From: Halorussus limi
Lineage (GTDB): Archaea; Halobacteriota; Halobacteria; Halobacteriales; Haladaptataceae
Length of the DNA: 64,000 nt
Reading direction: 5' to 3'
Assembly (NCBI RefSeq): GCF_023238205.1
Contig: NZ_CP096659.1
Span: 2,869,626 to 2,933,625 of the forward strand
Shown here: positions 1 through 64,000 of the stretch, piece by piece
Position numbering within the stretch: position 1 is the stretch's first letter
How the letters are laid out: the number at the start of each line of letters is the position of its first letter
The notes under the pieces: model-generated
Told to the model about the DNA's origin: nothing
The model's database searches: none
Seen by the model: only the letters and a program-made list of their open reading frames with translations
Made by a program: the position numbers and the translations under genes

Positions 1-155
1 TCGTCGGCCCCCGCCTCGTTGTACCGGCGGGCCATCTCGACCGGGTCGCCGGTGTATTCGAGGTTCTCGAAGTTGACGCCGGTGTAGACCGCCGGGTTCC
101 CGTCCTCGTCCAAGTCCACGTCGATGCACGGGACGATGCGCTTGGTGAGAGTCAT
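1..155 (-). CDS. hisF: Imidazole glycerol phosphate synthase subunit HisF (5' part only)
   Basis: Only the first 51 codons and part of the next lie in the window; the gene runs off the left edge. The translated N-terminus reads [19 protein letters not shown], the opening strand of the HisF (beta/alpha)8 barrel, including the conserved IPCIDV-like segment that carries the catalytic Asp. HisF is the cyclase half of the HisH/HisF enzyme that turns PRFAR plus ammonia into imidazole glycerol phosphate and AICAR in histidine synthesis. The acidic insert [13 protein letters not shown] after the first strand is, from memory, typical of haloarchaeal HisF. The ATG at 155 is the only reasonable start. 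The gene is divergent from the EthD-like gene. Confidence 0.9.
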
Positions 156-353
156 TTCGTTACTCGTGAGTTTGCACGAGGCGGGTTTCACGGTTTCGAC
201 TCCGACAGGTGTTCGGAACCGGGAGTCGGCCCGAATCGGAGGGTCGTCCGAATCGGGACTGCGAAACGGGGTCGCGGTCACGCGGCCTCCGAACCGCCGA
301 GTCCGACCACCGACATCCCAACTTTCACGACCGTAGCTCCCGAATAACGCAAT

Positions 354-680
354 ATGTCCTGCAAGATGGTGATTCTCGCGGTCCGGGACGACGACACCAG
401 TCACGACGAGTGCGTCGAGTACATGCACGACGAACACGCGCCGCTGGTCAACGACCTGCCGAACCTCCAGCGGTACACGTCCTCGGTCCCGCTCGACCCC
501 GAGAAGGCGGGCTACGACTACGTGGCCCAACTCTGGTTCGAGGACCCCGCGGCGATGAACGAGTCCTTCGAGTCCGAGACCGGCGCGGAGGTCCAGGAGG
601 ACGCGGCGTCGTTCCTCGACATGGACGCGACAGAGATGATTCCGGTCGCCGACGAGACGACCCACTACGAGGCGGAGTGA
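354..680 (+). CDS. EthD-family protein
   Basis: A 108-residue protein beginning [14 protein letters not shown] with a motif of the form [19 protein letters not shown], matching the EthD family (dimeric ferredoxin-like alpha/beta barrel). Members often act in breakdown of ring or ether compounds or are of unknown function; nothing here fixes a substrate. Its length is normal for a single-domain EthD protein. It is transcribed away from hisF and converges on the alpha-glucosidase gene, leaving only 13 nt between the two stop codons, so there is no operon evidence. The family call is good; the role is unknown. Confidence 0.75.
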
Positions 681-693
681 CCGTCGCTGGGGT

Positions 694-2439
694 TCAGTCC
701 AGTTCGTACACTCGCGCTTCGTACGGTCGCAGTTCGAAGGAACGCGGCCCCTCTGCGTCGACCGCGTAGTTGTGGAGGACGCACTGTGAATCCTCGTACT
801 CGACGCTCTCCGGGAGCGAGAACGTCGGTGTCCCCTCGCCGAAGTTCAGGACCGCCAGCAGTCGGTCGTCGCCGAGCGTCCGGAGGTAGGCGTAGATGTC
901 CGGGTCGTCCGGCAGGAGGAGTTCGTAGTCGCCGTAGATGGCCGCCGGCGTCGATTTCCGGAACCGAATCAGCTCCCGGTAGTACTCCCAGACGGAGTCC
1001 TCGCGGGCCGTCGCGTCGGCGACGTTGACCGCCTCGTAGTTCGGGTTCACGGGAATCCACGGCTCCCCCTCGGTGAAGTCCGCGTTCTCCCCGTCGGACC
1101 ACTGCATCGGCGTCCGGGCGTTGTCCCGGCTTCGGTAGCTTACGACCTCCAGAATCTCGTCCATCGGCCAGCCCGCGCGCTTCTTTCGCTCGACGAAGTT
1201 CCGGGCGCTCACGTCTTGGACCTGCGACTCGCGCTCGAACGGGAAGTTCGTCATGCCGATTTCGTCGCCCTGATAGACGTAGGGCGTCCCCCGGAGCGTG
1301 AACAGCAGCGTCGCCAGCATCTTGGCCGACTCGATGCGGTAGAGGCCGTCGTCGCCGAACCGCGAGACGATGCGGGGCCAGTCGTGGTTGCCCAGATAGA
1401 CGCTGTTCCACCCCTCGCCCCGGAGTCCGTTCTGCCACTTCGTCAGCACGCGCTTGAACTCCGCGAGGTCCAACTCGCCGACGCTCCACCGGTCGCCGCT
1501 CTCGCCGTAGTCGAGGCTGACGTGCTCGAAGTGAAAGACCATGTTCAGGCCGTCGCCGTCGGGACCGAGGTACTGCTGGGCCTCCTCGACCGTCGCGCCG
1601 GGCATCTCGCCGACCGTCATCACGTCTCGGCCGTCGAGCACCTCGTCGTACATCTCGGAGATGTACTCGTGGGCGCGCGGCCCGGTCATGAAGTGTTCCG
1701 CGCCGGTCCACCCGGAGTCGGGGTCGCCGTCGGGCAGGCCGTCGGCCTTCGAGACGAGGTCGATGACGTCCATGCGGAAGCCGTCGATGCCCTTATCGAG
1801 CCACCAGCGCATCATCTCGTAGACGCGCTCGCGGACCTCGGGGTTCTCCCAGTTGAGGTCGGGTTGCTTCTCGTCGAACAGGTGGAGGTAGTACTGCTCG
1901 GTCTGCTCGTCGTAGGTCCACGCCGACCCGCCGAACGCCGACTCCCAGTTGTTCGGCGGAGCGCCTCTCCCGCCCGGCCCGTCGCCTCGGCCGTCGCGCC
2001 AGATGTAGAAGTCCCGGAACTCGCTGTCCTTCGACTCGCGCGACTTTCGGAACCACTCGTGTTCGTCGGAGGTGTGGTTGACCACGAGGTCCATGACGAG
2101 TCTGATGTCCCGGTCGTGGAGTCCCGAGAGCAGGCGGTCGAAGTCGTCCATCGTCCCGAACTCGTCCATGATGGCCCGGTAGTCGCGGATGTCGTAGCCG
2201 TTGTCGGCGTTCGGCGAGTCGTAGACCGGGTTGAGCCACACCACGTCCGCGCCGAACGAGTCGAGGTAGTCCAACTTGGCCTCGACGCCACGGAGGTCAC
2301 CGACGCCGTCGCCGTCCGAGTCGAAGAAGCTCCGCGGGTAAATCTGGTAGACGACCGCCTCCTTCCACCACTCGCGGTCCACGTCGAACTGGTCGAACGC
2401 CGCGCGCTCCTCGTCGGGGTCCGAGTCGGAGAAGTCCAT
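694..2439 (-). CDS. GH13 alpha-glucosidase / oligo-1,6-glucosidase type
   Basis: A 581-residue (beta/alpha)8-barrel glycoside hydrolase. The start [11 protein letters not shown] at 2439 was preferred over an upstream ATG at 2613 because the extra 58 residues are low-complexity and would overlap the promoter and start of the divergent gene at 2513. GH13 conserved regions are visible: region I DLVVNH (117-122), region [10 protein letters not shown] with nucleophile Asp224, region III VGEMPG with general acid Glu278, and region IV NHD with Asp353. The order and length resemble oligo-1,6-glucosidase/alpha-glucosidase (MalL-like), which release glucose from the non-reducing ends of malto- or isomalto-oligosaccharides. 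There is no signal peptide, so it is probably cytoplasmic. A Gly/Asp-rich loop at 148-160 looks like a haloarchaeal insertion. Exact linkage specificity cannot be read from sequence alone. Confidence 0.9.
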
Positions 2440-2482
2440 GCGCTCTCCACGAACGGTCTCCGGCGGCTTAGGTTTGGTTGCG

Positions 2483-2488
2483 TTTAAG
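2483..2488 (+). promoter_or_regulatory. TATA element for the small membrane protein at 2513
   Basis: TTTAAG is centred about 27 nt before the ATG at 2513, the spacing expected for a leaderless haloarchaeal transcript. Read on the other strand the same box (CTTAAA) lies about 46 nt before the alpha-glucosidase start, so it could in principle serve both directions. Inference from spacing only. Confidence 0.5.
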
Positions 2489-2512
2489 TGTCCGGGCCGG
2501 AAAGTCACTCGC

Positions 2513-2752
2513 ATGGACGACCACGACGACCAGCACGTCGACGCCGACGACAGCGAGCATCTGGACGTGGACCAGGACGAGTACGCCGAGATGGACGACC
2601 ACACCGACGACATTCACGGCCACGAGGCCGTGGAGATGGACCGCGTGACCTCGCCGATGCAGGAGTTCTCGTCGTCGCAGGTCGGCATCGGCCTCGCCGT
2701 CCTCGTCGTCGGTCTCGCTGTCGCGTTCGCGCTCCCGCTCATCGCGGCGTAG
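2513..2752 (+). CDS. Small acidic single-TM membrane protein (DUF7550-like)
   Basis: A 79-residue protein. Residues 1-50 are extremely acidic and His-rich (for example MDDHDDQHVDADD), followed by a hydrophobic C-terminal segment of about 23 residues (VGIGLAVLVVGLAVAFALPL) that should span the membrane. The ATG at 2513 is chosen because a TATA element sits 27 nt upstream and an earlier in-frame ATG would fall inside that promoter. The pattern matches a small haloarchaea-specific family I recall as DUF7550; the number is from memory. Function unknown. It is divergent from the alpha-glucosidase gene. Confidence 0.7.
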   Translation: MDDHDDQHVDADDSEHLDVDQDEYAEMDDHTDDIHGHEAVEMDRVTSPMQEFSSSQVGIGLAVLVVGLAVAFALPLIAA

Positions 2753-2884
2753 CGCGACACGACTCCGAAACGTCGCTTCTCGCCGGGCGCTTTTACCACT
2801 CTCTCTCTGTTTCCTTAGCGTGGATAGAACTATTATAGAAACAGAAAAATAAGTCTTTAGTACAGAAAATCCGTTCTCCGTCCG
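2753..2884. terminator. AT-rich convergent intergenic region with T-tracts on both strands
   Basis: Between the convergent genes ending at 2752 and 2885 the base composition drops sharply. On the minus strand there are T5 and T4 runs around 2847-2872, and on the plus strand a T4 run at about 2791. Archaeal intrinsic termination needs little more than a T-tract, so this likely ends transcription from both sides. Confidence 0.45.
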
Positions 2885-4333
2885 CTACCGTCGGTCGCCG
2901 CCGGCGACGACCGAGACGCTCGCGTTCGTGCCCGTCGCGTTCGCGCCGCCGACGAACGACTCGGTGCCGGCGAGCAGGACGACGGTCTCCTCGTCGACGC
3001 GTTCGGTCCCGAACGTGAGATTCCCGTCGCGCCAAATCGTCGGCGAACCGGTCCCCGACCGACCCGCTGATTCGTTCGCCCGCGCCCCGGCCGCGCCACC
3101 GGACCGGTTCGCGCGCGAGTCGAGATACGCCGCTATCGCGCGCTCGAACTCGTCGGCCTCGTCCGGCGAGTCCCACCGCGTCGCCCAGACGAAACTCCGG
3201 GTGCCATCCTCGTCGGCGACCGGCACGAGGCGGTCCGCGCCCCACCCGGCCGCGGCGTCGGCCGCGCGCGACTCGTTCAGTTCCGTCCCGACCGCGATGC
3301 GAGCGAACAGTTCCCCGTAGGTGTCGTTCGGTCCGCGGGTCCGATTCTCCCTCGGTTCGACCGACAGCGAGAGCGACAGCGGCATCTCCGACCCGTCGGT
3401 GTCGTTGTGCAGAATCTGCTCGGTGGTCCGGGGCGGGTCGTCGTACACCGCCGAGAGGTTGCGCGGCGAGTCGAACCGATGGCTCAGATAGCGACTGCCG
3501 AAGTAGTACCGCGCGATGCTGTACTTGACGCTCGCCGGCGCCGACCGGTAGCGCTCGGTCGTGGTAATCGAGGCCCAGTCGCCCGCCAGATACCGGCGGT
3601 CGTACGCGTCGGCGACGAACACCGCTGCGCCCTCGACGACGCTCGAATAGGTCAGGACGGTGTCGCGCGTCGGCCGGCGGTCCACGTCGAGGGCCCACTG
3701 CATCCGGACGAACGCGTTCTGGCGGAACTGGATGGTGTGGACGAACTCGTGGGCCATCGTGCGTTCGAGCGCCCGCTCGCGCCCCGCGGTCGCCACCCGT
3801 TCGTTGACGACGACCGAGCGGGCCGACGGCGCGTAGGCCGCGACCGAGACGCCCCGGCCGGACCCGCCGGTGTCGCCGTCCCCCGTCTCGTTCCCCGTAC
3901 CACCGCGCTCCCCGCCGATTCCCATCACGCCGGCGAAACTCCGCGCTCGGGACCCGCTCCCCGCGGCCGACGGGCCGCCGGTGTCGTTGCGAATCTCGGC
4001 GGCCGACTCGACGACAATGACCGTCGGCGGCGCGACGTTCGCACCGAGGAGGTCGGCCGTCCGGGCGAAAATCCGTTCGTGTTCGACCGGGAGCGACCCG
4101 CCGCGGACCGAGATGTCGCGGCCTGCGGCCGCCGATTCGTTCCCGGCGACGCTCGCGTTCCGGTCGGTCAGTCCGTCCGTCGGTCCGTCACCGGGAGAGT
4201 CGGTCCCACGGGGAGCGTCCGACTCGACGGCCGTCTGCTGTGCGGTCGGCGCGGCACAGCCCGCCAGCAGGAGACAGAGAGCGCACGCGATGGCAGTCCG
4301 TGACACGATCCACCACGCGGACCGACGAATCAA
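2885..4333 (-). CDS. Surface lipoprotein with HExxH motif (Hvo_1808-like family)
   Basis: With the TTG at 4333 as start the protein is 482 residues and begins with a compact lipoprotein signal: Arg-Arg n-region, hydrophobic stretch, and lipobox LLAGC with the lipidated Cys near residue 26. The ATG at 4447 would put 38 extra polar residues before this and is less plausible; a GTG inside the signal is another option. After the lipobox comes a Ser/Thr/Asp-rich linker, then a globular region with MAHEFVHTIQ around residue 193, an HExxH zinc-protease signature. It resembles the haloarchaeal Hvo_1808 family of surface proteins. It is probably anchored outside the membrane; peptidase activity is inferred only from the motif. 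Start uncertain. Confidence 0.7.
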   Translation of the reverse strand: MIRRSAWWIVSRTAIACALCLLLAGCAAPTAQQTAVESDAPRGTDSPGDGPTDGLTDRNASVAGNESAAAGRDISVRGGSLPVEHERIFARTADLLGANVAPPTVIVVESAAEIRNDTGGPSAAGSGSRARSFAGVMGIGGERGGTGNETGDGDTGGSGRGVSVAAYAPSARSVVVNERVATAGRERALERTMAHEFVHTIQFRQNAFVRMQWALDVDRRPTRDTVLTYSSVVEGAAVFVADAYDRRYLAGDWASITTTERYRSAPASVKYSIARYYFGSRYLSHRFDSPRNLSAVYDDPPRTTEQILHNDTDGSEMPLSLSLSVEPRENRTRGPNDTYGELFARIAVGTELNESRAADAAAGWGADRLVPVADEDGTRSFVWATRWDSPDEADEFERAIAAYLDSRANRSGGAAGARANESAGRSGTGSPTIWRDGNLTFGTERVDEETVVLLAGTESFVGGANATGTNASVSVVAGGDRR

Positions 4334-4618
4334 ATTGTTTGCGGTGCGGGAGGTCGGCTTCCGACGGTTCGGCGGGCCACAGAGCGGCGCGCTCTCGGCC
4401 GACGCACCCTGCGACGTTATCGCGGCATATTGTTTATTGACGGACAACTCGGGGTGAGAGGACGGCGTAGGACTCGACTCCCGTTGTATTTCCCGCTCGA
4501 AACACTCAGTCTCGGGCAGTTACCCCGTCATCTGCGAACGACGCGTCAGCGCCACCGGAGAACAGTCGTAGACGTTCCTGCCAAAATACCGGAAAACGAC
4601 GAGAGAACTGCGGAAACG

Positions 4619-6844
4619 TCAGTCGAGTTCTCGGGCCAGCACGTCGCGGAGGGCGGCGATATCGTCGGCGTCGTAGCTCAGCGACTCGCCGTCGACGGTC
4701 AGGTCCAGCGCGCCCGAATCGTCCGCTTCACCGAGTTCCGCGACCGGAGCGACGCCGTCGAACGCCTCGCGAACCGCCTCGGGGTCGGTCGTGGCGACGA
4801 CCGCGCGGCCCGGCGTCTCGGCGAACAGGGCGTCGAGCGAGTCGAGTTCGACCGCCGCGCCCGCTTCGTCCGTGACCATCTCGGCGAGCGCGACTGCGAG
4901 ACCGCCGTGGCTCACGTCGTGGACCGCCGCGGTCGCCTCGCTGTCGGCGACGTCGGCGAGGGTCGCCACGACCTCGCGGGGGTTCTCCGGGAGTTCCGGG
5001 AACCGGTCGCTGCCGCCCGTCTGGGCGAGAAGTTGCGACCCGCCGAGTCGATTCCCGCCGTCCGCGCCGACGACGAGCAGGGTCGCTCCGCCGGCGTCGG
5101 CCGAGAGGTGGGCGGGCGGGGCGTCGTACCCGTCCTTCGTCCCGGTCATCGCCAGGGTCGGCGTCGGCGGAATCGGCCCCGACGGCGAGTCGTTGTAGAG
5201 CGAGACGTTCCCGCCGACGACCGGCGCGCCGAGCGCCGCGCACATGTCGGCGAGACCGTCCACGATACCGCGGAAGCCGCCGTACACGTCGGGCTTCTCG
5301 GGGTTGCCGCCGTTGAGGCAGTCCACCGCGGCGAGCGGCGTCGCGCCCTTCGCGGCGAGATTGGTCGCGTTCTCCAGCGCGACCGCCCGCGCTCCCTCGT
5401 AGGGCGCGGCGCTCGTCCAGTTGGGGTCCGCCCCCGAGGAGACGGCGAGGCCAGTCTCGCGGCTATCGCCGCTCGACGCCGCCGCGGAGCCTTTCTCCGC
5501 GCTCTTCCGGGCCTCGCGCAGGGCCAACACCGCGGCGTCGTCGCCCGGTCCGGTCGCGGTCCGGACCTGCACCTCGTGGTCGTACTGGCGGTAGACCCAC
5601 CGCTTGCTCGCGGTGTTCGGGTGGCCGACGACCGCCTCGAAGGCGTCGCGGAGGTCGGCGTCGGGCAGGTCGCGCTCCGGCTGTGTCGGCTCCTCGGCCG
5701 GCAGGTCGTTCATCGGCGCGCCGTCGCCGAGGAACTCGGCGTCCACGTCCACCACGGTCTCGCGGCCTCCCGAGTCGCTTCGCTCCTCGGTCGGCTTTTC
5801 GGAGGCGTTCGCCTCGCTATCGAAGGTGCAGACGTAGTTCCCCTCGGTCACTTCGCCGATGACTGAACAACCGAGGTCGTACTTCTCGGCGACCTGCTCG
5901 ACCGCGTCGACGTTCTCGGGGCGGACCTCGTAGCACATGCGCTCTTGGGACTCCGCGAGCAGAATCTCCAGCGCGTTCATGTTCGGTTCGCGCTGGTGGA
6001 CCGCCTCCAGCCGAATCTCCGCGCCGAGACCGCCCTTGGCGACCATCTCGCTCGACGCGCCGCCGAGTCCGGCCGCGCCGAGGTCCCGGGCCGCCTCGAC
6101 CAAGTCGCGGTCGAGCAGGGCCTCGTTGGCCTCGACGAGCAGTTTCTCGGTGTACGGGTCGCCGACCTGCACCGCGGGTCGGTCCTCGGTCTCGGCGTCC
6201 TCCGAGAGGTCCTCGCTGGCGAAACTCGCGCCGCCCAGACCGTCCCGGCCGGTCGCGTTGCCGACCAGCACGAGTTTGTTGCCGGGTTCCTTCGCGTCGG
6301 CCGTGACCAGTCGGTCCTCGTCCAGCAGGCCCACGCAGGCGACGTTCACCAGCGGATTGCCCTCGTAGTCGTCGTGGAAGGCCGTGCTTCCGGCGACAGT
6401 CGGGACGCCGATGGAGTTGCCGTAGTCGCTGATGCCCTCCACGACGCCCTCCAGCAGGTAGCGCGAGTGTTCGCGGTCGAAGTCGCCGAAGTAGAGCGAG
6501 TCGGCCAGCGCGATGGGGTAGGCCCCCATCGAGAGGGTGTCGCGCACGATGCCGCCGACGCCCGTGGCCGCGCCGTCGTAGGGGTCCACGAACGACGGGT
6601 GGTTGTGGCTCTCGATACCCATCGTGATGTACGTGCCGTCCGCGGCTTCCACGACCGCGGCGTCGTCGCCCGGCCCGACGACGACCTGTTCGCCCTCCGA
6701 CTCGAAGGCCGACAGGAGCGGTCGAGACGACCGGTACGCGCAGTGTTCGCTCCAGAGGTTCTCGAACAGCGCCGCCTCCGCCGGGGTCGGCTCCCGGCCG
6801 AGTTCGGCGTCGACGAGTTCGCGGTCTTGCTCGGAGAGACTCAT
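4619..6844 (-). CDS. purL: Phosphoribosylformylglycinamidine synthase subunit PurL
   Basis: A 741-residue protein with the tandem PurM-like architecture of small PurL. It converts FGAR to FGAM with ATP and ammonia supplied by separate PurQ/PurS subunits; no glutaminase domain is present here. Visible signatures include [12 protein letters not shown] near the N-terminus, the [13 protein letters not shown]/Mg segment, [21 protein letters not shown], and in the second half GPGDDAAVL and [14 protein letters not shown]. Two Ser/Glu/Gly-rich insertions (about residues 343-365 and 443-475) interrupt otherwise conserved sequence. The ATG at 6844 sits 28 nt after a TATA-like element, with a perfect 14-bp palindrome between them, suggesting repressor control. 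It stands alone, with no pur genes adjacent. Confidence 0.96.
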
Positions 6845-7324
6845 TCACCTGTCTGTACAGACACGGCGAATTAATGCCTTTCTATGTGCGAGTTCGTGCA
6901 TACTCTCCCGTCGGCGTCCCGGCGAGGTGGAACTGCGACCGGATTTCGGCACGCGCCTCTTGCAAACGAACCTCGCCCGTTGGCGATACTCCGCTCGCTT
7001 TCCCCCGATTTGGGTGAGATTCGGGGCTGTCCGCGTCAGAAAATGAAATCTAGTATTCACTTCCTCTCGTCCTGTGACCAACACGTAAACTGTATTCTGA
7101 TATACGAAATGCTACCCGCGGCAGGTCTCGGAGTGTTTCATGAACCGCTTCCTTGAAGCCCGCTATTCGCTAATATCGGACGATTCACCGTCACCGCGAG
7201 AATCGGGAGGCGCGAGCGATGCGAATCGTCGCGCCGAAGGGGCCACGAGCGAGCGGGCCACGACCGACCCGGCGGCCGACTCCGTACCGAGGCGCTTTTG
7301 CCGTCCGCCTGCGAACCCCCGCCC
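6845..7324. other. Divergent intergenic region between purL and the PHP gene
   Basis: About 480 nt. The left end carries the purL promoter and palindrome. The middle (about 7020-7190) is AT-richer than its surroundings. I saw no tRNA, hairpin-T tract or convincing short gene; the reading frames across it have low-complexity or atypical translations. Confidence 0.5.
6850..6863. promoter_or_regulatory. Perfect 14-bp palindrome at the purL start region (candidate operator)
   Basis: TGTCTGTACAGACA is a perfect inverted repeat lying between a TATA-like element (TTAATT, about 6869-6876 read on the minus strand) and the purL ATG at 6844. In this position a bound dimer would block transcription initiation, as expected for a purine repressor. 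No regulator is identified. Confidence 0.5.
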
Positions 7325-8008
7325 GTGCTATCGGTCGAGCTTCACGCCCACTCGTCGCTGTCGTACGACGGCCGGGACCCCGTCGACCTCATGCTGGAGC
7401 AGGCCGCCGCGGTCGGACTCGACGCGCTGGCGGTCACCGACCACGACGAACTCTCGGCCAGTCTCGAAGCGGCCGAGAAGGCCGAGGAGTACGGACTCGT
7501 CGGGATTCCGGGGATGGAGATCAGTTCCGCGGCGGGACACGTCCTCGCGCTGGGGGTCTCCGAGCGGGTTCCCGCGGGCCTGTCGTTCGCCGAGACGCTC
7601 GACCGAATCCGCGAACAGGGCGGCGTCGCGGTCGTTCCTCACCCGTTCCAGAAGTCCCGGAGCGGCGTGATGGCCAACATCGGAAAATCGGAACTCGCCG
7701 AGGCTGACGCCATCGAAGTGTACAACTCCCGACTGCTGACCGGCCGGGGCAATCGGAAGGCCCGGCGGTTCGCCGAGCGCCGCGGTCTGCCCCAGACCGC
7801 CGGAAGCGACGCTCACATCAGCGAGATGGTCGGGCAGGCGGTCACGCGAATCGACGCCGACGAGCGCAGCGCCGCGGGCATCCTCGACGCCATCCGCGAC
7901 GGCCGGACGACCGTCGAGGGCAAGCGCACTCCGTGGCACGTCAGCTTTCGGCAGGCCGCGGGCGGGGCCAAACGCCGGGTGAAGAACCGACTCGGCGAAC
8001 TCCTCTGA
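7325..8008 (+). CDS. PHP-domain metal-dependent phosphoesterase
   Basis: A 227-residue protein using a GTG start: VLSVELHAHSSLSYDG. An ATG nine codons upstream adds MPSACEPPP, which does not look native. PHP-domain metal ligands are visible in order: HAHSS at the N-terminus, TDHDE, GMEIS, HPF and GSDAH near the C-terminus. Such stand-alone PHP proteins hydrolyse small phosphoesters or nucleotides (the RNase AM/YciV type is the closest general model); the substrate is unknown. Its stop overlaps the next gene's start as TGATG, so the two are translationally coupled and likely act in one process. Confidence 0.82.
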   Translation: MLSVELHAHSSLSYDGRDPVDLMLEQAAAVGLDALAVTDHDELSASLEAAEKAEEYGLVGIPGMEISSAAGHVLALGVSERVPAGLSFAETLDRIREQGGVAVVPHPFQKSRSGVMANIGKSELAEADAIEVYNSRLLTGRGNRKARRFAERRGLPQTAGSDAHISEMVGQAVTRIDADERSAAGILDAIRDGRTTVEGKRTPWHVSFRQAAGGAKRRVKNRLGELL

Positions 8009-9129
8009 TGACCGAGCGCGAGGCGTCCCCGGAGATGCGCGGCGCGTCGGCCGAGCGCGTCGCGGAGGCGGTCGCAGCGCGGGAGTCGCTGTTCGACTCG
8101 CGGGGGTTCGCGGGTCGGCTTCCCGACGATCGCCTCGTCCGCGACTCGCTCGGACGCCAGCCGATTTTCGCGGAGGGTGACGGGGACGCCGAGTGGTCGT
8201 TCGCTCCGGGCGACCTCGCCGACCCCGAACCGCTTCCCGCGGGACACGTCTGCGACCCCGCGAGCGGTGATTCCGAGCAGATTTTCTCGCTCCCCGACCC
8301 GCCGACTGCGTCCGACGCCCGCGAAGCAGTCCTCGACCTCGAAGGCGCGCTCCGGGAGGCGCTGGCGTCCGTCGCGCCCGACGACCTCGCGGTCGCATTC
8401 TCGGGCGGCGTCGACTCGGCGGTGGTGGCCAGCGCCTTCGACGCGCCGCTGTACGTCGTCGGCTTCCCGGAGAGCCACGACGTCGCGGCGGCCCGGCGCG
8501 CGGCCCGCCTGATGGGCCGAGAGGACGCCCTGCGCGTGGTGGAACTGTCCCCGTCGGACGCCGAGCGCGCGGTGCCCGAGGTGGCCCGCGCGACCGGTCG
8601 GACGAACGCGATGGACGTGCAAATCGCGCTTCCGCTGTACCTCGCGGCGGAGCGGGCCGCTCGCGACGGCTACGACCGACTCGCGGTCGGGCAGGGCGCG
8701 GACGAACTGTTCGGCGGGTACGCGAAGGTGGCGCGAGCGCCCGAGGACCCCCGCGTCGAGGCCGAGACGGTCCGCGGTGCCGCCCGCGAGGCCGTCGGGA
8801 CGCTCCCGGACCAACTCGAACGGGACGTGCTGGCGCTGCGCGCGGCGGGCGTCGAACCGGTCGCGCCGCTACTGGACGACAGAGTGGTCCGGACCGCGCT
8901 CTCGCTTCCGGGCGACCTGCTGGTCGATTCCCGGGGCGAGCGCAAGAAGGCGTTCCGACTGGCCGCCCGCGAGTTCGTGCCCGACGGGGTGGCGTTCCGC
9001 GAGAAGAAGGCGGTCCAGTACGGCAGTCTGGTCGCCCGCGAGGTGGACCGACTGGCCCGGCAGGCCGGGTTCAAGCGCCGCATGGACGACCACGTCTCGA
9101 AGTACGTCGCGTCACGGGTCGGGGAGTAG
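8008..9129 (+). CDS. Stand-alone asparagine-synthase C-terminal (AsnB-like ATP-pyrophosphatase) domain protein
   Basis: A 373-residue protein with the PP-loop AFSGGVDSAVVASAF near residue 131 and the downstream GQGADELFGGYAK segment of asparagine synthetase B. The N-terminal glutamine amidotransferase domain of AsnB is absent; residues 1-115 instead form a short unrelated leader region. It could amidate or adenylate a carboxylate using free ammonia or another amine. The start codon shares one base with the stop of the PHP gene (TGATG), so coupling is strong. Whether it makes asparagine or modifies another substrate cannot be decided. Confidence 0.8.
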   Translation: MTEREASPEMRGASAERVAEAVAARESLFDSRGFAGRLPDDRLVRDSLGRQPIFAEGDGDAEWSFAPGDLADPEPLPAGHVCDPASGDSEQIFSLPDPPTASDAREAVLDLEGALREALASVAPDDLAVAFSGGVDSAVVASAFDAPLYVVGFPESHDVAAARRAARLMGREDALRVVELSPSDAERAVPEVARATGRTNAMDVQIALPLYLAAERAARDGYDRLAVGQGADELFGGYAKVARAPEDPRVEAETVRGAAREAVGTLPDQLERDVLALRAAGVEPVAPLLDDRVVRTALSLPGDLLVDSRGERKKAFRLAAREFVPDGVAFREKKAVQYGSLVAREVDRLARQAGFKRRMDDHVSKYVASRVGE

Positions 9130-9231
9130 CCGGTTCGGCCTGCCGTGCATCGGGAATTTCTCGCTCCAAATCCGAACCGAGTCATGTGCTAGCCAACCAC
9201 ACTAATAGGCGAGTGAGCCGTACCGGTCGGT

Positions 9232-9603
9232 ATGGACGACCCATCGGAACTCACGCGGACTCTCCGAACGGAGGTCGGCGACGCGCTCCGAATGGTCGCA
9301 GTCTACGAGGAGACGGAGTTCGACCACCTGTATCTCCGCGACGACCTCGACTCGCAGTACTCCCGAGTCGACCTCGAAGCGCTCCGGCGGGAGATAATCG
9401 TCCTCGGTCTGGGGAGAGAGAAGGTGGACGAGGTGACCGCTTCGGGGTCGCTCCGGCGCATCGTCTACGAGACCGAGGACGTGTTCGCGGTTCAGACGCC
9501 GACCGACACCCACACCGGAGTGTTCGTCTCGTTCGACTCGTCGAAGCGAACCCGCCTGTTCGACGTTATCGACGTGATCCGAGACCGAGTAGAGGTTCCG
9601 TGA
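9232..9603 (+). CDS. Small haloarchaeal protein (DUF7522-like), paralogue of the protein at 35435-35809
   Basis: A 123-residue protein with no membrane segment. It shares an N-terminal pattern with the product of 35435-35809: VGDxLRxVxxY, then LYxRDDxxxxY, then a helix and a second half with an RxxxxxEDxxxxxxP stretch. The ATG at 9232 is supported by a TATA-like CTAATAGG about 27 nt upstream, fitting a leaderless transcript. I recall this family as DUF7522 of haloarchaea; function unknown. It converges with the PH-like membrane protein gene at 9621. Confidence 0.7.
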   Translation: MDDPSELTRTLRTEVGDALRMVAVYEETEFDHLYLRDDLDSQYSRVDLEALRREIIVLGLGREKVDEVTASGSLRRIVYETEDVFAVQTPTDTHTGVFVSFDSSKRTRLFDVIDVIRDRVEVP

Positions 9604-9620
9604 CGGGCGGTTTCGGAGGT

Positions 9621-10142
9621 TCAGCCCTCTTCCACCAGTTCGGCGAGTTCGGCGCCGATCGACTCGTCGGCCGAGAACGAGAGCCGTTGGCGCTCGTTGT
9701 CGATGACGATGGTGATAGTCGCTCGCTCGGCGTCGGTTTCGACCGCCTTCCCGGCGACGAGGAGCATCACCGACAGCAGGACGAGTCCGGCCCCGTTCAT
9801 CGCGTCCCTCGTGGCGACGACGACGCCGACCAGCAGGCAGAGACCGCCGCAGGCGAGGAACGCCACCGAGAGGTCCAGTCCCTCGCCTGCGGGCTTGGTC
9901 TCGACCGCCCGGATGTGGTTGTAGCCGATGGAGGTCGTCTCGTCGCCGGTCGCGAAGACGACTCGACGGTCGGTCGCGGCGAAGGAGGTGGGCGTGTCGG
10001 GGAGCGTCTGCCACTGATTCGCCCAGCGAACGTCGGACCCGGTCCACGAGAGGCGAATCTCCTCGGCGGACTCTAATTGGTCCCGAAACGGGACGTCGCG
10101 CTCGTCTGGAGCCTCTTCGGTCCCGTGCCGACCGGTACTCAT
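9621..10142 (-). CDS. Two-TM membrane protein, PH-like
   Basis: A 173-residue protein. Residues 1-60 are soluble and include PTSFAATDRRVVFAT, and residues 60-85 contain YNHIRAVETK, a pattern seen in bacterial/archaeal PH-like (YdbS/YdbT, bPH) domains where a beta strand reads 'xxTxxRvvx' followed by 'yxxIxxvx'. Two hydrophobic segments follow (about 90-110 and 117-134), and a C-terminal strand region IVIDNERQRLSFS completes the barrel. It is probably an inner membrane protein with a cytoplasmic PH-like fold; role unknown. A TTAATTAA box 29 nt upstream of the ATG supports the start. Confidence 0.55.
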   Translation of the reverse strand: MSTGRHGTEEAPDERDVPFRDQLESAEEIRLSWTGSDVRWANQWQTLPDTPTSFAATDRRVVFATGDETTSIGYNHIRAVETKPAGEGLDLSVAFLACGGLCLLVGVVVATRDAMNGAGLVLLSVMLLVAGKAVETDAERATITIVIDNERQRLSFSADESIGAELAELVEEG

Positions 10143-10303
10143 GTAAGCGATTTATTCAGAACCGGGGTTAATTAACTTTCTTAAATGTCAAGACGACGCG
10201 CCTATTCGAAAGGGGATTAGCGTGTTTCGACGTACCCCTCCGAGAGGTCGCAGACACGTCTAATCACGACCGCGCACCTACAATTCCTTAACGCGCCGTA
10301 GTG

Positions 10304-10322
10304 TCAACTTAGCCTACCCTAA
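10304..10322 (+). promoter_or_regulatory. Candidate DtxR/IdeR-type iron box
   Basis: The 14 bases TTAGCCTACCCTAA (10309-10322) match the right-hand 14 bases of the DtxR/IdeR consensus TTAGGTTAGCCTAACCTAA at 13 positions; the full 19 bp match at about 15. Haloarchaea carry DtxR-family regulators (Idr, SirR). The site sits just upstream of a TATA element (TATATTAA, 10329-10336), where a bound regulator would compete with or assist TFB. Confidence 0.45.
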
Positions 10323-10362
10323 CCTCCGTATATTAATTCGGCAGTGTGTTGTGGGTCTGGAC

Positions 10363-10608
10363 ATGCAGAACGCCGACCGGGAACGAACATTCCTCGCAGC
10401 GATTCGCCGCAGAACGAGCGTCGCGTGGGTCGTGGGGCAGTCCTCGGCGAGGTACTTCTCCCGGAACGTCGCCGAGATGGGGTGGAGAGATAGACTCTTT
10501 CTGCCGGTCGTCGCCGTGCTACTGCTCGCGCTTGCGCTCCTCGCTCCGGACCTCCTCTCGGACGACACCTTCGGAGAACTGTCGCCCCACGCTCCGGTTT
10601 CGGTCTGA
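10363..10608 (+). CDS. Small single-TM membrane protein, possibly iron-regulated
   Basis: An 81-residue protein starting MQNADRERTF. A GTG four codons upstream is possible, but the ATG at 10363 lies 30 nt after the TATA box TATATTAA, as expected for a leaderless gene. Residues 1-45 are basic and soluble; residues about 48-64 (LFLPVVAVLLLALALLA) form one transmembrane helix, followed by a short acidic tail. I do not recognise the family. The candidate DtxR-type box before the promoter hints at iron-dependent expression, perhaps a small accessory protein, but that is inference. Confidence 0.5.
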   Translation: MQNADRERTFLAAIRRRTSVAWVVGQSSARYFSRNVAEMGWRDRLFLPVVAVLLLALALLAPDLLSDDTFGELSPHAPVSV

Positions 10609-10627
10609 GGAACCGGCACGGGCGGAA

Positions 10628-12430
10628 TTACTCGTCGTCGTACCCCGACCCGTCGGCGATGACCGCGGTCGGGTCGGTCCGGAGCGGTCGCTCGGGTTCG
10701 TAGTCGGCAGTCGCCACCAGCGTCAGTAGGTTGTAGAGTTCCCGACCGGCGTACTCCTCGCCGTTCCGAACGACGGTGCCGAGCGCGGCGTCGTCGAACG
10801 GCGTCTCACCGGCCCGCCGGACCTCGGTCGCCAGTACGTCGGTGAGTCCGTCGCTCGCGCCGTCCCTCAGCAAGGAGGCCACGGTGTCTCGCAGACTCGG
10901 ATACCGACTGACCAGGTCGAGCGCGAGCGTCTTCGCTTTGTGCCTGAGGGAACTGACCGGCGCGTCGTAGTTGGCGTTCTCGATGTCGCACAGCGCCGGG
11001 TCCAACTCCTCGAGGAAGGCCGCCTGCAATCTGCTACGGCGCTTCTGGTCGGCGGGTACGTTCATCGCGTACTCGAAGAACGGGAGCGAGTAGAACGGCG
11101 AGACGCTCCAGCAGTAGTAGCGATTCCGGTCCTCGCCGTGGTTGAGCCAGTTGATTCCCCGCTCTCGGACGAGGAAGTGGACGTACTTGGCGTCGTAGGT
11201 CCGTTCCGGATACGACTCCAACCGGACTTCGACCGATTGGACGAGTCGCTCGCGAGAGACGCCCGTGAGGGTCGTGACCTCCTCGGGGTCGAAGATGCTG
11301 TGAGCGTCCACGACGAACTCGGCGAGGTCACGCCGAGAGTCGAACTCCCGCGGCGGAGTCAGGTCCGGAAGCGCCTTGTCGCCGCCGTCGCCCGTGACGT
11401 AGGTGAACTTGCCGTGACGGGCTTCGATTTGTTCGAGGAAGTCCAGCAGGAACGACATCGCGAGGAAGTTCAGTCCCTGCTTCATCTCCAGCAGGTCGGT
11501 CCGATGGCCTTCGGTGCGTTCGACGGCGTAGCGCTCCCACTCGGCGTCGAGCGCGTCGGCGATGCTCTCGGCGAGTCGGACGTCTGCGGTGTTCGCCTCG
11601 TTCGGCTTCTCGAAGGTCGCGGTGGCGTAATCGGCTCCGATAGCCTCGTACCCACCCGCGACGGCCCGCGAGTCGAGGCCGCCGCTTAGCGAGACGACGT
11701 TCGGAAGGTCGCCCGTGTCTCGGTTCGCGCAGGCCGTCTCGAACCGGGACGCTAACTCGCGGGCGTTCTCCCGAACGCTCCGGTCGCCTCGGGGCGTCCC
11801 CTCGAAGTCGTGTCGATAGAGGCTCTCGACGCGAACGTCGCCGTCGATGCGAACGTAGGACCCCGGCGGGACGGGTTCGACCGAGTCGAACAGGGTCCGA
11901 GTCCCGAGTTGATACCCGAAGAGGAGCGTCTGGGCGAACGCCGTCACGTCCGGTTCGAGCGAGTCGCCGTAGTGGCGGGCGAGACTGCGGACGAACTTGA
12001 GTTCGCGGGAGAGGACGACGTTCTCGCCGACGGTCGCGTGGTAGACCGGCAGTCGAGCGAAGGCGTCGTTCACTACCGAGAGCGCCCCGGTGTCTCTCTC
12101 GTAGGCCAGAAGCAGGAAGTCTCCGTCGCGGTCGGAGAGCCACGCCCGGACTTCTTCGAGACGCTCGTCGAGGAGTTTCGAGCCGATGGACCGGAGATGG
12201 CGCTCCTCGTCGTTCACGTCGTAGAGGTGTCCTTCGAGGAGGTAAATCGCGTCAGCGGTCTCGACTGTCTTCACGGGGTATTCAGCGTAACCAGTCGACC
12301 CGAGAAACGAGGTACCGTCTGCTGCGTGGACTGTTCGCTCGTAGTCCTCGCGGAAGCAGACAGTGCGGAGCGACGCCTCCTCCGCTCCCTTCCCAGTCGT
12401 CTGGCCCTGAACGAATGAAATTCCGGGCAT
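10628..12430 (-). CDS. Asparagine-synthase-related protein lacking the glutaminase Cys
   Basis: A 600-residue protein starting MPGISFVQG at 12430; the upstream ATG at 12508 would add 26 polar residues. The overall layout is AsnB-like: an N-terminal class II glutamine-amidotransferase-like domain (about 1-180), then an ATP-pyrophosphatase domain with the PP-loop VSLSGGLDSRAV around residue 240. The catalytic Cys2 of true AsnB (MCGI) is replaced by Pro (MPGI), so glutamine cannot be hydrolysed at the usual nucleophile. Such proteins occur in haloarchaeal surface-polysaccharide and N-glycosylation clusters. Location near a flippase and two Tat-secreted surface proteins suggests amidation of a sugar or surface precursor, which is inference. 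Confidence 0.8.
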   Translation of the reverse strand: MPGISFVQGQTTGKGAEEASLRTVCFREDYERTVHAADGTSFLGSTGYAEYPVKTVETADAIYLLEGHLYDVNDEERHLRSIGSKLLDERLEEVRAWLSDRDGDFLLLAYERDTGALSVVNDAFARLPVYHATVGENVVLSRELKFVRSLARHYGDSLEPDVTAFAQTLLFGYQLGTRTLFDSVEPVPPGSYVRIDGDVRVESLYRHDFEGTPRGDRSVRENARELASRFETACANRDTGDLPNVVSLSGGLDSRAVAGGYEAIGADYATATFEKPNEANTADVRLAESIADALDAEWERYAVERTEGHRTDLLEMKQGLNFLAMSFLLDFLEQIEARHGKFTYVTGDGGDKALPDLTPPREFDSRRDLAEFVVDAHSIFDPEEVTTLTGVSRERLVQSVEVRLESYPERTYDAKYVHFLVRERGINWLNHGEDRNRYYCWSVSPFYSLPFFEYAMNVPADQKRRSRLQAAFLEELDPALCDIENANYDAPVSSLRHKAKTLALDLVSRYPSLRDTVASLLRDGASDGLTDVLATEVRRAGETPFDDAALGTVVRNGEEYAGRELYNLLTLVATADYEPERPLRTDPTAVIADGSGYDDE

Positions 12431-12822
12431 TGTGGATTGGTCCAGAACCTGTGGGTGTATTGTTATATTGTAGTTGTGACTGAATTTCGGGGACGATGAG
12501 CGCGACAAGCGAGGGCTGAAACAGACAGTATGATTACAATTACGCCGAAGTTATCCGGAGAGTAGCGGGTGGCTGCTCCCGAGTCCACCAACACCGTTGT
12601 CGCCGGTTCGTACGTCCGAACACGGGCCTTAGCCTGACCATCGACAGCAACAGGACCCGGCGCTCGGTTGTAACGTTCGCCGCGTAAACGTTCGAAATAT
12701 TCCCGTATAGCTATCGGTGGCCTCGTGGTCCCCGTGACAGTCGTGAAACGTATTCAGGCACCCCCTGAACTCCAAATAGGTGCTACAATTGGAGGCAACT
12801 ACGCGCAAAGAGTGCTCGGCGA
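12431..12822. other. Intergenic region upstream of the asparagine-synthase-like gene
   Basis: 392 nt with no credible gene. A TATA-like ATATAACA (minus strand, about 12462-12470) is about 35 nt from the start at 12430. At 12753-12769 TTCAGG and CCTGAA form a 6-bp stem with a 5-nt loop, 54 nt past the stop of the beta-helix gene, possibly an end-of-transcript structure. No tRNA or repeat seen. Confidence 0.45.
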
Positions 12823-14313
12823 TTAGGAGCCGTCTTCGACGCGGACGTTCGCAGGGCCGTCGAGTCGGAACCCCGTAATCTCACCGGAGAAGCGGTAGCC
12901 GTCCTTTCCGCCGATGACTCGGCCGGAGATTTTGCCGTCGGTGATGGTGTCGTGGTCGTTGACCGACCCGAGCGCGGCGCTCTTACGGGCCGTGCCGCTG
13001 AACTCCACGGTGTACTCGCTGGACCGTCGAGGGGCGTTGCTTCCGTCGATAACGAGTTTGTTCGGAAGCACGAGGTCGTTCACGCTGACCTCGTTACCGC
13101 CGTACTTCAGCGTCCACTTACTCTCGTCGAGGTTCATCGAGACGATGTCGCCGTCCACGAGGAAGGAGTCGCCGTAGCCGTTGCCCGAGAGGCCGGAGAC
13201 TGTGACCGTCCCGTCGCCGTTACTCGTGACGGTGTCGTTGTCCTCGGCGGCCACGTCGCCCGACGAGGTGCGCTTCTGGACGCTCCCCTCGACCGTGAAC
13301 TCGTAGGTCGTGTTCGAGGTGGACGACCCGGCGACGAGTTCGAGGACCGTTCCGGCGGCGTTCGAGTCGTCGGGACTGGTCGTGGTCGAATCGGAACTAT
13401 CGCCGGTACTCGTCGCGCCGCTCGCGGCCTCTTTCGCGGTCGTCGGCACGCCGTTCGGTATCCGGTAGCGAGGGGTGCCGGCAGAACTGCCGGAGATGCT
13501 GGCGCTGTCGACGTAGGTGTGGGTGCCCCCGGAGAAGCGCGTGTTCTCGAGTTGGACTACGGCGGGCGACTGCCACGAACCGTCGCTGGCGTAGATGCCG
13601 TTGTGGATGTCGCAGTCGATGAGCTTCGTGGTGTTGTAGAAGCCCCAGTAGCCTCGACCCGCGCCCTTGCTCACGCAGTTCTTGCAGTACGAACCGTCGG
13701 TCCCGAGGCGGAAGTCCGCCGTCGGGTTGTCGGCGGCGTAGGAGTTCGTTATCTGTACCGTCCCGCCGCCGCCGGGGTTGGGGTGGTCGTCGTGGTTACC
13801 GGGACCGCTCGCGTAGACGCCGTTGCCCGCCCATCCCTGAATGTTCACGCGATCGATGTCGATGTGACCCGTGTGATACGCGTGGACGAAGATGCCCGTC
13901 GTCAGGCCGGCGGGAGCGTCGTACCCGCCGTCGCCGAGGTAGACGTTCTCGATGGTTCCGGACCCGCCGTTGGGGCACATCGCCACGAGGGGGTCGTCTA
14001 CGTTGGCGTCGAAGTAGCCTTTCACGCCGACGTTGCGAATCGCCCAGCCGTCGCCGTTGGCCGAGATGCGGTAGCCCGCGCCGTCGGCGGAGATGTCGAT
14101 GAGCGCGTTTTCGAGTGTGTCGCCGTCTCCCAGACTGAAACTCCGCACTTCGCCCGCGGGGACGGTAATCGTCTGGAAGTCGTCTGCGGCGCTGACGCCC
14201 GTGCTGAGTGCCGCGGCGGATATCGCGGCCGACCCGGCTAGCCGGAGATAGTTCCGTCTGCTGACGTTCGATGCCTCTCGTGACGGCTCACGTGCCGTTT
14301 CGTCGCGTGCCAT
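12823..14313 (-). CDS. Tat-exported right-handed beta-helix surface protein with two C-terminal modules
   Basis: A 496-residue protein starting MARDETAREP. A Tat signal is clear: SRRNYLRLAGSAAISAAAL followed by STGVSA (cleavage near residue 44). The next about 250 residues are rich in Gly/Asn/Asp with short beta repeats such as TIENVYLGDGGYD and IDIDRVNIQGWAGNGVYASG, typical of a parallel beta-helix that binds or cleaves polysaccharide. A Ser/Thr/Asp linker (about 305-335) leads to two copies of an about 70-residue beta module (about 345-420 and 430-496). The same module makes up the protein encoded at 16297-16932. It lies between the AsnB-like gene and a flippase, fitting a role in surface glycans. 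Enzyme activity is not shown. Confidence 0.75.
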   Translation of the reverse strand: MARDETAREPSREASNVSRRNYLRLAGSAAISAAALSTGVSAADDFQTITVPAGEVRSFSLGDGDTLENALIDISADGAGYRISANGDGWAIRNVGVKGYFDANVDDPLVAMCPNGGSGTIENVYLGDGGYDAPAGLTTGIFVHAYHTGHIDIDRVNIQGWAGNGVYASGPGNHDDHPNPGGGGTVQITNSYAADNPTADFRLGTDGSYCKNCVSKGAGRGYWGFYNTTKLIDCDIHNGIYASDGSWQSPAVVQLENTRFSGGTHTYVDSASISGSSAGTPRYRIPNGVPTTAKEAASGATSTGDSSDSTTTSPDDSNAAGTVLELVAGSSTSNTTYEFTVEGSVQKRTSSGDVAAEDNDTVTSNGDGTVTVSGLSGNGYGDSFLVDGDIVSMNLDESKWTLKYGGNEVSVNDLVLPNKLVIDGSNAPRRSSEYTVEFSGTARKSAALGSVNDHDTITDGKISGRVIGGKDGYRFSGEITGFRLDGPANVRVEDGS

Positions 14314-14445
14314 GCTACCTTCAATGCTTAACCCATGTTTTAAGTATTTTCCGGTTTCATGAATGTACAATCGAGACGGAGCTTTGCTCGAACCAGAGAC
14401 GTGAGAACCTGAGACGGGTCGATTCGATAAGGGCACTGAGAGACA

Positions 14446-15924
14446 CTACTCGCTCAGCAGGAACGATTTGGTCGAACTGATATCTAAGAGGCCCGTTCGT
14501 ATCGCCAGCACGGACCAGATGGCGACGCCGAACAGCACCACGCCGACCAGCGAGAACACGTCGGAGACGTACCGAGTAGCCAAGAGAACCGGAACGCCAA
14601 CCCCGGCCGTGACGACGCCGACGAGCGCGACCGGCCGAACCAGTCGCTTCGAGTCCAGCGGGAGTTCCGAATACATCACGAAGACGTTAGTGAACGTGTA
14701 GATTCCGAAGGTAATCACGGTCGCGACGGCGGCCCCGACGACGCCGAGTTTCGGGATGAGAACGAGATTCAACAGGAAGTTGGCGACTGCCGTCGAACCC
14801 TTCGCGATGGCCCGAACGCGCGCCCGACCGAGGAAGTCCAGCGCCTTCGTGGTGGTCTGGTTGACGGCTCTGAGGACCACGTAGACTCCGAGGACCTGCA
14901 GGACCGGCGCGGCGCCGAGGTACGCCTCGCCGAAGACGATGCGAATCGTCGGTTCGGCCACGATGATGACGCCGACCGCACCGGGGAGATACAGAAGCAG
15001 GGTGTACTCCAGCGTCTTCCGGTACATCCGGGCGGCCTGGTCAAGTTGCTCGTTCACCTTCTGCTCGCCGTAGGTCGGCGAGATGGAGAATCCGAGCGAC
15101 CCCGCGAGGACGGTGAGCGACGAAGAAATCTGCTTGGCGAGCGTGTAGAACCCGACCGCGGCGGGATTGAGCAGGACGCCGATGAGGATGGTGTCGATTT
15201 TCGTGTTGAGGACGCCCGCCCCGCGAGTAATCATCATCGGCGCGCTGTATTCGAGAATCCGCCGGGAGAGGCCCTCCTCGGGTTCGTCGGCCTTCTCGTA
15301 GTTGCTGTAGAAGTACTTGTAGAGGACGCCGAAGCCGACGACCATCGCCAGCGCGGCACCGACGAGATACCCCAAGAGGGCACCGAGCGCGCCGAATCCG
15401 AGAACGAAGACGAACAGGACCGCGAAGATAATTCGGTTGACGTTGTTCACGACCTGCACGAGCGCACTCCACGAGACGCAGTTGAACCCCTGAAAGAGCA
15501 GGCTGTTGAAGACGCTGAGCGAGTGGAACCCGAGGTACACCGCGCCCACGAGCAGTAGCGGTGCGACCGCGGGTTCGCCGATGAGTCCGGCGATGTAGTT
15601 CCTGCCGAGCGCGAGGGCGCAACCGACGATGCCGATGAACAGCAGTCGGTACTTGAGCGCCGTCTCGAAGACGTACGGGACCTGCGAGGCGTCCGACTCC
15701 TTGAACTCCGTCACGTAGCGGGCGGCGGACTTGGCGAGACCGAGGTCGCTGAACAGGCGCGCGACTCCGATGACAGAGAGCGCGAGAAACAGGATACCGT
15801 ACTCGTCGGGGCTGAGGAGGAACCGGGTCAGCAGGACCATCAGGACCGCGTTCGAGAGGACGTGGACGGCCCGCGCCAGCACGGTCATCTTCAGTCCTCG
15901 GGCGAGGCTATCTTTCACAGCCAT
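14446..15924 (-). CDS. Oligosaccharide flippase (Wzx/RfbX, MATE-like superfamily)
   Basis: A 492-residue polytopic membrane protein with 12-14 predicted helices; the N-terminus (MAVKDSLARGLKMTVLARAVHVLSN) and the pattern 'LLTRFLLSPDEYGILFLALS' are typical of the polysaccharide transport family, which moves lipid-linked sugars across the membrane. In haloarchaea similar proteins (AglR-like) act in N-glycosylation or exopolysaccharide export. It lies 132 nt upstream of the beta-helix gene on the same strand, so they may be separate transcripts of one functional group. No glycosyltransferase is adjacent, so the exported sugar cannot be named. Confidence 0.88.
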   Translation of the reverse strand: MAVKDSLARGLKMTVLARAVHVLSNAVLMVLLTRFLLSPDEYGILFLALSVIGVARLFSDLGLAKSAARYVTEFKESDASQVPYVFETALKYRLLFIGIVGCALALGRNYIAGLIGEPAVAPLLLVGAVYLGFHSLSVFNSLLFQGFNCVSWSALVQVVNNVNRIIFAVLFVFVLGFGALGALLGYLVGAALAMVVGFGVLYKYFYSNYEKADEPEEGLSRRILEYSAPMMITRGAGVLNTKIDTILIGVLLNPAAVGFYTLAKQISSSLTVLAGSLGFSISPTYGEQKVNEQLDQAARMYRKTLEYTLLLYLPGAVGVIIVAEPTIRIVFGEAYLGAAPVLQVLGVYVVLRAVNQTTTKALDFLGRARVRAIAKGSTAVANFLLNLVLIPKLGVVGAAVATVITFGIYTFTNVFVMYSELPLDSKRLVRPVALVGVVTAGVGVPVLLATRYVSDVFSLVGVVLFGVAIWSVLAIRTGLLDISSTKSFLLSE

Positions 15925-16296
15925 CCGGCTTCCTCCGTCGAGTAGCCCCCGTTCGCGTCGATTTCCCGACCCGCACCGAGGCCAGATACGTCTCGGAGGC
16001 GGTTCGCCGACCTACTCATGTTGAGCGTATCAAAGCCCGAGACGGCTTTTGTTCTATCCGGCATGTTCCGTTCTTACGCTCTCTGTACTCCCGAGTTAGG
16101 ACGGGCCTGTCCGCCGTCTCAGTCTGACTCGGCCGTACTCGGAATCGTCTCGCCGTCCGACAATCCGCGAAACTCCGGGAAACGACGCGTTGCTATCCCA
16201 AATCCTCGCTAATCGAGGAGAAAAGCAGTTTAATCTGGGTTGAGAAACATCACCCGTTAAACACCTCCGAGCGGTCGGTTGTACCGGGTACAGACG
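15925..16296. other. Divergent intergenic region between flippase and Tat-secreted module protein
   Basis: 372 nt with no credible gene. On the plus strand TATA-like boxes occur at about 16229 (GTTTAATC) and 16255 (GTTAAAC). Just before the ATG at 16297 is the 13-nt palindrome TGTACCGGGTACA (16280-16292), a possible operator or leader hairpin. Confidence 0.45.
16280..16292. promoter_or_regulatory. 13-nt palindrome adjoining the start of the 16297 gene
   Basis: TGTACC-G-GGTACA, perfect apart from its odd central base, ends 4 nt before the ATG. It could be an operator near the transcription start or a small hairpin masking the start codon. Confidence 0.35.
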
Positions 16297-16932
16297 ATGC
16301 CTGACGAAACACGAGACGCCGAAGCGACCGACGGAATCGACCGAAGAACTGTGCTGAGAGGGGCGACGGCCGCCGGAATCGCCGGCGTGGGGGCAGTCGG
16401 GACCGCGAGCGCCGAGGAGTGGAAGCGACTGCGATTCAAGTCCGCGGGTGACGAGACGTTCCGATACCGCGTCAGCGTCAGCGGGGAACTCAAGCGCGAG
16501 GCCAACCGCGACGGCTACGACACGCTCGTTGACGACAACACGGCCGAAGGCGCGGCCAGCGGGGGCGGATACGACGACTGGCTCTTCACGGGGGACATCA
16601 CCGAACTGGACCTCGAAGGGCCGGGGATGGTGCTGAAAGAGGGTGAAGTCGTCGAAGACACGACCGAAGACGAGAAACTGACGAACACCGTCACGCTCGA
16701 AGCCGACGAACGAGTCTCCTACAAGTTCCGCGTCTCGGGAAGAGTCGAGAAGGGACCGAAGGCCGGGACGCTCGGCGTGGACAGTATCGAAGACAACGTC
16801 GTCCGCGGGAAAGTCGGCGGTTCCATCGAGGGCAACTCCGACCCGGTGGACGACTACCGCTACTCGGGGTCCATCACCGTCGAGGAGGCGAGCGGTCCGC
16901 TGACGGTGACGCTGGACATCGACGGGTCGTAG
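16297..16932 (+). CDS. Tat-exported protein made of two surface beta modules
   Basis: A 211-residue protein starting MPDETRDAEATDG. The Tat motif DRRTVLRGATAAG is followed by a hydrophobic stretch and TASA-E, giving a mature chain from about residue 45. The mature protein is two copies of a module with the pattern Y-x-V-x-V-SG-x-(L/V)-K ... D-x-(I/L)-x-D ... G-x-(V/A)-x-G-G ... D-x-(Y/W)-x-(F/Y)-x-G-(D/S)-I-T ... G-P. The same module occurs twice at the C-terminus of the beta-helix protein at 12823-14313, so the two proteins probably share a binding partner or assemble together. Family otherwise unrecognised; function unknown. It converges with the Nudix gene. Confidence 0.65.
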   Translation: MPDETRDAEATDGIDRRTVLRGATAAGIAGVGAVGTASAEEWKRLRFKSAGDETFRYRVSVSGELKREANRDGYDTLVDDNTAEGAASGGGYDDWLFTGDITELDLEGPGMVLKEGEVVEDTTEDEKLTNTVTLEADERVSYKFRVSGRVEKGPKAGTLGVDSIEDNVVRGKVGGSIEGNSDPVDDYRYSGSITVEEASGPLTVTLDIDGS

Positions 16933-16950
16933 CGAAAGCACGCCGGCCGA

Positions 16951-17433
16951 CTACTCGGACCGCGATTCGACTTTTTCGATGGCTTCCGAGCCGATTTGGA
17001 CCACTTCGGTCGTGAGGTCGTCGCGACTGCGCAGGTCCTCGGGCGTGAACCAGACCCACTCGTCGGCGTCGGCCTCGTCGTCTCCCTCGGGGTCGACGTC
17101 CCGGTTTGCGGCCTCGGCGAAGTAGACGAAGTCGATGTGCTGGTGGCCGACCTCGCCGTCCGGATACACGTCGATGTCGAACAGCATGACGTGTTCGGCG
17201 GGCGGGAGTTCCCGGCCCGCCTCGACCGAGACGTCGGTCTCGGGTTCGAGCAGGTCCACGTCGAGGCCGGTCTCCTCGCGGACCTCGCGGCGGGCGGCCT
17301 CTCGGGGGAGTTCGTCGCGGTCCACGTGGCCGCCGGGCGAGAGCCACATGTCGAGTCGGTCGTGGTGGTGCAGGGCGACCGCGCCGTCGTTGACGACGTA
17401 GGTCGTCGCGGTGAAGTGGCGGGTGGTTTCCAT
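16951..17433 (-). CDS. Nudix hydrolase
   Basis: A 160-residue protein with a complete Nudix box, GX5EX7REUXEEXGU: GGHVDRDELPREAARREVREETGL (written here only as its ends GGHVDRDE and REVREETGL), residues about 34-57. These residues bind Mg and cleave nucleoside diphosphates linked to another group. The remainder of the chain forms a standard single Nudix fold, with an acidic insertion AEAANRDVDPEGDDEADADEW-like stretch near residue 110-130. Substrate not predictable. It lies downstream of tfb on the same strand, 254 nt away, and converges with the Tat-module gene. Confidence 0.88.
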   Translation of the reverse strand: METTRHFTATTYVVNDGAVALHHHDRLDMWLSPGGHVDRDELPREAARREVREETGLDVDLLEPETDVSVEAGRELPPAEHVMLFDIDVYPDGEVGHQHIDFVYFAEAANRDVDPEGDDEADADEWVWFTPEDLRSRDDLTTEVVQIGSEAIEKVESRSE

Positions 17434-17611
17434 GTCGGAGTCGTGGGACGGTCGGGGTTTGCGAGTTACGGTCTCGATTCAGACGGGAATACGCTCGGAG
17501 AATCGCCAGTCGGTAGCCTATCGTTCGAGAACGCGGCGATTCCGCCCCAATCACTCTTCGAGCGCATGGAAACAGCACTATAATCGTCTAAACCATAATT
17601 TCGATGCTCAG

Positions 17612-17629
17612 AGAAACAAGATTGTTTCT
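17612..17629. terminator. 7-bp perfect inverted repeat downstream of tfb
   Basis: AGAAACA and TGTTTCT flank a 4-nt loop, about 60 nt beyond the tfb stop on the minus strand. It may be an end-of-transcript hairpin for tfb or an operator for the Nudix gene; neither is proven. Confidence 0.35.
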
Positions 17630-17687
17630 GCGATGAGCGACGGCGGGCCGCTAACACGTCGCGTCTACGTTCGGTAAAAACGGACAG

Positions 17688-18656
17688 TTAGGGCGCGATG
17701 GCGTCTTCCTTCGCTTCGAGCAGTTCGTGGTAGCGGTTACGAATCGTGACTTCGCTGATGTCCGAAACGTCGCTGACCTCGCTCTGGGTCACCTTCTCGT
17801 TGCTGAGGAGGGCGGCGGCGTAGACGGCGGCGGCGGCGAGTCCGACCGGCGACTTGCCGCTGTGGATGCCCTTCTCGGTCGCGGTGTCGAGCAGGTCGCG
17901 GGCGCGGCGCTCGACTTCGTCACTCACGCCGAGGTCCGAGACGAACCGCGGGACGTAGCTCTTGGGGTCGGCGGGTTGGATTTCGAGGTTGAGTTCCCGT
18001 ACCACGTAGCGGTAGGTCCGAGCGATTTCGTCCTTCTCCACGCGGGAGACGCCGCTGATTTCGTCCAGACTCCGGGGCGTGCCCGCCTGCCGGGCGGCGG
18101 CGTAGAGCGCGGAGGTGGCGACGCCCTCGATGGAGCGGCCCGGAAGGAGGTCCTCGTCGAGCGCACGACGGTAGATGACCGAGGCGGTCTCGCGCACGTT
18201 GTCCGGGAGGCCGAGCGCGGAGGCCATGCGGTCGATTTCGCCGAGCGCCTGCTTGAGGTTGCGCTCCTTGCTGTCGCGGGTGCGGAACCGCTCGTTCCAC
18301 TTGCGAAGCCGCTGCATCTTCTCGCGTTGACGGGACCCGAGCGAGTTGCCGTAGGCGTCCTTGTCCTGCCAGCCGATGTTGGTCGAGAGACCCTTGTCGT
18401 GCATCGTGTTCGTCGTCGGCGCGCCGACGCGGGACTTCTGGTCTTTCTCCTTGGAGTCGAACGCGCGCCACTCGGGTCCGGGGTCGATCTGGTCCTCGTC
18501 GACGACTAGACCGCACTCCCCGCAGACCGTCTCGCCGCGCTCTTCGTCGGCGACGAGGTTCCCGCCGCACTCGGGGCAGTGGTTCTCCTCGCGCTCGGTC
18601 TCTTGCTCGTCGGTGGTTCGCTCGTCGGTGTGGGTTCGGGTGCGTGTTTCAGTCAT
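17688..18656 (-). CDS. tfb: Transcription initiation factor IIB (TFB)
   Basis: A 322-residue archaeal TFB. The N-terminal zinc ribbon has Cys pairs CPECGG and CGECGL (residues about 29-52). The B-finger region follows with EWRAFDSKEKDQKSRVGAP. Two cyclin repeats occupy about 125-215 and 220-310, the second ending in the BRE-contacting helix-turn-helix VSDISEVTIRNRYHEL. The acidic/Thr-rich first 25 residues are typical of haloarchaeal TFBs. TFB binds BRE-TATA-TBP and recruits RNA polymerase; haloarchaea have several copies with specialised roles, and which one this is cannot be told. A CTTTAAG box about 100 nt upstream implies a leader of roughly 75 nt, unusual here. Confidence 0.95.
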   Translation of the reverse strand: MTETRTRTHTDERTTDEQETEREENHCPECGGNLVADEERGETVCGECGLVVDEDQIDPGPEWRAFDSKEKDQKSRVGAPTTNTMHDKGLSTNIGWQDKDAYGNSLGSRQREKMQRLRKWNERFRTRDSKERNLKQALGEIDRMASALGLPDNVRETASVIYRRALDEDLLPGRSIEGVATSALYAAARQAGTPRSLDEISGVSRVEKDEIARTYRYVVRELNLEIQPADPKSYVPRFVSDLGVSDEVERRARDLLDTATEKGIHSGKSPVGLAAAAVYAAALLSNEKVTQSEVSDVSDISEVTIRNRYHELLEAKEDAIAP

Positions 18657-18757
18657 GGTGGATTTGAACGAGAGAGCTATCAGTAGGTGGGTCGGTCGCC
18701 GCAGACGGGACGGTCAATACCGGGTCAGAAGACGTACTCTAGTTGTGGCCGTTCCTA

Positions 18758-18764
18758 CTTAAAG
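18758..18764 (-). promoter_or_regulatory. Probable TATA element of tfb, implying a long leader
   Basis: CTTTAAG on the minus strand lies about 105 nt before the tfb ATG; transcription would start about 25 nt downstream, giving a leader of roughly 75-80 nt, in contrast to the leaderless layout of most genes nearby. Confidence 0.4.
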
Positions 18765-18940
18765 ACTGTGGCAACGCGCGATTTCTCCGATTCCCGTCAT
18801 CGACCACTCATCCCGCTTCTCGACGGTCGAGCGGCGTGTCTCGGGTTCTCACGGCGACCCCCCGATTCGGCAACCTTTAGTACTACCTTCGAGGGGTCGG
18901 TATCGAAACCCTTACCGCTGGCCCGCGGGACGTGACGTGT

Positions 18941-19219
18941 ATGAGCGACACGTCTCCCGGTCCCGAGGAGGTCCGTCACGTCGCCGACCTCGCCCGCGTC
19001 GGACTCGACGACGACGAGGTCGAGAAGTTCACCGACCAGTTCGCGGACATCCTCGACTACTTCGAGACGCTCGACGAGGTGCCCGAGGTCGACCGCGAGG
19101 CCGACCTCGTGAACGTCATGCGCGAGGACGAGGTCCGAGAGAGCCTGAGCCAAGAGGAGGCGCTGGCGAACGCACCCGAGACCGAGGACGGCTACTTCAA
19201 GGGGCCGAACGTCTCGTAA
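18941..19219 (+). CDS. gatC: Asp/Glu-tRNA amidotransferase subunit GatC
   Basis: A 92-residue GatC: EEVRHVADLARVGLDDDEVEKF near the N-terminus and a C-terminal segment with LREDEV-like and ETEDGYFKGPNV residues. GatC stabilises GatA and GatB in the complex that converts Glu-tRNA(Gln) or Asp-tRNA(Asn) to the amidated form. A promoter-like CGAAACCCTTAC lies about 29 nt before the ATG. The stop is 41 nt upstream of gatA, so both are probably co-transcribed. gatB is not in the window. Confidence 0.93.
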   Translation: MSDTSPGPEEVRHVADLARVGLDDDEVEKFTDQFADILDYFETLDEVPEVDREADLVNVMREDEVRESLSQEEALANAPETEDGYFKGPNVS

Positions 19220-19260
19220 CCGCCGACGACCATTCAAGACCGAACCACCACCATCTACTC

Positions 19261-20538
19261 ATGAGCGCAGACCACAACATCTTCGTCACCGAGGAGACCG
19301 TCGAGGGCGCGGCCGACGGCCCTCTCGCCGACAGCACCGTGGCGGTCAAAGACAACATCAGCACCGAGGGCGTCCGGACGACCTGCGGGTCCGAGATGCT
19401 CGACGACTACGTGCCGCCCTACGACGCCACCGTGGTCGAGAAACTGACCGAGGCGGGCGCGACCATCGTCGGCAAGGCCAACATGGACGAGTTCGGCATG
19501 GGTTCGACCACCGAGACCTCGGCGTTCGGCCCCGCCGAGAACCCCGCGGCGCCCGGTCGCGTCCCCGGCGGGTCGTCTGGCGGGAGCGCGGCCGCTGTCG
19601 CGGCGGGCGAGGCCGACCTCGCGCTGGGGAGCGACACGGGCGGGTCCATCCGGAATCCGGCGGCGTTCTGCGGCGTCGTCGGCATCAAGCCCACCTACGG
19701 CCTCGTCTCGCGCTACGGCCTCGTCGCCTACGCCAACAGCCTCGAACAGATCGGCCCGCTCGCTCCCACCGTCGAGGAGGCCGCGGCCCTGCTCGACGTC
19801 ATCAGCGGCCCGGACGAGCGCGACGCCACGACCCGCGACGAGGGTGCCGACTCGGACTACGCCAGCGCCGCGACGGGCGACGTCGACGGGACCACCGTCG
19901 GCGTTCCGACCGAACTCGTGGAGGGCGCCGACGAGGGCGTCCGCGGGCGCTTCGAGGCCGCGCTCGACGACCTCGAATCGCAGGGCGCGACCGTCGAGGA
20001 GGTCTCGCTCCCCTCGGTCGAACACGCGGTGGAGGCCTACTACGTCATCGCGATGTCGGAAGCGTCCTCGAACCTCGCGCGATTCGACGGCGTGCGCTAC
20101 GGTCACTCGGGCGGGTTCGACGGGAACTGGAACGAGGCCTTCTCGAAGGCCCGCGAGGAGGCCTTCGGCGAGGAGGTCAAACGCCGCATCCTGCTGGGCA
20201 CCTACGCGCTCTCGGCGGGCTATCACGACAAGTACTACAAGCAGGCCCAAGACGCCCGCGCGTGGGTCAAGCAGGACTTCGACGAGGCCTTCGAGTCGGT
20301 GGACGTGCTGGCCAGCCCCACGATGCCGACGCCGCCGTTCGAGGTTGGCGAGAGTCTGGACGACCCGCTCCAGATGTACCTCGCGGACGCCAACACGGTC
20401 CCGGCAAACCTCGCGGACCTGCCCGCGATTTCGGTTCCGGCGGGCGAAGTGGACGGCGGTCCGGTCGGAGTCCAGTTCGTCGGTCCGGCGTTCGGCGAGG
20501 AGGAGATAATCCGCGTCGGGAGCGCGGTCGAACAGTAG
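19261..20538 (+). CDS. gatA: Asp/Glu-tRNA amidotransferase subunit GatA
   Basis: A 425-residue amidase-signature protein. The start MSADHNIFVTEE at 19261 is chosen over an in-frame upstream start that would run through gatC. The Ser-cisSer-Lys catalytic set is visible: AVKDNIST (Lys about 26), the Gly/Ser loop GGSSGGSAAAVAAGEADLALG, and DTGGSIRNPA with the nucleophilic Ser. GatA hydrolyses glutamine to ammonia, which is channelled to GatB for tRNA amidation. Length is typical of archaeal GatA. It follows gatC by 41 nt on the same strand. Confidence 0.95.
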   Translation: MSADHNIFVTEETVEGAADGPLADSTVAVKDNISTEGVRTTCGSEMLDDYVPPYDATVVEKLTEAGATIVGKANMDEFGMGSTTETSAFGPAENPAAPGRVPGGSSGGSAAAVAAGEADLALGSDTGGSIRNPAAFCGVVGIKPTYGLVSRYGLVAYANSLEQIGPLAPTVEEAAALLDVISGPDERDATTRDEGADSDYASAATGDVDGTTVGVPTELVEGADEGVRGRFEAALDDLESQGATVEEVSLPSVEHAVEAYYVIAMSEASSNLARFDGVRYGHSGGFDGNWNEAFSKAREEAFGEEVKRRILLGTYALSAGYHDKYYKQAQDARAWVKQDFDEAFESVDVLASPTMPTPPFEVGESLDDPLQMYLADANTVPANLADLPAISVPAGEVDGGPVGVQFVGPAFGEEEIIRVGSAVEQ

Positions 20539-20990
20539 CCCACGTTCTCGCCGTTCCGTACGCTGTACCCTGTTTTCGCGACGCCGCGAACGGCAACCGT
20601 TCTCACGTCAGCACGAAGGACGTCAGGAACCCCGCGACCGTCCCGAAGGCGACGTAAGGACCGCCGCGTTCGTAGGCGTCGGGCATCGCCTCGTCGGCGA
20701 CCGGGGCGAGGACCGCCCCGCCCGCGAACGACCGAACGACCACCAGCGGGGTCTCGCCGAACTGGGTGAACACGAGATTGCCGACGACGAGGCGCTCTAC
20801 GCCGCGATGCCGACGAGCGTCGCCGTCAACGGCGACGTTGCACGAAACTCCCGTTCTCGTCTGCGCCCGATTCTACTTCCATTCGATCACCGCACGATGC
20901 TGTCGGGGTTACGAGTAGTGGCGAAGCCGGGTGTCGACTCGAAAAGTCGGCGCCCCCGACTTCTCGCTCCTCGGGCGCTCGCGTCTCGCG
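20539..20990. other. Intergenic region with the ZIP remnant
   Basis: 452 nt between gatA and the USP gene. Apart from the ZIP remnant at 20603-20830 it holds about 160 nt of sequence without a recognisable gene. Confidence 0.4.
20603..20830 (-). pseudogene. Decayed C-terminal remnant of a ZIP-family metal transporter
   Basis: On the minus strand the last about 55 codons read in frame as ...TPLVVVRSFAGGAVLAPVAD and EAMPDAYERGGPYVAFGTVA before a TGA at 20603-20605. This is the closing region of ZIP (zinc/iron) permeases, with the GA-x-L-x-x-x-x-D-x-x-x-P-(E/D)-A motif. Further upstream the homologous hydrophobic reading (TLVGIAA) is in another frame and ends in a stop, and no start or upstream helices are present. 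The gene is truncated and frameshifted, too short to be functional. Confidence 0.6.
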
Positions 20991-21680
20991 CTACTCGTCG
21001 CGACGAACCACGAGTACCGGCCCGACCGTCTCGGCGGCGACTCGTTCGGTCTCCTCGCCGAACACCAGCGACCGGAGCGACGGTGCTTGCTCGCCCATGA
21101 CGACGGCGTCGTGGCCCGCCACGGCGTCGACGAGCGCCTCGAACGGGTCGACGCCGGTCGCGAGTTCGGTCCGAGCGTCGATGCCCGCCGCGGCGAGCGT
21201 TTCGGCGGCCTCCTCGAGCGACGCCCGATTCTCGACAGTCTCCTCGTCGGCGGCGCGAAACAACGTCACGCCTACGTCGCGGCCGCCGACCAAGTCGGTC
21301 ACGAACGATAGGATGCGCTCGACGGCGACGTCGCCGGTCAGCGGGACGAGCAGGCGTTCGACCGGGCCGGTCGCCCCGGTGATGGCGTACGCTCGCGCGT
21401 CGATTTCGTCGGCGACCCGGTCGACGGTCTGGTCCCGGTCGTGGGTGAACACGAGTCGGTGGTCGACGCTTGCCCCCGCTTGGCGGAACTCCGCGGCGAG
21501 GTCCTCGAGCGCCTCGGTGGCGCGGTCCTCGTACTGGAGGCGGGCCTGGTCGGGTGGCGTCTGTTCGGGCAGGACGTGGTAGCCCAAGACCGTCACGTCC
21601 GCGGTGCCGAGCAGGTCGGTCAGGCCGGTCGAGACCGACTCGCCCTCCAGCACGGCCACGGGAACGAGTACGCGCGTCAT
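20991..21680 (-). CDS. Universal stress protein (UspA family)
   Basis: A 229-residue protein starting [10 protein letters not shown]. It has the UspA nucleotide-binding ending: VVMGEQAPSLRSLVFGEETERVAAETVGPVLVVRR, where the G-x2-G-x9-G-(S/T) element is imperfect. Two USP-like halves can be discerned (1-130 and 130-229), the first weaker. The ATG shares one base with the stop of the permease gene (TGATG), so translation is coupled. USP domains fused to or coupled with APC transporters are common in haloarchaea and are thought to regulate them, perhaps by binding nucleotides. Confidence 0.85.
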   Translation of the reverse strand: MTRVLVPVAVLEGESVSTGLTDLLGTADVTVLGYHVLPEQTPPDQARLQYEDRATEALEDLAAEFRQAGASVDHRLVFTHDRDQTVDRVADEIDARAYAITGATGPVERLLVPLTGDVAVERILSFVTDLVGGRDVGVTLFRAADEETVENRASLEEAAETLAAAGIDARTELATGVDPFEALVDAVAGHDAVVMGEQAPSLRSLVFGEETERVAAETVGPVLVVRRDE

Positions 21681-23104
21681 CAGAGAGCCCCCTTCAGTGT
21701 GACGTCCCGAGCGTAATAGAAGTACCACCCGGCGCTCACCAGCATGATGGCGATGCCGATGATCTGGGACGCAGGCTGCATGAACCCGATGAGCGCGAAG
21801 CTCGTGAGCGCGCCGAGCGCGGGCACGAACGGATAGCCCGGCACCCGGAAGTCCGGGTCGTACCACTCCGGTTCGTCTCGACGGAGCGCGACGAGCGCGA
21901 CGCAGATGAGGCCGTACATTATCAGGTGCAGGAACGACGCGACCTCCGCCAGAATCTCGACCTGTCCCGTCGTCACCAGCACGAGTATCGGACCGCCGGC
22001 CATCCCCAGCGCGACGTGGGGCGTGCCGTACTTGAGGTTGATGCGACTCGCCCATTGGGGGAGCAGGGCGTCCTTCGAAACGGCGTAGATGGCCCGCGAG
22101 GTACTGAGAACCGACGCGTTGGCGCTCGACATCGTGGCCAGCAGTCCCCCGAACACGATGGCGAGCGCCCCGGCCGACCCGAGGAACTCCCGGCCGACCT
22201 CGACCATCGCCGTCTCGCCGAGCGCCGCGAGACGGTCGCTGCCGAACGCGCTCGTGGCGACGAAGACGGTGACGACGTACATCACGCCGACGACGAGTAC
22301 CGATCCGATCATCGCCAGCGGGAGGTTCCGGCCGGGCCGCTTCATCTCCCCGGCGACGGTCGCCACCTGCGCGAACCCGAGATACGACGTGAACACCAGC
22401 GCCGCCGTCGTCAAAACGGGAATCGAGCCGAACGGCGCGAACGTCTCGGGCGCGCTCGGTTGGCCGACGACGCCGAGCGCGTCGAGGCTACCGTAGAGCA
22501 GGAAGACGGCGAGAATCGACAGCAGCAGCGCGACGACTCCGTTCTGGAGCTTCGCGGCGTTCTCCGTTCCGGTGACGTTCAGCACCGTGAACCCCGCGCC
22601 GAACAGCAGCGCGAGCGGAACCACGAGTCCCTCCCCGACCGCCACGCCGAGTTCCGCCAGCGTGTCCACGGCGTAGAAGCCGAAGCCCACGAGGTAGAAG
22701 GCCGTGGCGAACACCAGTCCGAACCACAGCGAGAGGCCGACGACCGCGCCGGGAAGCGCCCCGAGTCCGCGGGAGATGAAGTAGTAGCCCCCGCCGCTCT
22801 TGGGCATCGCGGTGGCGAGTTCGGAGGCCGGAAGCGCGACCAGCAGCGCGACGACTGCCCCGATGGCGAACGACGCCGCGGCGGCGGGGCCGGCCCGTCC
22901 CGCCGCGAGTCCCGGGAAGACGAAGATTCCCGCACCGATCATCGTCCCGATTCCGATGGCGAGGCCGCCCGAGAGTCCGAGCGTCCGCTCCAGTTCGGCG
23001 TCCTCGGTGATGGTCGCCTCGTCGGTTTCGACCGTGGGTTCGCTCTCGGGGGCCCGTCCCTCGATGTTGGTCCCTCCCGGCGGTGGCGGCGTCTCGCTCC
23101 CCAT
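21680..23104 (-). CDS. APC-family amino acid permease
   Basis: A 474-residue permease starting [11 protein letters not shown] at 23104; an ATG 14 codons upstream is less likely. About 12 transmembrane helices follow an about 50-residue acidic N-terminus. The first helices read [21 protein letters not shown], the APC signature for substrate and ion binding in helix 1, and [18 protein letters not shown]. Closest general relatives are the cationic amino acid transporter-like (Cat/YhdG) group. It probably imports amino acids with Na or H; the substrate is not predictable. It is the first gene of a two-gene unit with the USP. Confidence 0.88.
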
Positions 23105-23237
23105 AGACAATTTTCGTCTCTCGGAGCGCATATCTCTACTGTCCAAAGAAGCAGTTCGGACGGGGAAGCCGCATCTCGTCGCGTATCCGACGGCGCATCG
23201 AATCGGGGGCGACGCGAAAAGCGAACGGTCGAGACGT

Positions 23238-23582
23238 CTACTCGCTGTACGCGAGGTTCATAATCCACTGCGAGAAGGCGTCGCTCTCGGCGTCGACTTC
23301 CTCCTCGCCGATGAACGGCGAGAGCATGTCGCCCGCCATCAACAGCGAGAAGTCGAGGTCGCGGGCCGCGGGCGTGATGAGGTAGGTGTTGTGGCCCTCG
23401 TAGACGGTCTCCTCGCGCTGGACGAGTCCCTTCTCGTACAGCGACTCCACGATGCGACTGCCCTTCCGAGAGTCCACGTCGAGTTGCTTCCAGAAGTCGC
23501 TCTGGTGGATGCCGCCGGACTCCCGGACGAGTTCGAGTCCCGCGCGCTCGGCGTCGGTGAGGTCCTCCTCGGATACTGCCAT
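23238..23582 (-). CDS. Winged-helix transcriptional regulator
   Basis: A 114-residue protein [15 protein letters not shown]... with a single winged helix: helices [15 protein letters not shown] and [28 protein letters not shown] (recognition) and a wing [16 protein letters not shown]. The C-terminal half ([12 protein letters not shown]... and a Glu/Asp-rich tail) may dimerise. It resembles haloarchaeal MarR/Lrp-like regulators; target unknown. Its promoter TTTAAA overlaps the stop codon of the upstream NRDE gene, and the ATG is 27 nt away, so it has its own leaderless transcript. Confidence 0.78.
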
Positions 23583-23606
23583 ACGGAAACCACGGGCCGC
23601 GGGCGG

Positions 23607-23612
23607 TTTAAA
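23607..23612 (-). promoter_or_regulatory. TATA element of the winged-helix gene, overlapping the NRDE stop codon
   Basis: TTTAAA on the minus strand includes the TAA stop of the NRDE gene (23608-23610) and is centred about 27 nt from the regulator's ATG at 23582. Confidence 0.6.
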
Positions 23613-24351
23613 TCTGACCGTCCGACTCGCCCGTCTCCTCCACCGTAACCGCCTCGTAGTCGGTCTCGCAGGGCGCGTCGTCGGCGAACCAGTAGCGGCC
23701 CGTCCCGTCGGCGTCGACGGCGACCAGCGACGACGACCGGGTGCCGTAGCCGTCGCCGTGGACGCAGGCCCCGAGGTCGTGGTCGCGCAGGACCGCCTTC
23801 GCGCGCTCGAACCACGCCGCGGCGCCCCCGAGTTCGGTGGCCGATTCGTCGGTCGTGGGTTCGGGGCGGACCGCCTCGCGGATGCGCTCGGCCTTCGTCG
23901 CGGCCTCGTCGTACCCCTCGTTGACCACGACGTGGACGCCGGGGTCGAAGTTTGTCGTCCGGAGGACGCCGTCCCACTCCAGCAGTCGGGCCTGCTCGCG
24001 GTCGGCGACGACGAGGTTGAACCCGGCGTACCGGCGGTCGGCGAGTTCGCTCTGGACGAACGCGTCGGCGGCGCTCGCCGACTCGCGGGCCAGCGCGTCC
24101 CGGACGAGCAGGCCCCGCGAGCGCTCGCCCTCGATGTCGGTCCGGCGGTTCGTGACGGCGACGAACACGCCCGCGTCGTTGTATCCGATCCACGTCCCGC
24201 CGGCCTCCTCGTCACGCGGCGCGACCACCCGGGGGTTCTCGTCCAAGACGCCCGGCGGGCGAGACGGGCGGCCGAGCGCCTCGTCGCGGTTCGCCGCCGC
24301 GGCTATCGGCGCGTCGTCGAACATCTGCCACGCGAGGATTAGGGTACACAC
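23608..24351 (-). CDS. NRDE family protein (TANGO2-like)
   Basis: A 247-residue protein starting MCTLILAWQ with the family-defining NRDE tetrapeptide (AANRDEALGRPS) near residue 21, then GGTWIGYNDAGVFVAVTNR. These are the hallmarks of the DUF833/TANGO2 family, Ntn-hydrolase-like folds in which Cys2 is the presumed nucleophile; eukaryotic TANGO2 is tied to heme and lipid metabolism, while archaeal members are uncharacterised. It lies 103 nt downstream of menE on the same strand, and a CACTTTAG box about 29 nt upstream suggests its own promoter. Confidence 0.88.
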   Translation of the reverse strand: MCTLILAWQMFDDAPIAAAANRDEALGRPSRPPGVLDENPRVVAPRDEEAGGTWIGYNDAGVFVAVTNRRTDIEGERSRGLLVRDALARESASAADAFVQSELADRRYAGFNLVVADREQARLLEWDGVLRTTNFDPGVHVVVNEGYDEAATKAERIREAVRPEPTTDESATELGGAAAWFERAKAVLRDHDLGACVHGDGYGTRSSSLVAVDADGTGRYWFADDAPCETDYEAVTVEETGESDGQI

Positions 24352-24454
24352 GTCTACGACTACGGACGTATCGGGCTAAAGTGTCGCGGCCTCGGCAGTT
24401 CCCGTGCGAACGTCGGCGAACGTCCGCCAAACTGTGGACCACCCGACCGCCGAC

Positions 24455-25993
24455 CTACGCATCGCGCTCGCGGCGAAGTCGCTCCCGGACCGCCTCGCGC
24501 TCGACGGTCCCCGAGGCGGTTCTGGGCAACTCGTGGGCGAACGCGACCGTTCGGGGTCGCTTGTAGCCCGCGAGTCGGTCGTCGCAGAAGTCTTCGACGG
24601 TCTCTCCCGTGAGGTCTGCGCCATCTTCGGGAACCACCAGCGCGGCGACTCGCTCGCCCCACTCGTCGTCGTCCAGTCCGACGACCGCGGCGTCCCGCAC
24701 GTCGGGATGCTCGCGCAGGGCCTCGACCACCTCGCCGGGGTGGACGTTCTCCCCGCCGGTGATGATGCGGTCCTCGCGCCGGTTCAGTACCCAGACGCGT
24801 CCGGCGTCGTCGCGGTAGCCCACGTCGCCGGTGTGGAAACCGTACTCGCCGAAGGCCTCGGCGGTCGCCGCCGGGTCGCCGTAGTAGCCTCTCATCACGG
24901 TCGGCCCGGAGACGACGAGTTCGCCGGTCTCGCCCGCGGGCAGGGGGTTGCAGTCCTCACCGACCACGGTCAGGTCGGTCCACAGCATGGGCCGCCCGAC
25001 GGTTCCCCGATGCTCGAACGCCTCGCGGGGCCGGGCCGTGGCGATTTGGGAGGCGGTCTCGGTCATGCCGAAGGTCGGGTGGACCGGCACGCCGCGGGCC
25101 TCGCACCGCGAAAGCAGTTCTTCGGACGCTGGCGCACCGCCCAGCAGGACGAACCGCAGGGAGTTGGCCAGCGAGTCGCGCGCGTCGAGCATCCGACGGA
25201 GCATCGTCGGGACGAGCGAGACGCCCGTGACGCCGAACTCGGCCATCGCGTCCGCGGCGTCTTCGGCGTCGAAGCCCTCCTGCAGGACCACCGTCGTCCC
25301 GTAGAGCGCCGACCGGAGGACGACCGATAGCCCGCCCATGTGGTACATCGACAGGCAGAGCAGCCAGCTATCGTCGGGCGTCACGCCGAGTCGGAAGGCC
25401 GAGGCGGTGGCGCTCGCGAGGAAGTTCCCCATCGACAGCGACACCGCCTTCGGGTCGCCGGTCGTGCCCGAGGTGAACAGCATCGCCTGCGGGTCCGCGC
25501 GGGACCACGATGCCGGGTCGAATCCCGCGGAGTCGCGCTGGCGAAGGGCCGCCACGGCGTCCTCTCCCTCTCGCTGGGGAGCGTCGACCGACGCGACCGG
25601 CACCTCGGAAATCGCTACCGCCTCGCTCTCGGTCTCGCGCTCGCAGACGAGCAGGTTCAGGTCCGCCGTCTCGGCCTGCCGGGCCAACTCCGGCCGGGCG
25701 AGACGCGCGTTGAGGGGGACCAGAACCGCCCCGAGTCGCATCGCGGCGTGGACCAGTCGGACGAACGCGACTCGGGTCTCCATCAGGACGCCGAGGTGGT
25801 CGCCCGGTTCGAGACCGAGCGCCGCGAGTCGGGCGGCGGTCTCCTCGACCGCCGAATCGAGTTCGGCGTAACTCCACTCCGCTCCATCCTCCGCCTCGAC
25901 CAGCGCCGTCGCCTCGGGGGAGGTCCGCACTCGTTCGGCCAGCCAGTCGTGCATCTCTTCGTCGTGATTTCGAGTAGTTCTCCCGTCAGTCAT
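24455..25993 (-). CDS. menE: o-Succinylbenzoate-CoA ligase MenE
   Basis: A 512-residue AMP-binding adenylate-forming enzyme. Motifs: P-loop-like MLFTSGTTGDPKAV (about residues 172-185), FGMTETAS, and the C-terminal domain hinge YRDDAGRVWVLNRREDRIITGGENV with the catalytic lysine region GYKRPRTV. MenE activates o-succinylbenzoate to its CoA thioester in menaquinone synthesis; assignment among AMP-ligases rests on its 8-nt overlap with menC. The N-terminal acidic residues EDGAEWSY are usual for halophiles. It is the last gene of menA-menC-menE. Confidence 0.88.
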   Translation of the reverse strand: MTDGRTTRNHDEEMHDWLAERVRTSPEATALVEAEDGAEWSYAELDSAVEETAARLAALGLEPGDHLGVLMETRVAFVRLVHAAMRLGAVLVPLNARLARPELARQAETADLNLLVCERETESEAVAISEVPVASVDAPQREGEDAVAALRQRDSAGFDPASWSRADPQAMLFTSGTTGDPKAVSLSMGNFLASATASAFRLGVTPDDSWLLCLSMYHMGGLSVVLRSALYGTTVVLQEGFDAEDAADAMAEFGVTGVSLVPTMLRRMLDARDSLANSLRFVLLGGAPASEELLSRCEARGVPVHPTFGMTETASQIATARPREAFEHRGTVGRPMLWTDLTVVGEDCNPLPAGETGELVVSGPTVMRGYYGDPAATAEAFGEYGFHTGDVGYRDDAGRVWVLNRREDRIITGGENVHPGEVVEALREHPDVRDAAVVGLDDDEWGERVAALVVPEDGADLTGETVEDFCDDRLAGYKRPRTVAFAHELPRTASGTVEREAVRERLRRERDA

Positions 25994-27050
25994 GGTGTCC
26001 CCACGTGTCCGCGGTGCCGTTGCCCTCGCCCTGCGGGACGACCGCCCGGCCGTCGGCGACCGGGGCGATGTCCGGGCCGAGGTCAGACTCCAGCAGTTTC
26101 CGGGTGGCGAGTCCGCAGGCCGGAACGTCGGGAATCGCGGCCGCGACGTGGACCGCGGCGGTCCGGGCCACCGCGCCGTCGATAGTCGTGGTCACCACCG
26201 GTTCGACGCCCGCCTCGCGGGCGCGCTCGGCGACCCCGACCGCGGCGCGCGGGCCGCCGAGCGCCATCGGTTTCAGGATTACTGCGTCCGGGTCGGCGTC
26301 GAGCGCGTCCCCGAACTCGACCTCCGCGAGCGTCTCGTCCAGCGCGACCGGTCCCGAGAGCGCGGCGAGGCCCGCGATGTCCGTCGGGGCCAGCGGTTGC
26401 TCGACGTAGGAAAGCCGGTCGCCGACCGCGTCGAGGAACTGCTGGGCCTGCTGGCGGGTCCACGCCGCGTTGGCGTCGGCCCGCAGTTCCGTCTCGGGGA
26501 GCGCGTCGGCCACGGCCTCGATTCGCTCCACGTCGGCCGACAACTGGCGCGCGCCGACCTTGACCTTCAGGCACTCGAAGCCCGCCTTCGCGGCGCGCTC
26601 GGCCTCGGCGACGGTCTCCGCGACGGGCGCGTCGCCGACCGTCGCGTTGACGGGGACGCTCTCGACGCGCGCCGACTCGTCTCCGGCGGAGTCGGGGTCG
26701 TCTCCGGACTCGCCGAGGCGGCGATACAGCGGGACGCCCTCGCGAGAGGCGCGCAGGTCCGCGAGCGCGAGGTCGAACGCGTGGCGGGCGGCCGGGGTCG
26801 AGTCGAGGTCCCCGAGCAGGTCGTCGGGGTCGGCTCCGCCGTCCACGGCCTCGACGGCGTCGGCGAGGACCGACTCGCACTCGTCGTAGTGTTCGGTCCA
26901 CCCCGGAAGCGGCGTCGCCTCCCCGACCCCGACGGCGCCGTCGTCGGCCTCCAGTCTGACCAGCAGTCCGTCGCGGCGCTCGATGGTTCCCCGAGCGGTG
27001 TCGAGGGGGTCGGCCAGCGGGAGCGAGAAGGGGCGAACGGCGCCAATCAT
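25986..27050 (-). CDS. menC: o-Succinylbenzoate synthase MenC
   Basis: A 354-residue enolase-superfamily enzyme. The catalytic barrel shows LKVKVGA (lysine pair around 164), ELRADANAAW (Asp metal ligand), YVEQPL (Glu ligand), ALDETLAE (Asp/Glu ligand) and AVILKPMALGG (second catalytic lysine). MenC dehydrates SHCHC to o-succinylbenzoate. The start overlaps menA by 4 nt and the end overlaps menE by 8 nt, so the three form an operon. A Ser/Asp-rich insert ESGDDPDSAGDESARVESV at about 116-134 is a haloarchaeal-style linker. Confidence 0.9.
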   Translation of the reverse strand: MIGAVRPFSLPLADPLDTARGTIERRDGLLVRLEADDGAVGVGEATPLPGWTEHYDECESVLADAVEAVDGGADPDDLLGDLDSTPAARHAFDLALADLRASREGVPLYRRLGESGDDPDSAGDESARVESVPVNATVGDAPVAETVAEAERAAKAGFECLKVKVGARQLSADVERIEAVADALPETELRADANAAWTRQQAQQFLDAVGDRLSYVEQPLAPTDIAGLAALSGPVALDETLAEVEFGDALDADPDAVILKPMALGGPRAAVGVAERAREAGVEPVVTTTIDGAVARTAAVHVAAAIPDVPACGLATRKLLESDLGPDIAPVADGRAVVPQGEGNGTADTWGHHD

Positions 27051-27988
27051 ACGATCAGACCCAGCGCGAACAGGACCGAGTGGGCGGCCAGTAGCTTGCC
27101 CGTCTGTTCCAGCGCGGGGTTGAGCGCCTCGCCGGAGGTGTCGGTCAGCATCGTCCGCGCAATCGTGGCGGCGTAGGGAACCGTCGCCAGCGGCAGGAGG
27201 ACCGCCGGGGAGTAGCCCCGCGCCAGCCAGAACCAGACGGGAACGGCGTACGAGAGCGCGAGCAGACCGACGAACTCGGCCCTGCTGGCCCGGTAGCCCA
27301 CGAGGACCGCGAGCGTCTTCTTGCCCGCCTCGCGGTCGGTTTCGAGGTCCCGGACGTTGTTCACCACGAGGATGTTCGTGGAGATGGCCGCGACCGGGAG
27401 GCTGGCGACGAACGCCGCGAGCGTGACGGTCCCCGCCGGGATTCCCGTGGGGAAGGCCCCGGCGAGTTTACTGGCGGCCTGCACGTAGAAGGTGCCCATC
27501 ACGGCGACGACGCCGAAGAAGACGAAGACGAACAGGTCGCCGAGACCGTGCGACCCGAGCGGGTAGGGACCCCCGGCGTAGGCGATGCCGGAGACGACGC
27601 TCGCGAGGCCGACGACGAGGATGGGGAGTCCGCCGACGTACACGAGGTAGACGCCGACGAGTATCGCCAGTCCGAACGTGGCGTACATCGCGCGCTTGAC
27701 CGACTCCGGGGCGATGAGGCCGGACTGGGTGACGCGAGTGAACCCCTCGCGCTCGTCGGTGTCCACGCCCTTCACGGCGTCGTAGTAGTCGTTGGCGAAA
27801 TTGGTGCCGATTTGGATGAGTGCCGCGCCGACGAACGCCGCCAGCGCCGGGAGGGCGGCGAACGTGCCCTCGTGGACGGCGAGACCGACGCCGACGACGA
27901 CGGGGGCGGCGGCCGCCGGGAGCGTGTGAGGCCGGGCGGCCATCAGCCACGCCTCGCGGCGGGAGTGTTCGGTAGCCATGTCGCTCAT
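27047..27988 (-). CDS. menA: 1,4-Dihydroxy-2-naphthoate polyprenyltransferase MenA
   Basis: A 313-residue UbiA-family membrane prenyltransferase; starts at 27988 (MSDMATEHS) or three codons later at 27979. Two Asp-rich Mg-polyprenyl-diphosphate motifs are visible: NFANDYYDAVKGVDTDER (about 64-81, N-x3-D-x-x-D type) and NNVRDLETDREAGKKT (about 210-225). About eight transmembrane helices follow the sequence. It joins a prenyl chain to DHNA to form demethylmenaquinone. It is the first gene of menA-menC-menE. Confidence 0.92.
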   Translation of the reverse strand: MSDMATEHSRREAWLMAARPHTLPAAAAPVVVGVGLAVHEGTFAALPALAAFVGAALIQIGTNFANDYYDAVKGVDTDEREGFTRVTQSGLIAPESVKRAMYATFGLAILVGVYLVYVGGLPILVVGLASVVSGIAYAGGPYPLGSHGLGDLFVFVFFGVVAVMGTFYVQAASKLAGAFPTGIPAGTVTLAAFVASLPVAAISTNILVVNNVRDLETDREAGKKTLAVLVGYRASRAEFVGLLALSYAVPVWFWLARGYSPAVLLPLATVPYAATIARTMLTDTSGEALNPALEQTGKLLAAHSVLFALGLIV

Positions 27989-28137
27989 TGTCGGCAGTTA
28001 CGGCGAGCGAACAATAGCGTCTGCGGTTTCGGCAGAGCGGACGCTGCGGAAGTGAGTGTCCGGGAGAACCGCACTTCGCTCGTATCTACTCCTTGTCGCC
28101 AGAAGCACTTAAACGAGGGCGGGGAGGCGGGCGCCGC

Positions 28138-29169
28138 TCAGTCGTCTCCGGTCGCCCTGAACTCGCGGGCCGCCTCGCGCAACGTCTCGGAGATTCCCGG
28201 CACCTCGTCGGGCGACACCTCGCCCTCGGCTTCGATTTCCTCGATGGACTTCGGGAACTCTCGGAGCGAGTAGTGGACGTCGATACCGGCGTTCGCGCCC
28301 TCGCCCATCGCGACCGGAATCTGGTTGTGACCCGGCGTGAGGTCGCCCACGGCGTAGACGCCCTCGACGCTGGTCTCGCCCGCGTCGCCGACCGCGACGG
28401 TGCCGTCGTCGTTGCGTTCACAGCCGAGTTGGTCCACGAGTTCCGCGTTGTAGTCCGACCCGTACATCGGGAACCCGCCGCGGTACTCGCGGAAGGTGTC
28501 GTCCTCGAACTCGAATCCGGACAACCAGCCGTCGTCGCTCTTCTCCATCCCGGCGACCTCCGCCTCGACGATTTCGACGGGGTGGGCGCGCAACTGGCGG
28601 TCGGTCTCGTCGCTCCACGTCGGTTCGTCGCCGCGGGTCAGCAGGTCCACCTCGTCGGTGAAGTTGAGCATAATCATGGCGACGTGGGCGGCCGACTCGC
28701 CGGCCCCCATCACGAACACCGGTTCGTCCACGAACAGGTAGGCGTCGCAGTGGAGACACCAGTGGAGGCCCCGACCGGTGGGCGGGAGCGGCGGGTCGGG
28801 GCGCTCGTCGTTGAACCCCGTCGCCAGCACTACCCTCTCCGCGGTGAAGTCGGCGTCGTCGTCTCCTTCTCCCGTCGAGAGCCGAAATCTCCCGTCGTCC
28901 GTCTGTTCGACGGACTCCACGTAGTCTCGAACGTAGTCGGCTCCGTACCGCTGAATCTGGTCGCGGGCGGTCCGGAGCAGTTCCTTGCCAGACACGTCCT
29001 CGGTGACGCCGATGACGTTGTGGGTCTCGGTCATCATCGCGGCCCGGCCCCCGCCGCGGTTGACGACCACGGTGTCGTGGCTCAGTCGCGTCGTGTAGAG
29101 CGCGGCCGTGAGTCCCGCGGGTCCGCCCCCGACGACCGCGACCTCGTACTCCCGAGTCTCGTCGGTCAT
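28138..29169 (-). CDS. NAD(P)/FAD-dependent oxidoreductase, thioredoxin-reductase-like
   Basis: A 343-residue flavoprotein starting MTDETREYEVAVVGGG. Features: FAD dinucleotide fold VVGGGPAGLTAALY at about 12, redox pair CLHC (HWCLHCDAYLFVDEP, near residue 137), NAD(P) fold VMGAGESAAHVAM, and a C-terminal FAD motif GVYAVGDLTPGHNQ. The layout matches thioredoxin reductase-like proteins, with CLHC rather than the usual CATC, so it may serve an unusual redox partner. A long upstream extension to 29409 was rejected because it is low-complexity and overlaps the next gene. Function beyond disulfide or flavin redox is uncertain. Confidence 0.85.
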   Translation of the reverse strand: MTDETREYEVAVVGGGPAGLTAALYTTRLSHDTVVVNRGGGRAAMMTETHNVIGVTEDVSGKELLRTARDQIQRYGADYVRDYVESVEQTDDGRFRLSTGEGDDDADFTAERVVLATGFNDERPDPPLPPTGRGLHWCLHCDAYLFVDEPVFVMGAGESAAHVAMIMLNFTDEVDLLTRGDEPTWSDETDRQLRAHPVEIVEAEVAGMEKSDDGWLSGFEFEDDTFREYRGGFPMYGSDYNAELVDQLGCERNDDGTVAVGDAGETSVEGVYAVGDLTPGHNQIPVAMGEGANAGIDVHYSLREFPKSIEEIEAEGEVSPDEVPGISETLREAAREFRATGDD

Positions 29170-29248
29170 GGAGTCGTTTTGGGTCGTGACGGCCTTAAGC
29201 GGGCGGGCGGCGGCGAGTTCGGTCGGTTCACCGCGACGGTCGGTCCCC

Positions 29249-29575
29249 TCAGTCGGACGCTTCGTCGGTCGTCGAGCGACGCTCGACTTCGACTCGCCCG
29301 CCGCCCGAGACGGTGACCTCGTGGTCGTGGTAAGCGAACGACACCTCGACACCATCTTGACCGGAGTCCCGGTCTCGTAACAGCGCGTTGAGAGCGTCCG
29401 GGTCGACAACGGTGTACAGTGGTTCGAGAACCTCCGCAGAATCGGCGGCGTCTTTCGGCGCTATCGCGTCGGTACCGGAAGCCTCGGCCACCGCGGCGAT
29501 AACGCCCTCGCTAAACGACTCCGACGGTGATATCTCGTAGGTGAAAATCGGCTGTTGCATTCCCTCGCTGGTCAT
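29249..29575 (-). CDS. HalOD1 output-domain protein
   Basis: A 108-residue protein starting MTSEGMQQPIF (or five codons later). It matches the HalOD1 domain: VIAAVAEASGTDAIA..., then LEPLYTVVDPDALNALLRD, then a C-terminal beta hairpin VEVSFAYHDHEVTVSGGGRVEV. HalOD1 proteins occur only in haloarchaea and are thought to be output modules of signalling proteins; here it is a stand-alone domain. It is 57 nt downstream of the Bat-type regulator on the same strand, which may be functionally related. Confidence 0.8.
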   Translation of the reverse strand: MTSEGMQQPIFTYEISPSESFSEGVIAAVAEASGTDAIAPKDAADSAEVLEPLYTVVDPDALNALLRDRDSGQDGVEVSFAYHDHEVTVSGGGRVEVERRSTTDEASD

Positions 29576-29631
29576 CGCCTCTCGGTACTCCCGCCGGACG
29601 GGTCAACTCCGCCGTTACCCATGTAACCCGT

Positions 29632-30297
29632 TTAAGTATCGGCGTCTCCTTCGCCCGTCAACCCGCTCTCGACGATGATGCGATAGCCCCTGCGCAACCG
29701 CGACGAGAACGCCTGTCGGCTGATGCCGAGTTCGGAGGCGAGCGCGTCGAGGTCGGTCTCGCGGGGTTCCTCGTAGTACCCCTCCTCGTACGCGAGTACC
29801 AGCGCCTCGCGCTGTTCGGGCGTGAGGCCGAACGCGTTGCCCGTCTCGAACTCCGAGAGGTGGCTGAGTTTGGCGAGCGACACGTGGATGTCGTGGTCGT
29901 CGCAGTACTGCTTGAACGCCGCGAGCGCGTCGGACGTCTCGGCCCGGAGTTCGAACGTCCATCCGTTCTTGGAACCGGTGGCGGAGACGACGGTCACGCC
30001 GGTTTCGGCGATGGCGGTCATGATGCCGAGGAACTCCGGTTCCCACTCGGCCCGGAACAGTCCCCTTTCGCCGAGGTCCTCCATCAGCACCGCCGACCGC
30101 AACTCGGGGAGGCGGTCGAGCGATTCGCAAACGTCCGTCATGTCGGCGCTCTCGTCGGTCACCCAGAAGTACGGCATGACCGTGTCGGCGCTGGGGACCA
30201 CCCGGTCGAGTTCGAACACCGCGTCGGGGAAGTCCTCGAACGCCTTTCCGAGGGGGAACCCGTCGGCCGCGAGGACGAAATCGGCTATCGAGGTCAC
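29632..30297 (-). CDS. Bat-type HTH regulator (bacterio-opsin activator-like)
   Basis: A 221-residue regulator. The C-terminal HTH_10 domain (about 160-212) contains LTPEQREALVLAYEEGYYEEPRE and LASELGISRQAFSSRLRRG, the signature of haloarchaeal Bat-like DNA-binding domains. The N-terminal about 150 residues form the Bat-associated alpha/beta ligand domain (AVFELDRVVPS ... PYFWV). No PAS or GAF domain is attached. It likely senses a small signal and controls a few nearby or distant genes; the signal is unknown. The stop is only about 53 nt from the menB region's end on the other side. Confidence 0.82.
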   Translation of the reverse strand: MTSIADFVLAADGFPLGKAFEDFPDAVFELDRVVPSADTVMPYFWVTDESADMTDVCESLDRLPELRSAVLMEDLGERGLFRAEWEPEFLGIMTAIAETGVTVVSATGSKNGWTFELRAETSDALAAFKQYCDDHDIHVSLAKLSHLSEFETGNAFGLTPEQREALVLAYEEGYYEEPRETDLDALASELGISRQAFSSRLRRGYRIIVESGLTGEGDADT

Positions 30298-30349
30298 GGT
30301 ACCGTCCGTAACCCGGTTCGGTCCCGATTCGGTTAAAGCTACGCCGGGG

Positions 30350-31243
<894 letters not shown>

Positions 31244-31352
31244 GTGTCCGCGTCGGGGCGGCGCGCGCAAAAAGATTCCCGAACGCGCCCGGTTCCGGTG
31301 CGAGGGCCCTCCCGACGCGTAGATTTTTCTCGCAGGAGTCGGACACTCGACC

Positions 31353-31916
31353 ATGGACGAACTCCCGACCGACGCCGCGCTCGTGCTGATAGACGTCCAG
31401 CAGGGGTTCGACCACCCCTCGTGGGGCGAGCGCAACAACCCCGACGCGGAGGCCAACGCCGCGCGACTGCTGGACGCGTGGCGGCGGACCGACCGGCCGG
31501 TCTTCCACGTCCAGCACCGCTCTACGGAGTCCGACTCGCCGCTCCGACCGGACCGCCCGGGCGTGGCGTTCAAACCCGAGGTCGCTCCGCACGACGACGA
31601 ACCGGTCGTCCACAAGTCGGTGAATAGCTGTTTCGTCGGGACCGACCTCGCCGACGAACTCCGGGAAATGGGATGCGAGACGCCGGTAATCGCCGGACTG
31701 ACGACCAACCACTGCGTCTCGACCTCGACCCGGATGGCCGACAACCTCGGGTTTTCCCCGGTCGTGGTCGCGGACGCGACCGCAGCGTTCGAAGCTGAGG
31801 GCCGCGACGGCACCCGATACGACCCGTCGGTGGTCCACGACGTTGCGCTGGCGAACCTCCGTAACGAGTTCGCCGCCGTGCGTCGCACGGACGCGGTCGT
31901 CGCCGCGCTCGGATAG
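31353..31916 (+). CDS. Isochorismatase-family cysteine hydrolase
   Basis: A 187-residue protein with the Asp-Lys-Cys triad of the isochorismatase/cysteine hydrolase fold: Asp14 in LVLIDVQQG, Lys about 87 in VVHKSVNS, Cys about 121 in TTNHCVSTS, with the cis-peptide region GLTTNH. The family includes nicotinamidases and isochorismatases; this one lacks a recognisable specific signature. It is divergent from menB, so a link to isochorismate is only an idea. Its stop is 44 nt before the next plus-strand gene, so an aminotransferase may be co-transcribed. Confidence 0.85.
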
Positions 31917-31962
31917 TTCCGCGGAGCGAACTTACTTCACGCCCAACTCCGTGACGTAGCCC

Positions 31963-33162
31963 ATGACCGACGCAAGCCAGCGGGACCCCTCCGCGCGACT
32001 CGCCGACCGGACGCGGAGCCTCGAACGCTCGAAGATTCGCGTGATGTTCGGCCTCGCCGAGGAGGCGCGACGCGAGTCCGACCGGGAACTGGTCCGCCTC
32101 GAAGTCGGCGAACCCGACTTCGGCACGCCCGACCACATCGTCGACGCCGCGGCCGAGGCCGCCCGCGAGGGCGCGACCAGTTACACCGAGAACGCCGGAA
32201 TCCCGCCGCTCCGGGAGGCCATCGCCGAGACGATGGCCCGCGAGAGCGGCGTCGAGTACGACCCCGAGCAGGTCACCGTCAAGAGCGGCGCGATGGAGGC
32301 CCTCTCGCTGGCGATGATGGCGCTCGTCGGCCCGGGCGACGAGGTGGTCGTGCCCACGCCCGCGTGGCCGAACTACGTGAATCAGGTCCAGTTGGCCGGC
32401 GGGACTCCCGTGACCGTCCCGCTCCCCGCGGAGTCGGGGTTCGACCTCGACCCCGAGCGCGTGGCGGGCGAAATCGGCGACGACACCGCCGCGGTCGTCC
32501 TGACCAGTCCGTCGAACCCGACCGGCCGGGTCTACGACGAGGACGCCGTCGCCGAGGTGGTCGAGACCGCGGTGGCCCACGACGCCTACGTCGTCGCCGA
32601 CGAGGTGTACGGTCGCCTGACCTACGACCGCGACTTCCGGGGCGTCGCGTCCTACGTCGATTCGCCCGAGAACGTCCTGACGGTCGATTCCTGCTCGAAG
32701 ACCTACGCGATGACAGGGTGGCGGTTGGGATGGCTCGCCGGGCCGCGACCGGTCGTGGACGCCGTCACCAGCATCGGCGAGAGCACGACCGCCTGCCCGT
32801 CGAGCGTGAGCCAGCAGGCCGCGCTGGCCGCCCTGACCGGCCCGCAGGAACCGGTCGCCGAGATGAAGGCCGCGTTCGCGGAGCGCCGGGACTTCGTGGT
32901 CGAACGCGTCGCCGAGATGCCCGTCGTCTCCTGCCCGCGGCCCGAGGGGGCGTTCTACGCCTTCCTCGACGTGAGCGACCTGCCGGGTGGGAGCTTCGAA
33001 GTCGCCAAGCGACTCCTCTCGGAGCGAGGCGTGGTCACCGCGCCGGGCGACGGGTTCGGCGACGCCGGGGAAGGCTACCTCCGAATTAGCTTCGCCAACA
33101 GCCTTGACCGAATCGAGGAGGGACTCGACCGCGTCGAGCGGTTCGTCTACGAGGAGACGTAG
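31963..33162 (+). CDS. Class I/II PLP-dependent aminotransferase
   Basis: A 399-residue fold-type I aminotransferase. PLP-binding elements: the N-terminal SIRxSKIRVMF-like region (LERSKIRVMFGLAEEAR), YTENAGIPPLREAI, NPTGRVYDEDAV with the conserved Asn, DEVYGRLTYD, and SCSKTYAMTGWRLGW where the Lys (about 246) forms the Schiff base. The C-terminal region has GDGFGDAGEGYLRISFANS with the carboxylate-binding Arg. Resembles aspartate/aromatic aminotransferases (AspC type); exact substrate unknown. It has a 47-nt gap after the isochorismatase-fold gene. Confidence 0.87.
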   Translation: MTDASQRDPSARLADRTRSLERSKIRVMFGLAEEARRESDRELVRLEVGEPDFGTPDHIVDAAAEAAREGATSYTENAGIPPLREAIAETMARESGVEYDPEQVTVKSGAMEALSLAMMALVGPGDEVVVPTPAWPNYVNQVQLAGGTPVTVPLPAESGFDLDPERVAGEIGDDTAAVVLTSPSNPTGRVYDEDAVAEVVETAVAHDAYVVADEVYGRLTYDRDFRGVASYVDSPENVLTVDSCSKTYAMTGWRLGWLAGPRPVVDAVTSIGESTTACPSSVSQQAALAALTGPQEPVAEMKAAFAERRDFVVERVAEMPVVSCPRPEGAFYAFLDVSDLPGGSFEVAKRLLSERGVVTAPGDGFGDAGEGYLRISFANSLDRIEEGLDRVERFVYEET

Positions 33163-33230
33163 CGACCCGCCCTCGCGAACTGTTATCACGGAAGGCGGGG
33201 AATTATTTTCGAGGACTCTGAAGCGGGGCC

Positions 33231-35414
33231 ATGGAACCGCGCCAACTCGAACTGGAGGACCTCTACGACCTGCGCCGCGTCCGAAACCCCGTCGTCTCCC
33301 CGGACGGCGAGCGCGTCGCGTTCGTCGTCACGGAAGCCGACGAGGGCGAGGAGACCCACAGGAAATCGCTGTTCGTCGCGCCGACCGACGGAAGCCGGGA
33401 CCCCCATCGGCTGACCCGACTCCCCGGCGCGGGGTCCCCGAAGTGGAGTCCGGACGGGAGCGCCCTCGCGTTCGTCGCCGACCGCGAGCGAGACCTCGAC
33501 TTCCGCGTGGGAAAGAGCGACGACGGTGACGGGGTCGAGAGCGCGAGCGACGAGGCCGGGGACGACGCCGACGAGACCACGGACGACGCCGACGAGACCG
33601 GCGATGACGACGCGGACAGGACCGGCGAGGACCGCCCGCAGGTCTGGGCGTTCGACCTCGAACGCGGGGGCGACGCCCGCCAGATAACCGACTTCGAGGA
33701 GGGCGCGAAGGAGTTCGACTGGGGACCGGAGGGCGAGCGTCTCGTGGTCGCGGCCCGCGACCCCACCGAGGACCAGCGCGAGTACCTCGAAAACCGCCGG
33801 GAGGACGACGGTCCCGTCGAGACCGAGCGCCTCCAGCACAAGTTCGACGGTCACGGCTGGTTGGACGACGTGACGACCTACCTGTTCGTCGTGGACCGCG
33901 AGACCCGCGAAGCGACCCGCCTCGACGACGCCTACGGCGGCGGCGCGATGGAACCCCGGACCGGCCTGTGTCCCGCGTGGTCGCCGGCCGAGTCCGACGG
34001 TAGCCGCATCGCGTTCCTCTCGAACCGGACCGAGCGACCGGACGACTCGGGCGCGATGGACGTGTACACGATTTCGCCCGACGGCTCCGACCTCCGGCGA
34101 CTCACCGACGGCGACCTGTTCGTGAGCGACGTCCGGTGGCGACCCGACGGCGAGCGGTTGGCGATTTCGGCCCGCGACGCCGAGAACTGGTACGACTCGG
34201 CGGACGTGCTGGTGGCCGACCCCGACGAGGCCGACTGGACGAGCGTCTCGGCCGCGCTCGACCGAACGCTCTCGCGGGCCGGAACGCCCGCGTGGGTGGA
34301 CGACGACACGCTTCTCGCGCCGTTCGCCGACGCCGGGCGGACTCGGTTGGTCCGACTCCGCGTCGGCGGCGACCCCGAACGCGTCTACGACCGGCAGGGC
34401 GAGTACCGCACGGTCACGGGGTTCGATGTGGCGGGCGGAACGGTCGCACTCGCACTCTCGTCGCCCGACCGGCCCTCGGAGGTTTACACACTCCCGACCG
34501 GGGCAGTGAACGCCGGTCCCGCGGACGACGACCCGGTTCGTCGGGTCTCGGACCTGAACGCCGACCTCCGGGCCGAAGTCGAGACGCCGACCTGCGAGCG
34601 CGTCCGCTTCGAGAACTCCGACGGTGAGGAGATAGAGGCCGTCGCATACCTGCCCGCCGACTTCGACGCGACGGACGTAGCGGACGCGGAGGAGGCGGAG
34701 GAGGGCGAACACGACGGACTTCCGCTCGTCGTCAACGTCCACGGCGGTCCGATGGCCTACGACTCGCCGCGGTTCGGTTTCACGGAGACCTACTGGACCG
34801 GGAAGGGCTACGCGGTCCTCGAAGTCAACTACCGCGGGTCGTCGTCCTACGGGCAGGCGTTCAGCGAGCAGATTCGGGGCGAGTGGGGGCCGCGCGAGGC
34901 CGACGACATCGTCTCCGGCGCGCGGGAGATGGTCGAGCGAGGCGTGGCCGACCCCGACCGCCTGTTCGTCACGGGGTTCTCGCAGGGCGGTATCAACAGC
35001 CTCTACGTTATCACGCGAACCGACGAGTTCGCGGCGGCCGCACCCGAGCACGGCATCTACGACTTCCACGGTCTCTACGGGACGGCCGACACCCAACTCT
35101 GGTACGAGAACGACCTCGGCCTGCCGTGGGAGAACCCCGAGAACTACCGGGACATCTCGACAATTCAGGACGTGGACGAGGTGGAGACGCCGACGCTGGT
35201 CACGGCGGGCGAGGAGGACTGGCGGTGTCCGCCGTGGCAGGCCGAGCAACTGTACGTCCGCCTGAAGAAGCGGGACGTCCCCTCGAAACTCGTCGTCTAC
35301 CCCGGCGAACACCACAACATCGGCGACCCTGACCGGGCGATTCACCGCCTGCGGACGCTGACCGAGTGGTTCGAGCGCCACGACCCGGCGCATCCGGAGA
35401 CGGACGAGCGGTAG
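33231..35414 (+). CDS. S9-family (prolyl oligopeptidase-like) serine peptidase
   Basis: A 727-residue S9 peptidase. Residues about 1-450 are a WD/beta-propeller-like repeat region (SPDGERVAF, WSPDGSALAF, WRPDGERLAI). The catalytic domain has GFSQGGINSL with Ser about 584, EEDWRCPP with Asp about 662, and GEHHNIG with His about 694, completing the triad. It cleaves short peptides, probably in the cytoplasm as no signal is seen. A striking acidic tandem insert lies between the first blades (residues about 103-137: repeats of DDADETTDDADETG). A TATA-like GAATTATTTT 25 nt upstream supports the start. Confidence 0.92.
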   Translation: MEPRQLELEDLYDLRRVRNPVVSPDGERVAFVVTEADEGEETHRKSLFVAPTDGSRDPHRLTRLPGAGSPKWSPDGSALAFVADRERDLDFRVGKSDDGDGVESASDEAGDDADETTDDADETGDDDADRTGEDRPQVWAFDLERGGDARQITDFEEGAKEFDWGPEGERLVVAARDPTEDQREYLENRREDDGPVETERLQHKFDGHGWLDDVTTYLFVVDRETREATRLDDAYGGGAMEPRTGLCPAWSPAESDGSRIAFLSNRTERPDDSGAMDVYTISPDGSDLRRLTDGDLFVSDVRWRPDGERLAISARDAENWYDSADVLVADPDEADWTSVSAALDRTLSRAGTPAWVDDDTLLAPFADAGRTRLVRLRVGGDPERVYDRQGEYRTVTGFDVAGGTVALALSSPDRPSEVYTLPTGAVNAGPADDDPVRRVSDLNADLRAEVETPTCERVRFENSDGEEIEAVAYLPADFDATDVADAEEAEEGEHDGLPLVVNVHGGPMAYDSPRFGFTETYWTGKGYAVLEVNYRGSSSYGQAFSEQIRGEWGPREADDIVSGAREMVERGVADPDRLFVTGFSQGGINSLYVITRTDEFAAAAPEHGIYDFHGLYGTADTQLWYENDLGLPWENPENYRDISTIQDVDEVETPTLVTAGEEDWRCPPWQAEQLYVRLKKRDVPSKLVVYPGEHHNIGDPDRAIHRLRTLTEWFERHDPAHPETDER

Positions 35415-35434
35415 CGGAGACTACGAGGGACCGA

Positions 35435-35809
35435 CTACGACTCCATCGCGTCCAAGCACTGCCCGATGAAGGTGTTGTGCATCGCGAACACCTCGCCGTC
35501 GAGTGCGACCGCGGTACCGCTGGTCTCGTCGTGGGGAAAGTGCATCTCCACGGCGTCCTCGAACGACCGGACCGTGCAGTTCAGCGGACCGTGGGCGTAG
35601 AGGTCCTCCTGATGGGGCTTCTCGACGGCCTCCAGTCGCACGTCGCGGACGACCTCTCGGATGTCGCCGTCGGTGTACTCGTCGGCCACGTCGTCGCGGA
35701 CGTACAGCACTTCGCCGCCGTCGTCGTCGTAGTAGATGACGCTTCGGAGGTGGTCGCCGACGCGCGCTCGGAGGAACTCGGTCAGGGCCTCGGAGGATGC
35801 GACTGACAT
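35435..35809 (-). CDS. Small haloarchaeal protein (DUF7522-like), paralogue of 9232-9603
   Basis: A 124-residue protein starting MSVASSEALTEF. Shared pattern with the protein at 9232: VGDHLRSVIYYDDDGGEVLYVRDD aligned to VGDALRMVAVYEETEFDHLYLRDD, then a helix and a C-terminal strand region with HFPHDETSGTAVALDGE aligned to QTPTDTHTGVFVSFDSS. No membrane helix. It converges with the S9 peptidase gene and lies downstream of menD. Function unknown. Confidence 0.7.
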   Translation of the reverse strand: MSVASSEALTEFLRARVGDHLRSVIYYDDDGGEVLYVRDDVADEYTDGDIREVVRDVRLEAVEKPHQEDLYAHGPLNCTVRSFEDAVEMHFPHDETSGTAVALDGEVFAMHNTFIGQCLDAMES

Positions 35810-35905
35810 AGCCGTTGACTGAAATTGCGCGGGCGCAGATATTAATCTTGTCTCGATTCTCAGCGCAGATAAACGGGGCGTCGGTCGGGCGGGGCCGCCG
35901 GTCGC

Positions 35906-37723
35906 TCACTCCAATTGCTCGGCTGCGCGGGCGGCCAGTCCCTCGCGGAACCGGTGGCTCTCCTCGGCGTCGGTGACGACTTCGAGGACCTGCGTGCCCG
36001 CGCTGCCGACCGACTCGCGGAACGCCGACCGGAACGAAGCGAGGTCCCCGAACCGCTCGAAGTCGAGACCGTAGAGGTCGCCCGTCGATTCGTAGTCGAG
36101 ACCGTGGGGCGTCCGGAACTGCTCGGTGAACGGCGGTTCGAAGTCCTCGATGGGAAGCATGTGGAAGATGCCCCCGCCGTCGTTGTTGATTTCCACGATG
36201 GTCGCGTCCACGCCGCAGCGCGCCACCGCGAGGAGGCCGTTCATGTCGTGATAGTACGCCAAGTCGCCCGTGACGAGGACGAGGGGGTCGTCGGTCGCGC
36301 TCCCCGCGCCGAGTCCGGTGCTGGTGATGCCGTCGATGCCGCTCGCGCCACGGTTGCCAAGCACCGTCACGTCGGCCGCCCGCGGTCGGGCGAACCGGTC
36401 CAAGTCCCGGACCGGCATGCTGTTCGAGACCATCACGGTCGCGGGGTCGGGCGCGTCCGCGGCCACCGCCGAGAGGACGCCGCCCTCGAACAGTCGCTCG
36501 GCCCGGCCCGACTCGACCAGCGACCAGTAGTCGCGCTCGGCGTCGGCGAAGCGGCCGCGCCACGTCTCGCGCTCGTCCGACCGACTCGACTCGCCGTCGA
36601 GTTCCTCGGCGAGCGTCTGCGCGAACCGGGTCGGGTCGGCCGCCAGCAGGTCGGTCGCGGTAAACGTCGCTTCGCGCCACCCGCCCGCGGGGTCCACGAG
36701 GAACTGCCGGGCGTCGCTCGATTCGAGGTAACGTCGCAGAACCTTCGAGGTCGGTGACGCGCCGAACCGGACGACCACTTCCGGGTCGGGCCACGACTCG
36801 CCGACCGCGTCGAGGTAGCCGTCGTAGCCGCCAACGACCGGAGTCTCGTCGTCGTGTCCGAACCGGTGTCCGGAGAGCGGGTCGGCCAGAATCGGGAACC
36901 CGGTCGCCTCGGCGAGACTCGCCAGCGCCTCGCGCTCCGGCGTCGGTGCGTCCGCGGGACCGACGACGAGCAGACCGCGGTCGGCGTCCGCGACGGTCTC
37001 GCGGACGCCGCGCAGGTCGGCGTCGGCCAACTCCGGGCGGCCCTGTGCGGTCCGGACGAAGGGCCGGGCGGTCCCGTCGCTCTCGGTCCGGCCCCCCGCG
37101 CCGAGCGGCGCTTCGTCCGTTAAATTCTCGGGCACGTCGCCGGGAACCTCGACCGGTTCGAGCGGCTTTCGGAACGGGACGTTGAGGTGGACCGGTCCCG
37201 GCGGCGTCCCGTTCGACTCGGCGACGGCGCGCGCGACGGTCGTCCGCAGCGAGCGGAGTTTCCGGCCCTCGGGTTCGGGTTCCGGCAGGTCGGCGTACCA
37301 CCTGACGGCGTCGCCGTAGAGCTTCTGCTGGTCGATGGTCTGGTTCGCGCCCGAGTCTCTGAGTTCCGGCGGTCGGTCGGCCGTGAGGACGAGCATCGGC
37401 ACGCGGGCCTGCGTCGCCTCGACGATCGCGGGGTGGAAGTTCGCGGCCGCGGTGCCGGAGGTGCAGACCAGCGGCGTCGGCTTCCCGGTGCGCTTGGCCC
37501 GACCCAGTGCGAAGAACGCCGCCGACCGCTCGTCTAAGTGCGAGAAGACCTCGATGTCGGGATGTCGGGCGAACGCGACCGTCAGGGGCGTCGAACGACT
37601 GCCGGGCGCGACGCAGACCGCGTCCACGCCTGCGGCTTCGAGTTCCGAGACGAGGGTTCGCGCCCAGAGCGTGTTGCGGTTCGGTGCCTGAGAGTCGGGG
37701 TCGGAGTCGTCGCGGTCACTCAT
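35906..37723 (-). CDS. menD: SEPHCHC synthase MenD
   Basis: A 605-residue ThDP enzyme. Features: VCVAPGSRSTPLT near residue 35, SERSAAFFALGRAKRTGKP, VLTADRPPELRDSGANQTIDQ, then the ThDP/Mg segment VTGDLAYYHDMNGLL and NNDGGGIFHMLPI near the C-terminus. MenD adds succinic semialdehyde (from 2-oxoglutarate) to isochorismate, the first committed step of menaquinone synthesis. Its start overlaps the end of menF by 8 nt, so the two are translationally coupled. Confidence 0.96.
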   Translation of the reverse strand: MSDRDDSDPDSQAPNRNTLWARTLVSELEAAGVDAVCVAPGSRSTPLTVAFARHPDIEVFSHLDERSAAFFALGRAKRTGKPTPLVCTSGTAAANFHPAIVEATQARVPMLVLTADRPPELRDSGANQTIDQQKLYGDAVRWYADLPEPEPEGRKLRSLRTTVARAVAESNGTPPGPVHLNVPFRKPLEPVEVPGDVPENLTDEAPLGAGGRTESDGTARPFVRTAQGRPELADADLRGVRETVADADRGLLVVGPADAPTPEREALASLAEATGFPILADPLSGHRFGHDDETPVVGGYDGYLDAVGESWPDPEVVVRFGASPTSKVLRRYLESSDARQFLVDPAGGWREATFTATDLLAADPTRFAQTLAEELDGESSRSDERETWRGRFADAERDYWSLVESGRAERLFEGGVLSAVAADAPDPATVMVSNSMPVRDLDRFARPRAADVTVLGNRGASGIDGITSTGLGAGSATDDPLVLVTGDLAYYHDMNGLLAVARCGVDATIVEINNDGGGIFHMLPIEDFEPPFTEQFRTPHGLDYESTGDLYGLDFERFGDLASFRSAFRESVGSAGTQVLEVVTDAEESHRFREGLAARAAEQLE

Positions 37724-39065
37724 CTTCCAGTTCGTCCAGAATCGGCCGGTACTTCAACTGAACCTCCTCGTACTCCTCGTCGGGGTCGCTGTCGGCGACG
37801 ATGCCGTTTCCGGCGAACAGCGTCGCCGAAGTGCCGTCCGTGACCGCCGACCGGAGGCCGACCGCGAACGTGCCGTCGCCCGCGGCGTCGAACCAGCCGA
37901 CCGGCGCGGCGTACCAGCCGCGGTCGAAGGTCTCGGTCTCGCGGATGGTTCGGAGCGCCGCCTCGGGCGGCAGGCCGCCGACCGCGGGGGTCGGGTGCAG
38001 GGCCTCCACGATGGAGAGGACGTGGCCGTTGTCGGTCAGGTCGGCCTCGATGGGCGTCCAGAGGTGCTGGATGGTCGCCAGCTTCCGGACCCGGCGGTCG
38101 GCGACCCGGACCTCGCCCGACACGGGCGAAAGCTGGTCGCGGATGGTCTCGACCACTAGTCCGTGTTCGTGGGCCATCTTCTCGCTCGTCTCGATGCTGG
38201 CTTCGAGTTCGGCGTCCTCCTCGGGGGTGTCGCCCCGGCCGACCGACCCCGCGAGGGCGTCGGTCTCGACGGTCCGCCCTCGGAGCGTGGCGAGGCGCTC
38301 GGGGGTCGCGCCGAAGAAGGCACCGTCGGTCGTCGGTTCGAAGCAGAACCTGAAACAGTCGGGGTACGACTCGCCGAGGCGCGCGAGCGCGTCGGGTATC
38401 GACACCTCGTCGGCCAACTCCGCGGTGAGCGCTTGGGCCAGCGTGACCTTCCGTAGGTCGCCCGCCTCAATGCGCGAGACTGCGGCGCTGACCTGCTCGG
38501 CCCACTCCTCGCGGGTCGTGGTCGAGGTCGTCGAGACGACGCCGGGCGGTCCGGCGTCGGGCCCGTTCGCCCGGTCTCGGCTCTCGGCGAGCGCCTCACG
38601 GACCTCGGCGAGTTCGCGCTCGACCGCCTCCGGCGTGGCGTTGAGCGACGAGACGGTCAGCCACGTCTCGCCGTTCGCGCGGGTCAACTGGGTCCGGGGC
38701 AGGACGAACTCGGCGGCGCCGAACCCCTGCCACGGCGGGGCCGGGTCGTGGTCCTCGTGGAACGCGAACCCGCCGAAGAGTCGCGGGCGGGCCGCCTCGG
38801 GACCGTCGTAGTCGAGCCCCTCGAACAGTTCGTCGGCGGCCTCGCGGACCGTCTCGAACCGGTCGGCACCGTCGGCCGCGATGCGGGCCGCGGTGCCGCC
38901 GCCGGCGAACTCCGGACCGTAGGGACTGGTCCAGTAGACACGTGGTGCGTCCCGCCCGGCGAGGAAGGGTCGGGGGTCGCAGTCTGGTAGCTCTACTGCC
39001 CGGCTCACGAGGGCGGAGCCGGTCGGTTCGGCCGACACCTGTCCGTCGCGGGGCGGAGACTCCAT
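37716..39065 (-). CDS. menF: Isochorismate synthase MenF
   Basis: A 449-residue chorismate-binding enzyme. Key C-terminal motifs: FGATPERLATLRG, DALAGSVGRGDTPEED, EKMAHEHGLVVETIRDQLSP, and HPTPAVGGLPPEAALRTI, containing the Mg-binding glutamates and the general base region. It turns chorismate into isochorismate, feeding MenD. No transmembrane or signal region. As the first gene of menF-menD its promoter should lie in the 155 nt before 39065. Confidence 0.93.
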   Translation of the reverse strand: MESPPRDGQVSAEPTGSALVSRAVELPDCDPRPFLAGRDAPRVYWTSPYGPEFAGGGTAARIAADGADRFETVREAADELFEGLDYDGPEAARPRLFGGFAFHEDHDPAPPWQGFGAAEFVLPRTQLTRANGETWLTVSSLNATPEAVERELAEVREALAESRDRANGPDAGPPGVVSTTSTTTREEWAEQVSAAVSRIEAGDLRKVTLAQALTAELADEVSIPDALARLGESYPDCFRFCFEPTTDGAFFGATPERLATLRGRTVETDALAGSVGRGDTPEEDAELEASIETSEKMAHEHGLVVETIRDQLSPVSGEVRVADRRVRKLATIQHLWTPIEADLTDNGHVLSIVEALHPTPAVGGLPPEAALRTIRETETFDRGWYAAPVGWFDAAGDGTFAVGLRSAVTDGTSATLFAGNGIVADSDPDEEYEEVQLKYRPILDELEDE

Positions 39066-39220
39066 TCAGTCGAACTGGGGAGTGGGGAGCCTTTAGTCTA
39101 ACTGAATTACTCGTGATACGCTCCGAGTTGGTATACGGCTAGTCGAATCGCACGCGACGTCGAAGACTCGAATGTTCTCCCGGTGAGAACTCGAATCGGC
39201 GCTCTCGGCGACCCGAACGC

Positions 39221-39817
39221 CTAACTGTACCGCTCCTCGTTCCACGGGTTCGCGGTGTTCGAGTACCCGCGCTTCTCCCAGTAGCCCCGCTCCGGTTCGG
39301 TGAGGAACTCGACGCCGTCCACCCACTTCGCGCCCTTGTAGGCGTACTTGTGGGGCGTGACGACCCGGAGCGGGCCGCCGTGTTCCTCGGGGAGCGCGTC
39401 GCCGTCGAACTCGTAGGTGAACAGGACCTCCTCGCGCATGCAGTCGTCTAGCGGTAGGTTGGTCGTGTAGCCGTCGAGCGCGGAGAACATGACGTGAACC
39501 GCGTCGTCCTCTACGCCCGCCATCTCCGCGAGGTCGGGGAACGTGACGCCCGCGAACTCGCAGTCGAACTTGCTCCACCCCGTCACACAGTGGAAGTCCT
39601 GTTTCTGGGTCTCGCTCGGGAGGTCCTTGAACTCCTCCCACGAGAACGATAGCTCCTCTTCGACCGCGCCCGTGACCGTGAACTCCCACGTCTCGGGGTT
39701 CCAGTCGGGCGTGCCGCTCTTCGAGAGGACCGGGAACTTGCTCGTCTTCCGCTGGCCCGGCGGTAGGCGCTCGCCGCCGAACTCCTCGTGGAGGTCCGTC
39801 ACGTCGGTGACGCTCAT
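39221..39817 (-). CDS. Sulfite oxidase-like molybdopterin enzyme (single domain)
   Basis: A 198-residue protein starting MSVTDVTDLHEEFG. It contains only the molybdopterin-binding domain of the sulfite oxidase/MsrP (YedY) family: DFHCVTGWSKFDCEFAGV, with the Mo-ligating Cys near residue 78, then MREEVLFTYEFDG and EHGGPLRVVTPHKYAYKGAKWVDGVEFL. No dimerisation domain or heme domain and no Tat signal, so it is probably cytoplasmic or needs a partner. Substrate unknown. The longer reading to 40138 is rejected because it crosses the divergent promoter. Confidence 0.88.
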   Translation of the reverse strand: MSVTDVTDLHEEFGGERLPPGQRKTSKFPVLSKSGTPDWNPETWEFTVTGAVEEELSFSWEEFKDLPSETQKQDFHCVTGWSKFDCEFAGVTFPDLAEMAGVEDDAVHVMFSALDGYTTNLPLDDCMREEVLFTYEFDGDALPEEHGGPLRVVTPHKYAYKGAKWVDGVEFLTEPERGYWEKRGYSNTANPWNEERYS

Positions 39818-40005
39818 GGGTCCCAGTCGGCGGCGAACCCAAGTAGGTTTAACGACTCCGGGCGGATTCTCCGTCGGCGTACCCGTTCTCAATCGGGGAT
39901 TTCGGCGTACGGTGGCCGGTCTGGGCTCGGGCGTAACGAACCGATTACGCGTCGAACTGAATGAACTCCCGCAACTAATTGTCGATACTCCCGGGCAGCA
40001 ACTGA

Positions 40006-40015
40006 ATAACAAAGG
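40006..40015 (+). promoter_or_regulatory. ATAACAAAGG promoter-like box
   Basis: The box is centred about 31 nt before the ATG at 40042, the place of a TATA element in a leaderless gene. The identical 10-mer occurs upstream of the two PKD surface-protein genes (53710-53719 and 59147-59156). Confidence 0.45.
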
Positions 40016-40041
40016 ACGGCCTGTGCTAAGGTGTGGTCGCG

Positions 40042-40329
40042 ATGTCAATGGATAACCAGCAAACGGTCGAACGAAAGGCCAAGATGGAGGCCGCCGAGGA
40101 GTCGACGACGGACCTCGCCATCCTCGCGTCGGCCGCATCGGTCGCTCTGTCGTGGTACCAGTTCTTCGGACGCGGGAATCGCATGCAGGGCCTGTTCATC
40201 GGTCTCTGGCCGCCGACGATTCTCGCGTTCGCTAGCTACTACAACCAGAAGCGAATGGAGGAGAAACTGAGCGCGATGGGACCGGGCCGCATCGTCAGTT
40301 CCATCGAGCAGATGCTCAGTAGCCGCTGA
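40042..40329 (+). CDS. Small membrane protein, one or two TM segments
   Basis: A 95-residue protein starting MSMDNQQTVERKAK (an alternative ATG is two codons later). Residues 24-42 (TTDLAILASAASVALSWYQ) and about 50-65 (MQGLFIGLWPPTILAFAS) are hydrophobic and could be two transmembrane helices separated by a short basic loop; the C-terminus is amphipathic. I do not recognise the family. It has its own promoter-like box and is divergent from the sulfite-oxidase-like gene. Confidence 0.6.
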   Translation: MSMDNQQTVERKAKMEAAEESTTDLAILASAASVALSWYQFFGRGNRMQGLFIGLWPPTILAFASYYNQKRMEEKLSAMGPGRIVSSIEQMLSSR

Positions 40330-40530
40330 GACCCGTCCGCCCGCTTTTTTGCCATCAGTCGGTGATAATCTCCGGTTGTATCCGGATGTGCGTAACTTCC
40401 GTTTGTCGTTCGACGTTCGAAGTTTAGGTTCCGGAAACGTATTTTCCACTACTGGAAAAATGGCTTGCCGTCGGCGGTACTCGTCCCCGTCAGACTTAAG
40501 AACACCCCTCCCGAAGCCACCAATGTTCCA

Positions 40531-40749
40531 ATGCCGAAGGTAGAGATAACTATTCCGGAACATCTCGAAATGCAGATCGCCCAGATGGTCGAACAGGGCG
40601 AATTCGTGAACCGGGAGGAGGCCATCGAGGATCTGCTCTCGACCGGCCTGAAAGCCTACAAAACGAGCGGTCCGATGGACGACGACGACCGCGAACCGGG
40701 TATCGAAGACGAAGGGATGATGGGCCACGAGGACGAGTACGTCTTCTAA
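40531..40749 (+). CDS. Ribbon-helix-helix protein (CopG-like, DUF7120 type)
   Basis: A 72-residue protein MPKVEITIPEHLEMQIAQMVEQGEFVNREEAIEDLLSTG... showing the RHH arrangement: a short beta strand (KVEITIPEH), helix (LEMQIAQMVEQGEF), and helix (NREEAIEDLLSTGLKAY). A highly acidic tail (DDDDREPGIEDEG) follows. It is probably a dimeric DNA-binding protein. A GACTTAAGA box 32 nt upstream fits a leaderless start at 40531; an earlier in-frame start is rejected. Targets unknown. Confidence 0.75.
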   Translation: MPKVEITIPEHLEMQIAQMVEQGEFVNREEAIEDLLSTGLKAYKTSGPMDDDDREPGIEDEGMMGHEDEYVF

Positions 40750-40819
40750 CCCTCTCTTTTCGGAGCAGTGTGAGGCTCTGTCAGAAACCCTTAAACCAGA
40801 CACATCCGTATCCACAGGC

Positions 40820-41098
40820 ATGCACAAGGACGAGCTTCTGGAACTCCACGAGGAGATGGTCCTCATCATGGAGTACTTCCAGGACCAAGAACACGTCACC
40901 GACGGTCTGTTCGACCCCTACGAACAACTCGACGTCGACCCTTCGCACGTCCACAAGTCCAAGAGCGAGCACAAGCACGCGGTGTTCGTCCTCGGAAACG
41001 CGCTCGCCACCGCGATGAGCGACGACGAGTTCAGCGAGGCGGGCCGCATCGGCAAGCGCATGCAGGAACTCGCCGACGACGCGGAATCCAAAATCTAA
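40820..41098 (+). CDS. UPF0058 family protein
   Basis: A 92-residue protein MHKDELLELHEEMVLIMEYFQ..., matching UPF0058 by the pattern LHxxxxxxxxY, the PYEQLDVDPSHVHKSKSEHKHAV stretch (Lys-Ser-x-His core), and C-terminal helical region. It is helical and soluble; the function is unknown. A CCTTAAACC box 27 nt upstream of the ATG supports the start. A second family member lies at 46097-46330. Confidence 0.85.
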   Translation: MHKDELLELHEEMVLIMEYFQDQEHVTDGLFDPYEQLDVDPSHVHKSKSEHKHAVFVLGNALATAMSDDEFSEAGRIGKRMQELADDAESKI

Positions 41099-41435
41099 GA
41101 CGACCTTTTCCGGCGGTCGCTTCGCTCTCTCGCGTAACACTGCTGGACTTTCCGCGGAAGGTGGGGGATGCGCGACCCCGACTCTCTCGGACTGGCGCCC
41201 GATTGACTTCCGGGGAGAAACACACAATCCACCGCGTGCGAGGGGCGTCGCACGGCGTGGAGCGTTGCGCGATAGGGCGAGTATACAGGAGAACCCCAAA
41301 CCCCGAACTGGTGGCGGTGCTGAGGAGTGACGAAGGGTTTTCACCGAAGTTTTGCGAGGGCGCGACGCTCGTGTCGCGCTCGCAGCAGAAGTTCGGGCCG
41401 CAAGATATTTGAGAGGCTTGTGGCTTCCACGTAAT
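41099..41435. other. Intergenic region with hairpins upstream of the DUF7527-like gene
   Basis: 337 nt. TTCCGCGGAA (41150-41159) is a 10-bp palindrome. At 41354-41383 an inverted repeat (GCGAG..CGCGAC paired with GTCGCG..CTCGC, 11 pairs with a 2-nt bulge, 6-nt loop) precedes the TATA-like AGATATTTGAG (about 41402-41412). No tRNA-like fold recognised. Confidence 0.4.
41354..41383. promoter_or_regulatory. Large inverted repeat just upstream of the DUF7527-like promoter
   Basis: GCGAG-GG-CGCGAC and GTCGCG-CTCGC pair over 11 bases around a GCTCGT loop. Its right end is about 20 nt from the TATA-like element, a place where an activator or repressor could bind. Confidence 0.35.
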
Positions 41436-43931
41436 ATGGAAACGCGCACGGTCGAGCAGGTCAAAAGTTGGAAGACTCGTTCCTTCGGGGACGGGTACGC
41501 TGGCCTGCGCGAACTCTCGAACGGGGAGTTCTCGGGGGCAGTCAGGGCCGGTGGCGCGTGGCTATTCATGCTCAACGGACGGATAATCGGCGTCTACGAG
41601 GGGAGTCTCGACGACTTCGAGGACGCCGACGGCACCGCCTACGCCGCGCCTCACCCGTCGCTCCCGCTCCTGTTCAGCATGCAGGAGCAGGGCGGCGAGA
41701 CGCAAGCAAAGTACTACACGAACGACACGCCGCTCTCGGAGGTCGATTCGACGCTCACGAGCGGCAACTTCACGGGCTACGTCGAACTCAGCGAGAACGT
41801 CCTGAGCGGCGACTACTACGTGGCCTACTACGGCGGGCGCTCGATGAGCGTCGCGTTCGTCGGCGCGAGCGAGCAGGTCGTGACCGGCGACGACGCCTTC
41901 GAGCGCGCCAACGACGAGGTGGGAATCTACGAGGTCCGGGACGTGGACGTCGAAGTGATCGACCTCCCGGAACCCGACGAACCCGAAGAACCCGAACCGT
42001 CGGGCGTCGCGAGCGGTCCGGACGACGCGCGCGGTGCGGGCAGTTCGGAGCCTTCGGGCGGTGCGGGTGCCGCGGGAGCAGGTGCGAACTCCGCCACAGG
42101 CGCGGGCGAACCGTCCGGCGGAGTCGGCAGAGCGCCCGGTGGCGACTCGACTCGGTCCGACGCCGACACCGCGAGCGCCGACGCCGCCCCGACCGACGCC
42201 GGCCGACGCCCGGAGCGCGATGCGAGTGGACAGGCCGCCGGACAGCGGTCCCTGGGGCAGCAGTCCGCCGAACAGCAGTCCGCCGCGGGCCGCGTCGAGG
42301 AAGCCGAACCGACCTCGGACACAGAGCAGTCGCCGACCGGGGGCGCAGATACCTCGGACGCCGGAGTCGGGGCGACCGGGACCGAAGTCGAGACGACCGA
42401 GCGCGAGGTCGAACCCGCGGAGGCCGACGCGCGGGCGACGGGCGCGGGCGAGCAGGCGGACGCAGGAGCGAGCGAGCAGGCCGGTGTGAGTGCGGACACG
42501 GCCACGCCCGGCGGAGAGGCGGCGGCCCGAGCGGAGCCTAGCGCGGGCGCCGAACCGAGCGCCGACCCCGCCCGAACCGACTCGACGCCCGAATCGGAGT
42601 CCGACGGCGAGCCCGACGAGCGAGAGACCGGCGGCGCGTTCGCCGACGAGGAGGAGTGGCGCGAGACCACTACGATTCCGTCGCTCGACCCCGACCGGAG
42701 CGAGGATCTCGCCGGGGCGGCCGCCGAATCCGCCGAGAGCGCGGCCGACGACGGAGGCGCGTCGCCCGACCCGACGAGTCCGGAGTCGGCGACCGGCGGG
42801 TCCCCGAGCGACGAGCGGCCGAGCGCGGACCGAGCGTCGCGCGGCCGGTCGGACCGGCGGTCCCGGTCGAGCGCGGCCTCCGGACAGAACGGGTCGCCGA
42901 GCGCGCCCGAGACCGAAACCGCGACGGGCGGGGCGAGCGAGGCCGGCGGCGCGGACGGTGCGGGGAGTCCCGGCGCGGGGGCGTCCGGCCAGTCGTCCGA
43001 GGTCAGCGAAGACGCAAAGGAGCGCGTCCAGCAGCTCCGGTCGCAGCTCAAGCAGCGCAAACAGCAGGTGAAGCAGTTGAAGGACCGACTCTCGGACGTG
43101 GAGTCCGAACGCAACGAGTACAAGCGCGAGCGCGACGCGCTCCGCCAAGAGGTCGAGCGACTCGAAGCCAAACTCGAAACCGCCGGGTCGGCGGGGAGCG
43201 CGAGCGGCAAGCGGCAACTCGACCCCTCGCAGGCGTTCGACGGGACCAACCTCTTCGTGCGCTACGAGTCGAAGGGAAAGGCCACGCTGGACGAGGCCGC
43301 CGAGGGGACGGTCGAAGCGGAGGACGTGAACGCGAACCTCCGACTCGAACACCACACCCAGTTCGAAGCCGACGACGTGGAGGTCGCGGGCGAGGCGTTC
43401 GACTCGTTCCTGACCGACTCCTTCGAGTACCGGTTCGTCTCGTGGGTCGTCGAGGAACTGCTGTACGAGATTCGGGACACCGGCCACCGGACCAGCCTGA
43501 AGGACCTCTACGAGTCGATTCCGAAGATAGACCGCGTTGACCTCCACGGGTCGGTGAGCGCGGGGAGTACCGACGACGACACGCGACAGGAGTCGTTCGA
43601 CATCATCATGCGCGACCGCATGGGGAACCCGCTGCTCGTCGCGGACCTCAACGACTCACGCGACCCCACGACCGGCGAGATGATGGGGTCGCTGGTCGAC
43701 GCCTCGTCGGACGTCGCGCAGACCCACGACGAGCTATCGGGGACGTTCCAAGTGACCGAGAGCTTCTTCGAACCCGAGGCGCTCGAAACGACGGAGTCGG
43801 CTACCTCGGGCGGGTTCCTCAGCCGGGAAAAGAGAGAGAGTTTCGTGAAACTCTCCCGAAAGCGGGGATACCACCTCTGTCTCGTGGAGTCACGGAGCGG
43901 TGGCTTCCACCTGAACGTGCCGGAGCTCTAG
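41436..43931 (+). CDS. Large disordered/coiled-coil haloarchaeal protein (DUF7527-like)
   Basis: An 831-residue protein starting METRTVEQVKSWKTRSFGDGYAGLREL. Residues 1-170 form a globular domain with repeated aromatic-strand patterns (GGAWLFMLNGRIIGVYEG). Residues about 180-520 are Gly/Ala/Ser/Asp/Glu-rich, low-complexity and disordered. Residues about 520-585 are a coiled coil with Leu/Gln/Lys heptads (VQQLRSQLKQRKQQVKQL). Residues about 590-831 form a conserved C-terminal domain. It resembles proteins called DUF7527 in haloarchaea (number from memory). Function unknown; a scaffold or signalling role is speculation. It converges on the winged-helix gene, and the two stop codons overlap by 3 nt. 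Confidence 0.75.
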   Translation: METRTVEQVKSWKTRSFGDGYAGLRELSNGEFSGAVRAGGAWLFMLNGRIIGVYEGSLDDFEDADGTAYAAPHPSLPLLFSMQEQGGETQAKYYTNDTPLSEVDSTLTSGNFTGYVELSENVLSGDYYVAYYGGRSMSVAFVGASEQVVTGDDAFERANDEVGIYEVRDVDVEVIDLPEPDEPEEPEPSGVASGPDDARGAGSSEPSGGAGAAGAGANSATGAGEPSGGVGRAPGGDSTRSDADTASADAAPTDAGRRPERDASGQAAGQRSLGQQSAEQQSAAGRVEEAEPTSDTEQSPTGGADTSDAGVGATGTEVETTEREVEPAEADARATGAGEQADAGASEQAGVSADTATPGGEAAARAEPSAGAEPSADPARTDSTPESESDGEPDERETGGAFADEEEWRETTTIPSLDPDRSEDLAGAAAESAESAADDGGASPDPTSPESATGGSPSDERPSADRASRGRSDRRSRSSAASGQNGSPSAPETETATGGASEAGGADGAGSPGAGASGQSSEVSEDAKERVQQLRSQLKQRKQQVKQLKDRLSDVESERNEYKRERDALRQEVERLEAKLETAGSAGSASGKRQLDPSQAFDGTNLFVRYESKGKATLDEAAEGTVEAEDVNANLRLEHHTQFEADDVEVAGEAFDSFLTDSFEYRFVSWVVEELLYEIRDTGHRTSLKDLYESIPKIDRVDLHGSVSAGSTDDDTRQESFDIIMRDRMGNPLLVADLNDSRDPTTGEMMGSLVDASSDVAQTHDELSGTFQVTESFFEPEALETTESATSGGFLSREKRESFVKLSRKRGYHLCLVESRSGGFHLNVPEL

Positions 43932-44233
43932 CTTTCGGCTTCTGCGGCTTCGCTGATCTTCATCTCGTCGAGCTTGCTTCCGATTTCGTCGATCTTGTCG
44001 TCGAGTTCGTCGACGAACTCCTGGGTGCGCTCGGTGGTGATGGCTCCCTGACTCGACGGTTCGATGAGGTTCTCCTCTTCGAGGACGCGGAGGGAGTATC
44101 GGACCTTGTGGTGGGGGTAGCCGGTCTCGTTCGACATCTTCACGATGCCGATAGGCTCGCTCTCGATGACCATCTTCAGGACCTGCAGATGGCGCTCCAA
44201 CATATCGACTTCCTTCTCAAGTCTATCTATCAT
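43928..44233 (-). CDS. Winged-helix DNA-binding protein
   Basis: A 101-residue protein MIDRLEKEVDMLERHLQVLKMVIES.... A basic/helical N-terminus is followed by a winged helix (residues about 28-70: EPIGIVKMSNETGYPHHKVRYSLRVLEEENLIE) and a C-terminal helix (TERTQEFVDELDDKIDEIGSKL), a layout seen in haloarchaeal regulators. It converges with the DUF7527-like gene, the two stop codons sharing bases within CTAG. A TTTTAAAAGG box about 31 nt upstream supports the start. Confidence 0.8.
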   Translation of the reverse strand: MIDRLEKEVDMLERHLQVLKMVIESEPIGIVKMSNETGYPHHKVRYSLRVLEEENLIEPSSQGAITTERTQEFVDELDDKIDEIGSKLDEMKISEAAEAES

Positions 44234-44453
44234 GGCATGTGTTAACTTGTCTTAGAGCCTTTTAAAAGTTGCTGTCCGACGGAACCGCGGAAAACCGCAT
44301 CCCTACGCTTTGTGGTGCGAGAGGTTAACAGTTCTGGCTTTGGGACCCGACGGTTAAATTCCTTTACCTTCGCGTAGTATCCTCGATACTGCGTCTTTTC
44401 GACCGAGCGGGCGCCGATGTGGACACGAACGTGTACAACATCGGCCGAAAGAC

Positions 44454-44468
44454 CGTAATCGGTTTACG
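44454..44468. promoter_or_regulatory. Inverted repeat overlapping the purA promoter
   Basis: CGTAA-TCGGT-TTACG lies 26 nt before the purA ATG and overlaps the TATA-like TTTACG. A dimer binding it would block initiation. It differs from the purL palindrome, so a common regulator is not supported. Confidence 0.35.
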
Positions 44469-44493
44469 GGGTGCGAGAGAACCACTCCGCGTA

Positions 44494-45903
44494 ATGACCG
44501 TAACCATCGTCGGTTCGCAACTCGGCGACGAGGGGAAAGGCGGCGTCGTTGACCTCTGGGGCGACGCCGTCGACGTGGTTGCCCGCTATCAGGGCGGGGA
44601 CAACGCGGGCCACACCGTCGTCGAGGACGGCACTGAGTACAAGCTTTCGCTGGTTCCTAGCGGCGCGGTCCGCGGGAAGGTCGGCGTCCTCGGCAACGGG
44701 TGCGTCGTCAACCCCGCGACGCTGTTCGAGGAGATAGACGACCTGCGCGAGCGGGGTCTCGACCCCGACGTTCGGGTCGCCCGGCGCGCGCACGTCATCT
44801 TCCCGTACCACCGCGTGCTGGACGGCATCGAGGAGGACGTCAAGAGCGAGTCCGACCAAGAGGTGGGGACGACCGGCCGCGGTATCGGTCCGACCTACGA
44901 GGACAAGGCCGGTCGGCGCGGCATCCGGGTCGCCGACCTGCTCGACCCCGAGGGACTCCGCGAGAAACTGGAGTACGTCGTCCCGCAGAAGCAGCGACTC
45001 GCCGAGGACGTGTTCGGCGTCGAGACGGGCGAGGAGTTCGACATCGCCAGCCTCTACGAGGAGTACAAGGGCTACGGCGAGCGACTCGCCGAGAACGACA
45101 TGACCGTGGACGCCGGGGAGTTCCTCGCCGACCGTCTGGACGACGGCGACGAAGTGATGTTCGAGGGCGCGCAGGGCACGCTCATCGACATCGACCACGG
45201 CAACTACCCCTACGTCACCTCCTCGAATCCGACCGCGGGCGGGGCCGCCACGGGCACCGGCCTGAGTCCGGGCGTCGTCGGCGGCGGGGAAGTCGTCGGC
45301 ATCGTCAAGGCCTACCTCACCCGGGTCGGAAGCGGCCCGCTCCCGACGGAACTCGGCGGCGTCGTCGGCGACACGCCCGGCTACGACGAGCAGGGCGAGG
45401 GCGAGAACGAGGAACTGGCCGAGTACATCCGCGAGGAGGGCGGCGAGTACGGCACCGTCACGGGCCGTCCGCGCCGGGTCGGCTGGTTGGACATGCCGAT
45501 GCTGCGCCACTCGGCGCGCGCCAACGGGTTCACCGGTCTCGCCGTCAATCACATCGACGTGCTGGCCGGACTGGACGAGGTGAAGGTCGGCCACAGCTAC
45601 GACCTCATCACCGACGAGGGAGACTCGTCGAGCAATCGGACGGAGTCCGATGACACCGACGAGATTTTCACGATGCCCGCGACCACCGAGCGGTGGAGTC
45701 AGTGTGAGCCCAACTTCCGGACGTTCGACGGCTGGGAGGACGTCGACTGGCAGGCCGTCGCCGACGAGGGCTACGACGCGATTCCGGAGAACGCTCGGGC
45801 CTACCTCGAATACGTCAGCGACGAACTCGACGCCGACGTGTACGCGGTCGGCGTCGGGCCGGGCCGCGAGGAGACCGTCGTGGTCGAGAACCCGCTGGAG
45901 TAA
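44494..45903 (+). CDS. purA: Adenylosuccinate synthetase PurA
   Basis: A 469-residue protein starting MTVTIVGSQLGDEGKGGVVDLWGD (44494); an upstream ATG at 44419 would include the promoter. PurA uses GTP and aspartate to convert IMP to adenylosuccinate. Visible motifs: GDEGKGGVVD (P-loop variant), GGDNAGHTVV, GTTGRGIGPTYEDKAGRRG, FEGAQGTLIDIDHGNYPYVTSSN, GPLPTE and TVTGRPRRVGWLD. A Ser/Asp/Thr-rich insert (about residues 374-395) interrupts the C-terminal region. A CGTAA/TTACG repeat sits at the promoter. Confidence 0.96.
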   Translation: MTVTIVGSQLGDEGKGGVVDLWGDAVDVVARYQGGDNAGHTVVEDGTEYKLSLVPSGAVRGKVGVLGNGCVVNPATLFEEIDDLRERGLDPDVRVARRAHVIFPYHRVLDGIEEDVKSESDQEVGTTGRGIGPTYEDKAGRRGIRVADLLDPEGLREKLEYVVPQKQRLAEDVFGVETGEEFDIASLYEEYKGYGERLAENDMTVDAGEFLADRLDDGDEVMFEGAQGTLIDIDHGNYPYVTSSNPTAGGAATGTGLSPGVVGGGEVVGIVKAYLTRVGSGPLPTELGGVVGDTPGYDEQGEGENEELAEYIREEGGEYGTVTGRPRRVGWLDMPMLRHSARANGFTGLAVNHIDVLAGLDEVKVGHSYDLITDEGDSSSNRTESDDTDEIFTMPATTERWSQCEPNFRTFDGWEDVDWQAVADEGYDAIPENARAYLEYVSDELDADVYAVGVGPGREETVVVENPLE

Positions 45904-46096
45904 CGGGCCGAGAGACCGTCGTTTTCCTCCTCGGCGGCGCTCGGTGCGTCGGCGGTCAGGTTTAAGGCCGTGTGGACGTACACCATACCGGGGGTAGTCG
46001 GGGCCGAGAGGAGCGAAGACCACCGATAGCGCCGGAACCGGAGTCGACCACTAGCCGCGTCACACGACCCACTGGCTACGCCGACAGGCACGCGCC

Positions 46097-46330
46097 ATGC
46101 AGAAAACCGAACTCCTGTATCTCCACGCGCTACTCGCAAAGACCCACGAATACCTCGCGGTCCGTCACGACCTCCCGGAGACGTTCGACGGGTACGGCAC
46201 GCGCGAAATCGGCCCGTATCAGGTTCAGCGCCCGAAGTCCGAACACGAGACGGCGGTCAGACTGCTCGCCGAGCGACTCGCCGACGAAGTCGCGGACGAG
46301 ACGCCGGAACCCGAACTCCGGGAGGCGTGA
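46097..46330 (+). CDS. UPF0058 family protein (second copy)
   Basis: A 77-residue protein MQKTELLYLHALLAKTHEYL... sharing with the 40820 protein the pattern K-x-E-L-x-x-L-H..., then the KSEHETAV core and a C-terminal helix; shorter than its paralogue by about 15 residues. Soluble and helical, function unknown. A start TATA is not clear. Confidence 0.78.
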   Translation: MQKTELLYLHALLAKTHEYLAVRHDLPETFDGYGTREIGPYQVQRPKSEHETAVRLLAERLADEVADETPEPELREA

Positions 46331-46517
46331 CGGTCCGCGCCGGCCGAACGGTCGGAATCGTTCGAACCAGACCACCCGACGAGGAGTCGAATCGCCGGTC
46401 GAACACAGTTCGGCGCTCACGGAAGTCGTCGAACTGCCGTTCGCGCGTCGCCTGCGTCGCGTCGCCGTGCCCGGCGAACCCGTCACGCTTTTGCCCCACC
46501 CACTCACAGGCAATAGC

Positions 46518-46712
46518 ATGAAGCAGTCGCTGATGGACATCATCTGTTGTCCGCTGGACAAGCAGGAACTCGAACTCGACGCGACCGAGACCGACGACGA
46601 CGAGGAGGTCATCTCGGGCACGCTGACCTGTACCGAGTGCGGCGAGACCTACCCCATCGAGGACGGCATCCCGAACCTCCTGCCGCCGGACATGCGCGAC
46701 GTCGAGGCGTAG
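46518..46712 (+). CDS. Trm112-like methyltransferase activator
   Basis: A 64-residue protein MKQSLMDIICCPLDKQELELD... with Cys pairs CCPLDK and CTECG in a zinc knuckle-like arrangement and ending GIPNLLPPDMRD, typical of Trm112 family proteins. Trm112 binds and activates tRNA, rRNA and protein methyltransferases; in Haloferax it is reported to have many partners. A run of six T's just past the stop is a likely terminator. Confidence 0.88.
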   Translation: MKQSLMDIICCPLDKQELELDATETDDDEEVISGTLTCTECGETYPIEDGIPNLLPPDMRDVEA

Positions 46713-46713
46713 T

Positions 46714-46719
46714 TTTTTC
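46714..46719 (+). terminator. T6 tract after the Trm112-like gene
   Basis: TTTTTT directly after the TAG stop, before the next gene's start 27 nt later, fits a minimal archaeal terminator. Confidence 0.4.
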
Positions 46720-46745
46720 TACCCTGCGTTTGAGGTGTCGATAGC

Positions 46746-47336
46746 GTGTCCGAGAGTCTCCCCGTCCGTCTCAACCACGACCGACTGCACGACATCCAGA
46801 CTCGGGCGTCGCTCGAAGCGACCGACTCGTTTCCGGTCCTGCTTCACAACGGCGACGCGCCGGTCCACGTCCACCTGCATCTGGACGACGCCCTCTCGGC
46901 AGTCGCGTCCATCCCCGCGAACAACCACTTCGTCGACGCCGACTCGACGCGACAGGTCAGCGTCGAAATCGAGGACGGCGGGCCGCGGCCGGTCGAAGGA
47001 CAACTCAAAATCGTCACCGGTCACGGCGCGGAGACCGACTACGTCTCCGTGACCGTCGCCGAACCCGACGAGGAAGACGGCGTCGCGGTGGACGAGACGC
47101 TCGCCGAGCGCTCGGGCGGCGACGCCGAGGACGCCGCCGCCGACGGAACCGACGACTCGGGGTTCGAGTTCCCGGACGTCTCAGTGCGCCGGAACGCGCC
47201 GGTCGCGGTCCTCGGCGTCTTCGCGCTGGCCGTCGCCGTCGGGTCGGCCTCGCTCTCAGACAGCGTAGCCGTGCTGGCGGGCGCGCTGGCCGTCCTCGGG
47301 AGCGTAGTCGCCGCGGGCTATCTCCTCGTTCGGTAG
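46746..47336 (+). CDS. DUF7524-like membrane protein
   Basis: A 196-residue protein with a GTG start (MSESLPVRLNHDR). Residues 1-105 form a soluble beta-rich domain (LPVRLNH...HVHLHLDDALSAVAS...), a Gly/Asp/Ala linker spans 105-140, and two hydrophobic segments (AVLGVFALAVAVGSA and VAVLAGALAVLGSVVAAGYLLV) end the protein. I recall this as DUF7524 of haloarchaea; function unknown. It lies 33 nt after the Trm112-like gene. Confidence 0.7.
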   Translation: MSESLPVRLNHDRLHDIQTRASLEATDSFPVLLHNGDAPVHVHLHLDDALSAVASIPANNHFVDADSTRQVSVEIEDGGPRPVEGQLKIVTGHGAETDYVSVTVAEPDEEDGVAVDETLAERSGGDAEDAAADGTDDSGFEFPDVSVRRNAPVAVLGVFALAVAVGSASLSDSVAVLAGALAVLGSVVAAGYLLVR

Positions 47337-47415
47337 GGCGACTGCCCGCGGGCGCTCTCTCCGTTCGCCCGTGGCTATCGCATCGCTTTTGCTCGTTGCC
47401 GCCCTCGCTCCGCGC

Positions 47416-47928
47416 ATGTCACTGGCCGAGGAGACCCGCGCGGCGGCCCGGCGTCGGCCCTTCCTGCTCGCGGCGCTCCGGGCGGGCGTCGTCAACTACA
47501 CCGCGGCGGCCCGCTCGCTGTCCGGAGACATCGACGGCGACGCCGACTCGATAGCCACCGCGCTCCGGCGGTTCGCCGAGTCGCTGCCCGACCGAGAGAC
47601 CGAGTCGCGGAGCGCGCGCGTCTCGATGGAGAGCGGACTGGGTGAGGTCGAAACGGACGAGGACGCGTTGCTCTCGGTCGGCGGAACCCGCCTCGCGCCC
47701 GGCGAGGGGTCGCTCACGGGCGTTCTCGCCGAGGGCGACGCGGACGCGAGCGCGCTCGAACACGTCCTCGGGCGCTTGGACGCCGACGGCGTGGCGGTCC
47801 GCGCGGCGGGATTCGCGGGTGAGGGCCTCCTCGTGGTCGTCGAGCGCCGCGACGGTCCCGACGCGCTCCGAATCGTGGAGGACGCCCTCGACGTGGTTCC
47901 GGTGTCGGCGGAACCCGACCGAGCGTAG
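47416..47928 (+). CDS. DUF7523-like protein
   Basis: A 170-residue protein starting MSLAEETRAAARRRPFLLAALRAG at 47416; an upstream ATG at 47371 is less fitting. An N-terminal helical region (about 1-60) contains VVNYTAAARSLSG and AIATALRRF-like segments, and the C-terminal half (about 110-165) has strands GLLVVVERRDGPDALRIVEDAL of an ACT-like look. Recalled as DUF7523; function unknown. Next to DUF7524-like gene, 79 nt away. Confidence 0.68.
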   Translation: MSLAEETRAAARRRPFLLAALRAGVVNYTAAARSLSGDIDGDADSIATALRRFAESLPDRETESRSARVSMESGLGEVETDEDALLSVGGTRLAPGEGSLTGVLAEGDADASALEHVLGRLDADGVAVRAAGFAGEGLLVVVERRDGPDALRIVEDALDVVPVSAEPDRA

Positions 47929-48034
47929 TCGGCGGCCGACCCACCGAAATGGGCGGCGGAGCCGAGCGCCCGATAATCGGCGCGAAGTGCGTCTATCGAA
48001 TGTTTAAAACGGTCGCTCCGGCAACTAGGCGCCA

Positions 48035-49531
48035 ATGACGCTCCACGTGACGAACACCCTCTCCGGTGAGCGGGAACCGTTCGAACCGCAGGACCCCGAA
48101 TCTGTGCTACTCTACTACTGCGGACTGACGGTCTCCGACCTCGCACATCTCGGACACGCCCGGTCGTGGGTCCACGTCGACGTGATGCACCGCTGGCTAG
48201 ACCACCTCGGCTACGACGTGCGCCACGTCGAGAACTTCACCGACGTGAACGAGAAAATCGTCGCACGCGTCGGCGAGGACGACCTCGGCGAGAGCGAGGC
48301 GGAGGTCGCTCGGAACTTCGTCTCGGAAGTCCTGACCGACATGCGCTCGCTCAACCTCCTCCGCGCGGAGGTCTACCCGCGGGTCAGCGAGCACGTCCCC
48401 GAAATCGTGGACCTCGTGGAGACCCTCGTCGAGAAGGGCTACGCCTACGAGTCCAACGGGTCGGTCTACTTCGACGTGACCGAGTTCGAGGACTACGGCA
48501 AACTCTCGAACCAGAACGTCGAGGAGATGGAGGCGCAGGGCGAGGACGAGGAACTCGAAGAGAAGCGCCACCCCGCCGACTTCGCGCTCTGGAAGGCCGG
48601 AGAGGCCCACCCCGACGGTGTCTCTGCGAGCGACGCGAGCGGAGACTCGTCGGACTCGTCCGACGGCGCCGAGTCGGGCGGCCAGACGTGGGACTCGCCG
48701 TGGAGCGAGGGCCGCCCCGGATGGCACATCGAGTGCTCGGCGATGAGCATGACCCACCTCGACGAGACCATCGACGTTCACCTCGGCGGGCAGGACCTCG
48801 TCTTCCCCCACCACGAGAACGAAATCGCCCAGAGCGAGGCCGCGACCGGCCAGCAGTTCGCCAAGTACTGGATGCACGTCCGCCTGCTGGAGACCGGCGG
48901 CGAGAAGATGTCTTCCAGTCTCCAGAACTACTTCACGGTCCGGAACGCGGTCTCGGAGTTCGGCGCGGACGCCGTCCGCATGTTCCTGCTCTCGACCGCC
49001 TACAACAACCGCCAGACCTACAGCGAGGAGACGTTGAACGAGGCGGTCGAGCGATGGGAACGACTCGAACGCGGCTACGACCGCGCGGTCGAGGCCGCCG
49101 ACAGTCCCGACGCCCGGACGAAGGTCGCGGACGACTCGCTCCGCGGCGCGGTCGCCGAGACCCGCGAGGAGTTCGCGGCCGCGATGAACGACGACTTCAA
49201 CACTCGCGAGGCAATCACGGCCCTGCTGGAACTGGTCAGCGCGGTCAACAAGCACGTCGATTCGCGCGACGAGTACGACTATCGGGCGCTCCGCGACGCG
49301 GTCGAGACCTTCGAGGAACTCGGCGAGGCGGTCCTCGGTTTCGACTTGTCGGGCGAGGCCGGGGGGAACGTCGAACTGCTGGACGAACTGGTCGAACTCG
49401 TGCTGAACGTGCGCGAACGGGAGCGCGACGCGGGCAACTACCAGCGGGCCGACGACCTGCGCGACGAGTTGGAGGCGCTGGGCGTCGAGGTCCAAGACAC
49501 CGACTCGGGCGCCGAGTTCCGACTGGAGTGA
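48035..49531 (+). CDS. cysS: Cysteinyl-tRNA synthetase CysS
   Basis: A 498-residue class I synthetase. HIGH-type motif HLGHARSWVHVDV (about 41-53), KMSSS (about 290-294) and GRPGWHIECSAM with a zinc-binding Cys. The Zn ligands include CGLTVSDLAHLGH near the N-terminus. It charges tRNA(Cys). An acidic insert SASDASGDSSDSSDGAESGG (about 194-213) interrupts the conserved LWK...W region. A TTTAAA box 29 nt upstream of ATG fits a leaderless gene. Confidence 0.96.
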   Translation: MTLHVTNTLSGEREPFEPQDPESVLLYYCGLTVSDLAHLGHARSWVHVDVMHRWLDHLGYDVRHVENFTDVNEKIVARVGEDDLGESEAEVARNFVSEVLTDMRSLNLLRAEVYPRVSEHVPEIVDLVETLVEKGYAYESNGSVYFDVTEFEDYGKLSNQNVEEMEAQGEDEELEEKRHPADFALWKAGEAHPDGVSASDASGDSSDSSDGAESGGQTWDSPWSEGRPGWHIECSAMSMTHLDETIDVHLGGQDLVFPHHENEIAQSEAATGQQFAKYWMHVRLLETGGEKMSSSLQNYFTVRNAVSEFGADAVRMFLLSTAYNNRQTYSEETLNEAVERWERLERGYDRAVEAADSPDARTKVADDSLRGAVAETREEFAAAMNDDFNTREAITALLELVSAVNKHVDSRDEYDYRALRDAVETFEELGEAVLGFDLSGEAGGNVELLDELVELVLNVRERERDAGNYQRADDLRDELEALGVEVQDTDSGAEFRLE

Positions 49532-49626
49532 GCAGTTAGATTTCAGACCCGTCGCGTCCGACTTCGGGGGGTCGTCCGGCGAAGCCACGAAGTTCATAAC
49601 CCCGGCCTGTCTACCCCGCGAGTAGC

Positions 49627-50265
49627 ATGACACGAAGAGCAGTCGCTGGCGTCTCGCTCGCGGTTCTCCTCGTCCTCGGCGGATGCACCGGGTTCCTCTC
49701 GGGACCGGTGACGTTCTCCGCCACCGAGGCGACGGTCAGCGACGCCGCGCTCGAAGACACGGGATACCAGCACAACAGCACCGAGAAGATGGAGGTCTCG
49801 CGGACCTTCAGCGCCGCCGGACAGAGCAAGGAGGTCGGCGTGACCAACTGGATTTCCGAGTACCACCAGCGCGTGGGCCTGCCGGGCGTCGGCCAGCAGA
49901 AGGTCGCGGTGTTCGCGACGTTCACGAGTCCGAAAGTCGAGATACTCGGCAAGTCGTTCAACCCCCTCGAGAAGTACGACGACCGCCAGCTCGCCCAGCA
50001 GTTCACCTCGCAACTCGACAGCGTGAGCGGCGTCCGGCAGGTCAGTAGCCAGAACCGCACGATGCTCGGGAAGACGACGGAAGTCTCGAAGTTCGAGGCC
50101 AGCGTCACCACCGCGACGGGCATCGAGTTCGACGCCTACCTCCACGTCACGAAGGTCGAACATCAGGGCGACTTCGTGGTCGCAGTCGGCGTCTATCCCC
50201 AGAAGCTCCCCGGACAGGAGCAGAAGGTGTACCGACTCATCCGCGGCGTCCAGCACGGCGAGTAA
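49627..50265 (+). CDS. DUF6517-like surface lipoprotein
   Basis: A 212-residue protein with a clear lipoprotein signal: MTRRAVAGVSLAVLLVLGGC, lipidated Cys at residue 20. The mature chain has a strand-rich middle (WISEYHQRVGLPGVGQQKVAVFATF) and a C-terminal region FVVAVGVYPQKLPGQEQKVYRLIRGV. Typical of the haloarchaeal DUF6517 family; probably bound to the outer face of the membrane; function unknown. Confidence 0.8.
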   Translation: MTRRAVAGVSLAVLLVLGGCTGFLSGPVTFSATEATVSDAALEDTGYQHNSTEKMEVSRTFSAAGQSKEVGVTNWISEYHQRVGLPGVGQQKVAVFATFTSPKVEILGKSFNPLEKYDDRQLAQQFTSQLDSVSGVRQVSSQNRTMLGKTTEVSKFEASVTTATGIEFDAYLHVTKVEHQGDFVVAVGVYPQKLPGQEQKVYRLIRGVQHGE

Positions 50266-50334
50266 CGAGCGGCGAGTCGTCCCCCGACGAACGGTCTGAC
50301 AACGTTTTTCTCGGTCGCGCGTGTCGGTCACAAT

Positions 50335-50496
50335 ATGAATACCGCGCTGGCCGCCGGTCTCGCGTTCACGCTCGCCGGACTGGTCGGCTATCTGGTGGGC
50401 GTCGCCGCGCCCTACCCCGGACGCGCGTTCTCCGTGACCGGCGTGATGGTCGGCGTCACACTGCTGGCCATCGGTTGGGGAGGCGATTCGGCGTGA
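50335..50496 (+). CDS. Tiny two-TM membrane protein coupled to corA (DUF7525-like)
   Basis: A 53-residue protein MNTALAAGLAFTLAGLVGYL... with two hydrophobic segments, residues about 4-26 and 32-49, separated by a short PYPGRAF loop. Too short for usual gene finders. The TGA stop overlaps the corA GTG as GTGA (4 nt), showing translational coupling, and CGTTTTTCTC 28 nt upstream of the ATG fits a promoter. I recall a haloarchaeal family DUF7525 of this form. It might assist the Mg transporter, but that is inference. Confidence 0.7.
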   Translation: MNTALAAGLAFTLAGLVGYLVGVAAPYPGRAFSVTGVMVGVTLLAIGWGGDSA

Positions 50497-51473
50497 CCGT
50501 CGACGCGGTCGTCTACACGCCCGACGGGACGACGATTCACGACGACCTGCGGGCCGCCCGCGAGGCGACCGGGACCACGTGGGTCCGGGCGTCGGACGCG
50601 TCGGCCGAGGAGATGGACCGAGTCGCCGAGGCGTTCGGCATCCACCGACTCTCGGTCGAGGACGTTCGCAACGAGGTCCGGCCCAAGACCGAGGAGTTCG
50701 ACGACCACACCTTCGTCCTGCTGAAGACCGCGATTCTGCGCCGGGGCGAGACGACCTTCCGCGAGGAAATCGCCGTGCGGTCGGTCGGATTCTTCGTCGG
50801 CGACGACTGGTTAGTTACCATGTCCCCGGAACCGGTCGGCGCGGTAGAGCGCGTCTGGGAGATGGTGGGCCGCGGAGAGGGCCGCATCCTTCGCAACGGT
50901 CCGGACTTCGCCACCTACCGAGTCGCCGACGCCATCGTGGACGGATACTTCGACGTGCTGGACGAAATCGAGGACCAGATAGAGCAGGTCGAGGAGGACG
51001 TGATGACCGCGACCGACATCGAGACGCTGGAGACCATCAACAACGTCCGCCGGGAACTGCTCTCCTTCCGGAAACTGCTGTGGCCCTCGCGGGAGGCCAT
51101 CGGCTACCTCGCCCGAGGCGACCCCGACGAGATTCGAGAGGACACCGAGAAGTACTACCGGGACGTGTACGACCACCTCGTCCAACTCGTGGACCTGACC
51201 GAGACCTACCGCGATTTGGCCAGCGGCGCGCGCGACATCTACCTCAACTCGCTGTCGCTCTCGACCAACGAGGTGATGAAGAAACTGACCGTCGTGGCGA
51301 CCATCGTCCTCCCGCTGACGTTCGTCGTGGGGGTCTACGGCATGAACTTCTCGGGCGGGCCGTTCAGCATGCCGGAACTCGGCTGGACGTACGGCTATCC
51401 GGCCGTAATGGTGGGCATGCTCGCGGTGACGGTGATTCTGGTCGTGTACTTCCGGGAGTCGGGATACATGTGA
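50493..51473 (+). CDS. corA: Magnesium/cobalt transporter CorA
   Basis: A 326-residue CorA-family protein with a GTG start chosen because it overlaps the stop of the small upstream gene. The N-terminal about 220 residues are the cytoplasmic alpha/beta and long helices (EIEDQIEQVEEDVM), followed by two C-terminal helices with the selectivity motif YGMNF at about residue 282. It pentamerises and imports Mg and possibly Co. The transcript unit is the small membrane protein plus corA. Confidence 0.93.
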   Translation: MTVDAVVYTPDGTTIHDDLRAAREATGTTWVRASDASAEEMDRVAEAFGIHRLSVEDVRNEVRPKTEEFDDHTFVLLKTAILRRGETTFREEIAVRSVGFFVGDDWLVTMSPEPVGAVERVWEMVGRGEGRILRNGPDFATYRVADAIVDGYFDVLDEIEDQIEQVEEDVMTATDIETLETINNVRRELLSFRKLLWPSREAIGYLARGDPDEIREDTEKYYRDVYDHLVQLVDLTETYRDLASGARDIYLNSLSLSTNEVMKKLTVVATIVLPLTFVVGVYGMNFSGGPFSMPELGWTYGYPAVMVGMLAVTVILVVYFRESGYM

Positions 51474-51737
51474 GTCCGGTTCTCGCGGCTAGACCCCGCA
51501 CGCGAAGGCGCACCCCGACGACCGCGCCAGCGCACGCTGGAGCGGAGGGCGCACAGTGTAAAAACGGGGGCGTAGAACGCTCGGAGTCAGTACGAAGGTT
51601 TACGTCGCAAACCGGGACCAATTCGTCCCGGACGTGTCGTGCGGTCGCGGGCGTCGTACTTCACCCAGTCGCGGGCGACGTACCCGGACCGCCAGTCCGA
51701 CTACCCCGAGAGGGCTGAGCCAACGCACCGATAGCCG
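51474..51737. other. Convergent intergenic region with a possible gene fragment
   Basis: 264 nt between the ends of corA and the minus-strand EamA gene. On the minus strand at about 51605-51710 the frame reads SDWRSGYVARDWVKYDARD before a stop, preceded by an immediate stop; it has protein-like composition but no start and I do not recognise it. No T-rich terminator beyond short runs. Confidence 0.25.
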
Positions 51738-52598
51738 CTACGCTTCGCCGGTCTGGGCGAGCAGTACGCCCCCGAGGACGAGCGCGCCGCCGACCACCGT
51801 CGCGGTCGTAATCGGTTCTCCCAACACCGCCGCGCCGAGCAACAGCGTCACCACCGGTTCGGCGGTGCTGACGATGCTGGCGTCGCTCGCGCCGATTCGC
51901 CGGAGGCCCGCGAAGAACGCGAAGATGGGCAGCGCCGTTGCGACGACGGCGATGGCGACGACCAGCGCCCACTCGTAGTCGGTCGCCGGAGTCGCGAGTC
52001 CGCCGGTCGCGGTCCCGAACGCGAGGTACGACACCGCCGCTCCGGGCAGGACGTGCGCGGTGAGTACCTGCGGGTCCACCGTCGCCAGCGCCGACCGACT
52101 CGCAGTGATGTAGCCCGCGTACACCACCGCGGCCGCGAGGACGACCGCGACCCCGCGCGGGTCCGCCCCGGCCGGGTCCGCGCCGGTCACGAGCGCCACG
52201 CCTGCGAGCGCGGCCGCGAGCGAGGCGACCGTCCGCCGAGTCACCGGTTCGTCGAGTCGCAACGCCGCCGCGCCGACGACGAAGACCGGGTACGTGTAGA
52301 GGACGATGCCGACCAGTCCGGCGGTCATGAACGTCAAGCCCCAGAAGAACAGGCCGCTCATCGCCGCGTAGCCGACTGCGCCGAGCGCGACGCCTACCGC
52401 CAGCGACCGACCCCGGAGCAGGCGGAGTCGGCCGCAAGCGCCCAGCACCAGCCACACGACCACCGTGGCGAGCAGGAACCGGAACGCGAGCACCGTCGGA
52501 ATCGACAGCCCCGCGTCCGCCGCCAGTTCGCCGAAGACGCCGAGCGTGCCGAACCCGGCGGCCGAGACCAGCACCAGCGCGGTTCCCGCTCGGTCCAT
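51738..52598 (-). CDS. EamA/DMT-family transporter
   Basis: A 286-residue protein starting MDRAGTALVLVS at 52598, with 10 hydrophobic segments in two similar halves of five, the EamA repeat arrangement (first half FRFLLATVVVWLVLG..., second half SLAAALAGVALVTG... and VVTLLLGAAVLGEPI). Drug/metabolite transporters export metabolites or amino acids; substrate unknown. It is divergent from another EamA gene, only 67 nt apart. The upstream reading to 52787 overlaps the other gene and is rejected. Confidence 0.85.
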   Translation of the reverse strand: MDRAGTALVLVSAAGFGTLGVFGELAADAGLSIPTVLAFRFLLATVVVWLVLGACGRLRLLRGRSLAVGVALGAVGYAAMSGLFFWGLTFMTAGLVGIVLYTYPVFVVGAAALRLDEPVTRRTVASLAAALAGVALVTGADPAGADPRGVAVVLAAAVVYAGYITASRSALATVDPQVLTAHVLPGAAVSYLAFGTATGGLATPATDYEWALVVAIAVVATALPIFAFFAGLRRIGASDASIVSTAEPVVTLLLGAAVLGEPITTATVVGGALVLGGVLLAQTGEA

Positions 52599-52665
52599 GC
52601 CCCGGATTCGGAACACGCTCACAAAACCGGTTCGATTAAACGACCGCCGTCCGACTTCGGGCACG

Positions 52666-53580
52666 ATGACGTGGTTGGCGTCGCTCGAAGAGCGCACCCC
52701 GCCGATGGCGGCGCTGGCGGTCTCCATCGTGGCGGTCAGCACCAGCGCCATCCTCGTCCGGTTCAGCGACGCCCCGAGCATCGTCAAGGCGCTCTACCGG
52801 GTGGTGTTCACCACGCTCCTGCTCGCGCCGTTCGCGGTGACGAACTACCGCGAGGACCTCCGGGCGCTGTCGGCCCGCGACGCGCTGGTCGCCGTCGTCA
52901 CCGGCGTCGCGCTCGCGGCCCACTTCGCGACGTGGTTCGAGAGCCTGGAGTGGACCAGCGTCGCCGCCAGCGTCACGCTCGTCCAGTCCCAACCGCTGTT
53001 CGTCGCAGTGGGCGCGGCGCTCCTGCTCGACGAGGCCATCAATCGCCGCATGGTCGGCGGCATCCTCGTCGCTGTCGCGGGCGTCGCGTTCATGTCGCTC
53101 GGCGGTCTGGTCTCGGGAGGCGCGCTGGCCGGGGCGCGGCCGCTCTACGGCGACGCTCTCGCGCTCGCCGGCGCGGTCACGGCCGCGGGCTACGTGCTGG
53201 CCGGCCGGTCGCTCCGCCAGCGGGTCGCCTTGGTGCCGTACGTCACGGTCGTCTACTCGGTCTGTGCCGTCGTCCTGCTCGCCGTCGCGCTGGCGGACGG
53301 AACCACCGTCGCGCCGACGGCGTACCCGCCCGAGGAGTGGCTTCTGTTCCTCGGCATGGCGGTCGGACCGGGCATCTTCGGGCACACGGTCATCAACTGG
53401 GCGCTGAAGTACGTCGAGTCGAGCGTGGTCAGCGTCACCTTGCTCGGCGAACCGGTCGGCTCGACGCTCCTCGCGCTCGCTCTTCTCGGCGAGGTCCCCG
53501 ACACCGTCACCGTGGCGGGCGGAGCGGTCGTCCTCGCTGGCATCTACGTCACCGCAACGGGGCGACCGAGCGGCGCGTAG
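52666..53580 (+). CDS. EamA/DMT-family transporter
   Basis: A 304-residue protein starting MTWLASLEERTPPMAALAVSIV, with ten hydrophobic segments in an EamA double repeat (SFxxLE and GLWFESLEWTS, VVSVTLLGEPVGSTLLALALLGE in the last helices). The final LLGEPVGS / GEVPD pattern is characteristic of DMT members. It shares the 67-nt divergent promoter region with the gene at 51738-52598 but is only distantly similar, so the two may handle different substrates. Confidence 0.86.
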   Translation: MTWLASLEERTPPMAALAVSIVAVSTSAILVRFSDAPSIVKALYRVVFTTLLLAPFAVTNYREDLRALSARDALVAVVTGVALAAHFATWFESLEWTSVAASVTLVQSQPLFVAVGAALLLDEAINRRMVGGILVAVAGVAFMSLGGLVSGGALAGARPLYGDALALAGAVTAAGYVLAGRSLRQRVALVPYVTVVYSVCAVVLLAVALADGTTVAPTAYPPEEWLLFLGMAVGPGIFGHTVINWALKYVESSVVSVTLLGEPVGSTLLALALLGEVPDTVTVAGGAVVLAGIYVTATGRPSGA

Positions 53581-53709
53581 ACGGCGCTCGTCGGGACGGC
53601 GTCACAGGCCCGAACGGGGGAGTGTAGGCCCGGCCAAATTCGGTCCGATTCGGAGTAGACGCCGCTTTATCGGTTTTCAGGCGGTCTCTGTCGGGTCTAC
53701 AGCCGCAGG

Positions 53710-53719
53710 ATAACAAAGG
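53710..53719 (+). promoter_or_regulatory. ATAACAAAGG box upstream of the first PKD gene
   Basis: Identical to boxes at 40006-40015 and 59147-59156. If used as a TATA element here the leader would be about 225 nt. Confidence 0.35.
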
Positions 53720-53947
53720 GTCGCCGCGGCGGAAGTTCTGGCGTAACGATGCTCTGACGTACGAATTTGCGATTAAGATGGTCAGAACGCACGAAAAACG
53801 CCGAATTAACCCCCGAAACTCAGACGAATGCCCGACGCCAACCCCCGTGACGAACACCACGGAAAACCGCCGACGCGGCGGTATTCCCGCGCTAGCATCG
53901 ATAAGCCGAACGAAACACCGCGGAGCGTAGACCGCGCGAACTCCCCC

Positions 53948-53955
53948 GGAGGTGA
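53948..53955 (+). promoter_or_regulatory. Strong Shine-Dalgarno sequence setting a GTG start
   Basis: GGAGGTGA, complementary to the 3' end of 16S rRNA, ends 6 nt before the GTG at 53962. Strong SD sites are uncommon in haloarchaea and this one decides the start. Confidence 0.6.
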
Positions 53956-53961
53956 CTCGCC

Positions 53962-56900
53962 GTGACCGAGCGCACACGGAGCGTCCTGCTGACGCTCCTG
54001 CTCGTCGTCTCGTCGGTCTCGGCGGGCGTCGGTACGGTCGCGGCGACGCCGACCGACTCTCCGACCACGTTCCACGTCGCACAGGGCGACGCGTGCTACG
54101 AGGTCTCGCCGGTCACGTCGAGCGAGGACACGGTCGAGGAGTTCTACGACTACCGGGCCGGAGAAGGAACGAAGTACGGCTCGTACGGCGAGGGCTCGAA
54201 GGCCATTCAGGACAATCAGGTCAGTCACCTCTTCGTCTACAAGGGCGAGAAGGGACTGAGCCTCGTGATGCTCCACGACGAACTCAACGCGTCGAAGGGC
54301 GGCGCGATTTCGTTCGACATCTCGGGCCTGCCGTCCGACCGCAAGTGGGTCGTCGAGGACGACGACTACCCGAACCGCGACGACAACTTCGACCACGGCC
54401 AGACGAACTCGTCCATCGACTGGATGTGGGCCTCGGGTCGGACCGACGGCGCCGCGGTCCGCGGTCTCGGCGGTAGCTTCGACGCCATCACCATCGAGTC
54501 CGCCTTCGGCGAGAACTCGTGGGCGTACCAGAACCGCACGGTCGACGGCGAGCACCGTCCGTGGCCCTACGCCACCAACGACACCGACTGGAAACTCCGG
54601 TCGGGCGACGGGACCGAGTACGACCTCACCAAGGGCCAGAGCCTGACCATCGAGAAGGGAAGCTGTCCCGACAAGACCTCCCCGAGCGCCGCGCTCTCGG
54701 CGAACCCCCAGACCGTCGAGACCGGCGAGTCGGTCTCGTTCGACGCCAGCGCGTCCACTGACAACCAGACCGCCATCGCGGAGTACCGATGGGACTTCGA
54801 CGGCGACGGCCAGATAGACAAGAACACTTCATCTGCGACGACTTCCCACGCGTACGACGCCGCGGACACCTACGACGCCTCGGTGACGGTCGTCGACGAG
54901 GGAGGGAACACCGACAAAGCGACCGCGACGGTGACGGTCGAAGGGTCGAGTTCCAAACCCGTACAGAACGTCACCTACATCAACGGGACCGCGGTCAAGG
55001 TGAACGGCACCTACGCTGCAGTCGACCTCACGCTCGGCTACTACACCGAGAGCGGTTACGGGCAGTCGCGTTACGTCGAGGAGAACGTCTCCGGAACGAC
55101 GGTCATTCACGTCGAGGAGGACCACGGCATCAACGGGACCATCGTCAACCTCGTGGAACTCCACGAGGACGAGTTCCCCGGTGAGGCCGAGTACCAGAAG
55201 GAGAATCCGCGACTCGACTACTACGCCGAGACCATCGAACCCCGTCCGGTGACGGTCTCGGTCGACAACGTCTCCGAGGTCGAGAACGGCACCTACGAGG
55301 TGACGTTCGCCTACGACAACCCCAACGAGGAGACGCTGTCGATGCCCAACAGCACCTTCTCGGGGAACGTCTCGGTCCAGGCGCCCGAGAACTTCGAGTC
55401 GGGCGAGCACAACTTCACCGCGACGTGGACGCCCGAGACCGCCGACGACCGCGCGACGTGGACGCTCAACCGGAGCCGATTCGGACAGAGCGACGTTAGC
55501 GCGCAGACGCCGACCGCTGGCGAACTGAACGGCAGCGAGGACACCACCGCGCCGACGGCCGTCATCGAGGGGCCGGACACGGCGTACACCGACACCCACG
55601 CCACGTTCCAAGCGGACGAATCGACCGACAATCGCGGTATCGTCAACTACACGTGGACGTTCGACGGTGAAGACGTGAAGCACGGCGAAACGGTCAATTA
55701 CCTGTTCAACGAAACCGGTGAACACAACGTCACGCTGACGGTCGAAGACGCCGCCGGAAACACGGACACGGCGACGAAGACCATCGAGGCCATCACCCAA
55801 GACCGGACTAAACCGGTGGCGAAACTGTCGGCCTCGCCGACGGTCGCGGAGGTCAACGAGACCGTCACCTTCGACGCCTCGAACTCCTCGGACGAGAGCG
55901 GTATCGCCCAGTACGCGTGGAACTTCGACGGCGACGAGAGCTTCGAGCGCAAGACGGACTCTCCGACCACGACGTACAACTTCTCGGAAACCGGCGAACA
56001 CCGAGTCGAGTTGATGGTCGTGGACAACGGAACGCACGGTCTCTCGAACGTCACGTCGGTCAACGTGACGGTCCAGCGGGCGAACCTCGGCCACGGTATC
56101 AAGTTCGTCAACGAGTCCGCGGTCGAAGTGACCGGCAACTTCGAGAAGGTGAACCTTCGCACGACGTCCTTCGACGGCGACGGTAAGCAGACCTCCGTGC
56201 GGACGTTCGAGAACGTCACCGGCGAGACGGTCCTGACCCCCGACGACGAGGTCTGGGGTCCGGTGACTCGGAGCGTCGCCGCCTACGAGAACGCGTCCGA
56301 CGACGACCCCGCGCTCAGTCGGGCCAACCCCGACTACGCGGCCCAACTCGAAGCGGTGCGACCCGACAAGGTCAGCACCTTCTTCGAGAGTGCGAAGAAG
56401 GTCGACAACGGAACCTACGAGGTCACGTTCGGCTACGAGAACCCGAACGACCGCTCCGTGAACGCCTCGGCCAGCGCGTTCACGGCGGGCAACGTCTCGG
56501 GCGAACCCCCGACGGAGTTCGCGCCGGGTCGTAACACCGTCACCGTGACGTGGACGCCGGCGAGCAACGACTCGAACGTCGTCTGGCGGACGGACTTCTC
56601 GAACTTCGGCTACGGCGCTTCGACGACGACGGGTCCCACGCCCGACCAGATCGCGAACGGCGAGATGCCGCCGACCGCGAAACTGACCGCCGACCCGACC
56701 TCGGTCGCGGTCAACGAGACCGTCACCTTCGACGCCGCGGGGTCCACCGACGACGGCAACGTCACCGCCTACAAGTGGGACTTCGACGGCGACGGCGAGA
56801 TCGACCGGACCAGCCAGAACGCGACGGTCGGTCACGTGTTCCGCACCGCGGGCACGTACCACGTCACCGTGACGGTCGTGGACGAGTCGGGCCAGTCCGA

Positions 56901-58212
56901 CACCGCGACCGAGACGGTCTGCGTGAGCGAACCGTACGAGAACGAAGCACCGAACGCGCACCTCGACGTTCCGTCGACGGTTTCGGCGGACGAGACGGTC
57001 TTCCTCGACGCCCGGAAGTCGAGCGACGACCACGGCATCGTGTGGGTCAAGTACTACGCCAACGGGGACCTCCTGTGGGCCGGGAACCCCGACTCGACGC
57101 CCGAGCGGACGTCGCTCACTCCGCAGAAGCACCTCGACGGCCCCGGAACGTACGAGTTCACGGTGAAAGTCTGGGACCACGGAGGACTGTCCGACAAGGC
57201 CTCCCAGACGGTCGAAGTCACAGCCGCCGACGACGGTAACGACGGCGGCGACGGAAGCGACGGCAACAACGGCAACAACGGCGACGACGGCGACTCGAAC
57301 AAGGGCATCGGCGATTCCCCGAACAACGGTAACACGGGCGGCGGCATCGGCGTCGTCGGCCCCGGCGGGAACGGCGACTCGAACGACGGCAACCAGAACG
57401 ACGGCGGTAATCAGAACGACGACTCGAAGGCCACCGCGCCGCTGACCGACGCGGACGGCAAGGTCGGTTCCGTCGTCGTCCGCGCCGGTAGTTCGGACGC
57501 CGACCCCACGGTCAAAGTGAGCGACACCGTGCCCGAGGGCGTCACCGCGCCGACCGTCGAGGCCGACGGCTTCGCGGCGCTCTCGTACCTGAACGTCAGC
57601 GGCGCCGAGCAGGCGACGTTCACCGTCTCGAAGAGCCGACTCGCCGACGCGAGCGCGACCCCCGACGCGGTCGGTCTCTTCCGCTACGACGACGGTTCGT
57701 GGACCGCCGTCGAGACGGCGCAGGTCAACGAGACCGAGGACGCCTTCCGGTTCCGCGCGAACGTCTCCGACGGCACGTTCGCCGTCGGCATCGGCAAGGC
57801 GGTCACGAGCGTCACCGACGTGTCGGTCCAGAGCGGGTCGGTCGAACCCGGCGAGACCGCAACCGTCACCGCGACGGTCCGGAACACCGGCCACGCCGAC
57901 GGCACCCAGCAAGTCAAGCTGACGGTCGGCGGCGAAGTGGTCGCCACCAAGAACGTCTCGGTCGCCGCGGGCGAGACGACCGACGTGACCTTCGAGCACA
58001 CGCTCGCCGAGAGCGGCGTCTACGAGGTCAGCGTCGGCGACCAGAACGCGGAAATCGTCGTGAAGGGCGTCGAAACCACGACGACCGACGAGTCGAGTAG
58101 CGTCGAGACGACCGCGACGCCGGACAACTCCTCGGGCGTCCCCGGGTTCGGCGTCGGCGTCGCCCTGGTCGCGCTGGTGGCCGCCGCGCTGGTGGCCCTC
58201 CGCCGACAGTAG
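53962..58212 (+). CDS. Giant PKD-repeat PGF-CTERM surface protein
   Basis: A 1416-residue secreted protein with a GTG start set by the adjacent Shine-Dalgarno. Sec signal about 1-29 (VLLTLLLVVSSVSAGVGTVAA). Domains: N-terminal domain with FYDYR and WVVEDDDY patterns (30-235); PKD domain (236-325); about 195-residue module A (331-525); two PKD domains (527-700); second copy of module A (705-900); two PKD-like domains (902-1085); Gly/Asn/Asp linker (1090-1150); PGF-pre-PGF domain (about 1157-1270); CARDB-like domain (1283-1372); Thr/Ser stalk; and PGF-CTERM PGFGVGVALVALVAAALVA with basic tail, an archaeosortase A sorting signal. It is probably an S-layer-associated lipid-anchored adhesin. Many NxT/NxS sites suggest N-glycosylation. 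A paralogue starts at 59212. Confidence 0.85.
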   Translation: MTERTRSVLLTLLLVVSSVSAGVGTVAATPTDSPTTFHVAQGDACYEVSPVTSSEDTVEEFYDYRAGEGTKYGSYGEGSKAIQDNQVSHLFVYKGEKGLSLVMLHDELNASKGGAISFDISGLPSDRKWVVEDDDYPNRDDNFDHGQTNSSIDWMWASGRTDGAAVRGLGGSFDAITIESAFGENSWAYQNRTVDGEHRPWPYATNDTDWKLRSGDGTEYDLTKGQSLTIEKGSCPDKTSPSAALSANPQTVETGESVSFDASASTDNQTAIAEYRWDFDGDGQIDKNTSSATTSHAYDAADTYDASVTVVDEGGNTDKATATVTVEGSSSKPVQNVTYINGTAVKVNGTYAAVDLTLGYYTESGYGQSRYVEENVSGTTVIHVEEDHGINGTIVNLVELHEDEFPGEAEYQKENPRLDYYAETIEPRPVTVSVDNVSEVENGTYEVTFAYDNPNEETLSMPNSTFSGNVSVQAPENFESGEHNFTATWTPETADDRATWTLNRSRFGQSDVSAQTPTAGELNGSEDTTAPTAVIEGPDTAYTDTHATFQADESTDNRGIVNYTWTFDGEDVKHGETVNYLFNETGEHNVTLTVEDAAGNTDTATKTIEAITQDRTKPVAKLSASPTVAEVNETVTFDASNSSDESGIAQYAWNFDGDESFERKTDSPTTTYNFSETGEHRVELMVVDNGTHGLSNVTSVNVTVQRANLGHGIKFVNESAVEVTGNFEKVNLRTTSFDGDGKQTSVRTFENVTGETVLTPDDEVWGPVTRSVAAYENASDDDPALSRANPDYAAQLEAVRPDKVSTFFESAKKVDNGTYEVTFGYENPNDRSVNASASAFTAGNVSGEPPTEFAPGRNTVTVTWTPASNDSNVVWRTDFSNFGYGASTTTGPTPDQIANGEMPPTAKLTADPTSVAVNETVTFDAAGSTDDGNVTAYKWDFDGDGEIDRTSQNATVGHVFRTAGTYHVTVTVVDESGQSDTATETVCVSEPYENEAPNAHLDVPSTVSADETVFLDARKSSDDHGIVWVKYYANGDLLWAGNPDSTPERTSLTPQKHLDGPGTYEFTVKVWDHGGLSDKASQTVEVTAADDGNDGGDGSDGNNGNNGDDGDSNKGIGDSPNNGNTGGGIGVVGPGGNGDSNDGNQNDGGNQNDDSKATAPLTDADGKVGSVVVRAGSSDADPTVKVSDTVPEGVTAPTVEADGFAALSYLNVSGAEQATFTVSKSRLADASATPDAVGLFRYDDGSWTAVETAQVNETEDAFRFRANVSDGTFAVGIGKAVTSVTDVSVQSGSVEPGETATVTATVRNTGHADGTQQVKLTVGGEVVATKNVSVAAGETTDVTFEHTLAESGVYEVSVGDQNAEIVVKGVETTTTDESSSVETTATPDNSSGVPGFGVGVALVALVAAALVALRRQ

Positions 58213-58226
58213 ACTCGACGCTTTCG

Positions 58227-58275
58227 CGCGATTTTCGCTCTTTTCGCGTCGGTTCGATTTTTCGCTTTTTTCGGC
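58227..58275 (+). terminator. Multiple T-tracts after the PKD gene
   Basis: Runs of T4, T4, T5 and T6 interspersed within 50 nt after the stop form a strong archaeal terminator region. Confidence 0.55.
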
Positions 58276-58443
58276 TTCTGCGCTCCGGCCAGCGACGGCT
58301 ATTTTCGCAGACGGTTCGATTTCGCCGATGGTTCGCTCCGGCCCACGGTTCGATTTCGCCGACGACCGTCACCGACGCCGACCGCATCGCGCGGTGCGGT
58401 CCGCGGCCCGAACGTTATCACTCACCGACCCGTCGCGTCGGTC

Positions 58444-58950
58444 ATGGGAAAGGTCAACGAGAGCGACCTCGACTGGACGACGTTGGACAGGGGCGAGACG
58501 GCGTTCCGGCGCAAGCAACTCGGCGAGGCCGCCGACGGCGACCGACTCGGGGCCAGTCTCTACGAACTCCCGCCGGGCAAGCGGTCGTGGCCGTACCACT
58601 ACCACACCGCCAACGAGGAGGCGCTGTACGTCCTCGCGGGGTCGGGCGCGCTCCGACTCGGCGGCGAGCGGACCCCGCTCGAGGCGGGCGACTACGTCGC
58701 GCTCCCGGCCGACGAATCCGGCGCTCACCGGGTGGTCAACGACTCCGAGGAACCGCTCCGGTATCTGGCGGTCTCCACGATGGACGACCCCGAGGTGACG
58801 GTCTACCCCGACTCGGAGAAACTCAGCGTCTTCGTCGGGTCGCCGCCGGGCGGCCGCGACGGCCGGAGCGTCCACGGCTACTACGAGCGCGACGCCGACG
58901 TGGACTACTGGTCGGGCGAGGAGAGCGACCCGCGCGACGAGTCGGAGTAG
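58444..58950 (+). CDS. Cupin-domain protein
   Basis: A 168-residue protein MGKVNESDLDWTTLDRGE.... Cupin motif 1 PYHYHTANEEALYVLAG (residues about 56-72, two His and Glu ligands) and motif 2 (EAGDYVALPADESGAHRVVN) form one beta-barrel with a metal site. Such proteins include sugar isomerases, dioxygenases and regulators; none can be chosen. It stands alone between two large surface-protein genes on the same strand. An acidic tail (GEESDPRDES) ends the protein. Confidence 0.88.
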   Translation: MGKVNESDLDWTTLDRGETAFRRKQLGEAADGDRLGASLYELPPGKRSWPYHYHTANEEALYVLAGSGALRLGGERTPLEAGDYVALPADESGAHRVVNDSEEPLRYLAVSTMDDPEVTVYPDSEKLSVFVGSPPGGRDGRSVHGYYERDADVDYWSGEESDPRDESE

Positions 58951-59146
58951 CGCCGATACGCAGGAACCGTGACGAACCGGAGTAGCGCCAGACGAACGCC
59001 GACTATCGCCGATTTTCCGGACGCTCACTGCCTCGTCCACCGCCGAAAATCTCCCGCCAGCGCCGCCGTCCTAAGCCCGAACTGACCGCGATTAAGCCCG
59101 GGCGACGAGAGTCGTCCGGACCGGGCTAGCCCGGCGAAGCCGACGT

Positions 59147-59156
59147 ATAACAAAGG
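59147..59156 (+). promoter_or_regulatory. ATAACAAAGG box upstream of the second PKD gene
   Basis: Centred about 60 nt before the ATG at 59212; identical to the boxes at 40006 and 53710. Confidence 0.4.
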
Positions 59157-59211
59157 CCGTCTCGGGGGAATCTCGGGCCACGTTACCGCCCGCTCGTGGA
59201 TTTCCCTCAAC

Positions 59212-62200
59212 ATGACTCGGACACGAACCCGTTTCGCTATCGTCGGTATCGCTCTCCTGGTGGTCGGTGCGGCGGTCCCGCTGTCGCCCGCCAGCGACAC
59301 CGCCGCGGCCGCGGAACACACCTTCGTCGTCGAGCAGGGCGACCGCTGTTTCGAGGTGTCGCCGCTCTCGAACGACGAGGACGTGCGCTCGTTCTACGAC
59401 TACCGCAACGTCGAGAACGGGGCCGGCGAGGGCGAGTACACCTACAGTTCGTACATGCCCAGCAATCTCAAGCGGGCCGACGCCAGTCGCCTGTTCCTCT
59501 ACGACGGCCCGAACGGCGTGAGCCTCGTCGTCGTCCACAACGAGGTCGGCGGCGACAGGGGCGACGGGAGCGCCGCGACCTTCCGGTTCGACGGCCTGCC
59601 GAGCGGCGGCGACTGGGTGGTCGCCGACGACGACTACTCAGGGCAGGACGACCGCTTCTCGCGCGACCGAATCGACTGGTCCTGGTACGGCGACCGGACC
59701 GACGGCGCCGTCTTCCGCGGACTCGACCGCGACGGCACCGAAATCACCGTCGACCCCGCGTTCGACGAGCAGGCGGCGCTCTACGACTCCCCGGTGGACC
59801 GCTCGGGCAACACCGAGGCGTGGCAGTTCCTGACCGGGAGCGTCGGCGACCCGAGCGCGGTCGGTCTCGACATGACCGAACCGATTACGATTCGGACCGG
59901 GCACTGCGGCGCGGACGAGACCCCGCCGACCGCCGAACTCGACGCCTCGAACGGCACGGTCGGCTCGTCGGTCACGTTCGACGCCAGCGCGTCCGGCGAC
60001 GACCGCGGCGTCGCCGAGTACCGGTGGGACTTCGACGGCGACGGCGAAGTCGAGCGAACCACCGAGGACCCGACCGTCGCGTACGAGTTCGGCGAGGCGG
60101 GCACCTACGAGGCCAGCGTGACGGTCGTAGACGCGGCCGGGAACGCCGACCGGGCGCGGGCCACGGTCGGCGTCGAGACCGACGACCCGCCGGAGGCCGC
60201 GTTCCGAGTCGTCTCGCCCGAGACTCCGGTCGAGGGGCGGGAGGTCGTCCTCGACGCCGGCAACTCGACCGACGACACCGGCATCGCGACCTACCGGTGG
60301 ACGCTCGGCAACGGAACCACCGCGACCGGCGAGCGCGTGGCCTACACCGCCGAAGAGAACGGCACGCTCCCGGTCTCGCTCGAAGTCGTGGACGAGGCCG
60401 GCAACAACGCGACCGAGACGGCCGAAATCGCTGTCCGGAAGGCCGACGAGACCGCACCGGACGCCGCGGCCGCGGCGAACCGAACCGCAGTCGAGGTCGG
60501 TGCGCCCGTCCGATTCGACGCGAACAACTCCTCGGACGAGCGAGGTATCGCGTCCTACCGGTGGGCGTTTGGCGACGGAACCACCGCGACCGGCCGGACC
60601 GCGGCCCACCGCTACGACGCGGCGGGCACCTACGAGGCGACCGTCACCGTCACCGACGCGGGAGGCAACGCGGCGACGGCGAACGTGACCGTCGAAGTCC
60701 TCCCCGAGGACGACACCGCGCCGAGCGCCGCGCTCGCGGTCGGGACGAACCGGACCGACGCCGGAACCGAAGTCGCCTTCGACGCGAGCAACTCCTCGGA
60801 CGGCGAGACCGGCGTCGCGACGTATCGCTGGGACTTCGACGGCGACGGCGAGACCGACCGGACTACGAGCAACGCGACGGTCGGCCACGCCTACGAGTCG
60901 TCGGGCACCTACAACGCGACCGTGACCGCGGTGGACCGCACCGGCAACGCCGACGAGGCGACCGTCGAAATTCGCGTCGAGCGAGACGAGAAGGCCCACT
61001 CCGGAAACGGCGGCGGTAGCGGTGGAAATGGAGGCGGCGGAGGTGACGGCGGAAACGGCGCCAGCGGAAGCAGCGGCGGCGGAAACGCCGGCGCGAGCGA
61101 CGGCGGCGGTGGCGGCGGGGCCGACCTCGGCCCGCCGCCGGTTCTGACGAACGCGGAGAAGCGCGGGCCGAACGCCGGACTCGTGGACGTGCGCCACGGC
61201 CGGGCCGACGAGACGATTCGGGCCGACCTGCCCGCGACCGCCGCGCGCGACGCGACCGGCGTCGCCTTCCGCGAGGTCCGGGTGAACCTATCGCGGGACG
61301 TGACCCACTTCGCCGTGGAGACCGCTCGCGGCGCGGCGACGTCGGACGCCGCGACTCAGGCGAACCGCTCGACCCCCGCCGACGTGACCCTCGGGTCGCT
61401 GTCGGTCGGCGTGAAGTACGTCGAACCCCGGCAGGTCGAGAGCGTCGGCTACACCGTCGCAATCGAGCGGTCCCGACTCGCCGAGGCGGGCCTCGCGCCA
61501 GCGGACCTGACCGCGTACCGGCGCGCGGGCGACGGGTGGGAGCGGGCGAACGTCACGGTCGAATCGCACGGCGAGACGGTCCTCCTCGACGTGGAGACCG
61601 ACGGCTTCGCGCCGGTCGCGGTCGGTGGCGAGCGCTCGGTGACTGTCGCGGCGGCCGAACTGAACGCGACGACGGTCGCCGCCGACGAACCGGTCGCGCT
61701 GACCGCGACGTTCGAGAACGAGGGCGACTCGGCCGCGAGGTTCGCCGCGAATCTCACCGCCGACGGCGAGGTGGTGGCGACGGAGACGGTCGCGGTGCCC
61801 GCGGCCGACCGAAGCGAGGTGACGCTCACCGCCTCGCTCGCACCGGGCAGGCACTCGGTCGGACTCGGGGGCCCGCGCATCGGTCCCGCGAACGCGCGCG
61901 TCGGCAACGTGACGGTGGCCGAACCCGCCGCCGACATCGCGGTCACGGACGTGTCGGTCAACGATTCGACCATCGCGCCGGGCGAGCGAGTCGCCGTCAC
62001 CGCGACGGTCGAGAACCGTGGGTCGAAGTCCGGCCAGCGGGGTATCGCGCTGAGACTGTTCGGCGAGGCGGTGGCCGACGAGCGCGTGAACGTCTCCGCG
62101 GGCGGGACCGAGCAGGTGACGTTCGTCCGGCGAATCGACGCGGCCGGCAACTACACCGCCGAGGTGGGCAACGAGACGGCCGCCGTGTCGGTCCGGAGCG

Positions 62201-62313
62201 AAGGCGGGAACGACGACCCGGCGAGTCCGGCCGTTCCGATTCCCGGATTCGGCGTCGGGGTCGCGGTCGCGGCGTTGCTCGCGGCGCTGGCCGTCCTCCG
62301 GAAGCGCGAGTGA
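59212..62313 (+). CDS. PKD-repeat PGF-CTERM surface protein (paralogue of the 53962 protein)
   Basis: A 1033-residue secreted protein. Sec signal about 1-34 (IVGIALLVVGAAVPLSPASD). N-terminal domain 35-230 closely matches that of the 53962 protein: VxQGDxCxEVSPL, FYDYR, GLPSGGDWVVADDDY, DRTDGAVFRGL, IRTGHC. Then four PKD/PKD-like domains (about 234-590), a Gly/Asn/Ser linker, a PGF-pre-PGF-like domain (about 640-800), two CARDB-like domains (about 805-1000) and PGFGVGVAVAALLAALAV with KRE tail, the PGF-CTERM. Module A of the paralogue is absent. A likely cell-surface protein linked to the membrane by archaeosortase. Confidence 0.85.
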   Translation: MTRTRTRFAIVGIALLVVGAAVPLSPASDTAAAAEHTFVVEQGDRCFEVSPLSNDEDVRSFYDYRNVENGAGEGEYTYSSYMPSNLKRADASRLFLYDGPNGVSLVVVHNEVGGDRGDGSAATFRFDGLPSGGDWVVADDDYSGQDDRFSRDRIDWSWYGDRTDGAVFRGLDRDGTEITVDPAFDEQAALYDSPVDRSGNTEAWQFLTGSVGDPSAVGLDMTEPITIRTGHCGADETPPTAELDASNGTVGSSVTFDASASGDDRGVAEYRWDFDGDGEVERTTEDPTVAYEFGEAGTYEASVTVVDAAGNADRARATVGVETDDPPEAAFRVVSPETPVEGREVVLDAGNSTDDTGIATYRWTLGNGTTATGERVAYTAEENGTLPVSLEVVDEAGNNATETAEIAVRKADETAPDAAAAANRTAVEVGAPVRFDANNSSDERGIASYRWAFGDGTTATGRTAAHRYDAAGTYEATVTVTDAGGNAATANVTVEVLPEDDTAPSAALAVGTNRTDAGTEVAFDASNSSDGETGVATYRWDFDGDGETDRTTSNATVGHAYESSGTYNATVTAVDRTGNADEATVEIRVERDEKAHSGNGGGSGGNGGGGGDGGNGASGSSGGGNAGASDGGGGGGADLGPPPVLTNAEKRGPNAGLVDVRHGRADETIRADLPATAARDATGVAFREVRVNLSRDVTHFAVETARGAATSDAATQANRSTPADVTLGSLSVGVKYVEPRQVESVGYTVAIERSRLAEAGLAPADLTAYRRAGDGWERANVTVESHGETVLLDVETDGFAPVAVGGERSVTVAAAELNATTVAADEPVALTATFENEGDSAARFAANLTADGEVVATETVAVPAADRSEVTLTASLAPGRHSVGLGGPRIGPANARVGNVTVAEPAADIAVTDVSVNDSTIAPGERVAVTATVENRGSKSGQRGIALRLFGEAVADERVNVSAGGTEQVTFVRRIDAAGNYTAEVGNETAAVSVRSEGGNDDPASPAVPIPGFGVGVAVAALLAALAVLRKRE

Positions 62314-62381
62314 GGACGAACCGCTCGGTCTCGCTTCTAGGCGCGTTTCCCGCTCCCCGTCGAATCCGTCTCGACCGGGCG

Positions 62382-63083
62382 TTACTCGGCGTACTCCGGG
62401 CGCTCCTCGTACTCGATGGGGTCGCGGACGCCGATGTTCTGGAACGCCTCCAGTCGGAACGCGCAGGCGTCGCAGGTCCCGCAGGCCGGGGCCTCCGCGC
62501 GGTAGCAACTCCACGTGTGTTCGTAGGAAACGCCGAGTTCGGTCCCGCGCTCGGCGATGTCGGTCTTGCTCCACTCCACGAACGGCGCGCGGAGGTCGAT
62601 GTCGGTGTCGTCCTTCGTTCCGGCGTCGACGACTCGCTGGAAGGCGTCGAAGAACGCCGGGCGGCAGTCCGGGTAGCCCGAGAAGTCCTCGCTGTGGGCG
62701 CCGATGAAGAGGGCCTCGCACTCGTTGGCCTCGGCGTACGAGGTCGCCATCGCCAGCAGGTTGGCGTTCCGGAACGGGACGTAGGAAGTCGGCACCTCTT
62801 CGCTGTCGAGGTCGGCGTCCTCGACTTCCATCTCGTCGTCGGTCAGACTCGACCCGCCGATGGCAGCGAGGTGGCCGGTCTCCACGTGGAGGAAGTCCGC
62901 GGCGTCGAGTTCGTCGGCCAGCGTCCGGGCGCACTCGTACTCCTTGTCCTCGGTCTCCTGCCCGTAGGAGGTGTGGAGCAGGTAGAGGTCGTAGCCTTCG
63001 TCGGCCGCGACGTGGGCCGCGGTGGCGCTGTCCATCCCGCCGGAGGCGAGGACGACCGCGCGCTTCGGTGTACTCTCGGTCAT
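62382..63083 (-). CDS. queC: 7-Cyano-7-deazaguanine synthase QueC
   Basis: A 233-residue protein starting MTESTPKRAVVLASGGMDSATAA. PP-loop ASGGMDSAT, TSYVPFRNANLLAMATSYAE, IGAHSEDFSGYPDCRPAFFDAF, and a zinc site SCYRAEAPACGTCDAC with four Cys. QueC turns 7-carboxy-7-deazaguanine into preQ0 with ATP and ammonia. In archaea preQ0 is inserted into tRNA as archaeosine. The longer reading to 63413 overlaps the divergent gene and is rejected. Confidence 0.95.
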   Translation of the reverse strand: MTESTPKRAVVLASGGMDSATAAHVAADEGYDLYLLHTSYGQETEDKEYECARTLADELDAADFLHVETGHLAAIGGSSLTDDEMEVEDADLDSEEVPTSYVPFRNANLLAMATSYAEANECEALFIGAHSEDFSGYPDCRPAFFDAFQRVVDAGTKDDTDIDLRAPFVEWSKTDIAERGTELGVSYEHTWSCYRAEAPACGTCDACAFRLEAFQNIGVRDPIEYEERPEYAE

Positions 63084-63174
63084 ACTCGGATGCTCGCGTG
63101 CGAATACCAAGAGCGACACGGTTTCCAGCCGCCCCATCGACAGTAATAAAACACTTTGATTTGATAGGTCGTTT

Positions 63175-63996
63175 ATGGGTGCAACCTCTGCTCTCTCGAC
63201 CACGGGGCGAACGCTCAAACGAAACACCGCGCTGTTCGCGGCGGCGTTCGTCCTCACGGTAATCAGTCTCGCTCCCTCCGGAGTCAACGCGTTGCTCCCG
63301 CCGGTGATGGCGGGACTGGTATCGCTGTTGCTGTCGGGGGTATCGCTGTTCGTCACGCCGTTCTTCATGGGCGGCCTGCTGTCGATGGCAGACGAGGGCC
63401 TCTCCGGGACCACGCGATTGGGAACCTTCGTCCGTGGCGGGAAGGCGAACTACGTTCGACTGCTCGGCGCGATGGTGCTGTTCGGCGTCCTGCTCACCGT
63501 CGTCGGATTCGTCGTCCTCGTCGTCGGTGCGGTGGTCGGCGCGGTCGTCTTCGGAATCAGCGCCGGCGCCGCCGGGCAGTCGCTCGCCGGGTCGGGCGTG
63601 AGCGTCGTCTTCTTGGTGCTTCTCGTACTCCTCGGCGCTCTCGCCTTCCTCCTGCCGGTGTTCGTCTTTCAGTTCTACGCCGCGGCCGTCGTCGTGTCGG
63701 ACCTCGGTATCGTGGACTCGTTCAAGCGGAGCGCCGCCGTCGTGCGCCGTAACCTCGTCTCGACGCTCGGCTACACGGTCGTCGTCACGGCGGCGGGTCT
63801 CGTCACCGGCGTCGCCTCCGCGAGCGTCTCGCTGTTCACGGGGTACGGAACGTCGGGGACGGCCGCTACCGAGGTCGGCGTCGCGGTTCTCGTTCCGATA
63901 CTTCTCGCGGTAGCGCTCGTCTCGACGGTCGTCTCGGCGTTCGGGTCGGTGTATCAGGTCGCGTTCTACGAGGACTGCCTCGACTCGCTGGCCTGA
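63175..63996 (+). CDS. Multi-pass membrane protein (DUF7847-like)
   Basis: A 273-residue protein with about six hydrophobic segments (FAAAFVLTVISL, LLPPVMAGLVSLLLSGVSLFV, LLGAMVLFGVLLTVVGFVVLVVGAVV, VVFLVLLVLLGALAFLL, and two C-terminal). The SFKRSAAVVRRNLVSTLGY segment between helices 4 and 5 (about residue 180) is like the DUF4013/glycerophosphoryl-diester-phosphodiesterase-associated membrane families. I recall the haloarchaeal group as DUF7847. A TAATAAAAC box about 30 nt upstream fits a leaderless start. Function unknown. Confidence 0.7.
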   Translation: MGATSALSTTGRTLKRNTALFAAAFVLTVISLAPSGVNALLPPVMAGLVSLLLSGVSLFVTPFFMGGLLSMADEGLSGTTRLGTFVRGGKANYVRLLGAMVLFGVLLTVVGFVVLVVGAVVGAVVFGISAGAAGQSLAGSGVSVVFLVLLVLLGALAFLLPVFVFQFYAAAVVVSDLGIVDSFKRSAAVVRRNLVSTLGYTVVVTAAGLVTGVASASVSLFTGYGTSGTAATEVGVAVLVPILLAVALVSTVVSAFGSVYQVAFYEDCLDSLA

Positions 63997-64000
63997 ATCG

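Follow-up and report, generated by a model that had tools for sequence, protein, structure and literature searches.

Two proteins encoded in a 64,000-nucleotide stretch of the Halorussus limi genome (contig NZ_CP096659.1; hereafter the window) end in the same repeated module, and we asked what this module is and what it might do. The original prediction, which was made from the letters of the window and its open reading frames, described two Tat-exported proteins, P1 and P2, around an oligosaccharide flippase, and we found the reading frames to be as described (Table 1). P1 has a Tat signal, a right-handed beta-helix (approximately residues 45-300), a Ser/Thr-rich linker, and two C-terminal modules. 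The match of P1 to the Pfam Beta_helix model is below threshold (0.19), and P1 groups with the beta-helix family. Apart from its Tat signal, P2 consists entirely of two modules.

Table 1. Features of the window and of the S-layer locus of H. limi. Coordinates refer to the window unless marked as contig or L184 (locus-local) coordinates.
Feature	Coordinates	Strand	Remarks
AsnB1 (second AsnB-like gene)	7933-9129		outside the insert
Insert	10211-16940		about 6.7 kb; AsnB-like, P1, flippase, P2; edges approximate
AsnB2 (AsnB-like enzyme)	10628-12508	minus	PF00733, 2.6e-7; inside the insert
P1	12823-14313	minus	496 aa; start ATG at 14313, end at 12823
Module P1b	12826-13068	minus	reaches the C terminus of P1
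Module P1a	13072-13353	minus	most divergent copy; longer central insert
Wzx/MOP-type oligosaccharide flippase	14446-15924	minus	PF01943, 7.7e-33, 114.5 bits (cut-off 28.2)
P2	16297-16932	plus	start ATG at 16297
Module P2a	16414-16659	plus	
Module P2b	16678-16929	plus	
NEW3/CARDB-repeat gene	L184:44-1780		S-layer locus; candidate membrane anchor partner
Short S-layer-like gene	L184:1858-3015		S-layer locus
S-layer glycoprotein	contig ~2,790,170-2,793,256 (L184:3671-6757)		about 76 kb upstream of the window

That the four segments are copies of one module, as had been proposed, is borne out by three kinds of comparison. P1 and P2 match each other with E = 2e-8 (blastp with composition correction). 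In five of the six pairs of copies, the real pairwise score was not reached by any of 500 shuffles, with Z scores of 6.3-9.7; the remaining pair, P1a and P2b, had Z = 2.6. An iterated hidden Markov model (HMM) seeded with the four copies converged, and at 35 bits or more it identified 79 copies in 36 proteins from haloarchaeal loci, so the profile search suggested at the outset both relates the copies to each other and extends them to many haloarchaeal proteins. Together, these results rule out a chance likeness between acidic haloarchaeal sequences. The repeat is thus real, although the module is nearer to 75-85 residues long than to the 70 first estimated. Among 20 diverse copies, a Tyr, an Asp, a Gly, another Asp, and another Gly are invariant and a Val is nearly so; the consensus is Y-x-F-x-V-S-G ... 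D-x-I/V ... G-x-V ... G-x-D-x-Y-x-F-S-G-x-I.

In agreement with the original prediction, which did not recognize a named domain, the module does not correspond to any family in Pfam, NCBIfam, or PHROGs. Scans of P1 and P2 against these three collections assigned no family to the module region, and neither did scans of 43 module proteins against Pfam and NCBIfam. No PDB chain matched P1, P2, or the module profile in sequence searches. These scans and searches rule out a known domain as the identity of the module; in particular, the Pfam matches of P1, P2, and the 43 module proteins do not include SLH or CWB2. A viral origin was also considered, and P1 had no relative in the viral contigs that we scanned. 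Our searches of open-access full texts turned up accounts of neither the module nor a Halorussus S-layer.

Structure prediction gave a confident all-beta domain. The AlphaFold model of the single module P1b (from 20 rows of alignment) consists of eight beta strands only, with a pLDDT of 95.2 and a pTM of 0.84, and the AlphaFold2 model of P2 (from ten sequences) has two all-beta domains, with a pLDDT of 86.8 and a pTM of 0.62. Foldseek did not find a match in the PDB at E ≤ 0.001 for either the two-module or the single-module model (the best E for the single module was 0.23), and viral predicted structures did not match the models either. The weak structural matches numbered 107 for the two-module model and 162 for the single module, with best VIA Z scores of 5.2 and 5.1, respectively. 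They include an archaeal chitin-binding domain (2cwr; Z = 5.1, rmsd 2.9 over 67 residues), DUF4425 (Z = 4.8-5.2), and cellulose-binding domains from C. fimi. The scores for 2cwr and DUF4425 are in the range of a common arrangement. The absence of a PDB fold match does not establish a new fold.

The module is widespread in Halobacteria. In this class, 202 of 292 genomes and 64 of 77 genera contain matches to its profile, and H. limi itself has the module in about a dozen proteins. Across a sample of the phylum, 36 genomes gave matches; all of them belong to the same order as H. limi and none lies outside the class Halobacteria, so by sequence matches the module is apparently confined to Halobacteria. 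It is usually in tandem and C-terminal, with one to seven copies per protein. The domains that accompany it in the 43 module proteins include beta-helix (13 proteins), subtilase (4), GH26 (4), polysaccharide lyase, and PKD. The module is therefore pan-haloarchaeal and is also found on proteases and lyases, which is a wider picture than the one first drawn from the window.

Most of these proteins seem to be exported by Tat and to lack any recognizable anchor. A Tat-like motif is present in 92 of 105 complete module proteins, C-terminal membrane segments and PGF motifs are absent from all of them, and a lipobox-like motif occurs in just one. In 82 of the 105, the last module lies within 20 residues of the end of the protein. 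Anchors are present in 1 of 90 Tat-like proteins with the module versus 9 of 36 Tat-like proteins without it from the same loci; this control set is limited in size, and its loci were not chosen at random.

Several architectures were recorded along the way. There are beta-helix proteins with 5-7 modules that reach 1,348 amino acids in length, and some of them add a C-terminal part of about 360 residues. Many paralogues of P2 (although not the P2 of the window) are followed by a Tat protein that begins with MNRERRAVLR and contains a VDTxLPPG motif; the two genes may form a conserved unit. A plasmid of Halorussus aquaticus (L113:4095-5585) and its relatives encode a polysaccharide lyase (PF14099, below threshold) with a module that is about 60-68% identical to P1a, and the lyase gene adjoins genes for a CDP-glycerol glycerophosphotransferase and a GT4.

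Where an anchor would be expected, the module is found in the S-layer glycoprotein of Halorussus. One of the module proteins of H. limi belongs to the HVO_2072 family of S-layer glycoproteins (NCBIfam TIGR04216, 535.8 bits with a cut-off of 400). TIGR04216 is above its cut-off in 11 of 18 Halorussus genomes, and the other seven have no such protein above the cut-off. In all 11 proteins, the match stops near position 755 of the 784 positions of the model; beyond it, a stalk rich in Thr and Asn leads to a single module and a short tail, and neither a hydrophobic end nor a PGF is present. The modules in these proteins match the HMM, which was built without S-layer sequences, with E values of 1.8e-12 to 6.9e-7. 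Outside Halorussus, the frame selected in five of 38 S-layer loci was a longer shadow frame, which left them unreadable; of the 33 readable S-layer glycoproteins, 32 end in PGF and a hydrophobic segment, one has another transmembrane end, and none has the module. In Haloferax volcanii, the C terminus of the S-layer glycoprotein is the site that archaeosortase A (ArtA) processes and lipid-modifies (PMC7157517).

Thus, in Halorussus, a folded module stands in place of the PGF-CTERM anchor of the S-layer glycoprotein, which the original prediction, with its view limited to the window, had missed. ArtA is present in all 18 Halorussus genomes; therefore, the anchor was exchanged rather than lost along with its pathway. 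We also considered whether an anchor might be hidden beyond the stop codon by a frameshift, but the downstream bases examined do not contain a frame with a PGF and a transmembrane segment. They contain one chance PGF, which lacks a hydrophobic stretch, and in H. limi the next gene ends about 50 bases away. After the module, the S-layer glycoproteins of H. limi and 10 other Halorussus genomes share a conserved tail with the motif NSSxVAP.

A second gene accompanies this replacement. In all 11 loci with a module-tailed S-layer glycoprotein, the same strand carries, upstream, the gene for a NEW3/CARDB-repeat protein of 578-581 amino acids. These proteins are 55-86% identical and keep a C-terminal hydrophobic segment. 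None of the 38 S-layer loci outside Halorussus has a relative of this protein within flanks of about 1.5 kb, and a partner farther off would be missed because those flanks are short. Several Halorussus genomes also encode, between the NEW3 and S-layer genes, a short S-layer-like protein of about 385 amino acids that corresponds to the C-terminal half of TIGR04216.

Returning to the window, P1 and P2 are encoded within an insert. Four Halorussus genomes share, at high identity, the order PHP, AsnB1, hypothetical, AsnB2, P1, flippase, P2, NUDIX, TFB, GatC, GatA. In the 10 other Halorussus genomes examined, the hypothetical gene adjoins NUDIX, and AsnB2, P1, the flippase, and P2 are missing. Because the four genes are all present in four genomes and all absent, with adjacent flanks, in 10, they were gained or lost as a unit, which may have been a single event in one clade. 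We relied on this comparison with insert-free genomes instead of plain synteny: conservation of the entire region among close species was discounted, as the housekeeping neighbors are equally conserved. Nucleotide similarity to the empty sites breaks off at about 10,180-10,210 and resumes at about 16,940-16,958. The GC content of the insert is 0.628, versus 0.698 and 0.666 in its flanks, and there are no convincing flanking repeats at its edges, as a mobile element might leave. AsnB1 is conserved in genomes that lack the insert and thus does not belong to the unit. For AsnB2, the nearest NCBIfam models are AsnB and a macrolactam cyclase, all below their cut-offs.

Module proteins outside this cassette are also found near glycan genes. 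Counting PF01943 flippases within 20 kb in Halorussus, 14 of 29 full P1-type proteins (1.4 expected), 11 of 21 other module proteins (1.0 expected), and 4 of 25 P2-type proteins (1.3 expected) are nearby; these counts include non-independent orthologous loci and represent roughly five distinct arrangements. All four P2-type cases are from the genomes with the cassette. Proximity to Wzx, which had been suggested as a check, is thus above expectation for the P1-type and other module proteins and does not go beyond the cassette for P2-type proteins. On a Halorientalis plasmid, a flippase and glycosyltransferases adjoin a module protein; on a Natronorubrum plasmid, the neighbor is a GT61, with a flippase near; and on a Halomarina plasmid, it is a nucleotide-sugar dehydrogenase, with a GT2 near. 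A plasmid of Haloferax gibbonsii has a module protein with an asparagine-synthase-related protein, a flippase-like lipopolysaccharide biosynthesis protein, and a GT2. The module was confirmed in all four of these proteins, and such cassette-like neighborhoods span four families of Halobacteria. A neighborhood in Halopiger, where the module match is marginal, is instead hydrolytic (alpha-galactosidase and arabinofuranosidase). The joint insert, the proximity to flippases, and the neighborhoods in other genera all support the surface glycan system that was proposed from the window.

What does the module do? We suggest that it is a domain for non-covalent retention at the cell surface, whose ligand would most likely be a surface or secreted polysaccharide, and we consider this reading to have about an even chance of being correct. 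We favor surface retention because the module replaces an anchor in the S-layer glycoprotein, because the proteins that carry it have no other anchors, and because of its terminal tandem position and its glycan neighborhoods. The attached domains (beta-helix, subtilase, GH26, and polysaccharide lyase) also count in favor of retention. The proteins would be exported via Tat, or via Sec for the S-layer glycoprotein, without a lipobox or membrane helix, and their one to seven terminal modules would then bind the surface component, which is how we understand the binding role that was first proposed. The cassette in the window, probably acquired horizontally, would join glycan modification and export (the AsnB-like enzyme and the flippase) to P1, a beta-helix protein presumably fixed to the surface by its two modules, and to P2, which may be a two-module adaptor or cross-linker. 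Halorussus has swapped the archaeosortase-processed PGF-CTERM anchor of its S-layer glycoprotein for one module. It counts against this reading that some of the proteins carrying the module, such as subtilases, have no obvious glycan role and that the likeness to carbohydrate-binding folds is weak (Z of 5.1 at best). Nor can the module be a general S-layer anchor, because Haloferax and others keep PGF-anchored S-layers alongside module proteins.

The module might instead bind a protein, with the S-layer glycoprotein of Halorussus docking on the membrane-anchored NEW3/CARDB-repeat protein in a two-component S-layer. The NEW3-repeat gene is present in every module-tailed locus and was not seen in the short flanks of the other S-layer loci, which is what this explanation would predict, but the argument is one of synteny, and module proteins in genomes with PGF-CTERM S-layers would need another ligand. 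We view protein docking as rather unlikely. A precedent is the S-layer of Sulfolobus, in which the lattice and the anchor are separate proteins, SlaA and SlaB (PMC8559796): there too, the lattice protein lacks an anchor of its own and a membrane-anchored protein is encoded nearby. In Halorussus, however, the candidate partner is a NEW3/CARDB-repeat protein, and the lattice protein is of the euryarchaeal HVO_2072 family.

Two other explanations were considered. As an ordinary carbohydrate-binding module, the domain would steer secreted enzymes to external polysaccharides and would play no part in keeping proteins on the cell. Its fusions to polysaccharide lyase, GH26, and beta-helix domains, the chitin- and cellulose-binding domains among its weak structural matches, and the neighborhood with alpha-galactosidase and arabinofuranosidase all fit this idea. 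Like CBM2 and the archaeal chitin-binding domains, of which 2cwr is among the best of the weak structural neighbors, it is a small beta domain on secreted polysaccharide-active proteins, but it matches them neither in sequence nor, with confidence, in structure. Moreover, the exchange of the S-layer anchor, the module-only protein P2, and the subtilases would be left unexplained, so we think that this is distinctly unlikely. Alternatively, the module could be a passive spacer, an acidic and easily duplicated beta domain that extends proteins away from the surface without binding a specific ligand. Copy numbers that vary from 1 to 7, as in filler repeats, and the lack of a confident functional fold match would be expected of a spacer. 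However, the complete or almost complete conservation of Y, V, D, G, D, and G in 20 diverse copies would not be, and the module is terminal, rather than interposed, in 82 of the 105 complete proteins and is located where the S-layer protein should have its anchor; we judge this explanation to be the least probable of all.

If the module is a retention domain, then its closest functional parallels would be the SLH and CWB2 modules of Gram-positive bacteria, which bind cell-wall polymers non-covalently (PMC8559796). Those domains are also small, tandem, and usually terminal, and they are also found on S-layer proteins and exported enzymes. However, they belong to bacteria with wall polymers and are predominantly alpha-helical (PMC8559796), whereas the module is predicted to be all-beta, is archaeal, is unrelated to them in sequence, and has no Pfam match to either. 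The comparison with PGF-CTERM and ArtA is of a different kind: the module occupies the same C-terminal place, after a Thr-rich stalk, in the same TIGR04216 family, but the Halorussus proteins have a folded domain instead of the PGF, the hydrophobic segment, and the basic tail. The mechanism of ArtA involves a processed lipid-attachment signal (PMC7157517). According to a review, no atomic data could be had for the anchoring domains of archaeal S-layers, and several mechanisms are probably in play (PMC8559796).

Overall, it is possible, at slightly under an even chance in our estimation, that Halobacteria have a hitherto unrecognized retention module and that Halorussus has abandoned archaeosortase-dependent lipid anchoring of its S-layer, which would be held non-covalently by the module on a glycan or on the transmembrane-anchored NEW3 partner. 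If so, there would be a second, non-covalent way to attach a haloarchaeal S-layer. Surface retention of proteins that lack lipid or membrane anchors becomes testable with a compact domain, predicted with confidence and shared by most haloarchaeal genera, that takes the place of an anchor in an S-layer glycoprotein. The module would also help to annotate many haloarchaeal proteins that are now "hypothetical," and it would offer a handle for displaying proteins on haloarchaeal cells.
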